A stretch of 36,849 nt of DNA from a virus. The notes beneath the pieces were generated by a model. It did no database searches. It was not told where the DNA came from and saw only the letters and a list, made by a program, of their open reading frames with translations. Within the stretch, counting starts at the first letter, position 1. Every line of letters begins with the position of its first letter. Positions 1 to 36,849 of the stretch are shown piece after piece. The stretch lies in IMG/VR virus record IMGVR_UViG_3300047510_002736, positions 1-36,849 of that record, one strand, 5' to 3'. A program made the position numbers and the translations under genes.

Positions 1-2
1 CA

Positions 3-107
3 GCTCGAACAGTACCGCAAATTATCATTAATGGCAATGTAATTGGCGGATTCACAGAATTAAGAAAATATATCGACGAAACCGGATTTAACGGTACCGG
101 GTATTAA
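3..107 (+). CDS. glutaredoxin, C-terminal part (cut by the window edge)
   Basis: Frame 3 is open from the left edge and encodes 34 residues beginning ARTVPQIIING and ending TGFNGTGY. The TVPQ-(I/F)-(I/F)-ING...IGG-xx-(D/E)L pattern is the C-terminal half of the glutaredoxin fold, including the cis-Pro loop and the glycine pair that contact glutathione. The active-site CPYC part lies upstream, outside the window. Phages of the T4 group often carry a small glutaredoxin or thioredoxin as electron donor for ribonucleotide reductase; that role is inferred. The next gene starts 15 bases downstream, so it is probably co-transcribed. Confidence 0.85.
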   Translation, partial: ARTVPQIIINGNVIGGFTELRKYIDETGFNGTGY

Positions 108-121
108 AATAGGAAAATAGA

Positions 122-412
122 ATGTTAATTGACAAAGGCGTGGCAATAGGTGAAGTGGTCACTCTAAAACTCACCAGCGGAGAAGAATTAGTAGCAAAGT
201 TAGTAGAAGACGGTCCGATGCATTATAAGCTATCTAAGCCGTTAGTTCTCAGCATGAGTCCTAAGGGCATAGGGATGGTGCCTTATCTTTTTACTGTTAG
301 CCCCGATAAAGAAATTAAAATGAATAAATCAACTGTGGTCGTTATAGAAGCATCTGACAAAGAATTCTCAGATCAATATCTATCAGGGACAACTGGTATA
401 GCGATGAGGTAA
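122..412 (+). CDS. conserved Sm-like phage protein
   Basis: This 96-residue protein has an N-terminal stretch VVTLKLTSGEELVAKLVED followed by a YKLSKPLVLS strand and GIGMVPYLF. That arrangement of short beta strands resembles small Sm-like beta-barrel proteins encoded by marine T4-like phages, where the product has no assigned function. There is no signal peptide, membrane segment or cysteine. An AGGAAA ribosome-binding site precedes the ATG. It sits between a glutaredoxin and a putative baseplate or spike gene, with only 4 bases to the next start. The Sm-like assignment comes from pattern recognition, not a search. Confidence 0.75.
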   Translation: MLIDKGVAIGEVVTLKLTSGEELVAKLVEDGPMHYKLSKPLVLSMSPKGIGMVPYLFTVSPDKEIKMNKSTVVVIEASDKEFSDQYLSGTTGIAMR

Positions 413-416
413 TTAA

Positions 417-872
417 ATGGCAATTACATTAGTCAACCCAAACAGTAGACCAGTAGTAACTGGAGAAAGTGTCAGCGAAGGCGTAGCGGTAGCCATAGAT
501 TACACTTTGTATTATGATAGAATAGCTACAGCTTTAGAAACCCTAGCAACGAATTCTACTGCTATAAAAACTGCTGTAGAAAGCATGGCTACCCAACAAA
601 CAACTATAGCTACCCAACAAACAACTATAGCCACAAAACTAACAGCTATTGAAACTTATCAGAAAAAAGTTAAAGAACTTGCTGAAGGTACAGGAGTACA
701 TTTTGTAGGACCTTGGGAATGGGTAGGACTTTTATCATTGTATAAACTCTTCATCGAAGAAGGTAAAATACTGGAAGAGACAAACAATATATCGGCTGAA
801 AAAGTAGCAGAAGCATTGGCCAAATTTAATCAATACAAAGATAAAGTTAGTTCTTTACCAACGGTTTTTTAA
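417..872 (+). CDS. coiled-coil protein of unknown function upstream of the PAAR gene
   Basis: The 151-residue product has a central Thr/Ala/Gln-rich helix in which the seven residues ATQQTTI occur twice in tandem (about residues 59-72), flanked by TNSTAIKTAVES and KLTAIETYQKKVKEL. This looks like a coiled coil or fibrous spacer. The C-terminal part contains a conserved-looking HFVGPWEWVGLLSLYKLFIEEG segment of mixed helix. Its place immediately before the PAAR spike-tip gene (1 base between stop and start) suggests a virion or baseplate role; this is inference from position. I do not recognise a named family. Confidence 0.7.
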   Translation: MAITLVNPNSRPVVTGESVSEGVAVAIDYTLYYDRIATALETLATNSTAIKTAVESMATQQTTIATQQTTIATKLTAIETYQKKVKELAEGTGVHFVGPWEWVGLLSLYKLFIEEGKILEETNNISAEKVAEALAKFNQYKDKVSSLPTVF

Positions 873-873
873 T

Positions 874-1137
874 ATGCCAGGAATCTCAAGAGTAGGGGTA
901 GATCAAGCAGGAGGTACCATAGTCGGTAATCTTGCACCTACGGTCTTTGTCAATAATGCACCTATAGTAGTTAAGGGAGCGGCCATATCTGGTCACGGAA
1001 GATCACCTCACAGCGGCCCTGTTATGGTAGGTGCTAGCGGAACTGTTTTCGCTCATAATATACCGGTATGCCGAGCAGGAGACACAGCCAGTTGCGGACA
1101 CGCTGCGACAGGTTCATCAGATGTATTTGCGGGATAA
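874..1137 (+). CDS. PAAR-domain spike tip protein
   Basis: This 87-residue protein consists of one PAAR-like domain: GxxxxGNLAPTVFVNNAPIVVKGAAISGHG, then HSGPVMVGASGTVFAHNIPVCRAGDTASCGH. PAAR proteins fold into a cone that binds one metal ion through His/Cys residues and cap the central spike of contractile tails and type VI secretion systems; T4 gp5.4 is the phage example. Candidate ligands here are the His residues of SGHG and PHSG and the Cys/His of CRAGD and SCGHA. The start has no clear ribosome-binding site and follows the previous stop by 1 base, so translational coupling is likely. Confidence 0.88.
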   Translation: MPGISRVGVDQAGGTIVGNLAPTVFVNNAPIVVKGAAISGHGRSPHSGPVMVGASGTVFAHNIPVCRAGDTASCGHAATGSSDVFAG

Positions 1138-1139
1138 AA

Positions 1140-1550
1140 ATGAAAAAATTATTTTGGAATGTTTTAGGATTTATTAGTTTAGGACTGGCCTATATCGGAT
1201 TGATCACACCTGGAATTCCTTACAGCCCGTTTATTGTATTTTCAGCTTATTGTTTTTCTAAGGGCAGTGAGCGTATGCATCGTTGGATTTACAATCATAA
1301 GATTTTCGGACCATTTTTAACCAATTGGAGCGAAAAAAGAGTTTTTCCTCAAAAACTACGTTATTTGATGTTGACAATGATGTCATTAAGCCTTATACTA
1401 ATGTGGACAGGTGGGGTAAAACTTATCGGTATTATTTCAACAGCAGTGTTTATGGCATTGGTCGCTGTTTGGGCCTGGAGATATCCAAATACTCCAGAAG
1501 AACATGATCGTCGCAAAGATGCTGGCGAAAAGATAGGTTGGATTAAATAA
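1140..1550 (+). CDS. DUF454 (YbaN-like) inner-membrane protein
   Basis: The 136-residue product starts MKKLFWNVLGFISLGLAYIGLITPGIPYSPFIVFSAYCFSKGS..., the N-terminal signature of the DUF454/YbaN family (hydrophobic segment, G-hIGxxxPxxPtxPF, then CFxxxSxRhxxWI). Three membrane segments are apparent at roughly residues 5-35, 75-92 and 95-115. A longer frame-compatible start at 1068 would run through the PAAR gene, so the ATG two bases after the PAAR stop was preferred. The bacterial family has no firm function. Its appearance between a tail gene and a tmRNA suggests capture from a host. Confidence 0.8.
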   Translation: MKKLFWNVLGFISLGLAYIGLITPGIPYSPFIVFSAYCFSKGSERMHRWIYNHKIFGPFLTNWSEKRVFPQKLRYLMLTMMSLSLILMWTGGVKLIGIISTAVFMALVAVWAWRYPNTPEEHDRRKDAGEKIGWIK

Positions 1551-1565
1551 AAGTTATTGCTGTAT

Positions 1566-1838
1566 GAAGCAAAGAGAAAAGTGTTCTGGACGGGAGTTCG
1601 AATCTCCCCACCTCCACCGGAGGATATTTTAAAAGTATCCTGCGTTGGGGGTGTACATGGTTTCGACAGGGCAAAGAGTAACAGAGTGGACAGCTCGGGA
1701 AAGCAGAACCCGTAGGATTGGAGTAACCCGGTCGCAGAAGCAAAAAACGTAAATGCAAACGCAGATACATTTGAGTTTGGCGCATTGAACTTCACAACTG
1801 CCACTCCGGGGCAACTATGCCTTGTCAACCAAAATAGT
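1566..1838 (+). ncRNA. ssrA: permuted (two-piece) tmRNA
   Basis: tmRNA rescues stalled ribosomes with a tRNA-like end and a short mRNA. Here the order is circularly permuted. The T-arm GGGAG-TTCGAAT-CTCCC and the 3' acceptor strand CACCTCC-ACC (about 1591-1617) come first. A loop follows, then the 5' acceptor strand GGGGGTG with the conserved TGGTTTCGACAGG (1647-1670). GGGGGTG pairs with CACCTCC (one G-U), and CAGGGC (about 1666-1672) pairs with GTTCTG (1583-1588), which supports the permutation. No T-arm exists downstream; a terminator follows at once. The resume codon is probably GCA at 1755, preceded by the usual ACGTAAAT. The tag would start ANADTFEFGAL, but that frame has no stop before 1872 (see findings). 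The last A of CCA is not encoded. Confidence 0.88.
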
Positions 1839-1866
1839 AAAGCGGCCTTCGGGCCGCTTTCTTTTC
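1839..1866 (+). terminator. rho-independent terminator of the tmRNA
   Basis: AAAGCGGCC (1839-1847) pairs perfectly with GGCCGCTTT (1852-1860) around a TTCG tetraloop, followed by a T-rich tail (CTTTTCGTT). The 9-bp stem with a stable tetraloop is typical of a strong intrinsic terminator and closes the tmRNA transcript before the peroxiredoxin promoter. Confidence 0.92.
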
Positions 1867-1917
1867 GTTATTGATTTTTCCTATGATCGTCATAAAAAAA
1901 TATTTAGAAAAAATCTA

Positions 1918-1947
1918 TTGATTTTGCATTTTAATAGGATATATAAT
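1918..1947 (+). promoter_or_regulatory. sigma-70-like promoter of the peroxiredoxin operon
   Basis: TTGATT (1918-1923) and TATAAT (1942-1947) are separated by 18 bases in a very AT-rich stretch between the tmRNA terminator and the ahpC start. The -10 matches the consensus exactly and the -35 at four of six positions. Transcription would start near 1954, leaving a leader of about 48 bases. Confidence 0.6.
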
Positions 1948-2001
1948 ATACACATACAATACAGAGTTATTGAAGTTTTCAAACACACACAAGGAGAAGA
2001 T

Positions 2002-2559
2002 ATGAAAACAGTTGGTGATAAATTAGAAAAATTCGCAGTAACAGGTGTCAAGCCTGGTCAACCAGAAGATGCGTTCTTTGACATTACAGACCAAAGTTTT
2101 GAAGGTAAGTGGAAAGTAATCGTTTACTACCCAAAGGACTTTACATTCGTTTGCCCTACAGAAATTGTAGCCTACGACAAACTAGCCGGCGACTTTGCCG
2201 ACCGTGATGCAGTACTGCTCACAGGTTCAACAGACAACGAGTTCTGTAAAGTCAGCTGGCAAAAGGCACACCCAGATCTACAAAAGATCACGCATACACA
2301 GTTTGCAGATACGCAGCGTTGGAATGACAACACCATGGAAGATCTAAGCCTGATTAATCAGCTCGGCGTGTTCTATGCTCCAGCAGGTGCTGCACTTCGT
2401 GCCACATTCATTGTTGATCCAGACAACGTTATCCAACACGTTACCGTCAACAACTTGAACGTTGGTCGCTCACCAGAAGAAACACTTCGTGTATTGGATG
2501 CGTTACAAACTGGCGAGCTATGTGCTTGTAACCGTACAGTTGGTGGCGAGACTCTCTAA
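2002..2559 (+). CDS. ahpC: peroxiredoxin, AhpC type
   Basis: The ATG at 2002 has an AGGAG site, unlike the longer upstream reading, which starts inside the tmRNA. The 185-residue product is a typical 2-Cys peroxiredoxin. It has YYPKDFTFVCPTE with peroxidatic Cys51, a conserved DNEFCKVSW segment, and a resolving-cysteine region GELCACNRTVGG near the C-terminus. It would reduce hydrogen and alkyl peroxides in the cytoplasm. The usual reductase partner AhpF is absent, but an AhpD-like protein is encoded two genes later, matching the AhpC/AhpD pairing known in actinobacteria and some proteobacteria. Its length agrees with full-length bacterial AhpC (about 187 residues). Confidence 0.95.
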   Translation: MKTVGDKLEKFAVTGVKPGQPEDAFFDITDQSFEGKWKVIVYYPKDFTFVCPTEIVAYDKLAGDFADRDAVLLTGSTDNEFCKVSWQKAHPDLQKITHTQFADTQRWNDNTMEDLSLINQLGVFYAPAGAALRATFIVDPDNVIQHVTVNNLNVGRSPEETLRVLDALQTGELCACNRTVGGETL

Positions 2560-2571
2560 GGGAACAATATT

Positions 2572-2997
2572 ATGTTAGAATGTTTGATTTTAGGCGATAG
2601 CCTTGCAGTTGGAGTGGGACAGATCCGTAAAGAATGTGTGACCTATGCTAAGAGTGGTATCAATAGTTATGACTATGTTAATCGTCATATCCTATACACC
2701 GGTACTAATTACAAAGAAGCAAAGACTGTGATTATCAGCCTAGGGTCAAACGACTATAAAAGTATCAATACCTATGAGGAACTACACACTTTAAGGCATT
2801 TAGTAAAAGCGGACAGGGTCTATTGGATCCTTCCTGCTATCAAAGATACCAAGAGAGCCAACGTACAAAAAATCGCTGAGAAATATCACGATGTCGTCAT
2901 TGACTCTAGGGATCACGAAATAAGTGCAGATGGTGTGCATCCTACATATAAAGGATACAAAGCGATCGCTAAGAAAACACAAGGAGACACACAATGA
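2572..2997 (+). CDS. SGNH (GDSL-like) hydrolase
   Basis: The 141-residue protein carries the SGNH hydrolase blocks: block I ILGDSLAVGVG with nucleophile Ser10, block III ISLGSNDYKS with the Asn, and block V SADGVHPTYKGY with the Asp/His pair. Such enzymes deacylate or de-esterify lipids, polysaccharides or peptidoglycan. The substrate cannot be read from sequence, and no signal peptide is present, so it acts in the cytoplasm or as a virion component. It lies between the peroxiredoxin and the AhpD-like gene, and overlaps the latter by ATGA. In phages this fold also occurs in tail-associated and receptor-modifying proteins. Confidence 0.82.
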   Translation: MLECLILGDSLAVGVGQIRKECVTYAKSGINSYDYVNRHILYTGTNYKEAKTVIISLGSNDYKSINTYEELHTLRHLVKADRVYWILPAIKDTKRANVQKIAEKYHDVVIDSRDHEISADGVHPTYKGYKAIAKKTQGDTQ

Positions 2998-3503
2998 GTT
3001 GGGTAGAACAAATCAAAGAGGCACTCCCGGAATACGCTAAGGACACTAGACTAAACCTTGACGCGGTTATAAACCGTAGCACATTAGATGCAATAGAAGC
3101 TCAAGGGTGTGCCTTAGCAGCCGCAATGTCCACAGGCAACGGTAAGTTAGTAACATTTGTATCTAGTGGCATTGAAGATCTCAGAGAACGTGACGCAGCA
3201 TTGACAGCATCGGCTATCATGGCGCAGAACAACGTTTGGTATCCATATGTTGAAATGGTAGGCGGTGCTCTAGAAGGCATCCCGCCACAACTGCGTATGA
3301 ATGCTATTGCCAGTCACGGCGGTACTACAAAGGCAAGATTTGAGGCATATAGTTTAGCAGCCAGTATCGTAGGCAAATGTCATTTCTGTGTGAAGGCACA
3401 TTTCGACACACTAAAGGCAGAAGGTTATTCAGTTGATCAGTTGAGAGACATTGGACGCATCGCTGCTGTAATGAACAGTGTTGCTAAGGTGTTAAACAGT
3501 TAA
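2994..3503 (+). CDS. ahpD: AhpD-like alkylhydroperoxidase (carboxymuconolactone decarboxylase fold)
   Basis: The 169-residue all-helical protein has the AhpD active-site motif: Cys129-His-Phe-Cys132 with His136 (KCHFCVKAH), the same CxxC...H spacing as mycobacterial AhpD. AhpD re-reduces AhpC by a dithiol exchange, so this gene probably supplies electrons to the peroxiredoxin encoded at 2002. The length (AhpD is about 177 residues) and the position of the motif in the C-terminal half fit a full enzyme. Start and upstream stop overlap (ATGA), which implies coupled translation. The downstream gene begins after a strong AAGGAGGGG site. Confidence 0.9.
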   Translation: MSWVEQIKEALPEYAKDTRLNLDAVINRSTLDAIEAQGCALAAAMSTGNGKLVTFVSSGIEDLRERDAALTASAIMAQNNVWYPYVEMVGGALEGIPPQLRMNAIASHGGTTKARFEAYSLAASIVGKCHFCVKAHFDTLKAEGYSVDQLRDIGRIAAVMNSVAKVLNS

Positions 3504-3531
3504 TAAATAAATTACAAGGAGGGGCAAGACT

Positions 3532-3690
3532 ATGCGACAGAAAAAGCTCATAGCGGAACTGTATAAGGCTTGCTTCGACCACGACGCCAAGAAGATGGCA
3601 GAGCTTAAGAAACACGAGTTCCAAAAAATCTTGAAACGCAAGGCCGAAGGTAAGCATTTTACACACCGATGGACCGTAGTTCAAATTTAA
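3532..3690 (+). CDS. small conserved basic phage protein (52 aa)
   Basis: A very strong AAGGAGGGG ribosome-binding site sits 7 bases before this ATG. The product begins [20 protein letters not shown] and contains the basic stretch [15 protein letters not shown], ending VVQI. It is Lys/Arg-rich and predicted helical, with no membrane segment. Small basic proteins of this pattern recur in marine T4-like phage genomes without a known function. It closes the peroxiredoxin operon and is separated from the next gene by 54 bases. Confidence 0.8.
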
Positions 3691-3726
3691 TTATTTGTAA
3701 CTGATCTGTAATATTACACACACCAA

Positions 3727-3765
3727 GGAACGGTAAATACTGCTATGCAGCGAACTTACCGTTCC
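3727..3765 (+). promoter_or_regulatory. stem-loop that encloses the ribosome-binding site and start of the LpxH-like gene
   Basis: GGAACGGTAA (3727-3736) is perfectly complementary to TTACCGTTCC (3756-3765). Inside, CTGC and GCAG (3740-3750) form a further short stem, and the ATG at 3745 lies in it. The 5' arm includes the only Shine-Dalgarno-like bases (AAGGAA). If it forms in the mRNA, translation would be blocked until the structure is melted, bound or translated through. Confidence 0.6.
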
Positions 3766-4590
3766 ATTTTTATTTCCGACGTACATCTCGGCACCAAAGA
3801 TTGTAAGGCCGAGCATCTCAACAACTTTCTTAAACACAACACCTGCGACACTCTTTATCTTGTAGGTGATATAATTGATGCTTGGAAGATACAACAAAAC
3901 AAATGGCGATGGAAACAAAGTCATACTAACGTGGTACGCAGAGTACTAGGACACGCTAAACGTGGCACACGAGTTGTATTCATAGCAGGCAATCACGATG
4001 AATTTTTAAGACCAATGATACCATATGGTTTCAATTTTGGTCTAATAGAAATACATAATCAAGTAGAACATATAGGCGCAGACGGCAAACACTATCTAGT
4101 TGTACACGGAGACCTGTTTGATGGCATCACCCGCCTAGCACCTTGGATAGCATTCTTAGGAGATAAAGCATATGACGTTGTTCTTAACCTCAACAGTAAA
4201 TTTAATTGGATTCGTCGCCGTATGGGTTTTGGGTACTTTAGCCTTAGCAAGTTTCTTAAGTACAAAGTTAAAAAAGCAGTAGACTTCGTATTCAAATTTG
4301 AAGAGAACTTAGCCAACTACTGTAAGAAGCGTGGCTTTGATGGCGTTATCTGCGGACACATACATCACGCAGAGATTAAAGAAATCAACGGTGTCACATA
4401 TATGAACGACGGTGACTGGGTCGAAAGTTGTACAGCATTAGTTGAACATTGGGACGGCCGTTGGGAAATAGTAACGTGGACTAAGGAGCGAGATGATGTG
4501 GTTGATGATATTGATAGCAGTTCACACAAACAACCCAAACGACATACCGGGAAGAATAACCCTACAGTTCCAAACACAGCAACAATGTGA
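3745..4590 (+). CDS. LpxH/YbbF-like metallophosphoesterase (UDP-2,3-diacylglucosamine diphosphatase family)
   Basis: The 281-residue protein has the calcineurin-like metal-binding blocks in order: FISDVHLGT (about residue 10), LVGDIIDAW (about 40), FIAGNHDEF (about 80), LVVHGDLFD (about 118) and ICGHIHHAE (about 208). The surrounding sequence, including TLYLVGDIIDAWKI and RWKQSHTNVVRRVL, follows bacterial proteins annotated as UDP-2,3-diacylglucosamine diphosphatase, an inner-membrane-associated enzyme of lipid A assembly. Its true substrate is uncertain. It is followed after 60 bases by a GT4 glycosyltransferase; in proteobacteria these two families are often neighbours, so the pair was probably acquired together. 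The Ser/Thr/Asn-rich tail after residue 250 looks non-conserved. Confidence 0.85.
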   Translation: MQRTYRSIFISDVHLGTKDCKAEHLNNFLKHNTCDTLYLVGDIIDAWKIQQNKWRWKQSHTNVVRRVLGHAKRGTRVVFIAGNHDEFLRPMIPYGFNFGLIEIHNQVEHIGADGKHYLVVHGDLFDGITRLAPWIAFLGDKAYDVVLNLNSKFNWIRRRMGFGYFSLSKFLKYKVKKAVDFVFKFEENLANYCKKRGFDGVICGHIHHAEIKEINGVTYMNDGDWVESCTALVEHWDGRWEIVTWTKERDDVVDDIDSSSHKQPKRHTGKNNPTVPNTATM

Positions 4591-4650
4591 ACAGGTGTTA
4601 CAAAGTATGACCTATTGGTTAAAGTTTGAAAGTTTTCGAGTAGAGGGAAG

Positions 4651-5661
4651 ATGCATAAAACAATCTTAGTCATCACTGATAATTTACCGGAGCAGATCAA
4701 TGGCGTTGTTACGACCTTCAAGAGTATTGAGAAACACGCTGTTTTGGACGGGTATAGCCTTTTATACCTTGATCCCAGGGAGTTCTTACATTTTAGTTGC
4801 CCAGGCTACCCTGAAGTTAAACTTAGCCTTCCTAGGAAGATCGGCAAGAAGATTGAGGAGATATCTCCGGATTATATACATATCGCCACCGAGGGTCCTG
4901 TTGGTCTGTGTGCTAGACTTTATCTTGACCAACGCGGCTATCGTTACAATACTAGTTACCATACTAAATTTCCTGAATTTTTAAACGAAATATACAAGAT
5001 ACCCATAAGTTGGACTTATTGGTATGTTCGATGGTTTCATAAACACAGCGGCAAAGTACTGACTACGACTGATACAATGGTTGACGATTTAAAATCACAC
5101 GGATTTAAAGGTGATATCGTTTCTTGGACCAGGGGAGTAGATCGAGAAACACTATCAACTAGCATTAAATGGAGTCATCATAAGTATCTTCATCTGAATC
5201 TTTCTGTTCTATATGTAGGTCGTGTTAGCAAAGAAAAAAATCTAGATGAGCTGTGTCGTTTAGAAAATGAGTTTGATATAACCATTGTTGGGGACGGCCC
5301 TTACCGAAATGAGTTAGAAAAAAAATATTCTAGAGTAAAGTTTCTGGGATATAAATCGGGTAGCGATTTGGCAGACTGCTACGCACAAGCAGATGTATTT
5401 TGCTTCCCTAGCCGAACAGATACATTTGGTATCGTCATTATAGAAAGCCTTAGTCTAGGTACACCAGTGGCCGCATATCCAGTTCCTGGTCCTATTGATA
5501 TTTTGGAACAAGGCGTGAATGGACATATGAGCGAAAATCTATCTCTTAGTATTCGTATAGCAGCCAATTATAATAGAGAAAGAGTCAGAGAGACTGCAGA
5601 AAAATGGACTTGGGAAAATTGCTGGAAGATTTTCAAAAACAATTTGATTAGTATAATTTAA
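4651..5661 (+). CDS. GT4-family glycosyltransferase
   Basis: The 336-residue protein has a GT-B layout. The N-terminal domain begins ILVITDNLPEQINGVVTTFKSI, typical of GT4 mannosyl/glucosyltransferases. The linker carries the conserved TRGVD, and the C-terminal Rossmann domain has VLYVGRVSKEKN, IVGDGP and the E/D-x7-E nucleotide-sugar motif DTFGIVIIE followed by SLSLGTPVAAY. The first acidic residue is Asp rather than Glu. There is no membrane segment. It would transfer a sugar from an NDP-sugar to a lipid, glycan or phage component. With the preceding LpxH-like gene it suggests alteration of the host envelope, for example receptor masking; this is inference. Confidence 0.9.
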   Translation: MHKTILVITDNLPEQINGVVTTFKSIEKHAVLDGYSLLYLDPREFLHFSCPGYPEVKLSLPRKIGKKIEEISPDYIHIATEGPVGLCARLYLDQRGYRYNTSYHTKFPEFLNEIYKIPISWTYWYVRWFHKHSGKVLTTTDTMVDDLKSHGFKGDIVSWTRGVDRETLSTSIKWSHHKYLHLNLSVLYVGRVSKEKNLDELCRLENEFDITIVGDGPYRNELEKKYSRVKFLGYKSGSDLADCYAQADVFCFPSRTDTFGIVIIESLSLGTPVAAYPVPGPIDILEQGVNGHMSENLSLSIRIAANYNRERVRETAEKWTWENCWKIFKNNLISII

Positions 5662-5696
5662 TGAATTTCACTATGGTTTTCTGGTAGTTTTTATCA

Positions 5697-5733
5697 TATA
5701 ATATAGATACATACTGATGCAAGTATGTTTTTA
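5697..5733 (+). promoter_or_regulatory. possible pqqA promoter -10 and short leader hairpin
   Basis: A TATAAT lies at 5697-5702 with only a weak -35 candidate (TGGTTT, 5674-5679, 17-bp spacer). Just downstream ACATAC (5709-5714) pairs with GTATGT (5723-5728), followed by four further T residues, so a weak attenuator is possible. The strong AAGGAG site of pqqA lies 25 bases further on. Confidence 0.35.
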
Positions 5734-5757
5734 ATGATGTAAAAAAGGAGAAACATT

Positions 5758-5829
5758 ATGTGGACCAAACCAGAAGCTACTGAAATGCGTTACGGTTTTG
5801 AGATCACTATGTATATCGCTAATCGCTAA
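5758..5829 (+). CDS. pqqA: PqqA, pyrroloquinoline quinone precursor peptide (23 aa)
   Basis: The ATG follows AAAAAAGGAGAAACATT, a strong ribosome-binding site, and encodes exactly 23 residues beginning MWTKPEATEMRYGFE and ending TMYIANR. This matches the PqqA family in length, in the MW-(T/K)-KP start, and in the GFE-x-TMY core, where Glu15 and Tyr19 are the two side chains that PqqE links on the way to the cofactor. PqqA is a ribosomally made substrate chaperoned by PqqD; PqqB, PqqC and a protease finish PQQ. None of those genes is in the window, so the peptide would feed host enzymes. A strong terminator follows 23 bases after the stop, making it a stand-alone unit. A mimic or decoy role is an alternative. 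Confidence 0.88.
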   Translation: MWTKPEATEMRYGFEITMYIANR

Positions 5830-5852
5830 TACATAGATCAAAAAACCAAAAG

Positions 5853-5875
5853 ACCCGCCCTAGGCGGGTTTTTCT
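5853..5875 (+). terminator. rho-independent terminator after pqqA
   Basis: CCCGCC pairs with GGCGGG across a CTA loop (about 5854-5868) and is followed by TTTTTCTT. The GC-rich stem and T run are classic. It isolates pqqA from the promoter that starts at 5875. Confidence 0.93.
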
Positions 5876-5903
5876 TGACAGTCTATTGCAAAGATGTTAT
5901 AGT
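5875..5903 (+). promoter_or_regulatory. sigma-70-like promoter
   Basis: TTGACA (5875-5880), a 17-bp spacer and TATAGT (5898-5903) lie directly after the pqqA terminator. Transcription would start near 5910 and serve the gene beginning at 5935, whose GGAGG site is at 5924-5928. Confidence 0.8.
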
Positions 5904-5934
5904 AATACATCAGTAACAGTTTTGGAGGCTTATT

Positions 5935-6324
5935 TTGAGTATGCATTTGGAAGGTCCGTGGCTTTCAACTACGGGAAAGAAAAAAGGCAAACGTAAGTTT
6001 CGCAATGCAGATGAAGCACGAAAGGCTAGACAATTGGAAGAAAATTGGAACGACTTATTGAAAAAATGGGGTATCGAGCAACAAGAAAAGCGTAAGAAAC
6101 GTGCTATGTCTGCTCCGACTCTGTCAACTCCCGCACCATTTTACAGAGGATCTGATCAACCTAAGATCCCTAGCCTACCATTTACTGGTGGCCCTTGTAC
6201 TAAACCAGAGCAAAAAGTCTATACCGGTGATAAGATTAAAGGTATTGGTACTATGCATAAGAGTAATGCAGTTCCAATCTTTTCGGACGAGCAGGCGGTA
6301 GATATCGCCAAAATGCGTCGATAA
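5935..6324 (+). CDS. conserved phage protein, lysine-rich
   Basis: TTG at 5935 is preferred as start because GGAGG ends 6 bases before it; the ATG at 5941 would be 12 bases away. The 129-residue product begins MSMHLEGPWLSTTGKKKGKRKF, continues with a basic helix rich in Lys/Arg/Glu (about residues 22-60), and ends with KVYTGDKIKGIGTMHKSNAVPIFSDEQAVDIAKMRR. This N- and C-terminal pattern is common in uncultured aquatic tailed phages and has no known function. The two conserved ends joined by a variable Pro-rich linker suggest a nucleic-acid-binding or scaffold role, but that is speculative. Confidence 0.85.
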   Translation: MSMHLEGPWLSTTGKKKGKRKFRNADEARKARQLEENWNDLLKKWGIEQQEKRKKRAMSAPTLSTPAPFYRGSDQPKIPSLPFTGGPCTKPEQKVYTGDKIKGIGTMHKSNAVPIFSDEQAVDIAKMRR

Positions 6325-6337
6325 TCGCCGGTTTTCG

Positions 6338-6346
6338 TGCTATAAT
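6338..6346 (+). promoter_or_regulatory. extended -10 promoter candidate
   Basis: TGCTATAAT is a perfect extended -10 element 14 bases after the stop of the preceding gene. No good -35 is present 17 bases upstream, which is acceptable for extended -10 promoters. It would drive the short gene at 6407 and the SleB hydrolase. Confidence 0.5.
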
Positions 6347-6406
6347 ATGAAAGATGAACTATATATTATACGTTTCGCAAAGAAACTAAGATAGTAGGTC
6401 CAAAGT

Positions 6407-6634
6407 ATGTCAAAAGCAGAAAAGGATCCGCGAGTCTTGGCCTATGAGAAACCCGTGAGATTCGGGCGGTCAAGGCTCCAAAGGCACACAAGTTATGAGA
6501 TTGTGCGTCCGATGGAGACAAACTACACGAACCCAGGGTTCTTTCAAGAGCCTCGTGAAGTTTACTCCCTTAATGTAATGTCGCAGTTAATCGTGACACC
6601 AAATGAAAGGAGGACTTATGGAAAAGTCAATTAA
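6407..6634 (+). CDS. hypothetical protein (75 aa)
   Basis: The 75-residue frame begins MSKAEKDPRVLAYEKPVRFG and is Arg/Glu-rich with no hydrophobic segment. It has no clear Shine-Dalgarno sequence and overlaps the next gene's start by 17 bases. It fills the gap between two well-supported genes on the same strand and follows an extended -10 promoter, which favours it being real. I do not recognise the family. An alternative is that this stretch is simply the untranslated leader of the hydrolase gene. Confidence 0.5.
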   Translation: MSKAEKDPRVLAYEKPVRFGRSRLQRHTSYEIVRPMETNYTNPGFFQEPREVYSLNVMSQLIVTPNERRTYGKVN

Positions 6635-7184
6635 GTTTTTAACCTGTATTATAGGCTTGTTTTTTCTTGCCTACAGTTTGAGTGCGCTTACCCAAAATAA
6701 ATTTGAAAAATTAAAAGAAAACAATGCTCTGTATTCTCAAGACGTTGTTTCTATCAAAACTAGGGAACGCCAATTAGAATGCCTAGCGATGAATATCTAT
6801 CGCGAAGCTGGCTACGAGCCTTTTGAAGGAAAAGTAGCTGTAGCACAAGTCACTCTCAACAGAGTAGCTCACCCGGCCTTCCCCAAAGATGTCTGCGGAG
6901 TTGTGCATCAGAAAACGGTAGTGATGGAAAAAGTCATTTGTCAATTTAGTTGGCATTGCGATTCTGCTGCCAGAACAAGACCAGTGAACAAGGAGGCTTA
7001 CAATGAAAGTTACGCTGTTGCTAAAAAAGTTCTTTTGGAGAACTTCCGATTGGACATTCTCAAAGATGCTTTATATTATCATGCCACCTATGTCAATCCG
7101 AGATGGCCTCTCGAAAAGATAGGTAAGATCGGCCAACACATTTTTTATCGAGGAAAAGAAAGGGAACAATATGCCAAACTTTGA
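6618..7184 (+). CDS. SleB/CwlJ-family cell-wall hydrolase with N-terminal membrane anchor
   Basis: ATG 6618 is chosen because GAAAGGAGG lies just before it. The 188-residue product has a hydrophobic signal-anchor at residues 5-27. The hydrolase_2 (SleB) domain follows: CLAMNIYREAGYEPFEGKVAVAQVTLNRV with the catalytic Glu, then VCGVVHQKT, CQFSWHCD and ALYYHATYVNPRW. SleB enzymes are lytic transglycosylases that cut peptidoglycan glycan strands; phage versions serve as endolysins. The N-terminal anchor suggests a signal-arrest-release type lysin exported by the host Sec pathway. It overlaps the next gene, a small membrane protein, by 14 bases. Confidence 0.9.
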   Translation: MEKSIKFLTCIIGLFFLAYSLSALTQNKFEKLKENNALYSQDVVSIKTRERQLECLAMNIYREAGYEPFEGKVAVAQVTLNRVAHPAFPKDVCGVVHQKTVVMEKVICQFSWHCDSAARTRPVNKEAYNESYAVAKKVLLENFRLDILKDALYYHATYVNPRWPLEKIGKIGQHIFYRGKEREQYAKL

Positions 7185-7476
7185 ACTAAAAGATTTTAAG
7201 GATTTCGTTCAAAACAAGATCAGTCACATTTCTGCCGAAACTTTTGGCTGGTTGGCTGTGATCATACTACACGCCAGCACCATGCCTAGTTTACTAGCAG
7301 TTATGGCTGGTTTAACTGATCGATTACCTGCTGTAGATTTGGTTCTCTTGGTTTGGGGCGGGCTTTCTCTGTTGTTTGTCAAAGCCGCAATCCAAAAAGA
7401 TATGCTGAATGTTATCACTATAGGTTTTGGATTTATAATTCAAGCTATTATGATGGCATTGATCTTCTTCAAATAA
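7171..7476 (+). CDS. small membrane protein, downstream of the SleB lysin
   Basis: The 101-residue protein starts MPNFELKDFKDFVQNKISHISAETFGWLAVIILHASTMPSLLAV and contains three hydrophobic segments (about 25-45, 52-72 and 78-99) linked by the charged KAAIQKDML. It resembles small membrane proteins found in marine myophages. Its overlap with the SleB hydrolase gene makes a holin role possible, but no holin motif is diagnostic, so the function remains open. A promoter follows immediately, so this gene ends a transcription unit. Confidence 0.72.
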   Translation: MPNFELKDFKDFVQNKISHISAETFGWLAVIILHASTMPSLLAVMAGLTDRLPAVDLVLLVWGGLSLLFVKAAIQKDMLNVITIGFGFIIQAIMMALIFFK

Positions 7477-7493
7477 ATTGGTAATTTGAACTG

Positions 7494-7537
7494 TTGACAG
7501 GACCTCTGGGTCCTGTTACAATTATTACTGTTGTAAT
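7494..7537 (+). promoter_or_regulatory. sigma-70-like promoter with operator-like dyad and 5' hairpin
   Basis: TTGACA (7494-7499) and TACAAT (7517-7522) are 17 bp apart. The spacer holds AGGACC-TCTG-GGTCCT, an inverted repeat placed where a repressor would block polymerase. Around the expected start, ATTAC (7524-7528) pairs with GTAAT (7533-7537), so the RNA may begin with a small hairpin. Confidence 0.75.
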
Positions 7538-7557
7538 CCGCAAACAGAAAGGCAAAT

Positions 7558-8040
7558 ATGAAAAAGGCATTAGTAGTTGGTTTGATGGCCGCGGCTATTA
7601 CTGGCTGCTCATCAATGAAAGGCATTGAAGAACGCAAGACCTATGCTCAACCTAGTTGGTATCAGGACTGTGCGCAAGCAGGAACCGAAGGATGGTTCTG
7701 GTGGTCAAAAGAATTTGCATACGCCTGCGGCGCCGGTGAATCAATTCATGCACAGGCCGCTGAAGAACAGATGTACGCAATCGCTATGAATAACTTCGCT
7801 AAACGCATTAATAGTGAAGTTAACAGCAACACCGAAATCGTCTTCGACAACGATAAGAAAAAGACTTATACTAAAATTTCTTATGTTGTAAGGGATACTA
7901 CTATTCGTGAACACATCAACCGCGAAGTAGGACATTTTACAATGAATGGTCGTCATTATACATTCGTTCGTCTTAAGATGCCTAAGTCTGTTTTCGATCA
8001 GTTGATCTCTGAAGCCAAAGAGCAGAAAGCTTCCCGATAA
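7558..8040 (+). CDS. lipoprotein, LPP20-like
   Basis: The 160-residue product has a lipoprotein signal peptide, MKKALVVGLMAAAITGCSS, with lipobox ITGC and modified Cys17. The mature part contains PSWYQDC, then ACGAGESIHAQAAEEQMYAIAMNNFAKRINSEV, which resembles LPP20/LPP-type lipoproteins, where a helix packs on a small sheet. It would be anchored in the outer or inner membrane of the infected cell. It begins a run of three exported proteins (7558, 8040, 8287) behind one strong promoter. A role in superinfection exclusion or envelope modification is plausible but not shown by the sequence. Confidence 0.8.
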   Translation: MKKALVVGLMAAAITGCSSMKGIEERKTYAQPSWYQDCAQAGTEGWFWWSKEFAYACGAGESIHAQAAEEQMYAIAMNNFAKRINSEVNSNTEIVFDNDKKKTYTKISYVVRDTTIREHINREVGHFTMNGRHYTFVRLKMPKSVFDQLISEAKEQKASR

Positions 8041-8369
8041 TGAGAGCGGCTATCGTAGCCGTTTCATTAATAGCGGCAGGCTGTAGTTCGGCCCCTAAGG
8101 TAGTAGCAGAAAAGCCACAATATTGTTATACCTATCAAACTATTGAAACTGAAAATAGAGAACAGGTTAACAGTCGTGTCCGAGTAGAATGTACTGACGA
8201 TCAGATTGAACGTCTTACTTCCAAAAGACTAGGAATGTCTCCTAACTGTGGCGAATTTTCATATTGGATGCAGATTGGAGGACGCAATGTTCAACGCAAA
8301 GGAATCAGCTGCCAGAAACCTGACGGTAGCTGGGAAATTGTTAATACCATTGGTCATGTTGTTCAGTAG
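8040..8369 (+). CDS. small lipoprotein resembling the C-terminus of 17-kDa surface antigens
   Basis: The ATG overlaps the previous stop (TAATG). Residues 1-18 form a lipoprotein signal with LIAAGCSS and modified Cys15. The mature 95 residues contain four further cysteines and end CQKPDGSWEIV, preceded by IGGRNVQRKG; this resembles the C-terminal domain of rickettsial-type 17-kDa surface antigens (IGG...ACRQPDGSWxIV). The function is unknown. It likely sits in the envelope with its two neighbours. Confidence 0.72.
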   Translation: MRAAIVAVSLIAAGCSSAPKVVAEKPQYCYTYQTIETENREQVNSRVRVECTDDQIERLTSKRLGMSPNCGEFSYWMQIGGRNVQRKGISCQKPDGSWEIVNTIGHVVQ

Positions 8370-8736
8370 TATAGATGCCGCTGCCAGCGATGTTGATAAT
8401 CCAAGATTTTTTAACTATCGCGGCGGCGACTTTGCAAATCATATGATGGATTTTTCTTTTGGTTGGTTTAAAACCCTAGACCCCCAAGAAAAAGCGGCTC
8501 ATAATCAAGCTGTGACACACGCAGTGATGTTTGCAGAAAACGGACAAACAGTTAAATGGTATCAGAATAGGGCCAGTGGTCTAGCAGTGCCTGTAATGAC
8601 GTGGCCTACTGGTTCTGGATACTGTAGGAGAATTCATATGCAGGTTATTGCATATGATACAGAAAAGGTTATGACGCAGACTGCCTGTTTTGAAAATGCG
8701 CATAATAATTGGAGATGGTTGGTCGATAAATATTAA
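8287..8736 (+). CDS. exported protein, surface-antigen-like
   Basis: ATG 8287 is chosen over 8248 because GGAGG (8277-8281) is 5 bases before it. It overlaps the previous gene by 83 bases. The 149-residue product has a signal peptide with hydrophobic core VAGKLLIPLVMLFSSI and a probable cleavage after DAAA. The mature domain has GYCRRIHMQV and TQTACFENAHNNWRWL, a Cys...Cys-x-x-(D/N)-x-x-W-x-(I/L) pattern like that of the preceding lipoprotein, so the two may be distant relatives. There is no lipobox, so it is periplasmic or secreted. Function unknown. Confidence 0.7.
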   Translation: MFNAKESAARNLTVAGKLLIPLVMLFSSIDAAASDVDNPRFFNYRGGDFANHMMDFSFGWFKTLDPQEKAAHNQAVTHAVMFAENGQTVKWYQNRASGLAVPVMTWPTGSGYCRRIHMQVIAYDTEKVMTQTACFENAHNNWRWLVDKY

Positions 8737-8740
8737 TTCA

Positions 8741-10246
8741 ATGAAAACCAATATTAGCGATAAAATTATAGCCTGGTCGGCATTACTCAGCGGATTATCA
8801 ATTTCCGCCGTGGCCATTTATTATTCTGTAGCAGGCCTAGTCAGCATCTTTGCTGCCGCTGCCATACCGATTATGGTTATGGGAGTGGTATTAGAAGTAG
8901 GCAAATTATCTGCTACAGTTTGGCTAAAACAAAATTGGTCGATAGCCCCTAGGTTTTTAAAAACATATCTATTAATAGCCATTGCTATTCTGATGCTCAT
9001 CACCAGTATGGGTATCTTTGGATTCTTAAGCAAAGCACACAGTGATGCTGGTTTAGTTTCGGGCGATGTAATGGCTAAGATCGCCGTCTATGACGAAAAG
9101 ATTAAAACTGAACGGGAGAATATCGATGCGGCTCGTAAAGCACTTACTCAAATGGATTCTCAAGTTAATGAAAGGCTCAGTCGCAGCACCGACGACCGCG
9201 GTGCAGAACGTGCAGTTCAAATCCGCAGACAACAACAAGCAGAACGAACTAGACTCCAAAACGATATTTCTAGGTCACAGAGTACTATTGCTAAACTCAA
9301 CGAAGAACGAGCCCCTATCGCCGCAGAAGTCCGCAAAGTCGAAGCCGAAGTTGGACCAATAAAATATATCGCTAATTTTATCTACGGTGACAATCCTGAT
9401 GCTAACATCCTAGAGAAAGCTGTCACTTGGGTCATCATCATTATTGTTTCGGTATTCGACCCACTGGCAGTTATTTTGTTGTTGGCAAGCCAATATAGTT
9501 TTCAATGGTTCCGTAAACAAGAAGAAGAACAGAATTCAGAAAAAACATTAAATGACCTGTCTGGCGAGGAAATGGCCAGCGACATACACGAATTGAATAG
9601 TGCGTCTGAGCCAGTAGAAGAAAGTAGTTATGTACATTCTCCCTGGCCGTTTCCTGTTGCAGAAATCAAAGAAGAAACCAAAGACGATGATTTTAAATTT
9701 CTAGCCGATGATAACGACGTATATCCGGAAGGTAAGCCCTGGGAAGATAAGAAACCAGAACCCGAAGAAGAAATCGAATCTCTAGAAGAGAAAGAATCCA
9801 ATCTTGACAAGTGGAACAAGATGTTAGAAGAAGCTGAAAAAGCAGTCGAAGAAGAAAAAGAAATAGAAGATAACGAAATTTTAGAGAACGCTGCCCATTC
9901 AGAAAAAGAAGCAATGGCGAGATGGAAATCTGCAAATCCTGAAAGTTCTTTAAAAATGCAAAGAAAACTTTTTGAAAAAGGTGTGATCGATAGATTACCC
10001 TGGGAAGAATATCTTGAAGCTAAACCAGACTTCGTTAATGCAGAAGACGAAGCTGCCATAGAAGCAGCCAAGTGGGCCAAAGAACAACTTGAAAAGCAAA
10101 CTTCTAAAAAAAAAGGTAGTGACTTGGATGGAGAGGGAAGGCCTTCAACAGGTGAAGAAATCCAAGGAACTCTGAGCGGATATAAACAAAATGCCGAACA
10201 AAATGAAAATACCATTTGGAGTCGGATACAAGAAAGCAAAAAATGA
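8741..10246 (+). CDS. large membrane protein with coiled coil and acidic tail
   Basis: ATG 8741 follows the previous stop by 4 bases; the longer start at 8690 lies within that gene. The 501-residue product has three hydrophobic segments at about residues 10-30, 35-55 and 75-98. A long Arg/Gln/Glu-rich coiled coil follows (about 115-205), then another membrane segment with VIIIIVSVFDPLAVILLLASQY (about 230-255). The last 240 residues are very acidic (EEEIESLEEKES, EEEKEIEDNE). This plan recurs in large marine phages as a coil-containing protein of unknown role. Its cytoplasmic acidic tail could interact with host factors or anchor an assembly at the membrane; that is speculation. Confidence 0.8.
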   Translation: MKTNISDKIIAWSALLSGLSISAVAIYYSVAGLVSIFAAAAIPIMVMGVVLEVGKLSATVWLKQNWSIAPRFLKTYLLIAIAILMLITSMGIFGFLSKAHSDAGLVSGDVMAKIAVYDEKIKTERENIDAARKALTQMDSQVNERLSRSTDDRGAERAVQIRRQQQAERTRLQNDISRSQSTIAKLNEERAPIAAEVRKVEAEVGPIKYIANFIYGDNPDANILEKAVTWVIIIIVSVFDPLAVILLLASQYSFQWFRKQEEEQNSEKTLNDLSGEEMASDIHELNSASEPVEESSYVHSPWPFPVAEIKEETKDDDFKFLADDNDVYPEGKPWEDKKPEPEEEIESLEEKESNLDKWNKMLEEAEKAVEEEKEIEDNEILENAAHSEKEAMARWKSANPESSLKMQRKLFEKGVIDRLPWEEYLEAKPDFVNAEDEAAIEAAKWAKEQLEKQTSKKKGSDLDGEGRPSTGEEIQGTLSGYKQNAEQNENTIWSRIQESKK

Positions 10247-10614
10247 CAGACAGTGTTATATTAGTTACAGACCCAGATGACATCCAAGTAGACGGTCTAA
10301 GATTATTACTAGTAGATCTCAATACAGACCAAAATCAAATAGTTTCTGATTCTTTAGCACAGTCAGATGGATTCAGTAGCATTGTTTCGTATATTTGGAG
10401 ATCAGGAGATTCTGTAGATTGGTTATTGGATAAAAAACACAAAAGTGATATAATAATTTTTAATGCAGATAGTGAAAATGATATTATAATAGGTTATATG
10501 TCCGCACAAAAATATTCTTATTATTTTGGAACATTAAAAAATTTATCGCCGATCAATAACAGGAATATATACAATGCAGACGATGTTACAAAAATTTTAA
10601 ATTCGACATTATAA
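10243..10614 (+). CDS. conserved phage protein (123 aa)
   Basis: ATG 10243 overlaps the previous stop as ATGA. The product starts [18 protein letters not shown] followed by LRLLLVDL, and contains [31 protein letters not shown] and [17 protein letters not shown]. The mixed alpha/beta pattern and the DxDDI...R(L/I)LLVDL motif recur in T4-like marine phages. I know no function for it. There is no signal or membrane segment. The start at 10216 is rejected because it lies inside the upstream gene without a binding site. Confidence 0.78.
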
Positions 10615-10618
10615 AAAT

Positions 10619-10846
10619 ATGGATATTATCAAAGGTTCAAAAGTATTTGTAAAAGAGCATGAAAACATCAATCAGGCTCTAAGACGTTTTAAGAAAAAAG
10701 TAGAAGAATCGGGAATTCTAGATACCCTACGTAAAAAAGAATTCTACGAAAAACCAACCACAGAACGTAAGCGTAAGAAAGGTGCTGCGAAAGCACGTTG
10801 GCGCAAACAACTACGTTCGCAACAACTTCCTCCAAAACTTTTCTAA
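10619..10846 (+). CDS. rpsU: ribosomal protein bS21
   Basis: The 75-residue product is a full-length bS21: [59 protein letters not shown]. The N-terminal ExE-x-(I/L)-x-x-ALRRFK-(K/R)-x-x-x-x-x-G segment and the basic C-terminus are diagnostic. bS21 binds the 30S platform next to the anti-Shine-Dalgarno end of 16S rRNA and influences initiation. Phage-encoded copies are known from SAR11 phages and huge phages and are thought to favour phage mRNAs. It lies 4 bases after its neighbour and 12 bases before GMP reductase. Confidence 0.95.
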
Positions 10847-10858
10847 GAAAGGTATCAA

Positions 10859-11878
10859 ATGCGTATCGAAGATGAAGTCAAGCTAGACTTCCGTGATGTG
10901 CTCATCAGACCAAAGCGTTCTACTCTAAGTAGTCGCAAAGAAGTAGATCTTACAAGAACATATAAATTTAGACACAGTGGCTTTGAATGGACCGGTGTAC
11001 CTATCATGGCTTCCAATATGGACGGTGTGGGTACAATAGATATGGCTCGAAAATTGTATAAACATCAGATGTTTACTTGTCTGGTTAAGAGCTATGCTGA
11101 AGACGATCTTTTTGATCTAACAGGTAAGTTTGGCGGAAATTATTTTGCCGTCAGCACAGGAACCAGTGACAAAGATTTTCTTAAACTAAGACAGATAGTA
11201 AATTCTTATCCAGAAATTCATTTCGTCTGTATCGATGTAGCTAACGGATACAGTGAACATTTTGGAGAATATGTTTCTAAAGTTAGACAAGCATATCCTC
11301 ACATAACTATTATCGCCGGTAATGTGGTTACCGCAGATATGACACAGGAGTTAATTTTACGTGGCGCAGATATTATTAAAGTGGGCATTGGCCCTGGTAG
11401 CGTTTGTACTACTCGTATCCAAACTGGTGTGGGCTACCCACAGCTTAGTGCTATCATTGAGTGTGCCGATGCCGCTCACGGTCTTGGCGCTCATATTATT
11501 GCTGATGGTGGATGTGTTTGCCCTGGTGATGTTGCTAAGGCTTTCGGCGCTGGCGCGGACTTTGTAATGCTAGGCGGTATGCTGTCAGGACACGACGAAG
11601 GCGGTGGCGAAATCAAAGACGGCAAAGTAACATTTTACGGAATGAGTTCAGACACTGCTATGAATAAACACAGTGGAGGTGTTGCTGAATATCGTAGTTC
11701 AGAAGGACGCACTGTAGAAGTAAAATACAAAGGTCCGGTGCAGAATACTGTATTAGATCTTTTAGGTGGTTTACGCAGTACCTGTACCTATGTCGGAGCT
11801 CCTAGTCTAAAACAATTATCCAAATGTACCACATTTATTCGTGTGAACAGACAGATCAACGATATATTTGTAAAATAA
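10859..11878 (+). CDS. guaC: GMP reductase
   Basis: The 339-residue protein is an IMPDH/GMPR-family TIM barrel: [16 protein letters not shown] at the N-terminus, [41 protein letters not shown] with catalytic Cys183, IIADGGC and [13 protein letters not shown]. It lacks the CBS insert of IMP dehydrogenases and has the short length of GMP reductase (E. coli GuaC, 347 residues). The enzyme converts GMP to IMP with NADPH, opening host guanine nucleotides to AMP synthesis; for an AT-rich phage that would rebalance purines. It has an AAAGG site and follows rpsU closely. Confidence 0.92.
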
Positions 11879-11880
11879 CA

Positions 11881-11909
11881 TTGACATCTTAATAGAAAGA
11901 ATTTATAAT
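11881..11909 (+). promoter_or_regulatory. consensus sigma-70 promoter, probably giving a leaderless mRNA
   Basis: TTGACA (11881-11886), a 17-bp spacer and TATAAT (11904-11909) match the consensus at all 12 positions. The expected start, six or seven bases after the -10, coincides with the ATG at 11916, so the transcript may have no leader. Confidence 0.88.
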
Positions 11910-11915
11910 AATATA

Positions 11916-12500
11916 ATGCTTACAGATATAATGATTGATATGGAGACTCTAGATGTTCTCCCAACTGCTACTATTTTAACTATTGGAGCAGTAAAATTTG
12001 ATCCTTTCGGAGATGATTTAAAAGATCCTACCTGCGAAAAATTTTACGTTAGGGTTGATCTAGACAGTTGTGATCGTTTAGGTTGTACAGTTAGTCAGGC
12101 AACACTCGATTGGTGGGCAAGTCAAAGTCAGGCTGCTCAAGACGAAGCGTTTGATCCTAACAACAGGATTGATATTGTTGATGCAATGACTCAACTTTAT
12201 AAGTTCTGTTGGGGCGCCAAACGTGTTTGGAGTCACGGTGCCGGCTTTGATGTGATTATCTGCGAAAATTTATTTCGTAAAATTGGTAAAGCTGTTCCTT
12301 GGTCATTTTGGGAAGTTCGTGATACCCGCACATTATTTGATCTCGGAATAGACCCAAAGCGTCCTCCGGTACTCAAGCATCACGCCTTAGAAGATGCGTG
12401 GAATCAGGCTGTAGGAGTACAGAATGTTTTTAAATCTCTAAGAACTGCTAGTTCCGGGCTAAACGGTAAATTGTTTATGCCGCTAGCTAACCAGAGATAA
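11916..12500 (+). CDS. DEDDh 3'-5' exoribonuclease/exonuclease (Rv2179c-like)
   Basis: The 194-residue protein starts MLTDIMIDMETLD, with metal-binding Asp8 and Glu10 of exonuclease motif I. SHGAGFDVII supplies motif II and HHALEDAWNQA supplies the His and Asp of motif III. This layout is the Rv2179c-like/DUF5051 branch of DEDDh exonucleases, known from T4-like phages as small 3'-5' exonucleases acting on RNA or DNA. No Shine-Dalgarno exists and the promoter places the RNA start on the ATG; a second ATG at 11931 would lose little but is equally without a binding site. It precedes the dnaK leader. Confidence 0.88.
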   Translation: MLTDIMIDMETLDVLPTATILTIGAVKFDPFGDDLKDPTCEKFYVRVDLDSCDRLGCTVSQATLDWWASQSQAAQDEAFDPNNRIDIVDAMTQLYKFCWGAKRVWSHGAGFDVIICENLFRKIGKAVPWSFWEVRDTRTLFDLGIDPKRPPVLKHHALEDAWNQAVGVQNVFKSLRTASSGLNGKLFMPLANQR

Positions 12501-12508
12501 ATAAAATC

Positions 12509-12574
12509 GTAAATTGTACCATAGGGCAATTTACAGGGCATAGAGCCCAAATAGATCTTACTTTATAAGGAGAT
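12509..12574 (+). promoter_or_regulatory. dnaK leader with three hairpins, the last masking the ribosome-binding site
   Basis: Three consecutive hairpins fill the leader: GTAAATTG/CAATTTAC (12509-12516 with 12527-12534), GGGC-ATAGA-GCCC (12536-12548), and CTTA/TAAG (12557-12560 with 12566-12569). The last also allows ATCT/AGAT outside it (12555-12558 with 12571-12574). The SD sequence AAGGAG (12567-12572) is within that hairpin. The stretch 12535-12574 is repeated almost exactly before hsp20. A heat-opened (thermometer) switch is inferred. Confidence 0.7.
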
Positions 12575-12578
12575 ATGT

Positions 12579-14480
12579 ATGTCTAAGATCATCGGTATTG
12601 ACCTCGGCACCACCAATTCCTGCGTGGCTATCGTCGAGAATGGAACTTCCAAAGTTATTGAAAATTCAGAAGGTACTCGTACTACACCTAGTATCGTTGC
12701 CTATGCCAACGACGAAATCCTTGTAGGTGCATCGGCGAAAAGACAGTCGATCACTAACCCCAAAAATACAATTTATGCAGCCAAGCGATTGATTGGACGT
12801 AAGTTTAAAGAACAGGCTGTACAAAAAGACATCGACCTGATGCCATACGAAATTATGGAAAGTAAAAACGGCGATGCATGGGTTAGAGCACAGGGCAAAG
12901 AATTGGCACCTCCACAGATTTCTGCAGAAGTTCTTCGTAAAATGAAAAAGACCGCAGAAGATTATCTTGGTCAAGAAGTAACTAAAGCAGTGATCACTGT
13001 GCCTGCTTACTTTAACGATCAACAACGTCAAGCAACCAAAGATGCGGGACAGATCGCAGGTTTAGAAGTTCTGCGTATCATCAACGAACCAACAGCGGCT
13101 GCATTGGCCTATGGTGTTGATAAGCAAGATAAAGCTGACAGAAAAATTGCTGTTTACGATCTTGGTGGCGGTACTTTCGATGTATCGATCATTGAAATCG
13201 CGAATGTAGATGGCGACAAACAAATTGAAGTATTGTCAACGAATGGCGACACATTCCTAGGTGGTGAAGACTTCGATCAACGCATTATGGACTACTTGGT
13301 CGAGGAGTTCAAGAAAGAACAAGGCGTTGATTTAACTAAAGATGTATTAGCTCTTCAGCGTTTAAAAGACTCTGCTGAAAAAGCCAAAATTGAATTATCA
13401 AACAGCACACAGACAGAAGTTAACTTACCTTACATCACAGCCGATGCAAGTGGTCCTAAGCATCTAGTAGTAAAATTAACAAAGGCAAAATTAGAAAGCC
13501 TGGTCGAAGATCTTATTAATCGTTCACTGGCTCCTTGCCGCATCGCTATGCAAGACGCAGGTGTTACTGCTGCTGACATTGACGAAGTTATTCTTGTTGG
13601 CGGTCAGACACGTATGCCTAAAGTGCAAGAAGAAGTTGAGAAACTTTTCGGTAAGGCACCACGCAAAGATGTAAACCCAGACGAAGCAGTAGCAGTTGGT
13701 GCTGCTATCCAAGGTGCTGTGTTGGGCGGCGATCGCAATGACGTATTGTTACTTGACGTTACTCCTCTAAGTTTAGGTATCGAAACGTTAGGCGGAGTAA
13801 TGACTAAACTGGTTCAAAAGAACACTACGATTCCTACCAAAGCAAGTCAGACATTCAGCACGGCTGAAGATAATCAGCCTGCCGTGACTATCAAAGTGGT
13901 CCAGGGAGAAAGAGAACTCGTTCAACACAATAAACTGTTAGGCGAATTCAATCTAGAAGGCATTGCTCCGGCCCGTAGAGGACTTCCGCAGATCGAAGTT
14001 ACTTTCGATGTTGATGCCAATGGCATCATGAATATCTCTGCCAAAGATAAAAATACAGGCAAAGAAAATAAGATCACCATCAAGTCTGATTCCGGTCTAA
14101 GCAAAGAACAAATTGAACAAATGATTCGAGATGCTGAGATTAATGCCGAAGCAGATAAGAAAGCTAGAGAACTAATCGATACTAAGAATTCAGCTGAAGC
14201 TCAGATGCACGAAGTTAAAAAAGATCTTGAAGAGTATCGTAGCGAACTTACTGAAGATGAAGTTAAGCAACTTGAGGATGTTATCAATGCTGTTGGAGAA
14301 GCCACAAAGGGCGACGACAAAGATAAGATCACAGAAGAACTTAACAAAGTTTATCCGGCAATGAAAACTCTGTTAGAAAAAAAGCAGGCTAAAGAAAGTC
14401 AGCCAGCTCAAGAAGCAACCGGCAATAATCCATCCGATGATAACGTAGTAGATGCTACGTTTACAGAAAAGAAGGAATAA
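12579..14480 (+). CDS. dnaK: chaperone DnaK (Hsp70)
   Basis: The 633-residue product is a complete Hsp70. The ATPase domain has [18 protein letters not shown] (3-20), [49 protein letters not shown] and [14 protein letters not shown]. The substrate domain starts [14 protein letters not shown] (about 390), and the helical lid ends [14 protein letters not shown]. No frameshift or missing motif is seen, and the length matches E. coli DnaK (638). It folds and protects proteins with DnaJ and GrpE, which are not in the window, so host co-chaperones would serve. Sequence similarity to host DnaK looks high, indicating acquisition from a bacterium. It leads a stress unit with a small phage protein and Hsp20. 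Confidence 0.98.
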
Positions 14481-14482
14481 AA

Positions 14483-14674
14483 ATGGCTGAGGCAGGTAAA
14501 GGTAGTAGACCGCGTCCATATAGCGTCGATAAAAAAACTTTCGATTCTAATTGGGATACTGTCTTTAGAAAACAAGAACAATCTGTAATTGAAGAAGTTT
14601 CTAAACTTATAGCAGAAGAAACTCTTCAAGAAACAGAAAACAGAATTACAGATCACTCGGGTGAGGGTCAGTAA
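14483..14674 (+). CDS. small conserved phage protein (63 aa)
   Basis: It starts MAEAGKGSRPRPYSVDKKTFDSNWDTVF, the GKGS-x-PRP-(F/Y)-SV...F-x-x-NWD-x-(I/V)-F pattern that recurs in many aquatic tailed phages. The C-terminal half is a Glu-rich helix. Two bases separate it from the dnaK stop, so it is co-transcribed. Function unknown. Its presence between dnaK and hsp20 shows that the chaperone genes are embedded in phage sequence rather than being a contaminating bacterial block. Confidence 0.8.
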   Translation: MAEAGKGSRPRPYSVDKKTFDSNWDTVFRKQEQSVIEEVSKLIAEETLQETENRITDHSGEGQ

Positions 14675-14675
14675 T

Positions 14676-14714
14676 AGGGCATAGAGCCCAGTTCATCTTA
14701 CTTTATAAGGAGAT
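14676..14714 (+). promoter_or_regulatory. hsp20 leader, second copy of the dnaK ribosome-binding-site hairpin
   Basis: This 39-base stretch repeats the dnaK leader: the same GGGC-ATAGA-GCCC hairpin, six or seven divergent bases, then the identical 20 bases atcttactttataaggagat. In both copies AAGGAG ends 6 bases before the ATG. Selection or gene conversion seems to hold the element constant while its surroundings differ. Confidence 0.7.
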
Positions 14715-14718
14715 TATT

Positions 14719-15156
14719 ATGAACAATCAACTAGCAAGACTAGACGCCATTAATAGAGCACTTATTGGTTTCGACACTATGTTTGACCAAATGGAAAGAC
14801 GATTCGCTAACAGCGTTTCTAACAATTATCCCCCACACAACATTCTCAAAACTGGTGAGAATCAGTATGAGATTCAAATCGCTGTTACTGGTTTCAAGAA
14901 AGACGAAATCAATGTAACCGTAGAAGACAACGTGCTGATCATCAAAGGCGAAAGTCAAACATCAAATGAAAGCACTGATATGGTATACATACATCGAGGT
15001 CTAGCTACTCGTGATTTTGTTAAGGAATTTCCTTTAGCAGAATATATTGAGGTAGTTGGTGCAGAAACACAAAATGGTATGCTTTCTATCAAATTGGTAA
15101 GAAATATTCCAGAGTCTGCCAAACCTAAGGTAATCGATATCGTAGAGGTTAAGTAA
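14719..15156 (+). CDS. small heat-shock protein Hsp20 (IbpA-like)
   Basis: The 145-residue protein has an alpha-crystallin domain: NQYEIQIAVTGFKKDEINVTVEDNVLIIKGES, YIHRGLATRDFVKEFPLAEYIEVVGAETQNGMLSIKL, and the C-terminal IPESAKPKVIDI, close to the IbpA-type IPE-x-x-KP-(R/K)-x-I-x-I signature. The N-terminal FDTMFDQMERRFA is also IbpA-like. It is an ATP-independent holdase that passes clients to DnaK. T4-like phages of cyanobacteria and SAR11 often carry an Hsp20. It shares a duplicated leader with dnaK, implying joint control. Confidence 0.95.
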   Translation: MNNQLARLDAINRALIGFDTMFDQMERRFANSVSNNYPPHNILKTGENQYEIQIAVTGFKKDEINVTVEDNVLIIKGESQTSNESTDMVYIHRGLATRDFVKEFPLAEYIEVVGAETQNGMLSIKLVRNIPESAKPKVIDIVEVK

Positions 15157-15186
15157 TATTAGTGGGGGAGAAATCCCCTACTATTA
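15154..15186 (+). promoter_or_regulatory. hairpin between hsp20 and clpS
   Basis: GGGG and CCCC (around 15163-15178) pair across GAGAAAT, flanked by further complementary TAGT/ACTA and TAATA/TATTA with small bulges. No T run follows, so it is probably not a terminator. It sits just before the CCGGAG binding site of clpS and may protect the upstream mRNA or tune clpS translation. Confidence 0.45.
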
Positions 15187-15198
15187 CCGGAGCAACTA

Positions 15199-15498
15199 AT
15201 GAGCACAGAAATCAAAACAGAAGAAAAAGTTAAAGTTAATCTGCAACCTCCATCTTTATGGAAAGTAGTATTTTTAAATGACGATCAAACACCTATGGAA
15301 TTCGTCATTGAGTTGTTAACTTCGATTTTTAAACATAGAGAAGATACTGCTAAAGATCTCACTCTAGAAATACACAACACTGGCTCCGCTGTAGTAGGTG
15401 TTTTTAATTACGAAATAGCTGAGCACAAATCAGTAGAATCTACTAAACTTTCTAGATTGAACGGATTTCCGTTACAGATTAATTTAGAAAGAGAATGA
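15199..15498 (+). CDS. clpS: ClpS, N-degron adaptor of ClpAP
   Basis: The 99-residue product aligns with ClpS over its whole length: WKVVFLNDDQTPMEFVIELLTSIF, then LEIHNTGSAVVGVFNYEIAEHKS. The NDD of the N-degron pocket, the TPMEFV gate segment and the conserved His of LEIHNTG are all present. ClpS binds proteins with N-terminal Leu, Phe, Tyr or Trp and delivers them to ClpA. Neither ClpA nor ClpX is in the window. With phage ClpP and tmRNA it could redirect host proteolysis. It overlaps the next gene as ATGA. Confidence 0.95.
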   Translation: MSTEIKTEEKVKVNLQPPSLWKVVFLNDDQTPMEFVIELLTSIFKHREDTAKDLTLEIHNTGSAVVGVFNYEIAEHKSVESTKLSRLNGFPLQINLERE

Positions 15499-15761
15499 TC
15501 CAGGAAAATTATAAAATAATTTCTTATCAGAATGTAGGGTCAAAAAGATTCGGTCACTGGGCACTTATCAAAGATTATCGAACTCCAGCAGCTACTCTAG
15601 GAAAACAAGGAAGATTAAATTTCATTAGAACAATAGAACAGTCATTTGGAAAATTAGGTATCAAATGGCAGTATCAAAAAAACAATAGCAATACCTTTTT
15701 CATTAAATTCGATAGTGAAAAAGATCTCTTATTATTAATGTTGAAAATTTCTAAGGTGTAA
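15495..15761 (+). CDS. hypothetical phage protein (88 aa)
   Basis: The ATG overlaps the clpS stop (ATGA). The product begins MIQENYKIISYQNVGSKRFG followed by HWALIKDYRTPAATLG and ends SEKDLLLLMLKISKV. It is basic with an alpha/beta pattern. The last segment, a FxFdsekDLLLLMLK-type strand and helix, is reminiscent of the small proteins encoded near 30081-32083 (F-x-F...D...F-x-L-(K/R)-W), but lacks the final Trp. Function unknown; co-translation with clpS is likely. Confidence 0.7.
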   Translation: MIQENYKIISYQNVGSKRFGHWALIKDYRTPAATLGKQGRLNFIRTIEQSFGKLGIKWQYQKNNSNTFFIKFDSEKDLLLLMLKISKV

Positions 15762-15771
15762 ATAACACACT

Positions 15772-16311
15772 ATGAGCTTACGAGAAATAACTAAAGATTT
15801 ACATTCAGATGCAGAACGTACAGAGTTTGCTAAAAAACTTTTAAGCGGATCTATATCTAAAGAGGACTACGCCAACTACCTATGGCAAATGGTTTTGGTT
15901 TATCAACCTATCGAAATGGGTAACAAAATACTAGGTAATTTTGCCAGCCTCCCGGACATTGAAAGGACCTGGCCGATCTATCAAGATTTTATCGAACTAG
16001 CTGGAAAAGATCACGATTTTAAATGGTTACCGTCTACTATCGGATACCATAATTATCTGTTAGAACTGATCAATGACCCAGAAAGAAAACATCTTATCAA
16101 GGCACATCTTTATTGTCGTCATATGGGAGATCTATATGGCGGCCAAATGATTGCCAAACGTGTACCTGGACAAGGACGTTTTTACAAGTTTAAAGATCCA
16201 GAAAAACTCAAGGAACAGATACGTGCAGAGCTAACAGATGACTTAGGTGACGAAGCTCGTGTAGCCTTTGAATGGGCAATAAAAATTATGCAAGATTTGA
16301 ATAAGGAATAA
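15772..16311 (+). CDS. heme oxygenase
   Basis: The 179-residue protein starts [22 protein letters not shown], matching the proximal-His helix of HO-1-type enzymes (His11). It carries [17 protein letters not shown], the GDL-x-GG distal-helix signature. It is a single-domain soluble enzyme that would open heme to biliverdin IXalpha, CO and iron. In cyanophages the homologous ho1 sits beside bilin reductase genes. Here a bilin reductase lies one gene downstream, supporting the biliverdin route. Length is somewhat short compared with cyanobacterial HO1 (about 240) but the core helices are all present. Electrons would come from host or phage ferredoxin, not seen in this window. Confidence 0.92.
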
Positions 16312-16312
16312 A

Positions 16313-17599
16313 ATGGATTATAAAATCGCAGACATACAGTTAGCTGACTGGGGAAGAAAAGAAATAGCGATCGCCGAAACAGAAATGCCCGGATTAATGG
16401 CGATTAAAAAAGAATATAAAAATAAGTTTCCTCTAAAGGGAGCAAGAATCGCAGGTAGTCTACATATGACTGTGCAGACTGCTGTTCTAATAGAAACTCT
16501 TATAGATTTAGGAGCAGAGGTAAGATGGTCTAGTTGTAATATCTTTTCAACACAAGATCATGCAGCGGCAGCATTGGCTTCTAAAGGTATTCCAGTATTC
16601 GCTTGGAAAGGCGAGACCGAAGAAGAATATTGGTGGTGTATAGAACAAACAATATCAGGACCAAATAACTGGAAACCAAATATGCTTTTAGACGACGGTC
16701 ACGATCTAACAGCCTTTGTACACGACAAGTATCCCGATTTATTAAAAGATATCATAGGCGTAACTGAAGAAACCACAACCGGCATCCATAAACTGTTGGA
16801 GAGGATTTCTAAAGGAACACTGCATCTCAGAGCTATCAATGTCAACGATAGTGTAACGAAATCAAAATTCGATAACTTATACGGTTGCCGCGAAAGTCTA
16901 GTTGACTCAATCAAGAGAGCCACTGATGTAATGATAGCAGGCAAGATAGCGGTAGTATGTGGCTATGGAGATGTAGGCAAAGGTTCTGCACAGTCTCTCC
17001 GAGCTCTGTCGGCCCAAGTATGGATTACAGAAGTTGATCCTATCTGTGCGTTGCAGGCTGCTATGGAAGGTTATAAAGTAGTGACCATGGAGTATGCAGC
17101 AGACAAAGCAGACATTTTTGTCACAGCCACAGGAAACATAGATGTCATAACTTACAATCATATGTCTAGAATGAAAAACAATTCTATTGTGTGCAACATA
17201 GGACATTTTGACAGTGAAATTGATATTGCTAGTTTAAAAAACTGCGTATGGGATGAAATCAAACCGCAGGTCGATCACGTAATTTTTCCTGACGGAAAAA
17301 GAATTATAGTTCTAGCCAAAGGCAGACTGGTAAATCTAGGTTGTGCCACCGGTCACCCTAGCTATGTTATGAGTAACAGTTTTACTAATCAAGCATTAGC
17401 ACAGATCGATTTATTCAATAATCCTGACAAATACGAAATTGGAAAACTATATCTACTTCCTAAAAAGTTAGATGAGAAGGTTGCCAGATTGCATTTAGAT
17501 CAGATTGGTGCCACGTTAACCAATTTAACTGTTAATCAGGCTGCATACATTAATGTTGAAGTCGATGGTCCTTATAAATTAGAAACATATAGGTACTAA
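16313..17599 (+). CDS. ahcY: S-adenosylhomocysteine hydrolase
   Basis: The 428-residue product is a full adenosylhomocysteinase. It shows [54 protein letters not shown], the NAD-binding [21 protein letters not shown]-like [39 protein letters not shown] and the C-terminal KLETYRY. It hydrolyses S-adenosylhomocysteine to adenosine and homocysteine, relieving inhibition of methyltransferases. One base separates it from the heme oxygenase stop, and the bilin reductase starts right after its own stop, so the three genes are translated as one unit. The link between SAH recycling and bilin synthesis is not obvious. Confidence 0.96.
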
Positions 17600-18277
17600 A
17601 TGTCTGCGGTATGGTCGAAACTGATAGAGATACAGAATCTATTAACTAAAAAATTTAACGAATCTGGGATCGAATCATTTGAACCAGGGATGGAACGTTT
17701 CAATCAGCCGGGTTGGGTAAACAGGGTATGGACTAGTGGTAATTATCGTAGAGCTCACATTGACGTAGTCGATGCCCGATCCACAAAGGGCCTCTGGATG
17801 ATGCACTGTTGTGTATTTCCTCATATCCATAACCCGGCGCCCATTTTTGGTTTTGATGTTATCGCAGGAAAAAATAAGATCACAGGCTGTTTCATAGATT
17901 ATAGTCCAACCACAGATCGTAATCACCCTATGAATCAATACTTCGCCGAAGAAGTCAGTAGATACGATTGGATCAAAAAACGAGATCTTCCAGATTGGGC
18001 ACAGCGTATTTTTAGTTCAAATATGGTAGCTGCTGGAAATGTCAGCGACGAGTCTGAATTATCTCAAATTGAAAGTCTAGCACATATACTAATAAACCAT
18101 TACGTAGAAACAGTAGGAGAAACCAATAATAAAGTAGCAGATGCTACTTTTGAGCAAAACTATTACGCTCAAAATCAAAAAATGAATCCACATACTCCTA
18201 AAGTTATGGCTAGTTTAGGTTTAAATCAGGAAGATGTAAGGATTTTCATACAGGACTGCCTTTTTCCTGAAATTTAG
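17600..18277 (+). CDS. ferredoxin-dependent bilin reductase (PcyA/PcyX-like)
   Basis: The 225-residue protein has the bilin reductase core: RAHIDVVDARSTKGLWMMHCCVFPHIHNPAPIFGFDVIAGKNKITGCFIDYSP. His69 and Asp86 are 17 residues apart, as are the catalytic His88 and Asp105 of cyanobacterial PcyA, so they probably correspond. FxxN(M)...YVETV and YYAQNQKMNPHTPKVMASLG fit the C-terminal half. These enzymes reduce biliverdin to phycobilins with ferredoxin electrons. Whether this one makes phycocyanobilin or phycoerythrobilin (as I recall for phage PcyX) cannot be read from sequence. The window has no phycobiliprotein or phytochrome gene, so the acceptor of the pigment is unknown. Confidence 0.88.
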   Translation: MSAVWSKLIEIQNLLTKKFNESGIESFEPGMERFNQPGWVNRVWTSGNYRRAHIDVVDARSTKGLWMMHCCVFPHIHNPAPIFGFDVIAGKNKITGCFIDYSPTTDRNHPMNQYFAEEVSRYDWIKKRDLPDWAQRIFSSNMVAAGNVSDESELSQIESLAHILINHYVETVGETNNKVADATFEQNYYAQNQKMNPHTPKVMASLGLNQEDVRIFIQDCLFPEI

Positions 18278-18302
18278 TAAAAACGCTATATAAATAGCAT
18301 AA

Positions 18303-18671
18303 ATGGAAATACTACTACTTTTATTATTTCTGCAGGTTAAACACTGGTACGCAGATTTTAAAGTCCAAACTTATTTACAGACCGTAAAAAAAGGAGTTTG
18401 GTTAGATCCTGTTGGAATTAGTCACAGCAGTGATCATGTCGCCTATACATTAGTAGCTCTATTGGCATTTAATTTCATCCATCCTCTATCCGGTTTTACA
18501 ATTTTAATTGTTGCATTTTCAGAAGGTATTTTACACTACATAATAGATTTTGTAAAAGTAAAATACGGATGCAAAGACAACACTAAACCACAATTCTGGA
18601 ATCAATTTGGTTTAGATCAATTCGCTCATCAATTTACCTATCTAGGTATTGCGTATATTCTGTTGGTTTAA
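18303..18671 (+). CDS. DUF3307 membrane protein
   Basis: The 122-residue protein contains four hydrophobic segments and the DUF3307 signature residues: LQVKHWYADFKVQT near the N-terminus, a HxxAYTL segment, ILHYIIDFVKVKYG in the middle, and LDQFAHQFTYLGIAYILL at the end. The conserved His and Asp residues on membrane helices suggest a metal or cofactor site; the family function is unknown. It is preceded by TATAAATA (18289-18296), which could be a phage late promoter, and by a GCTAT/ATAGC dyad. Confidence 0.78.
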   Translation: MEILLLLLFLQVKHWYADFKVQTYLQTVKKGVWLDPVGISHSSDHVAYTLVALLAFNFIHPLSGFTILIVAFSEGILHYIIDFVKVKYGCKDNTKPQFWNQFGLDQFAHQFTYLGIAYILLV

Positions 18672-18678
18672 CTCGTAC

Positions 18679-18720
18679 TATAATTTTCTAGGCCGGTTCA
18701 CTAAATAATTAGTAACCGGG
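18679..18720 (+). promoter_or_regulatory. promoter -10 and strong 5' stem-loop of the curli operon
   Basis: TATAAT at 18679-18684 has no good -35. Beginning near the expected transcription start, CCGGTT-C-ACTAA (18693-18704) pairs with TTAGT-AACCGG (18709-18719) around ATAA, one unpaired C apart. The 3' arm touches the GGGAG binding site, and a competing GGTTC/GAACC pairing (18695-18699 with 18724-18728) reaches the start codon, so the leader could control csgF translation. Confidence 0.5.
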
Positions 18721-18729
18721 AGCGAACCG

Positions 18730-19188
18730 ATGAAGAAAACGTTAGTATCTTTAGGGATATTTTTATCCTTATCGACGGCAAGTCAGTCTGCTGAACTTGT
18801 CCATCAATTCAACAGTCCATCATTTTCTGGAGTAGGATATTCCAGTCATGCATTGACCATTTACGGTCAAGAACTCAGTCGTAAATTAGCTATTGCTGCA
18901 GAAAAAAAAGCAGATGCTTTAAAAGCAGAACAAGATGCTAAAAATACGACTATGGCCAAATTCGTTGCAAACTTAGAAAGTCGTGTTTATAACGAATTAG
19001 CAAGACAAATCACTGAAAAATTATTTGAGGGGCAAGGCACCCAAGCATCCGGAACATTTGCGTTCAACGGTGGTACAATTACCTACACCAAGGCAGGTAG
19101 TCTGATAGAGATTACCATAAGAGATGAAAACGGAAATGTAACAACAATGACAGTACCAATTGGAGATTTCGGATGGCTAGCACCTTAA
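18730..19188 (+). CDS. csgF: CsgF-like curli assembly factor
   Basis: The 152-residue product has a signal peptide (MKKTLVSLGIFLSLSTASQSA) and then LVHQFNSPSFSGVGYSSHALTIYGQE, which corresponds to the CsgF N-terminal segment LVYxFxNPSFGGNP that plugs the CsgG pore. The middle is a helix (about residues 45-95) and the end is beta-rich with FNGGTITYTKAGSLIEITIRDENG, as in CsgF. In curli, CsgF links the pore to the nucleator at the cell surface. It overlaps csgG by 16 bases, as expected for partners. Confidence 0.88.
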   Translation: MKKTLVSLGIFLSLSTASQSAELVHQFNSPSFSGVGYSSHALTIYGQELSRKLAIAAEKKADALKAEQDAKNTTMAKFVANLESRVYNELARQITEKLFEGQGTQASGTFAFNGGTITYTKAGSLIEITIRDENGNVTTMTVPIGDFGWLAP

Positions 19189-20090
19189 TTAAATTAACAC
19201 CCCTGGCTTTGGCATTATTTTTAGCAGGTTGCGGAACAGTAGGTAATGCTGTTCGTAGCTTCGATGATCCCAAAGTAACAAAACCAGCTCTTAAAGCTGA
19301 ATCAAATCTAAAAGAACCTCAAAGCGGATCTATACCTGTAGCAGTCTATAATTTTAGAGATATGACTGGCCAACGTAAGGCTAGTCAAAATATCGCAAGT
19401 CTAAGCTCTGCTGTGACTCAAGGAGCAGATGCATACCTTGTGAAAAGTCTACAGGAAGTAGGCAGCGGTAAATGGTTTAAAGTTCTCGAAAGAGGCGGAT
19501 TAGATAATCTTATCAAAGAAAGACAACTAATACGTCAGATGAGAGAACTGTATCAAGGTGATAAAGCACAACCTTTACCACCTATGTTGTTCGCTGGAAT
19601 GATACTCGAAGGTGGTATCATAGGCTATGATAGTAACACAATGAGTGGTGGTTCCGGAGCTAGATTATTAGGCATTGGGGCTAGCACAGAATACAGACAA
19701 GACGAAGTTACAATTAGTCTTAGAGCAGTATCAGTATCTACCGGTGAAGTACTAACTGTAGTTAATATTTCTAAGAGTGTTTACAGTTTCCAAGACAAGG
19801 CTGGTGTTTTAAGATTTTATGAAGCAGGCACTAAAGCATTAGAATTAGAAACAGGATCTGCCACGAACGAATCAATGAATAAGGCTATTCAATTAGCGAT
19901 TCATGCAGCAGTGATAGAATTGATTCGTGAGGGAGAAAAGAAAGGCCATTGGTCTTATAAATCAGAGGAGAAAAAAGATGAGTTGGTTCAAAAAAACACC
20001 ACATCCAAAATCGAATCCGAAGCGACACCCCCAGTACCTAAGTCCGATGACGGAAAAAATACTGGAGGAGAATCAGTTAAAACAAAATAA
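19173..20090 (+). CDS. csgG: CsgG-like outer-membrane curli secretion channel (lipoprotein)
   Basis: The 305-residue product has a lipoprotein signal with LFLAGCGT and modified Cys20. CsgG hallmarks follow: SIPVAVYNFRDMTGQRKA, LVKSLQEVGSGKWFKVLERGGLDNLIKERQLIRQ, PPMLFAGMILEGGIIGYDSNTMSGGSGARLLGIGASTEYRQDEVTISLRAVSVSTGEVL. CsgG forms a nonameric beta-barrel through which unfolded curlin leaves the cell. The constriction-forming and transmembrane hairpins are covered by this sequence, so the protein looks functional. A Lys/Ser-rich tail of about 40 residues is additional to E. coli CsgG (277 residues). Confidence 0.95.
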   Translation: MASTLIKLTPLALALFLAGCGTVGNAVRSFDDPKVTKPALKAESNLKEPQSGSIPVAVYNFRDMTGQRKASQNIASLSSAVTQGADAYLVKSLQEVGSGKWFKVLERGGLDNLIKERQLIRQMRELYQGDKAQPLPPMLFAGMILEGGIIGYDSNTMSGGSGARLLGIGASTEYRQDEVTISLRAVSVSTGEVLTVVNISKSVYSFQDKAGVLRFYEAGTKALELETGSATNESMNKAIQLAIHAAVIELIREGEKKGHWSYKSEEKKDELVQKNTTSKIESEATPPVPKSDDGKNTGGESVKTK

Positions 20091-20106
20091 AAAGAACCAA
20101 ATAGGG

Positions 20107-20134
20107 TTGGATTCTTTAAAAAATAAGGTACAAT
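20107..20134 (+). promoter_or_regulatory. weak promoter before the first curlin gene
   Basis: TTGGAT (20107-20112) and TACAAT (20129-20134) are 16 bp apart in the gap between csgG and the curlin gene. They match the consensus at four and five positions. A separate start here would allow curlin to be made in excess of the secretion parts. Confidence 0.45.
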
Positions 20135-20164
20135 AATAACAATAACAGTACCAAGGAGCGAAAA

Positions 20165-20848
20165 ATGATTAAAAATAATTATGGTAAAATGGCCTTCATT
20201 ATGGCGGCTATGTTTTGGGGTTCAGGAGCATACGCTAACAACACAGTTTATATAGAACAAGCAGGTAGTTCTAACACTGTAACAATTACTCAGGTAGGCA
20301 GCACCAACCGAGTAGGAAACAGCGGTCTTAATAACCAAAGTAAAATAACCGGAAGCACAAACACATTAACAGCCAGTCAAACTGGCGATGGCAACATCAT
20401 AGATTATACTGTAGTAGGTAATGGTAATACGATTACAAAAACTGTCACAGGTGATACTAATCAAATAACCTTTACCTGTGGCGATGGTACCACAGCCTGT
20501 ACCAACGTAACTAGCACTATGACAATCGCTGGAGACAGCAATACTGTTACTAGCACAATAAAAGGAAGTAGCATTGCAAATACGTTGAGTATTACTGGAG
20601 ATAACAATACTGTTACACAGTCTATATTAACAAATAATTCTACCAGCAGTATCACTATCCTAGGAGACAGCAATACATTCACTAGCTCTATGGCAGGAGC
20701 CAGTGCAGGTCTAGGACATTCATTAATGGCTGCTGTAACTGGAACTTCTAACACACATTCTGTGACACAGAGCGGATCAGTTAATACAACAGTAAACATA
20801 GTCACAACTGGTAACAGCAATGCTGTAACTGTAACCACAGGAAACTAA
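20165..20848 (+). CDS. curlin-like amyloid repeat protein
   Basis: The 227-residue protein has a signal peptide ending in GAYA and then a series of curlin-type repeats of about 20-25 residues, such as NTVYIEQAGSSNTVTITQVGSTN and GDGNIIDYTVVGNGNTITKTV. The recurring N-(T/x)-(V/I)-x-x-x-(Q/x)-x-G-x-x-N spacing fits curlin repeats, although some Gln positions are replaced by Thr or Ser. It is almost free of charged residues, as expected for an extracellular amyloid subunit. One repeat has a pair of cysteines (FTCGDGTTACTN), unusual for CsgA. It is the probable substrate of the CsgG/CsgF pore and overlaps the FecR gene by TAATG. Confidence 0.85.
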   Translation: MIKNNYGKMAFIMAAMFWGSGAYANNTVYIEQAGSSNTVTITQVGSTNRVGNSGLNNQSKITGSTNTLTASQTGDGNIIDYTVVGNGNTITKTVTGDTNQITFTCGDGTTACTNVTSTMTIAGDSNTVTSTIKGSSIANTLSITGDNNTVTQSILTNNSTSSITILGDSNTFTSSMAGASAGLGHSLMAAVTGTSNTHSVTQSGSVNTTVNIVTTGNSNAVTVTTGN

Positions 20849-21948
20849 TGAAACATTTATGGCTGGTTCTATTATTGATTGCATCTGGGGCTCAAGCCAA
20901 CATAGGCAAAATAACTGAGCTCCAGGGCACAGCCGTTGAAATTAAAAGAGGTAGTAAATCTATCAAAGCATCGAAAGATTCTGTGATAGAATCAAATGAC
21001 ACTGTCAGTGTCGGATCAAATACAAAACTCACGATCACTTTTTCAGATAACAGCACAGCAAAAATAACTGAAAACAGTAAACTTATTATAGATGACTTTG
21101 TCTATGATCCTAAAGGCGGAGCTTCTAAGAGTTCTATGAAAGTGGCGTTAGGGACAGTCCGAATGGCTTCGGGTGCTATAGCTAAAAATTCTGCTCAGAA
21201 CGTTAATATAAAAACTCCAACAGCCGCCATAGCTGTGAGAGGAACAGACTTTGCCATGACCGTAGACGAACTTGGTAGAAGCACTGTAGTACTATTACCT
21301 AGTTGTAAAGACGATCGTGATGCACAACGGGTGGAATTACCAGGAAACTGTGTATGTGGTGCTATAGATGTAACTACTACTGCAGGAAAAGTCAGTATGG
21401 ATAGTCCATTTTTAGCTACCTATGCTGTTAGTCATCAAGAATCTCCTTTGCCCCCTGTTCAAGTTGATCCTAGCGTGATGAATGCCTACGGTGAAGGATC
21501 ATTAAAGAAACCCGAGCAGGTAGTTAAAGCTGTTGCCGAAAGAGATCAAAAGAAAGAAGAACGAAAAGATAGGAGTCGTGCTAACGATGACGAAAGAAAA
21601 GCAGCGAGAGATAACAATGACGAAGTGGCACGAAAAGATAGAGAAGGCAATTCGGACAGGAATATACAAAGAGCACTATCTGGGGAAATAGGAACAACAA
21701 AGGTTGGGTCTACTGAACAGACAGCAGGCAATCCTTGTTGGCCATTTACCAGTTGCGGAAATGAAAAAGGATATAATTGGTACGAACACGTTGATCCTTT
21801 AAGAGGTAATGTGATACACATTAGATCATTAGAAACTACTGACACAACTACCTATAACATTTCAGTCAACAATGTTGACGTTAGTCAACGTCAAGTCGGT
21901 AGCGGTGCTAATGGTAACGTAGTGACGGTAAGACAATGGAACAGATAA
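20848..21948 (+). CDS. exported FecR-domain protein
   Basis: The 366-residue product has a signal peptide (cleavage near QANIG) and a FecR domain at about residues 20-145: GKITELQGTAVEIKRG, NDTVSVGSNTKLTITFSDNSTAKITENSKLIID, GTVRMASGAIAKNSAQNVNIKTPTAAIAVRGTDFAM. The GT(D/E)F segment is typical of the periplasmic FecR fold. A region with clustered cysteines (SCKDDRD...GNCVCG) and a highly charged Arg/Lys/Asp/Glu linker (about 220-285) follow. FecR proteins sense or scaffold in the periplasm; in bacteria they are often neighbours of CHASE2 cyclases, one of which lies at 25006. Confidence 0.85.
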   Translation: MKHLWLVLLLIASGAQANIGKITELQGTAVEIKRGSKSIKASKDSVIESNDTVSVGSNTKLTITFSDNSTAKITENSKLIIDDFVYDPKGGASKSSMKVALGTVRMASGAIAKNSAQNVNIKTPTAAIAVRGTDFAMTVDELGRSTVVLLPSCKDDRDAQRVELPGNCVCGAIDVTTTAGKVSMDSPFLATYAVSHQESPLPPVQVDPSVMNAYGEGSLKKPEQVVKAVAERDQKKEERKDRSRANDDERKAARDNNDEVARKDREGNSDRNIQRALSGEIGTTKVGSTEQTAGNPCWPFTSCGNEKGYNWYEHVDPLRGNVIHIRSLETTDTTTYNISVNNVDVSQRQVGSGANGNVVTVRQWNR

Positions 21949-23870
21949 AAAAACTTTTATTTCTTATTTTAATTTTTTTGTCTACGACAGTTCGCGCAGA
22001 CCTAACTGATATCAAATTTGGACAATATCAAATTGCAGACAGTCAATGGAATGTTAACTCGTGTCTGAATACTACCACCTGCCAAATTTATAGCAAACAG
22101 CCAGGTACGGCCTACAAGATACCCTGGACTTCAGGTCAAGTGCAATGGGCTTCTGGTGACTATGTAAAGTTTGAATTGAGTGGAAACAGTTCGTATCCTT
22201 ATACAGCAAAACAATATGACAGCGCAGGCAATGTTAAATCTACACTAGGTAACGGTAAGATCGTTAATATGGGTCCTGACTATTTTTTCTTTGTAGGCAG
22301 TGACAATAACACAGGACAACTGTTTAGCGGTAGTAGTGGTATGAGTGGAACATCGGGTGTGTCTTGGACTGGTACCCTTAACCCTACAATCGCTCAGGCC
22401 AACACCTATGCCGATGCAACTTACTCTACAGTTCCTTTGAGTTCAGGTCAAACTGCTACCGTTACACCAAGTTCTCAAACATCAACACCGACATCTTCCA
22501 GCGGACCTGTAAGTCCTAACACCAACAACCCTAATTTAGGTTTTGAATCAGGAACTACTGCTAACTGGACTATCAGTAACGGTACAGGCACAGAAAAAAC
22601 CTCAGGCTGGAGCGATAACGGCGACGGTGTTAATACATCAAAAGGAATGACAAATTATCAACCTGGCGGCGGCAAGTCTTGGTCAGTTACGCCATACGGA
22701 ACGTATATGATGGTCATTCAAGCCGGTGGTGACAGTCCTAATTTTGATCCTGCTATGACCTCATTAGGATTAACTACAACAGAAATAACTAACATTAGAA
22801 ATTATCTTACTGGATTAGGAGGCAACAGCTCACCTACTAATGCTTCGTGGGCTAAACGAACTGTTGCACTTGAATCAGGTAAAACATATGTCATCGCTTG
22901 GCAATATATGAGTACGGACTATACACCATTTAATGATGGAAGTATTATGACTTTAATTCATTCTAGTGACCCGACAAAAATACCTGTGTTAAACAACGAA
23001 ACTAAGAGATATGCATTATTAGGATTTACCAATCCCGGAACAGGAAACTATGCCACAGACAGTTATGGATCAACAGGTTGGCAGTTAGCGACCATTACTG
23101 TTCCAGTAAGCGGAGATTACATATTAGGATTCTCAAGTTTTAATCTTGGAGACACAGCATTGAGTCCTATTTTGTTAGTCGACGATTTACAAGGTTCTAC
23201 TACCCTTAACGGACAAACCTTTGGACCTATCGCACCTAACGCTGGATCGAGTGCTCCTACTACAGGAGGATCAACTGCGCCAGCGTGTCCTAATAGTTCA
23301 ACTTGCTCTACAGATGCGTTTGCTGCCAATACAGGATTTGCCAATAGAGCCAATATATGGTCACAGCAAAACGGAAATAGAGTTATTGTAGAACAGATAG
23401 GAAGCTATAATGTTGCCACAGTTCAACAGACAGGCAATAAAAATTATGCAGAAATTGATCTTACAGGATCAAATAATACAACTACTATAACACAATCTTC
23501 ATCCGGGGCTACCACTACTAATTATATAGAATTAACTATTTCTGGAAATGGCAATACTACAAATTTAACTCAATCCGGAACCGGTGGTGCTAAAGGTATA
23601 TTAGCTACAGTGAATAATGCATCAAATAGTTTAACCGTAAATCAAAGTGGTACTGGAAATCATTATTCTGAAATTTCTCTCAGCGGCGGTACCAAGACTG
23701 TTGACATTACACAGACTGGCTCTGTAGGTCATATGGCTAATATTACATTGACCGGTGGGGCTACTTCAATTACCGCTACGCAAACAGGCGGCACTCAACA
23801 GTTTTACTCTATAACACATAACTGTGCTCAGGCCAGTTGTGCAGCCATTACTGTAACACAAGGGCAATAA
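21936..23870 (+). CDS. large exported protein with C-terminal curlin repeats
   Basis: The 644-residue product has a signal peptide ending VRA. The N-terminal 150 residues are a beta-rich domain (IKFGQYQIADSQWNVNSC...). A Ser/Thr/Pro-rich linker (about 170-195) leads to a jelly-roll-like domain starting NPNLGFESGTTANWTISNG and ending ILLVDDLQG, a pattern typical of carbohydrate-binding or PEP-CTERM-type modules. After a second linker with cysteines (CPNSSTCS), the last 160 residues contain curlin repeats such as NRVIVEQIGSYNVATVQQTGNKN. A binding domain fused to an amyloid domain suggests an adhesive tip or minor fibre subunit. Confidence 0.82.
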   Translation: MEQIKKLLFLILIFLSTTVRADLTDIKFGQYQIADSQWNVNSCLNTTTCQIYSKQPGTAYKIPWTSGQVQWASGDYVKFELSGNSSYPYTAKQYDSAGNVKSTLGNGKIVNMGPDYFFFVGSDNNTGQLFSGSSGMSGTSGVSWTGTLNPTIAQANTYADATYSTVPLSSGQTATVTPSSQTSTPTSSSGPVSPNTNNPNLGFESGTTANWTISNGTGTEKTSGWSDNGDGVNTSKGMTNYQPGGGKSWSVTPYGTYMMVIQAGGDSPNFDPAMTSLGLTTTEITNIRNYLTGLGGNSSPTNASWAKRTVALESGKTYVIAWQYMSTDYTPFNDGSIMTLIHSSDPTKIPVLNNETKRYALLGFTNPGTGNYATDSYGSTGWQLATITVPVSGDYILGFSSFNLGDTALSPILLVDDLQGSTTLNGQTFGPIAPNAGSSAPTTGGSTAPACPNSSTCSTDAFAANTGFANRANIWSQQNGNRVIVEQIGSYNVATVQQTGNKNYAEIDLTGSNNTTTITQSSSGATTTNYIELTISGNGNTTNLTQSGTGGAKGILATVNNASNSLTVNQSGTGNHYSEISLSGGTKTVDITQTGSVGHMANITLTGGATSITATQTGGTQQFYSITHNCAQASCAAITVTQGQ

Positions 23871-23892
23871 ATACTGTTTTAAGGAGTATGCC

Positions 23893-24192
23893 ATGATGCG
23901 TACAGTAATCGTGGCGTTCCTATTCTGCTTATACAGCGTAGCCAACGCCGAACCGTTTGAAAGTCGTAAACCCGTGCTCTGCGATAATGTACAGACACTG
24001 ATCAGAAGCTTGATAGAGAACTATAATGAAAAGCCTATTTGGGCTGCGAAGAATCCTATAGACGATACAAAATTCGCACTATTTGTTAACTCTAAAACAA
24101 AAAACTGGACACTATTACAAATGACTTCGGAAATCGCTTGCATTATCGGCGTCGGCGACGAGTCTACACTTATGCTTGGTGATCCTGTTTAA
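23893..24192 (+). CDS. small exported protein of unknown function
   Basis: AAGGAG ends 6 bases before ATG 23893. The 99-residue product has a signal peptide cleaved near ANAEP, followed by a short mature domain with two cysteines (LCDNVQTL and EIACIIG). The arrangement AKNPIDDTKFALFVNSKTKNWTLLQMT resembles small periplasmic proteins encoded by marine phages. It ends inside the convergent TerC gene (23-bp overlap), so the two mRNAs are antisense at their 3' ends. Confidence 0.75.
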   Translation: MMRTVIVAFLFCLYSVANAEPFESRKPVLCDNVQTLIRSLIENYNEKPIWAAKNPIDDTKFALFVNSKTKNWTLLQMTSEIACIIGVGDESTLMLGDPV

Positions 24193-24871
24193 ACAAGAAC
24201 TTCTTGTGTAGATGTAATCGAGCTTTGTTGTATTGAACAGCAGTAATAACTAACGCAACTGCCCAAGGTACAATTGCAGCGGCCCAAGGTACCAATCCTG
24301 CCCACCATGCTGCCATTAGAGGTTCTTTCATCAGCATTAACATTGCCACAGCAAACAATACAAACGATCCTATAAAAACTGTGTCAGGATATTTTTCTAG
24401 TATCTTACTAACCAGTCCTGCACCAAACAAGATAATTGGCACACTGATTAGTAATCCAGCAATCACTAAAATAAAACTGCCATTTGCCGCAGCAGCAATA
24501 CCTAGTGCGTTATCTATGCCCATAACAGCATCAGCAACTACGATAGTACCAATCGCACCCCAGAAGGTGTCTTTGGCCTCTACGTTATGTTCTTCATTGT
24601 TAAATGCCAGTTTCCAACCAATCCATATCAGCGCCGCAGCACCGATGGCTCGAAGTCCTGGAATTAATAGTAGGTAGGTCAGTGCTGCCACTGATAAAAA
24701 GCGAATAGCGATAGCACCAAAGGTTCCCCAGAAGATTGCTTTCTTACGTAGTTCAGGCGGTAGTTTGTTTGCAGCCATTCCGATAACCAATGCGTTATCC
24801 CCGGCTAGTACGATGTCTATCAAAACGATAGCGAGAAATGCCCATAGGGCTTGAAGTGTGAAGAGTTCCAT
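24170..24871 (-). CDS. TerC-family membrane protein (YjbE-like), probable manganese exporter
   Basis: The 233-residue product has seven membrane helices and the TerC signatures: VLIDIVLAGDNALVIGMAA near the N-terminus and VVADAVMGIDNALGIAAAA in the middle, each with the conserved Asp-Asn pair that binds the metal. GTFGAIAIRFLSVAALTYLL is also conserved. Members of this family under yybP-ykoY control export Mn2+ or metallate secreted enzymes. The upstream region here is that riboswitch. It is the only gene on its strand in this part of the window, convergent with the curli block. Confidence 0.93.
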   Translation of the reverse strand: MELFTLQALWAFLAIVLIDIVLAGDNALVIGMAANKLPPELRKKAIFWGTFGAIAIRFLSVAALTYLLLIPGLRAIGAAALIWIGWKLAFNNEEHNVEAKDTFWGAIGTIVVADAVMGIDNALGIAAAANGSFILVIAGLLISVPIILFGAGLVSKILEKYPDTVFIGSFVLFAVAMLMLMKEPLMAAWWAGLVPWAAAIVPWAVALVITAVQYNKARLHLHKKFLFKQDHQA

Positions 24872-24879
24872 AATTTACC

Positions 24880-24977
24880 TTAAAGTTATGGTCTCACATC
24901 TTTGTCTATATACCGGGTTTTTACACCGTGCTGACGACATATAGAGCCTTTGCAGGCTAGTTACTCCCCAAGATTAT
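24880..24977 (-). promoter_or_regulatory. yybP-ykoY manganese riboswitch upstream of terC
   Basis: Read on the minus strand, the leader contains the conserved GGGGAGTA (24969-24962), GTCGTCAGCACGG (about 24938-24926) and GTGAGACC (24897-24890). P1 pairs ATCTT with AAGAT (24970-24974 with 24898-24902). AGCC-TGCAAA-GGCT forms P2 (24958-24945). TCTATAT and ATATAGA form a 7-bp P3 (24945-24939 with 24911-24905). This order of motifs is the yybP-ykoY family, which binds Mn2+ and turns on exporters such as those of the TerC family. Confidence 0.88.
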
Positions 24978-25005
24978 TTAGTATTTCCACGGTAAATATA
25001 TTACT

Positions 25006-27057
25006 ATGAAGAAATTGTTTTTAAACCCCTGGACTGCTCTAGTTACTTTAACTGTAGTGGTATTAATAAGATTATTTGATCCTGCATTTGTTGAAAGTGT
25101 AAGATTAAGATATTTTGATCAATTGATCGTCAGCGAACCTAAAAAAGAAGTTCCTGTTCATATCGTTAACATAGATGAAGCTGCTCTTGAAAAATATGGA
25201 CAATGGCCTTTTCCTAGAGGACAATACGCAGACATAATCAACGATCTATATAAACGTGAAGCAGGATTGGTAGTGTTCAACGTTTTAATGCCAGAACGAG
25301 ATCGATTCAATCAAGATTCGGTATTAGCACAATCGATGAAAAAACATCCTGTGGTTATACCTTCATTAGGACATACTAAAAGTAGGAATACTGATTTCGG
25401 CAGCAGTGTTCAAATAGTTGGCCAGGATCCTTCCGGAAAAGTAGTACAATATCCGGGATTGATAAACAGTGTTGACTCTATCAACGAATTAGCTATAGGT
25501 ATAGGTATAGTTAATACTTTTCCTGAAATAGATGGTGTTGTTCGTAGAATGCCATTGGTGATAGCAGCAGGTGAACACGTTCATCCTAGCCTAGGATTAG
25601 AAACACTAAGAGCTGCTTCTGAAGATCGAATACAGGTAAAGATAGGAGACACAGGAGTTGAAGCATTAAGAATTCCTAAACTAGGAAAAATCGAAACAGA
25701 CAACCTAGCTAGAATATGGATAGACTGGTCTAGTCAGCCTACTGAACATAGTCTTGTATCTTTGCCTAAAAGTTTTAATAACGGTATAGTGATTGTTGGA
25801 CTCAGTGCCGCTGGCCTTGCAAATCCCGTAGGTACTGCTGCAGGCGAAGTATGGCCGCATTATCTGCAAGGTGCGGTGATAGGTACTATGATGACCAAGA
25901 CCAATATACAACGTCCTAGTTACGCAGATGATTTAGAGTTAGTCGTTTTATTATTAGCAGGTATAGCATTATTATTTTTAACAAGGTGGACTTATGTTGG
26001 AATTTTTAGCGGTGTTGTTATTATTGGGGGCATCTTTGGTGTTTCTCAATATCTGTATTCATCTAATCTTTGGCTCTTCGACAGCACTTTACCTGTATTT
26101 GGGCTCACTGTTGTCATGCTTCACGCTTATGGCGTTAAATTTATAAGTGAGTTTTTACAAAAGCAACAGATCAGAAAGCAGTTCCAAAGTTACCTCAGTC
26201 CCGACCTTGTTGCTAAACTGATCAAAGATCCTAGTCTATTAAAACTGGGTGGCGAAGAAAAAGAACTGAGTATTATGTTTACCGATGTTCGCGGCTTTAC
26301 CAGTATCTCAGAATATTACGGTAAAGACGTACAAGGTTTAACAAAGATTATGAATCGTTATATGACTGCGATGACACGTACTATTCTAGAAACGGGTGGC
26401 ACCCTAGACAAGTACATTGGCGATGCACAGATGGCTTTCTGGAATGCACCGCTAGACGAAACTAAGCATTGTAAAGATGCTGTCAAAGCCGCATTAGAAA
26501 TGTTAGGGAGCTTAGATGAATTCAACAAAGAAATTACCTCTGAAGGCACACCTCCTTTTGGTATGGGTATTGGTATCAACACCGGTGTGGTTGTGGTCGG
26601 TAACATGGGATCTGAGCAACGCTTTGACTATACCTGTCTTGGTGATTCAGTTAATCTTGCTAGTCGCTTGGAGGGACAGAGTAAGAACTATGGAGTACTC
26701 ATTGTACTTGGACCAGTTACGGCAGAAAGAGTTGGAGAAGATTACTTTACAATTGAACTCGACTGCATCGCAGTCAAAGGTAAAAAAGAAGGTGTAACGA
26801 TCTACACAGTATTTTTCAACCCTGCAGAAAATCAAATGGCAGAATGGAAACACGATAGAGAGTTGCACGATCTAATGTTAGAGTATTATCGTAAGCAACA
26901 ATGGGATAAGGCCATTGCACTTATTGAAACACTGAAAGGCAAATTTGGCAGTGGTATGGATCACTATTACGAATTGTGGTTAGAAAGAATAGAAGAAATG
27001 CGTAATGCCCGTTTACCTACAGATTGGGATGGTGTATTCCGTGCAACATCTAAATGA
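25006..27057 (+). CDS. CHASE2-domain class III adenylate cyclase
   Basis: The 683-residue protein has an N-terminal membrane segment and a CHASE2 sensory domain with DQLIVSEPKKEVPVHIVNIDEAALEKYGQWPFPRGQYADII. Three further membrane helices lie near residues 305-385, and the class III cyclase domain starts about 420: IMFTDVRGFTSISE (first metal Asp), LDKYIGDAQMAFWNAP (second metal Asp), GIGINTGVVVVGNMGS and DSVNLASRLE (Asn/Arg transition-state pair). All catalytic residues look intact, predicting cAMP synthesis. A helical tail of about 70 residues follows. The extracytoplasmic sensor faces the periplasm, where the FecR and curli proteins also act. cAMP signalling by a phage is unusual. Confidence 0.92.
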   Translation: MKKLFLNPWTALVTLTVVVLIRLFDPAFVESVRLRYFDQLIVSEPKKEVPVHIVNIDEAALEKYGQWPFPRGQYADIINDLYKREAGLVVFNVLMPERDRFNQDSVLAQSMKKHPVVIPSLGHTKSRNTDFGSSVQIVGQDPSGKVVQYPGLINSVDSINELAIGIGIVNTFPEIDGVVRRMPLVIAAGEHVHPSLGLETLRAASEDRIQVKIGDTGVEALRIPKLGKIETDNLARIWIDWSSQPTEHSLVSLPKSFNNGIVIVGLSAAGLANPVGTAAGEVWPHYLQGAVIGTMMTKTNIQRPSYADDLELVVLLLAGIALLFLTRWTYVGIFSGVVIIGGIFGVSQYLYSSNLWLFDSTLPVFGLTVVMLHAYGVKFISEFLQKQQIRKQFQSYLSPDLVAKLIKDPSLLKLGGEEKELSIMFTDVRGFTSISEYYGKDVQGLTKIMNRYMTAMTRTILETGGTLDKYIGDAQMAFWNAPLDETKHCKDAVKAALEMLGSLDEFNKEITSEGTPPFGMGIGINTGVVVVGNMGSEQRFDYTCLGDSVNLASRLEGQSKNYGVLIVLGPVTAERVGEDYFTIELDCIAVKGKKEGVTIYTVFFNPAENQMAEWKHDRELHDLMLEYYRKQQWDKAIALIETLKGKFGSGMDHYYELWLERIEEMRNARLPTDWDGVFRATSK

Positions 27058-27214
27058 AGATATATGTTTTTGGTGGGTTGATCTATATGTGTATTCTATG
27101 TTACAATTGTACTTTACTCCTTTTTATATGATGGGTAAAGGCAGCGAAACAGAACAATGGATCAGCCAATTTAGTACTAACGGCATTAAACCATTTAACT
27201 TATGCAGACCATGA
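27041..27214 (+). CDS. small hydrophobic protein overlapping the cyclase end
   Basis: A GTG start at 27041 (weak GGGATGG upstream) gives 57 residues beginning VQHLNEDICFWWVDLYVYSM followed by LQLYFTPFYMMGKGSETEQWI. The aromatic-rich helix suggests membrane association. It overlaps the cyclase by 17 bases and the carboxypeptidase by 13 bases, the spacing typical of this genome, and otherwise fills a 144-base gap. No family recognised. Longer frame-compatible starts at 27005 or 27029 would lie deeper in the cyclase gene. Confidence 0.5.
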   Translation: MQHLNEDICFWWVDLYVYSMLQLYFTPFYMMGKGSETEQWISQFSTNGIKPFNLCRP

Positions 27215-27930
27215 TCAGATCAATATTATTTTTTATTTTATTCTCAACGCCGTTATTAGTACTTGCCAACGATCACAAAATTACCGCAACTTCTTGGCTA
27301 GTCGCCGACGGTGAAGGTGAAATACTGCAAAGTGAAAATATGTATGAACATCGCAGTATCGCTAGCATCACAAAACTTATGACCGCTATGGTTGTTCTCG
27401 ATGCTCACCAAAATCTAGATGAATACATAAAGCCTTATACAAGACGTGAGTTATTACAACTGGCTATTGTACATTCTGATAACAGAGCATCGGAGACTCT
27501 ATGTCAAAAATACCCCGGAGGTAGATTAGCCTGTATAAAGGCCATGAATGAAAAGGCTCGTAATCTCGGGATGTTAGATACACGCTTTATTGATCCAACC
27601 GGTCTCGGGGTAATGAATTCGAGTACTGCCTACGATCTAATTAAAATGGTCAGAGCTGCAGAACTATATCCCGAAATCACAGCCGCTAGTAAAATGAGCG
27701 AAGTTAAGATCAAACACAAAAAGAAATTCGTAGTTTTCAGAAACACCAATCCTATCATAGGTAAGCGTCATGATTTTATCGTCAGCAAAACCGGCTACAT
27801 AAGAGCAGCCGGCGGATGTATTGTAATGATGCTAGATACAAGTTTTGGTAGAAGGATAGTTGTGTTATTGGGCAGCAAAAATACCAAAACCAGGATTCCT
27901 GAAGCGGAATTTATAGCTTTAAGAACTTAA
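27202..27930 (+). CDS. D-alanyl-D-alanine carboxypeptidase (peptidase S11, DacA-like)
   Basis: The 242-residue product has a signal peptide (residues 1-22) and the penicillin-binding triad: Ser55-x-x-Lys58 in IASITKLM, Ser92-Asp-Asn94 in VHSDNRASE, and KTG in IVSKTGYIRAAGG. It trims or cuts peptidoglycan peptides in the periplasm. At 242 residues it lacks the C-terminal beta domain and membrane anchor of DacA, so it is the compact PbpG-like endopeptidase/carboxypeptidase form. A role in lysis, in blocking superinfection or in wall remodelling for curli export is possible. It overlaps the convergent membrane-protein operon by 4 bases. Confidence 0.9.
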   Translation: MQTMIRSILFFILFSTPLLVLANDHKITATSWLVADGEGEILQSENMYEHRSIASITKLMTAMVVLDAHQNLDEYIKPYTRRELLQLAIVHSDNRASETLCQKYPGGRLACIKAMNEKARNLGMLDTRFIDPTGLGVMNSSTAYDLIKMVRAAELYPEITAASKMSEVKIKHKKKFVVFRNTNPIIGKRHDFIVSKTGYIRAAGGCIVMMLDTSFGRRIVVLLGSKNTKTRIPEAEFIALRT

Positions 27931-28286
27931 TCGTCCCCTGCAGCATCGTTGATTTCTTCTTTGGTAAACTTTCTGTGAGGTAGAGTTTTTGTAGGTTGAG
28001 GAGGTTCGATCGTTTTATTGATTTCTTTTTCTGCAATGATTCTTTCGTATTCAATAGTTTTTCCTCGAAGCTCCATCACTGTTTCTATCTTTTGATTCAG
28101 TCTGATTAGATCGTTATCCAACATCCTGATTCGATCGATTAATGCAATCAATGTACCGTTGGCCTGTCCGATAACAGGTTTAATTTCTGTGGTAACCCAC
28201 TTCCAAACAAAATAGATAAAATATCCCATACCTGCAGCAGCAATAACGGGGAAACCATACCTATTCACCATTTCGACTATGTCCAT
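27927..28286 (-). CDS. single-span membrane protein with coiled coil
   Basis: The start at 28286 is chosen because AAGGAG lies 8 bases before it and it overlaps the stop of the upstream small gene (TAATG); the longer reading to 28313 lacks a site. The 119-residue product begins MDIVEMVNRYGFPVIAAAGMGYFIYFVWKWV, one membrane helix with its N-terminus outside, then a coiled coil (ALIDRIRMLDNDLIRLNQKIETVMEL) and a basic/acidic tail ending AAGDD. Its N-terminal helix resembles that of the protein at 28426, indicating duplication. Holin-like or spanin-like roles are possible; not proven. Confidence 0.72.
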   Translation of the reverse strand: MDIVEMVNRYGFPVIAAAGMGYFIYFVWKWVTTEIKPVIGQANGTLIALIDRIRMLDNDLIRLNQKIETVMELRGKTIEYERIIAEKEINKTIEPPQPTKTLPHRKFTKEEINDAAGDD

Positions 28287-28426
28287 TATCTTAACTCCTT
28301 CCAAAATCCCCAAGGATCATAAATTTTTCTCTGTTGTTTCTTGGGTTCATAAACATAATAAAACACAGCGATTGCCAAAACTAGAATTTCTAGAAGATAG
28401 AAAACTAAAAATGCTTCAAATAGCAT
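28286..28426 (-). CDS. small membrane protein (46 aa)
   Basis: ATG at 28426 overlaps the stop of the upstream gene (TGATG), and its own TAA overlaps the next ATG (TAATG); GAGGAAAG precedes it. The product begins MLFEAFLVFYLLEILVLAIA, a single membrane helix, followed by YYVYEPKKQQRKIYDPWGFW and ending KELR. The perfect overlaps at both ends are strong evidence that this short frame is translated between its two neighbours. Function unknown; a lysis-accessory role would fit its neighbours. Confidence 0.78.
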   Translation of the reverse strand: MLFEAFLVFYLLEILVLAIAVFYYVYEPKKQQRKIYDPWGFWKELR

Positions 28427-28701
28427 CAGTCTTTCCTCTGATCAGCTTGTTCTGCTCTAGCTATTCGATCGTAGTCCGGTTGTAAGCCCAATGCGTGACT
28501 GACCTTAACATCGATTCTTTGCAGTTGATTTGTCATTGTATCAACTCGAGAATCTAATCCTTTGATGATTCCGCCCATTCCGTTCACAGAACTGGTAACG
28601 CCAGCCAAAATAAACTTAAGAGTTAGAAACACAAAATAACCGGCTGCTAGAGCAGCGGCTATAGGAAAACCAAGCTCACCTACTAGTTTTAGAAAGTCCA
28701 T
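28426..28701 (-). CDS. single-span membrane protein, paralogue of the one at 27927
   Basis: The 91-residue product begins MDFLKLVGELGFPIAAALAAGYFVFLTLKFIL. Like the protein at 27927 it has an N-terminal GFP-(I/V)-(A)-A...GYF-(V/I) membrane helix, followed by a short coiled coil (GLDSRVDTMTNQLQRIDVKVSHAL). The two proteins were probably produced by an old duplication. The pattern of one N-terminal helix and a coiled coil is common among phage membrane proteins of the holin/antiholin type, but the assignment is open. Confidence 0.75.
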   Translation of the reverse strand: MDFLKLVGELGFPIAAALAAGYFVFLTLKFILAGVTSSVNGMGGIIKGLDSRVDTMTNQLQRIDVKVSHALGLQPDYDRIARAEQADQRKD

Positions 28702-28894
28702 TTGTCGCTCCTGCTGATTCGCCTTCTTTTATGAATTTCACAAGAGGATCTTGTTTAATAAGCATGGCGGTGCCGTTGATATTGACTAATTTGAAGTAGT
28801 CTCCGCCCTTCCATCCTAAACGATCGATTGGAAGCTCTTCGTCCAAAATGATCCGGTCAGGAAGTATACGCCATTCGTAGTCTATTGTTAACAA
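28676..28894 (-). CDS. conserved phage protein (72 aa), TTG start
   Basis: TTG at 28894 is preceded by TAGGAG five bases upstream and begins the run TIDYEWRILPDRIILDEELPIDRLGWKGGDYFKLV. The WR-(I/V)-LPDRI(I)-LDEELPIDRLGWK-x-GDY core recurs in many aquatic tailed phages. The rest, NGTAMLIKQDPLVKFIKEG, completes a small beta-sheet protein; no function is known. It overlaps the downstream membrane-protein gene by 26 bases and is first in this four-gene minus-strand operon. Confidence 0.82.
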   Translation of the reverse strand: MLTIDYEWRILPDRIILDEELPIDRLGWKGGDYFKLVNINGTAMLIKQDPLVKFIKEGESAGATNGLSKTSR

Positions 28895-28931
28895 TTTCGC
28901 TCCTAATGAAACTATATCTATATTTACACAG

Positions 28932-28960
28932 TTGACACAGTTTTAAACTGGCTATATAAT
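28932..28960 (+). promoter_or_regulatory. consensus sigma-70 promoter with a palindromic spacer
   Basis: TTGACA (28932-28937) and TATAAT (28955-28960) match the consensus fully, 17 bp apart. The spacer begins CAGTTT-T-AAACTG (28938-28950), a perfect inverted repeat that could be an operator. It drives the phosphoesterase and the small-gene operon. Confidence 0.88.
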
Positions 28961-28987
28961 ATACATATATTATTCAGAAGAGAGCGT

Positions 28988-29791
28988 ATGAAAATCCAAA
29001 TTGTTTCCGATCTACATTTAGAGTTTTCGGATTATTTCATAAAAAATGAAAACAATGCTGACGTCTTAATACTCGGCGGTGATATTATGCTGGCTGAAAA
29101 AATTCTTCTGCCAGAAAGTGAGCTTGGAATCCGTTTTAGAGATTTTTTAAAGAGAGTAAGTTTTCAGTTCCCTCACGTGATCTATATCGCAGGTAATCAC
29201 GAATTCTATAGCGGATATTGGTCTAAGAGTCTAGACAAGCTTCGTGCTGCCTGTGCAGTTCACGATAACGTTTATTTCTTAGAGCGTGATACTAAAATTA
29301 TCAACGATGTGGTATTCGTCGGGGGTACTCTGTGGACTGATATGAATAAAGGTGATCCGTTAACTCTTCACGCTGTGCGCGATATGTTAAATGATTTTAG
29401 AACTATCACCGACGATAGTCTTGGCTATACTAAACTGAAGCCTGCCACTACGGTACAACGTCATAGAGAAACGAAACAGTACATAGAACTGATAGTCAAA
29501 CAACACAGTGACAAGAAAGTTGTAGTGGTAGGGCATCATACACCTTCGTATCAGAGCTGCCACGAGGCTTATAAAAGTGATCATATAATGAACGGTGCGT
29601 ATCACAGCGACCTGACAGATATTATGTTAGATAATCCTCAGATCAAACTGTGGACACATGGCCACACACATCATCCATTTGACTATACAGTGGGTGAATG
29701 CCGTGTTGTCTGCAATCCTAGAGGTTATGAACAGTCTAGTGGCTGGAGTGAAGATACTGGTTGGAATCCTAATATGACGGTGGAGATATGA
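28988..29791 (+). CDS. calcineurin-like metallophosphoesterase
   Basis: The 267-residue protein has the metallophosphoesterase blocks: VSDLHLEF (Asp/His), LILGGDIML, YIAGNHEFYSG, VVVVGHHTPS and KLWTHGHTHHPFDY. All metal-binding residues are present. This subgroup (H-L-E-F after the first block, GGTLWTDM in the middle) is common in phages and in bacteria and is generally uncharacterised; substrates may be cyclic nucleotides, nucleic-acid ends or phosphoproteins. It is distinct from the LpxH-like enzyme at 3745. A cyclic-nucleotide target would be notable given the adenylate cyclase gene, but nothing in the sequence shows it. Confidence 0.9.
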   Translation: MKIQIVSDLHLEFSDYFIKNENNADVLILGGDIMLAEKILLPESELGIRFRDFLKRVSFQFPHVIYIAGNHEFYSGYWSKSLDKLRAACAVHDNVYFLERDTKIINDVVFVGGTLWTDMNKGDPLTLHAVRDMLNDFRTITDDSLGYTKLKPATTVQRHRETKQYIELIVKQHSDKKVVVVGHHTPSYQSCHEAYKSDHIMNGAYHSDLTDIMLDNPQIKLWTHGHTHHPFDYTVGECRVVCNPRGYEQSSGWSEDTGWNPNMTVEI

Positions 29792-30114
29792 ACGATAAAC
29801 AAAAGTTTTTAGAAGATCTTAAAACTGGTGTTCGATATATAGTAATCAATGACTGCTATGGCGGATTTGGTTTGAGCCCCAGAGCCATTGATGAATATCG
29901 TCGCTTGGCCTGTATCACGGATTCCGATTTTCATGATCGTGAAATTCCTCGTGATGATTCTTATCTTATAAAAGTTGTAAAACAGTTAGGTATGGGAGCG
30001 AACGGCCCCCACTCCAATCTTAAGATTGTAGAAATCCCCGGTGACGTTGAATGGCTTATTCAAGAGTATGATGGTGCAGAATGGGTAGCAGAGAAACACA
30101 GGACCTGGAGTTAA
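29788..30114 (+). CDS. hypothetical phage protein (108 aa)
   Basis: The ATG overlaps the phosphoesterase stop (ATGA). The product begins MNDKQKFLEDLKTGVRYIVINDCYGGFGLS and includes SPRAIDEYRRLACITDSDFHDREIPRDDSYLIKVVKQLG, ending with VEIPGDVEWLIQEYDGAEWVAEKHRTW. The INDCYGGFG-x-S motif followed by (L/A)-x-x-Y and the WLIQEYDG-x-EWVAE-x-HR-x-W ending recur in phage proteins near short ORF arrays. Function unknown. Confidence 0.8.
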   Translation: MNDKQKFLEDLKTGVRYIVINDCYGGFGLSPRAIDEYRRLACITDSDFHDREIPRDDSYLIKVVKQLGMGANGPHSNLKIVEIPGDVEWLIQEYDGAEWVAEKHRTWS

Positions 30115-30320
30115 TTACCAAAATATCTTTTGGTAACGATCGATATCATCAACAAGAGGATATGATCCGTTGGTGTAAAACGACCCTTGGTAAAGGAGGT
30201 TGGGGGCAATCTCTTGTCTTAGGCGATAATCGTTGGCGAGTTGATTCTATGTTTGGAAGTACTCATTTCTGGTTCAAGGAAGAAAGAGATTACTTGCTTT
30301 TTACTCTACGCTGGATGTAA
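30081..30320 (+). CDS. small phage protein, member of the tandem F-x-F...L-(K/R)-W family (1)
   Basis: The 79-residue frame overlaps its neighbour by 34 bases. Key features are QEDMIRWCKTTLGKGGWG in the middle and the ending HFWFKEERDYLLFTLRWM. The ending F-x-F-x-x-(E/D)-x-D-x-x-x-F-x-L-(K/R)-W is shared with proteins at 30320, 31074, 31599 and 31856. Family function unknown; the compact alpha/beta pattern suggests a small protein-binding module. Confidence 0.75.
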   Translation: MGSRETQDLELITKISFGNDRYHQQEDMIRWCKTTLGKGGWGQSLVLGDNRWRVDSMFGSTHFWFKEERDYLLFTLRWM

Positions 30321-30700
30321 TGTATCATTGGCAGAAAGAACTAATTAAAAAAATGACACAGCATAAAGGCAAGGGAATGCCAATAATTACCGGCCGCCGA
30401 GCAGGTTTTTCTTCTAAGGCTTTTCAAAGACTATGGGATGATTTATATAGTCGTCCAGTAGAAGATATTAAACTTAGCGAAGGTACGGTCTACGGTAGTC
30501 GCTATTACACAGCAGAGCCCGTAGGTGGTTCTTGGTTGGAAATGGAGCAATGGTGTTTAGAAACTTTCGGATCTGGTGAATACCCGATATGGGGAGAAGA
30601 CAATGCCCCAGAACCTGCACAGCGTTGGTATAAAAACAATCGCAAGTTTTGGTTTCGTGATGAATGTGATAGAATGGTATTTGTATTAAAATGGCGATAA
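30320..30700 (+). CDS. small phage protein, tandem family member (2)
   Basis: The ATG overlaps the previous stop (TAATG). The 126-residue product has an extra basic N-terminus (WQKELIKKMTQHKGKG...) and then WLEMEQWCLETFGSGEYPIWG and the family ending KFWFRDECDRMVFVLKWR. The E-x-x-x-WC segment and the D-x-x-x-F-x-L-K-W end match member 1. Confidence 0.78.
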   Translation: MYHWQKELIKKMTQHKGKGMPIITGRRAGFSSKAFQRLWDDLYSRPVEDIKLSEGTVYGSRYYTAEPVGGSWLEMEQWCLETFGSGEYPIWGEDNAPEPAQRWYKNNRKFWFRDECDRMVFVLKWR

Positions 30701-31086
30701 GAACTCTTAGACGAAAAGTCATGATTCGCGAGTACGACTTTATCAAGGTAAGGGATCAAGCATTAAGTATTGGTCTCATTGATAACGACGGAGCTCTGTA
30801 TGACAGAGTTTCGTGGACACCTCTCAATCAAGATACTCTCGAAAAACTAAAATTACAAGAAATACTTAAAGGCAAGACCGGACCTATTACTCAGGTAAAT
30901 TTAGATTTAAAAATGCCTGCAGTATTAATAGCACAGTTAAAAGATTACCTCTATAACGAAAAATACTATCATTGGAAAGTATCTATTGACGACGAAGGAT
31001 ATCTGTGCATACAATCCAAAAAGAACGCACCAAAAACTCGTTTAGGATGGGGCGTGTTTGAAAAGGATTTACAGTGTCGAATTTAG
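30691..31086 (+). CDS. hypothetical phage protein (131 aa) within the tandem family region
   Basis: The start at 30691 overlaps member 2; ATG 30721 is an alternative start. The protein contains VNLDLKMPAVLIAQLKDYLYNEKYYHWKVSIDDEGYLCIQSKK. It lacks the final L-K-W motif, so it may be a diverged member or an unrelated insertion. No domain recognised. It overlaps the GTG-started next gene by 13 bases. Confidence 0.7.
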   Translation: MAIRTLRRKVMIREYDFIKVRDQALSIGLIDNDGALYDRVSWTPLNQDTLEKLKLQEILKGKTGPITQVNLDLKMPAVLIAQLKDYLYNEKYYHWKVSIDDEGYLCIQSKKNAPKTRLGWGVFEKDLQCRI

Positions 31087-31334
31087 AAAAAGAAATCTTA
31101 GACGAGCTAGGCTCACAGATGCAAAGCGAAATTGACAAAGAAATACTTTGGGGTATGTTAGTCGGAATAGGGTGGACCCGAGTGTTACTGCCTAGATTTC
31201 ACAGTCGAGAACACTCTGTCGATGTACTTGAATGGGTTGAAGAAAATTGTAAAAATCCTTACGAACGAAAAGGCAGTGAATTTATATTTGAAAACAGTGG
31301 AGATGCTGTTAACTTCATTTTAAAATGGAAATAA
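31074..31334 (+). CDS. small phage protein, tandem family member (3), GTG start
   Basis: GTG at 31074 has AAGGA upstream. The 86-residue product begins with a Glu-rich helix (SNLEKEILDELGSQMQSEI), followed by WTRVLLPRFHSREHSVDVLEWVEENCKNPYERKGSEFIFENSGDAVNFILKWK. The last 16 residues carry the family ending F-x-F-x-x-x-x-D-A-x-x-F-x-L-K-W. Confidence 0.78.
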   Translation: MSNLEKEILDELGSQMQSEIDKEILWGMLVGIGWTRVLLPRFHSREHSVDVLEWVEENCKNPYERKGSEFIFENSGDAVNFILKWK

Positions 31335-31609
31335 AGTATAAAATCGTAGGAGATAGAGTAGAAGAAATTCGTGAAGTTACTGTTCACGAATTCACAATGG
31401 GCGACGTAGACGATCCAGACTTGTATGCTGCCCGACCTTTATACGAATGGGAACACAGCGAGCAAGGGCAATGGGTCATGAAAAATGCCTACGAGGTTCC
31501 TATATATCATCAAATGCAGGATTTTGCCATTATGGGACATAAGTACGTGATAAAGGCAAAGTTTATGGGTCCTGCACTGACAGAATGGTTGTTGAGATAT
31601 GGCAAATAA
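31325..31609 (+). CDS. small phage protein (94 aa) in the tandem family region
   Basis: It overlaps member 3 by 10 bases. MEIKYKIVGDRVEEIREVTVHEFTMGDVDDPDLYAARPLYEWEHSEQGQWVMKNAYEVPIYH is a recognisable phage pattern (HEFTMGDVDDPDLYA...P-x-x-EW-x-x-(S/T)-E-x-GQWV). It ends FMGPALTEWLLRYG, which is similar to the ends of small phage proteins of the Y-x-W...F-x-(L/M)-(K/R) type but not the L-K-W motif itself. Function unknown. Confidence 0.8.
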   Translation: MEIKYKIVGDRVEEIREVTVHEFTMGDVDDPDLYAARPLYEWEHSEQGQWVMKNAYEVPIYHQMQDFAIMGHKYVIKAKFMGPALTEWLLRYGK

Positions 31610-31865
31610 AGATTCTCCTAAATCGTTTGCTAATATGGCCCACAAACAAGTAGGATCTATTCTTTTAGAACACGATAGACTTATGGAAATTCTACAGTCC
31701 TATCATGTGGTAAGATTATCTAAAGATGACGATTTCGCTGAAAAATTAACTTGGTGTATGCAACATTGTCAAAGTAAGTTTCGAGATATTAGAGAATCTG
31801 ATTGCCGTGCTTGGTATTTTCAAAATGAACAAGATGCTAGTATCTTTGCAATGAAATGGTCTTGA
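31599..31865 (+). CDS. small phage protein, tandem family member (4)
   Basis: The 88-residue product overlaps its neighbour by 11 bases. It contains LMEILQSYHVVRLSKDDDFAEKLTWCMQHCQSKFRDI and ends AWYFQNEQDASIFAMKWS, the family motif with F-x-(N/E)-E-Q-D-A-x-x-F-x-x-K-W. Like members 1 and 2 it has a (T/Q/R)-WC pair about 40 residues before the end. Confidence 0.78.
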   Translation: MANKDSPKSFANMAHKQVGSILLEHDRLMEILQSYHVVRLSKDDDFAEKLTWCMQHCQSKFRDIRESDCRAWYFQNEQDASIFAMKWS

Positions 31866-32083
31866 AAAGAATTTTTTGGGTCGAAACTGCCCGTAGAAAT
31901 ACTTTGGCTGCTAGAGTTGAAGTACAACCTAGAGGTTGGGAAGTTGGTATCAGCGAACAGGATATGGATCCTATCCAAAAATGGTGCGAAGAACACAACT
32001 GTGGTCGTAGGATTAGTTTCGATATGATGCAGTTCAAAAATAAAAAACAGATGACTTTGTTCCTTTTGAGATGGGGACAATGA
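31856..32083 (+). CDS. small phage protein, tandem family member (5)
   Basis: The 75-residue product overlaps member 4 by 10 bases and begins MVLKRIFWVETARRN followed by TLAARVEVQPRGWEVG. It then has MDPIQKWCEEHNCGRRISFDMMQFKNKKQMTLFLLRWGQ. Both the KWC segment and the F-x-N-x-x-x-x-x-x-F-L-L-R-W ending match the family. It is the last of the array and is followed by a new promoter. Confidence 0.78.
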   Translation: MVLKRIFWVETARRNTLAARVEVQPRGWEVGISEQDMDPIQKWCEEHNCGRRISFDMMQFKNKKQMTLFLLRWGQ

Positions 32084-32091
32084 AATAGTCA

Positions 32092-32120
32092 TTGACTGCT
32101 GCTACGGTTGATGCTATAAT
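32092..32120 (+). promoter_or_regulatory. sigma-70-like promoter with extended -10
   Basis: TTGACT (32092-32097), a 17-bp spacer ending TGC, and TATAAT (32115-32120) give both a near-consensus -35 and an extended -10. It starts the operon 32208-33715. The leader contains the short frame described next. Confidence 0.82.
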
Positions 32121-32152
32121 AGTATATCATTAACGAACATAGAAAGTATCCT

Positions 32153-32182
32153 ATGCCAAGAGGCCGAGCAAAACTTCAATGA
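32153..32182 (+). other. possible nine-residue leader peptide
   Basis: An ATG at 32153 encodes MPRGRAKLQ and a TGA, 25 bases before the next gene's ATG, in the transcript made from the promoter at 32092. It has no clear ribosome-binding site beyond AGAAAG. Arg/Lys-rich leader peptides can stall ribosomes; with such a short frame chance is a real possibility. Confidence 0.25.
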
Positions 32183-32207
32183 AGTATGATAATTTCGAGG
32201 TAGTATA

Positions 32208-32657
32208 ATGCGTGAAGAACTAGACGAACAACTATGTAAAAAGTATCCTTTGATCTTTAAGAACAGACACGGGGATATGAAAGAAACTCTAATGTGTTGG
32301 GGATTTGAGTGCGGCGATGGTTGGTATCAGATATTGGACAGCCTCTGCGGCAACATCCAACATCACATTGATTGGCAAAATAAAAATCACGAAAACCACC
32401 CTGTTGTTGAACAGGTAATCGCTGTGCAGGTCAAAGAAAAGTTTGGCGGACTTCGTTTCTATTACGATGGCGGTGACGAAAAAATCCAAGGTATGGTACG
32501 TATGGCAGAATCCTGGGCAAGTCATACCTGCGAAGAATGTGGTCAGTCTGGTAAGCATCGTAGTGGTGGTTGGATCCGCACACTCTGCGATACGCATGAA
32601 GCAGAGCGACAGGCCAAATATGAAAAGTACGCCAAAGACAACGGGCTTGAACTATGA
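32208..32657 (+). CDS. conserved cysteine-rich phage protein (149 aa)
   Basis: The product starts MREELDEQLCKKYPLIFKNRHGD and contains MCWGFECGDGWYQILDSLC, VIAVQVKEKFGGLRFYYDGGD and ESWASHTCEECGQSGKHRSGGWIRTLCDTHEA. The last part has a CxxC...C-x-x-H zinc-ribbon-like arrangement. The KYP-x-(I/L)-F...WGFECGDGW(Y/F)...QVKEKFG-x-LRFY pattern is very widespread in tailed phages, with no known function. GAGG lies before the ATG. Confidence 0.88.
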   Translation: MREELDEQLCKKYPLIFKNRHGDMKETLMCWGFECGDGWYQILDSLCGNIQHHIDWQNKNHENHPVVEQVIAVQVKEKFGGLRFYYDGGDEKIQGMVRMAESWASHTCEECGQSGKHRSGGWIRTLCDTHEAERQAKYEKYAKDNGLEL

Positions 32658-32848
32658 ACGAACGAATTGCTGAACTGATGCGCGATCATGGATTACATAA
32701 ACACATCTCAGCGGACTGTCAACATCGTATGGAAATGCTGGCCGAAGTTATTATTAAAGACTGCATTGACAATGTTAAGATCTGGGAACGAGATAGTCGT
32801 AATCATATTTCGTATATGTTAAAAAATCATTTCAAGGTTGAAGAATGA
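32654..32848 (+). CDS. conserved small phage protein (64 aa)
   Basis: The ATG overlaps the previous stop (ATGA). The product begins MNERIAELMRDHGL, then MEMLAEVIIKDCIDNVKIWE and ends MLKNHFKVEE. The MNERI-x-EL...FAE-(L/V)-I-(V/I)-(R/K)-(E/D)-C...I-K-x-HF-x-V pattern is common in tailed phages and is predicted to be wholly helical. Function unknown. Confidence 0.85.
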   Translation: MNERIAELMRDHGLHKHISADCQHRMEMLAEVIIKDCIDNVKIWERDSRNHISYMLKNHFKVEE

Positions 32849-33249
32849 AAATCGGATTTAGTTTGGGTCGTTGTGTTCGAGATATTGTCAGCGGTGATGT
32901 TAGCATCGATGATGTAGCATTTATTATCACAGCTACTAGCATTCATAGTCGCGAACAACTAGACAATGTGATATCAGTTTATTGCGGAGAACCTAACTAT
33001 CTGCTAGGGCTGAACTTTGAAGAATGTCTATCTGTTGCACAGGATCTATGGGATACTAATCGACTCCTACAACCTCGAAAGCAAGGTCTTCATCGGCATA
33101 TGCAACCAGAAACTTCTGTGTGGGTTGATATTTTTCCAACTGCTCTTTCAGCTAACGACAGTGTCAAAAAAGCCTGGGATGCTTATCGTTTTATGATACA
33201 TATGGTAGAGAATGTGGACACGGAGGCCACAGAAGTTTTCAAAACATAA
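32845..33249 (+). CDS. conserved phage protein (134 aa)
   Basis: It overlaps the previous gene as ATGA. The product begins MKIGFSLGRCVRDIVSGDVS followed by IDDVAFIITATSIHSREQLDNVI, continues with DLWDTNRLLQPRKQGLHR and then VWVDIFPTALSANDSVKKAWDAYRFM. The FSLGRC-(V/I)-R-D-I...G-x-V-x-(I/L)-DDV-x-x-I-I-(T/A)-x-T motif followed by a WVDI-x-P segment recurs in T4-like marine phages. Function unknown; no membrane segment. Confidence 0.8.
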   Translation: MKIGFSLGRCVRDIVSGDVSIDDVAFIITATSIHSREQLDNVISVYCGEPNYLLGLNFEECLSVAQDLWDTNRLLQPRKQGLHRHMQPETSVWVDIFPTALSANDSVKKAWDAYRFMIHMVENVDTEATEVFKT

Positions 33250-33260
33250 GGAGAGCGTAT

Positions 33261-33449
33261 ATGGAGATAAAATCAGGCAGCAGATGGTGGACAAGCAACG
33301 GCGAAAAGTTTATAGTGTTAGCAGCGCCAACTATAGACGGCAATGATTGGGTTTATTATAGGGCTGAAAAATTAAAGAACGAAGAAGTTCAGGAATACAG
33401 TTGTTTCAAAGAAAGTTTTCTAAGTCGGTTTAGCCCCTTGCCAGAATGA
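33261..33449 (+). CDS. small conserved phage protein (62 aa)
   Basis: AAGGAGAG precedes the ATG. The product begins MEIKSGSRWWTSNGEKFIVL and continues with WVYYRAEKLKNEEVQEYSCF, ending ESFLSRFSPLPE. It folds as a small SH3-like beta-barrel by pattern (G-x-x-W...F-x-V...G-x-x-W-V-x-Y), followed by the C(F/L)-x-E-(S/A)-F-L-x-R-F-x-P ending common in phage and bacterial DUF4222-like proteins. Function unknown. Confidence 0.8.
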   Translation: MEIKSGSRWWTSNGEKFIVLAAPTIDGNDWVYYRAEKLKNEEVQEYSCFKESFLSRFSPLPE

Positions 33450-33715
33450 TAAAATTACGGTTAGAAATCCGAAATCCCTGGAGCAGAGACCGTTTTAAAA
33501 ATCTGGGCTGCGTTTTTGGTAAAATAACCAAAAATATGACCTGGGAAATAGAGCATACTTACCACGACGGTATGCTTGTAGATTTGGATTTTGAATTTAC
33601 TACCAAACAAGATCACGCAGGGCTGAGATTTTGTTTGGGCATTTTAGGATACGCTATAGGCTTTACTATCTACGATACTAGACATTGGAACAGCGAAACT
33701 AACACCTGGCAATAA
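33446..33715 (+). CDS. conserved phage protein (89 aa)
   Basis: The ATG overlaps the previous stop (ATGA). It begins MIKLRLEIRNPWSRDRFKNLG and continues KITKNMTWEIEHTYHDGMLVDLDFEFTTKQDHAGLRFCLGILGYAIGFTIYDTRHWN. The (I/L)-x-(I/L)-x-NPW-x-x-x-F...H-AG-(L/F)-x-(F/L)-x-x-x-LLGY-x-(I/V)-x-F-x-(I/L)-YD-x-RHW-(N/D) signature is widespread in tailed phages. Predicted to be a small alpha/beta protein. Function unknown. Confidence 0.85.
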   Translation: MIKLRLEIRNPWSRDRFKNLGCVFGKITKNMTWEIEHTYHDGMLVDLDFEFTTKQDHAGLRFCLGILGYAIGFTIYDTRHWNSETNTWQ

Positions 33716-33769
33716 ACAGACACTATAATAAAACAAATGATAAGTAATAGTGAATCCAGGGGAATTAAT

Positions 33770-34330
33770 GTGTCCAAAAAATTCGACGATTTCAACGCCG
33801 ATGATCGTATTGCGGTAAAACTTCTAGAAAACAGCATCTTTTATCTCTACGGAGAAATCGATGAAGAAAATATCGCAAACTGCGTCAAATGGATACTCTA
33901 CGAAAATCAAGATCCGAAAGAAAAGATCCTAACCCTGTATATCAATTCTATGGGCGGAGATCTTTACGGTGCGTTTGCTCTGATTGATATGATCAAAAAT
34001 AGCCAACATCCGGTAAGAACGATCGCTATAGGATCTGCTATGAGTGCCGCGTTCCTTATATTTGCCGCAGGACATAATGGCGAGAGATATGCTGCAAAAA
34101 ATTGTAGTTTTATGTGTCATCAATATTCTGACAGTGTATCGGGAAAACATCACGATCTAAAGGCCACTATGAGAGACGGCGAACTCTGTAATCAGCGAAT
34201 GATCGATATCCTCAAACAGGCCACAGGAATGCCGCCTAGTAGAATCAAATCAAAATTGTTGCCCGCATCTGATGTATATCTCACTGCAGAAGAATGTGTC
34301 GAGCTGGGCGTGGCAGATCATTTGACATAA
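33770..34330 (+). CDS. clpP: ClpP-like ATP-dependent protease subunit
   Basis: GTG 33770 is preferred because AGGGGAA lies 5-6 bases before it; ATG 33737 is an in-frame alternative with no binding site. From the GTG the product has 186 residues. Ser92 in GSAMSAAF and His117 in FMCHQYSD are 25 apart, as in E. coli ClpP (Ser97/His122), and the acidic residue of ASDVYLTAEEC completes the triad. NSMGGDLYGAFALIDMI forms the handle region. It can act as the proteolytic chamber with host ClpA or ClpX. As a phage enzyme it could also process virion proteins. It complements ClpS (15199) and the tmRNA. Confidence 0.9.
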   Translation: MSKKFDDFNADDRIAVKLLENSIFYLYGEIDEENIANCVKWILYENQDPKEKILTLYINSMGGDLYGAFALIDMIKNSQHPVRTIAIGSAMSAAFLIFAAGHNGERYAAKNCSFMCHQYSDSVSGKHHDLKATMRDGELCNQRMIDILKQATGMPPSRIKSKLLPASDVYLTAEECVELGVADHLT

Positions 34331-34338
34331 GGAAAAAT

Positions 34339-34581
34339 ATGAAGGTAATTGCATTAGATCCGAAAGCTAAAAAAGATGAAGAGCGTAAAATTTCTATGTT
34401 AGAAGTGTTAGCAGAAATGCAACAACAGATTGAAGAAGGGAAGATCAAAGAGTTCGTGGCCTGCTCAATGGACGAAGAAGGCGAAGCACAGATACACGCT
34501 AGTTGTTTGGATCTAGTAGGCGGAGTAGGTATGTTCGAAGTTGGCAAGCACTTACTAATCGAATCTGATAAAGTGTTGTAA
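34339..34581 (+). CDS. conserved phage protein (80 aa)
   Basis: ATG 34339 has TAAGGAAA before it; the longer frame start at 34294 lies inside clpP. The product begins MKVIALDPKAKKDEERKISM and contains LEVLAEMQQQIEEGKIKEFVACSMDEEGEAQIHASCLDLVGGVGMFEVGKHLLIESD. The (L/M)-x-x-(L/A)-x-x-x-I-x-x-G-x-(I/V)-(E/K)-(E/F)...D-x-(L/V)-GG-(I/V)-GMFE-(I/V)-GK-x-(L/I)-L motif is common in marine phages. Function unknown. Confidence 0.82.
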   Translation: MKVIALDPKAKKDEERKISMLEVLAEMQQQIEEGKIKEFVACSMDEEGEAQIHASCLDLVGGVGMFEVGKHLLIESDKVL

Positions 34582-34610
34582 AAACGCCACATAATCTGGG
34601 CATTTTTTCA

Positions 34611-34639
34611 TTGACATATAAATAAACAGACAATACAAT
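34611..34639 (+). promoter_or_regulatory. sigma-70-like promoter (upstream of the tRNA region, 1)
   Basis: TTGACA (34611-34616) and TACAAT (34634-34639) are 17 bp apart. The spacer starts TATAAATA (34617-34624), the T4-type late promoter sequence, so the site may serve at two stages of infection. Just upstream the gene end reads AAAACGCC...GGGCATTTTTT, a weak terminator (34580-34609). Confidence 0.8.
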
Positions 34640-34706
34640 CAAAGCATAGTTAATTTGTCTTGCTAAAGAAGCAACTGATCTTGAAAATCAATCTTACCAA
34701 AAGTGG

Positions 34707-34760
34707 TTGACAGCGAGACTAAATAACTATACAATAGGACTATGCGTTAGAGAAAACGCA
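34707..34760 (+). promoter_or_regulatory. sigma-70-like promoter (2) with a 5' hairpin
   Basis: TTGACA (34707-34712) and TACAAT (34730-34735) are 17 bp apart. At the expected start, TGCGTT (34743-34748) pairs with AACGCA (34755-34760) across AGAGAA, so the RNA would start with a stable hairpin. It is 96 bases after promoter 1, in tandem. Confidence 0.78.
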
Positions 34761-34786
34761 GAATTTTTAAGGAAAAGACGAAGCAA

Positions 34787-34927
34787 ATGAAAACAGTAGG
34801 ATCATCATTAAGACATTATTGTATAGCCAAACAGGTTGGTATATCCGCCTCTTGGTCTGCGATTAGTCTCTTTAATAATGATCGTACACCAGAGCTACAG
34901 TCGGGGTCCACGGAGATCATGAGTTAA
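34787..34927 (+). CDS. small protein (46 aa)
   Basis: The ATG lies 13 bases after AAGGAAAAG and encodes MKTVGSSLRHYCIAKQVGIS followed by ASWSAISLFNNDRTPELQSG and a short tail ending IMS. It lies between a tandem promoter and a strong terminator, so it forms its own transcription unit. I recognise no family. An untranslated regulatory RNA of the same extent (about 34742-34985) is an alternative reading. Confidence 0.45.
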   Translation: MKTVGSSLRHYCIAKQVGISASWSAISLFNNDRTPELQSGSTEIMS

Positions 34928-34952
34928 CTAAAAATAACTCGAACTTCAAAGG

Positions 34953-34985
34953 ACCCCAGGACTAGAAACCCTGGGGTTTTTGTTT
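34953..34985 (+). terminator. rho-independent terminator
   Basis: ACCCCAGG (34953-34960) pairs with CCTGGGGT (34969-34976) across ACTAGAAA, followed by TTTTTGTTT. It closes the unit that begins at promoter 34707. Confidence 0.92.
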
Positions 34986-34999
34986 ATGTAAAGGAAAAG

Positions 35000-35173
35000 A
35001 TGGAAAGAAAAGAAATAGATAAAAATGTGTTAAAGAGAAAAGTTGTTGAACAGGCTTACGTGTCTGCTTATACTTTAAGTGATGAACAGACACGCAAACT
35101 TATTCAAGATAAGTTTGAAAGAGCTCGTGCATTGTACGAAGCTCAAAAAAAGAGTCCTGTCTACGAAGACTAA
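35000..35173 (+). CDS. small helical protein (57 aa)
   Basis: AAGGAAAAG directly precedes the ATG. The product begins MERKEIDKNVLKRKVVEQAY and is highly charged and helical, with KLIQDKFERARALYEAQKK near its end. No family recognised; no cysteine or membrane segment. It starts 24 bases after the terminator's stem, so it may rely on read-through or an unseen promoter. Confidence 0.6.
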   Translation: MERKEIDKNVLKRKVVEQAYVSAYTLSDEQTRKLIQDKFERARALYEAQKKSPVYED

Positions 35174-35411
35174 GACTCAAGTGTGAATGGGAAACGAGGT
35201 CCCGGCGACACACTCTAATAAACACGTAAACGGGCGGCCTACCGGATGGCTTATCCTTGTGTGGATAAAAAAATGGTAGCGTATTAAAGTGTTCTTCTTT
35301 CTACCTACGAAGTGGTCAAAAAGCATAGCGGAGAACATTTTAATACACACTCTTTACCTCCGCCTGAACAGCGGTTGACAGCATAGCGGAAGAGTGTATA
35401 ATTGCTTAAAT
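35174..35411 (+). ncRNA. candidate structured RNA upstream of tRNA-Tyr
   Basis: This 238-base gap holds no convincing gene but much pairing: AGTGTG/CACACT (35180-35185 with 35209-35214) enclosing GGGA/TCCC; TTATCC/GGATAA (35251-35268); a 15-bp stem, one G-U, between 35281-35295 and 35332-35346; and ACACTCTT/AAGAGTGT (about 35347-35354 with 35390-35397) enclosing CCGC/GCGG. The bases AGCATAGCGG occur twice (from 35321 and from 35380). The extent of order suggests a functional RNA, unrecognised by me. Confidence 0.5.
35375..35402 (+). promoter_or_regulatory. possible promoter of the tRNA array
   Basis: TTGACA (35375-35380) and TATAAT (35397-35402) are 16 bp apart and end 9 bases before tRNA-Tyr. 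The same bases take part in the inverted repeats of the structured region, so the promoter reading is uncertain. Confidence 0.5.
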
Positions 35412-35500
35412 GGAAGTGTGTGCTGAATTGGTTGAAGGCAACGGACTGTAAATCCGCCACATAAGAAACATTGTAGGTTCGAATCCTACCACTTCCACCA
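35412..35500 (+). tRNA. tRNA-Tyr (GTA)
   Basis: GGAAGTG pairs with CACTTCC, and CCA is encoded. The anticodon loop reads ACTGTAAAT with GTA. A long variable arm and the T-arm GTAGG-TTCGAAT-CCTAC fit a class II tRNA-Tyr of 89 bases. Confidence 0.95.
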
Positions 35501-35708
35501 GTTCCGGTTACTACTTTCCTTAAAGTAGCGTTTGATTAGCGTGAGAGATCCGGTGGCAGAAAACCGTAAGCGTGAGGATGGAAACTACCCTTACAGACTC
35601 TGATAGGCAGAAGCTCAACTGCACACAGACAGCGAATAAATGGAGATGGACAGAGTAACAGCTCAGTAAGGGGTTTGAGTGGAAAACAAGTAGCCTTACA
35701 CGAATTTA
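35501..35708 (+). ncRNA. candidate structured RNA between tRNA-Tyr and tRNA-Asp
   Basis: No gene is visible in 208 bases. CTACTTT-CCTT-AAAGTAG (35511-35528) is a perfect hairpin; GTAAG/CTTAC (35566-35570 with 35590-35594) and GTAAGG/CCTTAC (35666-35671 with 35694-35699) close two more loops. The base composition is purine-rich with GNRA-like loops. I do not recognise a family; group I intron, RNase P and 6S patterns were not apparent. Confidence 0.45.
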
Positions 35709-35783
35709 GGTCTCAAGGTGTTCATGGACGCATACCGGCTTGTCACGCCGAAGGAGGGGGATCGTTACCCCCTGGGACCGCCA
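35709..35783 (+). tRNA. tRNA-Asp (GTC)
   Basis: GGTCTCA pairs with TGGGACC (one G-U), with discriminator G and encoded CCA, as expected for Asp. The anticodon loop TTGTCAC gives GTC. Oddities: a C-A mismatch at the base of the anticodon stem and a T-loop reading ATCGTTA instead of TTCRAxx, so it may be divergent or partly degenerate. Confidence 0.75.
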
Positions 35784-35791
35784 AAGTTTAT

Positions 35792-35868
35792 TCCCTGATA
35801 GCTCAGTTGGTAGAAGCACTTGACTGTTAATCAAGGTGTCGCAGGTTCGAGCCCTGCTCGGGGAGCCA
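35792..35868 (+). tRNA. tRNA-Asn (GTT)
   Basis: TCCCTGA pairs with TCGGGGA, followed by GCCA. The D-arm AGCTCAGTTGGTAGA, anticodon GTT and T-arm GCAGG-TTCGAGC-CCTGC are all canonical. Confidence 0.95.
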
Positions 35869-35873
35869 GATAT

Positions 35874-35948
35874 GCACCGTTCGTCTATCGGTTAGGACGC
35901 TGCCCTTTCAAGGCGGAAAGAGGGGTTCGATTCCCCTACGGTGTACCA
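35874..35948 (+). tRNA. tRNA-Glu (TTC)
   Basis: GCACCGT pairs with ACGGTGT, followed by ACCA. The anticodon loop CTTTCAA gives TTC, and the T-arm is GGGG-TTCGATT-CCCC. Five bases separate it from tRNA-Asn. Confidence 0.93.
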
Positions 35949-35956
35949 GATTTTAT

Positions 35957-36048
35957 GCCTCTGTAGTTTAATGGTAAAACAGCGGATTTATATCCCGTGT
36001 GCAACAGATAATTGGCCAATGTGGGTTCGACTCCCGCCGGAGGCACCA
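35957..36048 (+). tRNA. tRNA, probably Ile (TAT), with an oversized variable region
   Basis: GCCTCTG pairs with CGGAGGC, CCA is encoded, and the D-stem GTTT/AAAC and T-arm GTGGG-TTCGACT-CCCGC are good. The loop TTTATAT gives anticodon TAT (codon AUA). The anticodon stem has an A-C mismatch beside the loop, and the variable region is 22 bases, including the palindrome ATTGGCCAAT. A long variable arm is not expected of tRNA-Ile, so identity is uncertain. Confidence 0.65.
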
Positions 36049-36054
36049 ATAAAT

Positions 36055-36129
36055 GTATCCCTAGTGTTAACGGCAGCACGACAGTCTCCAAAACTGCTAG
36101 TGGGGGTTCGAATCCCTCGGGGTACGCCA
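36055..36129 (+). tRNA. tRNA-Trp (CCA)
   Basis: GTATCCC pairs with GGGGTAC, followed by GCCA. The anticodon stem CAGTC/ACTG and loop give CCA; the T-arm is GGGGG-TTCGAAT-CCCTC. Confidence 0.93.
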
Positions 36130-36135
36130 AATGAT

Positions 36136-36213
36136 GTGAGGATGGCAGAGAGGCCCAATGCAACAGTCTGCAAAACTGTAAAGCCGTCGGTTCGAATCCG
36201 ACTCCTCACTCCA
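36136..36213 (+). tRNA. tRNA-Cys (GCA)
   Basis: GTGAGGA pairs perfectly with TCCTCAC, followed by T and encoded CCA. The anticodon loop in ACAGTCTGCAAAACTGT gives GCA. T-arm GTCGG-TTCGAAT-CCGAC. Confidence 0.93.
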
Positions 36214-36217
36214 GATT

Positions 36218-36298
36218 GCCCCTATGGCCAAATAGGTAAAGGCGGCTCTCTCAAAAGGAGTGTCATAACTATCGGTTCGAATCCGATTAGGGGCACCA
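36218..36298 (+). tRNA. tRNA-Leu (CAA)
   Basis: GCCCCTA pairs with TAGGGGC, followed by ACCA. The loop CTCAAAA gives anticodon CAA. The variable region is only about 9 bases, short for Leu, and the T-arm is ATCGG-TTCGAAT-CCGAT. Confidence 0.88.
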
Positions 36299-36306
36299 AA
36301 GATTAA

Positions 36307-36396
36307 GGAAGTGTGGCAGAGTCCGGTTTATTGCACCTGTCTTGAAAACAGACGGCTCGAAAGGGTCCGTGAGTTCGAATCTCACCGCTTCCACCA
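36307..36396 (+). tRNA. tRNA-Ser (TGA)
   Basis: GGAAGTG pairs with CGCTTCC (one G-U), CCA encoded. The loop CTTGAAA gives TGA; a long variable arm (CGGCTCGAAAGGGTCCG) and the T-arm GTGAG-TTCGAAT-CTCAC fit tRNA-Ser. Confidence 0.95.
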
Positions 36397-36399
36397 AGT

Positions 36400-36615
36400 T
36401 TTGTTAAAGTGTCAGCAAGAGAATGTCACGCTATCTAGGTAAGTTCGAACTACCGAAATAGTAGAAGGGGACGGGTTCAACTCCCGACCGATCGGAAGAT
36501 CGGTGCAGTATGGTTGCTAACTGGATGAGTATCCCAAGTGACTTACCGAGTCCTGCCCGGGCTAGTTAATCCAGGTGAATGGTGTCGATAACGATGGCGG
36601 CACTACTTTAACAAA
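36400..36615 (+). ncRNA. candidate structured RNA bounded by an 11-bp inverted repeat, with a T-arm-like hairpin
   Basis: TTTGTTAAAGT (36400-36410) is perfectly complementary to ACTTTAACAAA (36605-36615), closing about 216 bases that hold no gene. Inside are CGGG-TTCAACT-CCCG, which matches a tRNA T-arm in stem and loop, CCGATC-GGAA-GATCGG directly after it, and the palindromes GTTCGAAC and GCCCGGGC. No acceptor stem or CCA goes with the T-arm, so it is not a standard tRNA. Confidence 0.55.
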
Positions 36616-36623
36616 TTCAATAT

Positions 36624-36697
36624 GCCCGGATAGTTAAATGGTATAACGGTCGCTTGATAAGCGATTATTACAAGTTCAATTCTTGTTCTGGGCACCA
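36624..36697 (+). tRNA. tRNA-Ile (GAT)
   Basis: GCCCGGA pairs with TCTGGGC (one G-U), followed by ACCA. The anticodon stem GTCGC/GCGAT and loop TTGATAA give GAT. T-arm ACAAG-TTCAATT-CTTGT. Confidence 0.93.
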
Positions 36698-36791
36698 CTT
36701 AAGGAGAAATCAAAATGGGGCGGTTGCAGTTTTACTCATGCTTGTAGTTTTAATTTATTATATTGACAAAAATTTAAAATAGGAGAATGTT

Positions 36792-36839
36792 ATGGAAAGT
36801 GACAAATCTGACAAAGGTCCTAAACCTTTGGGGGTATAA
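36792..36839 (+). CDS. possible 15-residue peptide
   Basis: An ATG 5 bases after AGGAGAATGTT encodes MESDKSDKGPKPLGV and stops within the start of the next tRNA. The good ribosome-binding site is the only support; chance is possible. Confidence 0.25.
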   Translation: MESDKSDKGPKPLGV

Positions 36840-36849
36840 CTTAATGGTA
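36830..36849 (+). tRNA. 5' end of a tRNA cut by the window edge
   Basis: GGGGGTA-TA-ACTT-AATGGTA has the acceptor strand, bases 8-9, D-stem and D-loop start of a tRNA, closely like the D-arm of the tRNA at 35957. The anticodon lies outside the window. Confidence 0.6.

Follow-up and report, generated by a model that had tools for sequence, protein, structure and literature searches.

Our combined findings suggest that the phage DNA analyzed here carries a complete, conserved curli secretion module of the alphaproteobacterial type and a sensor pair, consisting of a FecR-domain protein and a CHASE2 adenylate cyclase, in one operon-like unit, and that cells infected by such phages probably display adhesive amyloid. 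The window, by which we mean the whole stretch of DNA analyzed, is the 36,849-base IMG/VR record IMGVR_UViG_3300047510_002736 (positions 1 to 36,849), which is a fragment. No structural hallmark gene was identified within the window, and its viral status rests on the IMG/VR classification and on synteny with longer records. Phage curli genes were first reported in PMC7029224, and a full type VIII secretion module of pelagiphages, including FecR and cyclase, was described in PMC9599517 with a proposed alphaproteobacterial origin. The mention, in a preliminary description of this DNA, of curli-like genes in SAR11 myophages therefore has a real precedent. In the publications found, viral curli genes come from marine SAR11 and OM43 phages, with csgGF also mentioned in sediment temperate viruses (PMC9636769); the articles on large or freshwater phages that were examined in full text say nothing about curli. 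The phages studied here are an additional, large-phage group.

The preliminary description proposed an ordered phage curli, or type VIII secretion, operon of four genes. All four lie on the plus strand, in the order and at the positions it gave, and exceed the Pfam cut-off: the secreted pore partner CsgF (18730..19188; PF10614, E 2e-17), the outer-membrane pore lipoprotein CsgG (19173..20090; PF03783, E 5e-52), the CsgA/B-like curlin 1 (227 aa, 20165..20848; PF07012, E 2e-5) and curlin 2 (644 aa, 21936..23870; PF07012, E 5e-9). The operon was incomplete in its extent, however, since two further plus-strand genes were missed, one coding for a FecR-domain protein of 366 aa with a signal peptide (20848..21948; PF04773, E 4e-12) and the other for a CHASE2-class III adenylate cyclase of 683 aa (25006..27057; PF05226, E 4e-35 and PF00211, E 9e-21). 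The csgF and csgG genes overlap by 16 bases and the FecR start overlaps the curlin 1 stop codon, a pattern expected of a single operon. Between curlin 2 and the cyclase lie an inverted TerC gene and a plus-strand gene for a predicted small secreted protein of 99 aa (23893..24192), recognized as an open reading frame and by its conservation. The 99-aa protein had no family match, its gene keeps its position in relatives, and its membership in the module is uncertain. Ahead of csgF is a DUF3307 gene, and before both it and the curli genes lies a T4 late-promoter-like TATAAATA (18289..18296, plus strand). This is a weak lead, as the element precedes the operon only in the window and close relatives of it, and lies within 200 bases of csgF in just one of 61 loci. 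As a sign of late expression it was rejected, the window having no more copies of TATAAATA than shuffled sequences; consensus promoter sites were fewer than in shuffles.

We sought relatives of the module in IMG/VR. A search with CsgG gave 15 loci and a search with FecR gave 351 stretches, of which the best 80 were kept, comprising 62 distinct FecR loci. Synteny in related phages, a check that the preliminary description had put forward, was upheld: within the best 80 of 351 stretches, all 58 distinct loci with enough upstream sequence have CsgF, CsgG and curlin, in this order, ahead of FecR. Of the 30 distinct loci from the same best 80 of 351 that extend far enough downstream, 29 have the cyclase within 8 kb of FecR, three times on the opposite strand; in the thirtieth, L096, it is cut off by the contig end. 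Most module genes had dN/dS values of 0.05-0.12 relative to relatives L004 and L015, with several dS values near saturation, and curlin 2 had a value of 0.29 relative to L015, from which it differs in its N-terminal modules. The gene module is thus not a chance assembly and is under purifying selection. In the relatives, the module has a common flank with genes for DnaK, Hsp20, ClpS, heme oxygenase and bilin reductase, and five long related records (215-372 kb) code for a T4-type Gp23 major capsid protein. The records represent larger phages, a group distinct from the pelagiphages. One gene of these loci considered as PhoH proved to be IMP dehydrogenase/GMP reductase. That the six-gene set recurs in an additional phage group, with FecR in every case and the cyclase in almost every case, indicates selection for secretion together with sensing rather than a leftover pore.

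The secretion part has the hallmarks of a curli pore. The mature N-terminus of the window CsgF carries an FxNPxF-type motif, here QFNSPSF, as do all 64 distinct viral CsgF proteins. The window CsgG matches E. coli CsgG structures (E 1e-46) and has the lipobox LAGC, with a lipobox in 61 of 68 viral CsgG proteins. Ten residues separate TGQ from SxAV in its constriction loop, as in alphaproteobacterial curli pores. We rejected a special phage-pore constriction, since neither the length nor the residues of the loop stand out from those of bacterial curli pores, and the suggestion that the envelope is perforated found no support, the loop being of the same length as in bacteria. About a third of the distinct viral CsgG proteins (24 of 67) bear a C-terminal extension that matches the tail of L009 with its SH3 domain; CsgG proteins ending in a bacterial SH3 (SH3_3) domain were seen in L009, L011, L012, L049, L085 and others. 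SH3-type domains often bind the cell wall, and such a tail would anchor the pore in the envelope. The window CsgG is without this domain and ends in a charged tail. All secreted parts would be exported by Sec, after which CsgG together with CsgF would form the outer-membrane pore. In searches for csgG genes, that of 'Salmonella phage S.Kent' (L099, OR851715, 1499 bases) was rejected as a phage gene due to its E. coli-type pore loop FKPYPASNF; judged by this E. coli/Salmonella-type sequence, it is most likely host DNA contamination.

As the preliminary description had noted for the window, CsgE seems to be absent: it was not found in any of 15 related records of up to 372 kb, which may be incomplete, using a search for which the E. 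coli control was positive. Absence of this gate fits a proposal that CsgG serves to raise outer-membrane permeability for nutrients, with the repeat proteins playing a minor part (PMC7029224, PMC9599517). However, alphaproteobacterial curli systems are also reported to lack CsgE (PMC9599517), and so it is not needed for membership in that curli subtype. Furthermore, CsgF and curlin are kept in every testable locus (58 of 58, from the best 80 of 351) and are under purifying selection, and we consider uptake a very improbable function.

Another proposal, made for the OM43 phage Melnitz, is that CsgG and CsgF set off lysis as a gated, pinholin-like pore. It was argued from the statement that this phage lacks csgA and csgB (PMC9004378). 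Contrary to that statement, the Melnitz record (MZ577097) has the same six-gene order as the window, with FecR, curlin repeats and the cyclase annotated and two curlin-repeat proteins present. The premise of the lysis-pore proposal is removed by these curlin genes, and both Melnitz and HTVC008M have a pair of curlin-repeat genes as well as FecR and the cyclase beside csgG. The pore loop, moreover, equals those of bacterial curli pores in length. CsgG is an outer-membrane protein, whereas pinholins act by depolarizing the inner membrane. A role in lysis timing is thus improbable.

Curlin 1 has a signal peptide followed by degenerate curlin repeats, a single stretch of which passed the Pfam cut-off, and its repeat pattern is kept across 11 aligned relatives. 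It is likely the fibre backbone, which would exit through the CsgG/CsgF pore and form amyloid on the infected cell. Curlin 2 ends in a curlin solenoid (residues ~481-643) that matches the CsgB model (E 4e-10). Its single-chain AlphaFold model (mean pLDDT 72) begins with an N-terminal beta domain, continues with a middle beta-sandwich and ends in about 14 short strands, the last as would be expected for a curlin solenoid. The jelly-roll-like domain that the preliminary description saw in this protein corresponds to the middle domain, residues ~200-430, which has a moderate fold match (E about 0.001) to the carbohydrate-binding modules CBM61 and CBM16 and to gingipain cleaved-adhesin domains. 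By a simple rule, signal-peptide-like starts were recognized in almost every CsgF, curlin and FecR protein; in the relatives, starts were taken as the first in-frame codon, and the true ones may differ.

The two halves of curlin 2 differ in how they are conserved. Its C-terminal curlin half is matched in 40 of 42 relatives, and individual N-terminal modules in 5-15; the two N-terminal modules of the window recur in 15 and 9 of the 42. Elsewhere they are replaced by F5/8C, PA14, carbohydrate-binding-module-like or other modules. This conservation of the amyloid half combined with shuffling of N-terminal modules between phages is new here, as are the SH3-like domain of many phage CsgG proteins and the reading of FecR as partner of the cyclase. 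A conserved dock with an exchangeable head is a pattern that would suit an adhesin under changing target choice, and the module shuffling lends support to the earlier idea that the second repeat protein is an adhesive subunit. We envisage that curlin 2 would dock through its C-terminal curlin repeats and show a sugar-binding adhesive head, swapped by each phage lineage in the fashion of tail fibres. Shuffled adhesive heads yield a direct prediction of the purpose of the fibre. The infected cell would become sticky toward siblings, particles or matrix, which would help the burst to reach new hosts. A recognized curlin 2 directly follows FecR in 34 of 50 loci (from the best 80 of 351 stretches), and, judging from the other 16, either some phages do without the adhesive head or some heads escaped recognition. 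No clumping was reported in Melnitz-infected cultures (PMC9004378), which counts against adhesive amyloid. Instead of gluing cells, an amyloid coat could block the adsorption of competing phages or hide their receptors, as suggested in PMC9599517. All parts found are compatible with surface display, as such a shield would demand, yet neither shuffled sugar-binding heads nor a cAMP sensor is required for it. We regard superinfection shielding as rather unlikely, while noting that shielding and adhesion are not mutually exclusive.

In the preferred reading, the adhesive amyloid that the infected cell would display is coupled to a cAMP sensor. In the window FecR protein the FecR domain directly follows the signal peptide. 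Its single-chain AlphaFold model (mean pLDDT 75) combines a FecR beta-solenoid with a long charged helix and, at the C-terminus, a beta domain, and its best fold match is the cell-surface signalling domain of PupR (E 5e-5), with further matches to other putative anti-sigma proteins and to the adhesin anchoring domain 5ix9. By eye the C-terminus resembles a curlin repeat; this was rejected, as none of 53 FecR proteins had a Pfam curlin match at E up to 1. On the strength of its name and domain, FecR has been annotated in the literature as an iron-dependent regulator of the module (PMC9599517). FecI/FecR anti-sigma regulators have a cytoplasmic anti-sigma N-terminus, one membrane helix and an adjoining sigma-factor gene, a pattern that the window protein does not match: we found no cytoplasmic anti-sigma N-terminus in it and no sigma-factor gene among its identified neighbours. 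It also shows weak similarity to surface adhesins and the retention module of LapA, and its close partner across loci is the CHASE2 cyclase. Iron regulation is consequently the explanation to which we give hardly any credence.

Proximity of FecR and CHASE2 genes was also seen in bacteria. In alphaproteobacterial genomes, a CHASE2 gene was close to FecR in 9 of 20 regions versus 2 of 20 random regions of the same genomes, a modest difference (p = 0.03), and several FecR domains of these regions head long repeat-bearing, adhesin-like proteins. A Burkholderia biofilm operon, BiofilmReg, likewise pairs a secreted FecR-domain protein with a CHASE2 sensor kinase (PMC5192318). It differs from the window pair in its output, a histidine kinase and response regulator rather than cAMP, in a LysM domain on the FecR protein, and in that no curli genes were described with it. 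Because of the signal peptide, the failure to find an anti-sigma part or sigma gene, the PupR-like fold, the FecR-CHASE2 proximity and the Burkholderia operon, we read FecR and the cyclase as a sensor pair, with FecR as the apparent partner of the CHASE2 cyclase rather than an iron regulator.

The cyclase is predicted to consist of a periplasmic sensor, membrane helices and a cyclase domain. That of the window has the complete class III active-site set (two metal-binding Asp, Lys and Asp for ATP, Asn and Arg), within the stretches FTDVRGFT, LDKYIGDAQM and FDYTCLGDSVNLASRLE. In 33 of 54 typed viral cyclases Ser replaces the active-site Asn, and cyclase activity may therefore vary. Since no cNMP-binding protein, and hence no phage cAMP receptor, was found in 14 phage records, any cAMP would act on a host receptor. 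A periplasmic or surface FecR protein could report the state of the surface to the CHASE2 domain, and the cyclase would then raise cAMP. In its fullest form, this would be a contact-sensing circuit in which the state of an adhesive amyloid with exchangeable sugar-binding heads is read through periplasmic FecR by the CHASE2 cyclase, with cAMP changing upon binding to a cell or surface. We put this circuit forward tentatively and think it unlikely as it stands.

Among known systems, the pelagiphage module (PMC9599517; HTVC008M, KC465899) is like the window in its six core genes, their order (CsgF-CsgG-curlin-FecR-curlin-adenylate cyclase) and the failure to find CsgE. HTVC008M and Melnitz are the nearest isolates, yet the window CsgG is only 46-48% identical to theirs (about 48% to HTVC008M). 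The phages related to the window are larger, with records of up to 372 kb, and the window has the 99-aa gene and inverted TerC before the cyclase. DUF3307 is ahead of csgF in the window, whereas a histidine kinase was reported at this place in pelagiphages (PMC9599517). In four loci, a stand-alone small protein with homology to the CHASE2 cyclase's C-terminal tail is encoded upstream of csgF (L038:7426-7746, L059:6722-7120, L063:7144-7542 and L071:7165-7530), and may be the preceding histidine kinase of the literature.

Only one convincing bacterial chromosome with this arrangement was found among the best 80 bacterial-genome CsgG loci, L105 (Hyphomonas MAG TMED17). Its CsgF-CsgG-curlin-FecR-CHASE2 cyclase genes lie on a 705-kb contig among metabolic neighbours and resemble the phage module, from which they differ in having one large curlin and no second. 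L105 is consistent with the origin in Alphaproteobacteria that PMC9599517 proposed, and can be viewed as a bacterial counterpart of the phage module. Seven further candidates (L100-L102, L109, L112, L118 and L129, labelled 'Rhodobacteraceae Water_Bin34', 'Flavobacteriaceae NAT175', 'Pelagibacter' etc.) were rejected as bacterial operons, as they look like phage contigs binned with bacteria.

Several other genes of the window were recorded. Just upstream of the curli genes are a heme oxygenase (15772-16311) and a PcyA-like ferredoxin-dependent bilin reductase (17600-18277, E 6e-25), with an adenosylhomocysteinase between them; the heme oxygenase and bilin reductase recur in most relatives, linking a phage bilin pathway to curli. 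A proteostasis cluster of DnaK, Hsp20 and ClpS (12579-15498) is kept next to the curli genes, and the window further encodes a ClpP-type protease (33737-34330); such genes may help to fold or clear aggregation-prone curlins. The window also has ten tRNA genes (35412-36697) and a tmRNA of the betaproteobacterial permuted type (1509-1862, in the region 1509-1965; RF01850, 106.9 bits), the latter hinting at a host other than Pelagibacter. Finally, a D-Ala-D-Ala carboxypeptidase-like protein is encoded at 27202-27930 (PF00768, the best stretch missing the first third of the model), and its gene is conserved after the cyclase in many relatives.
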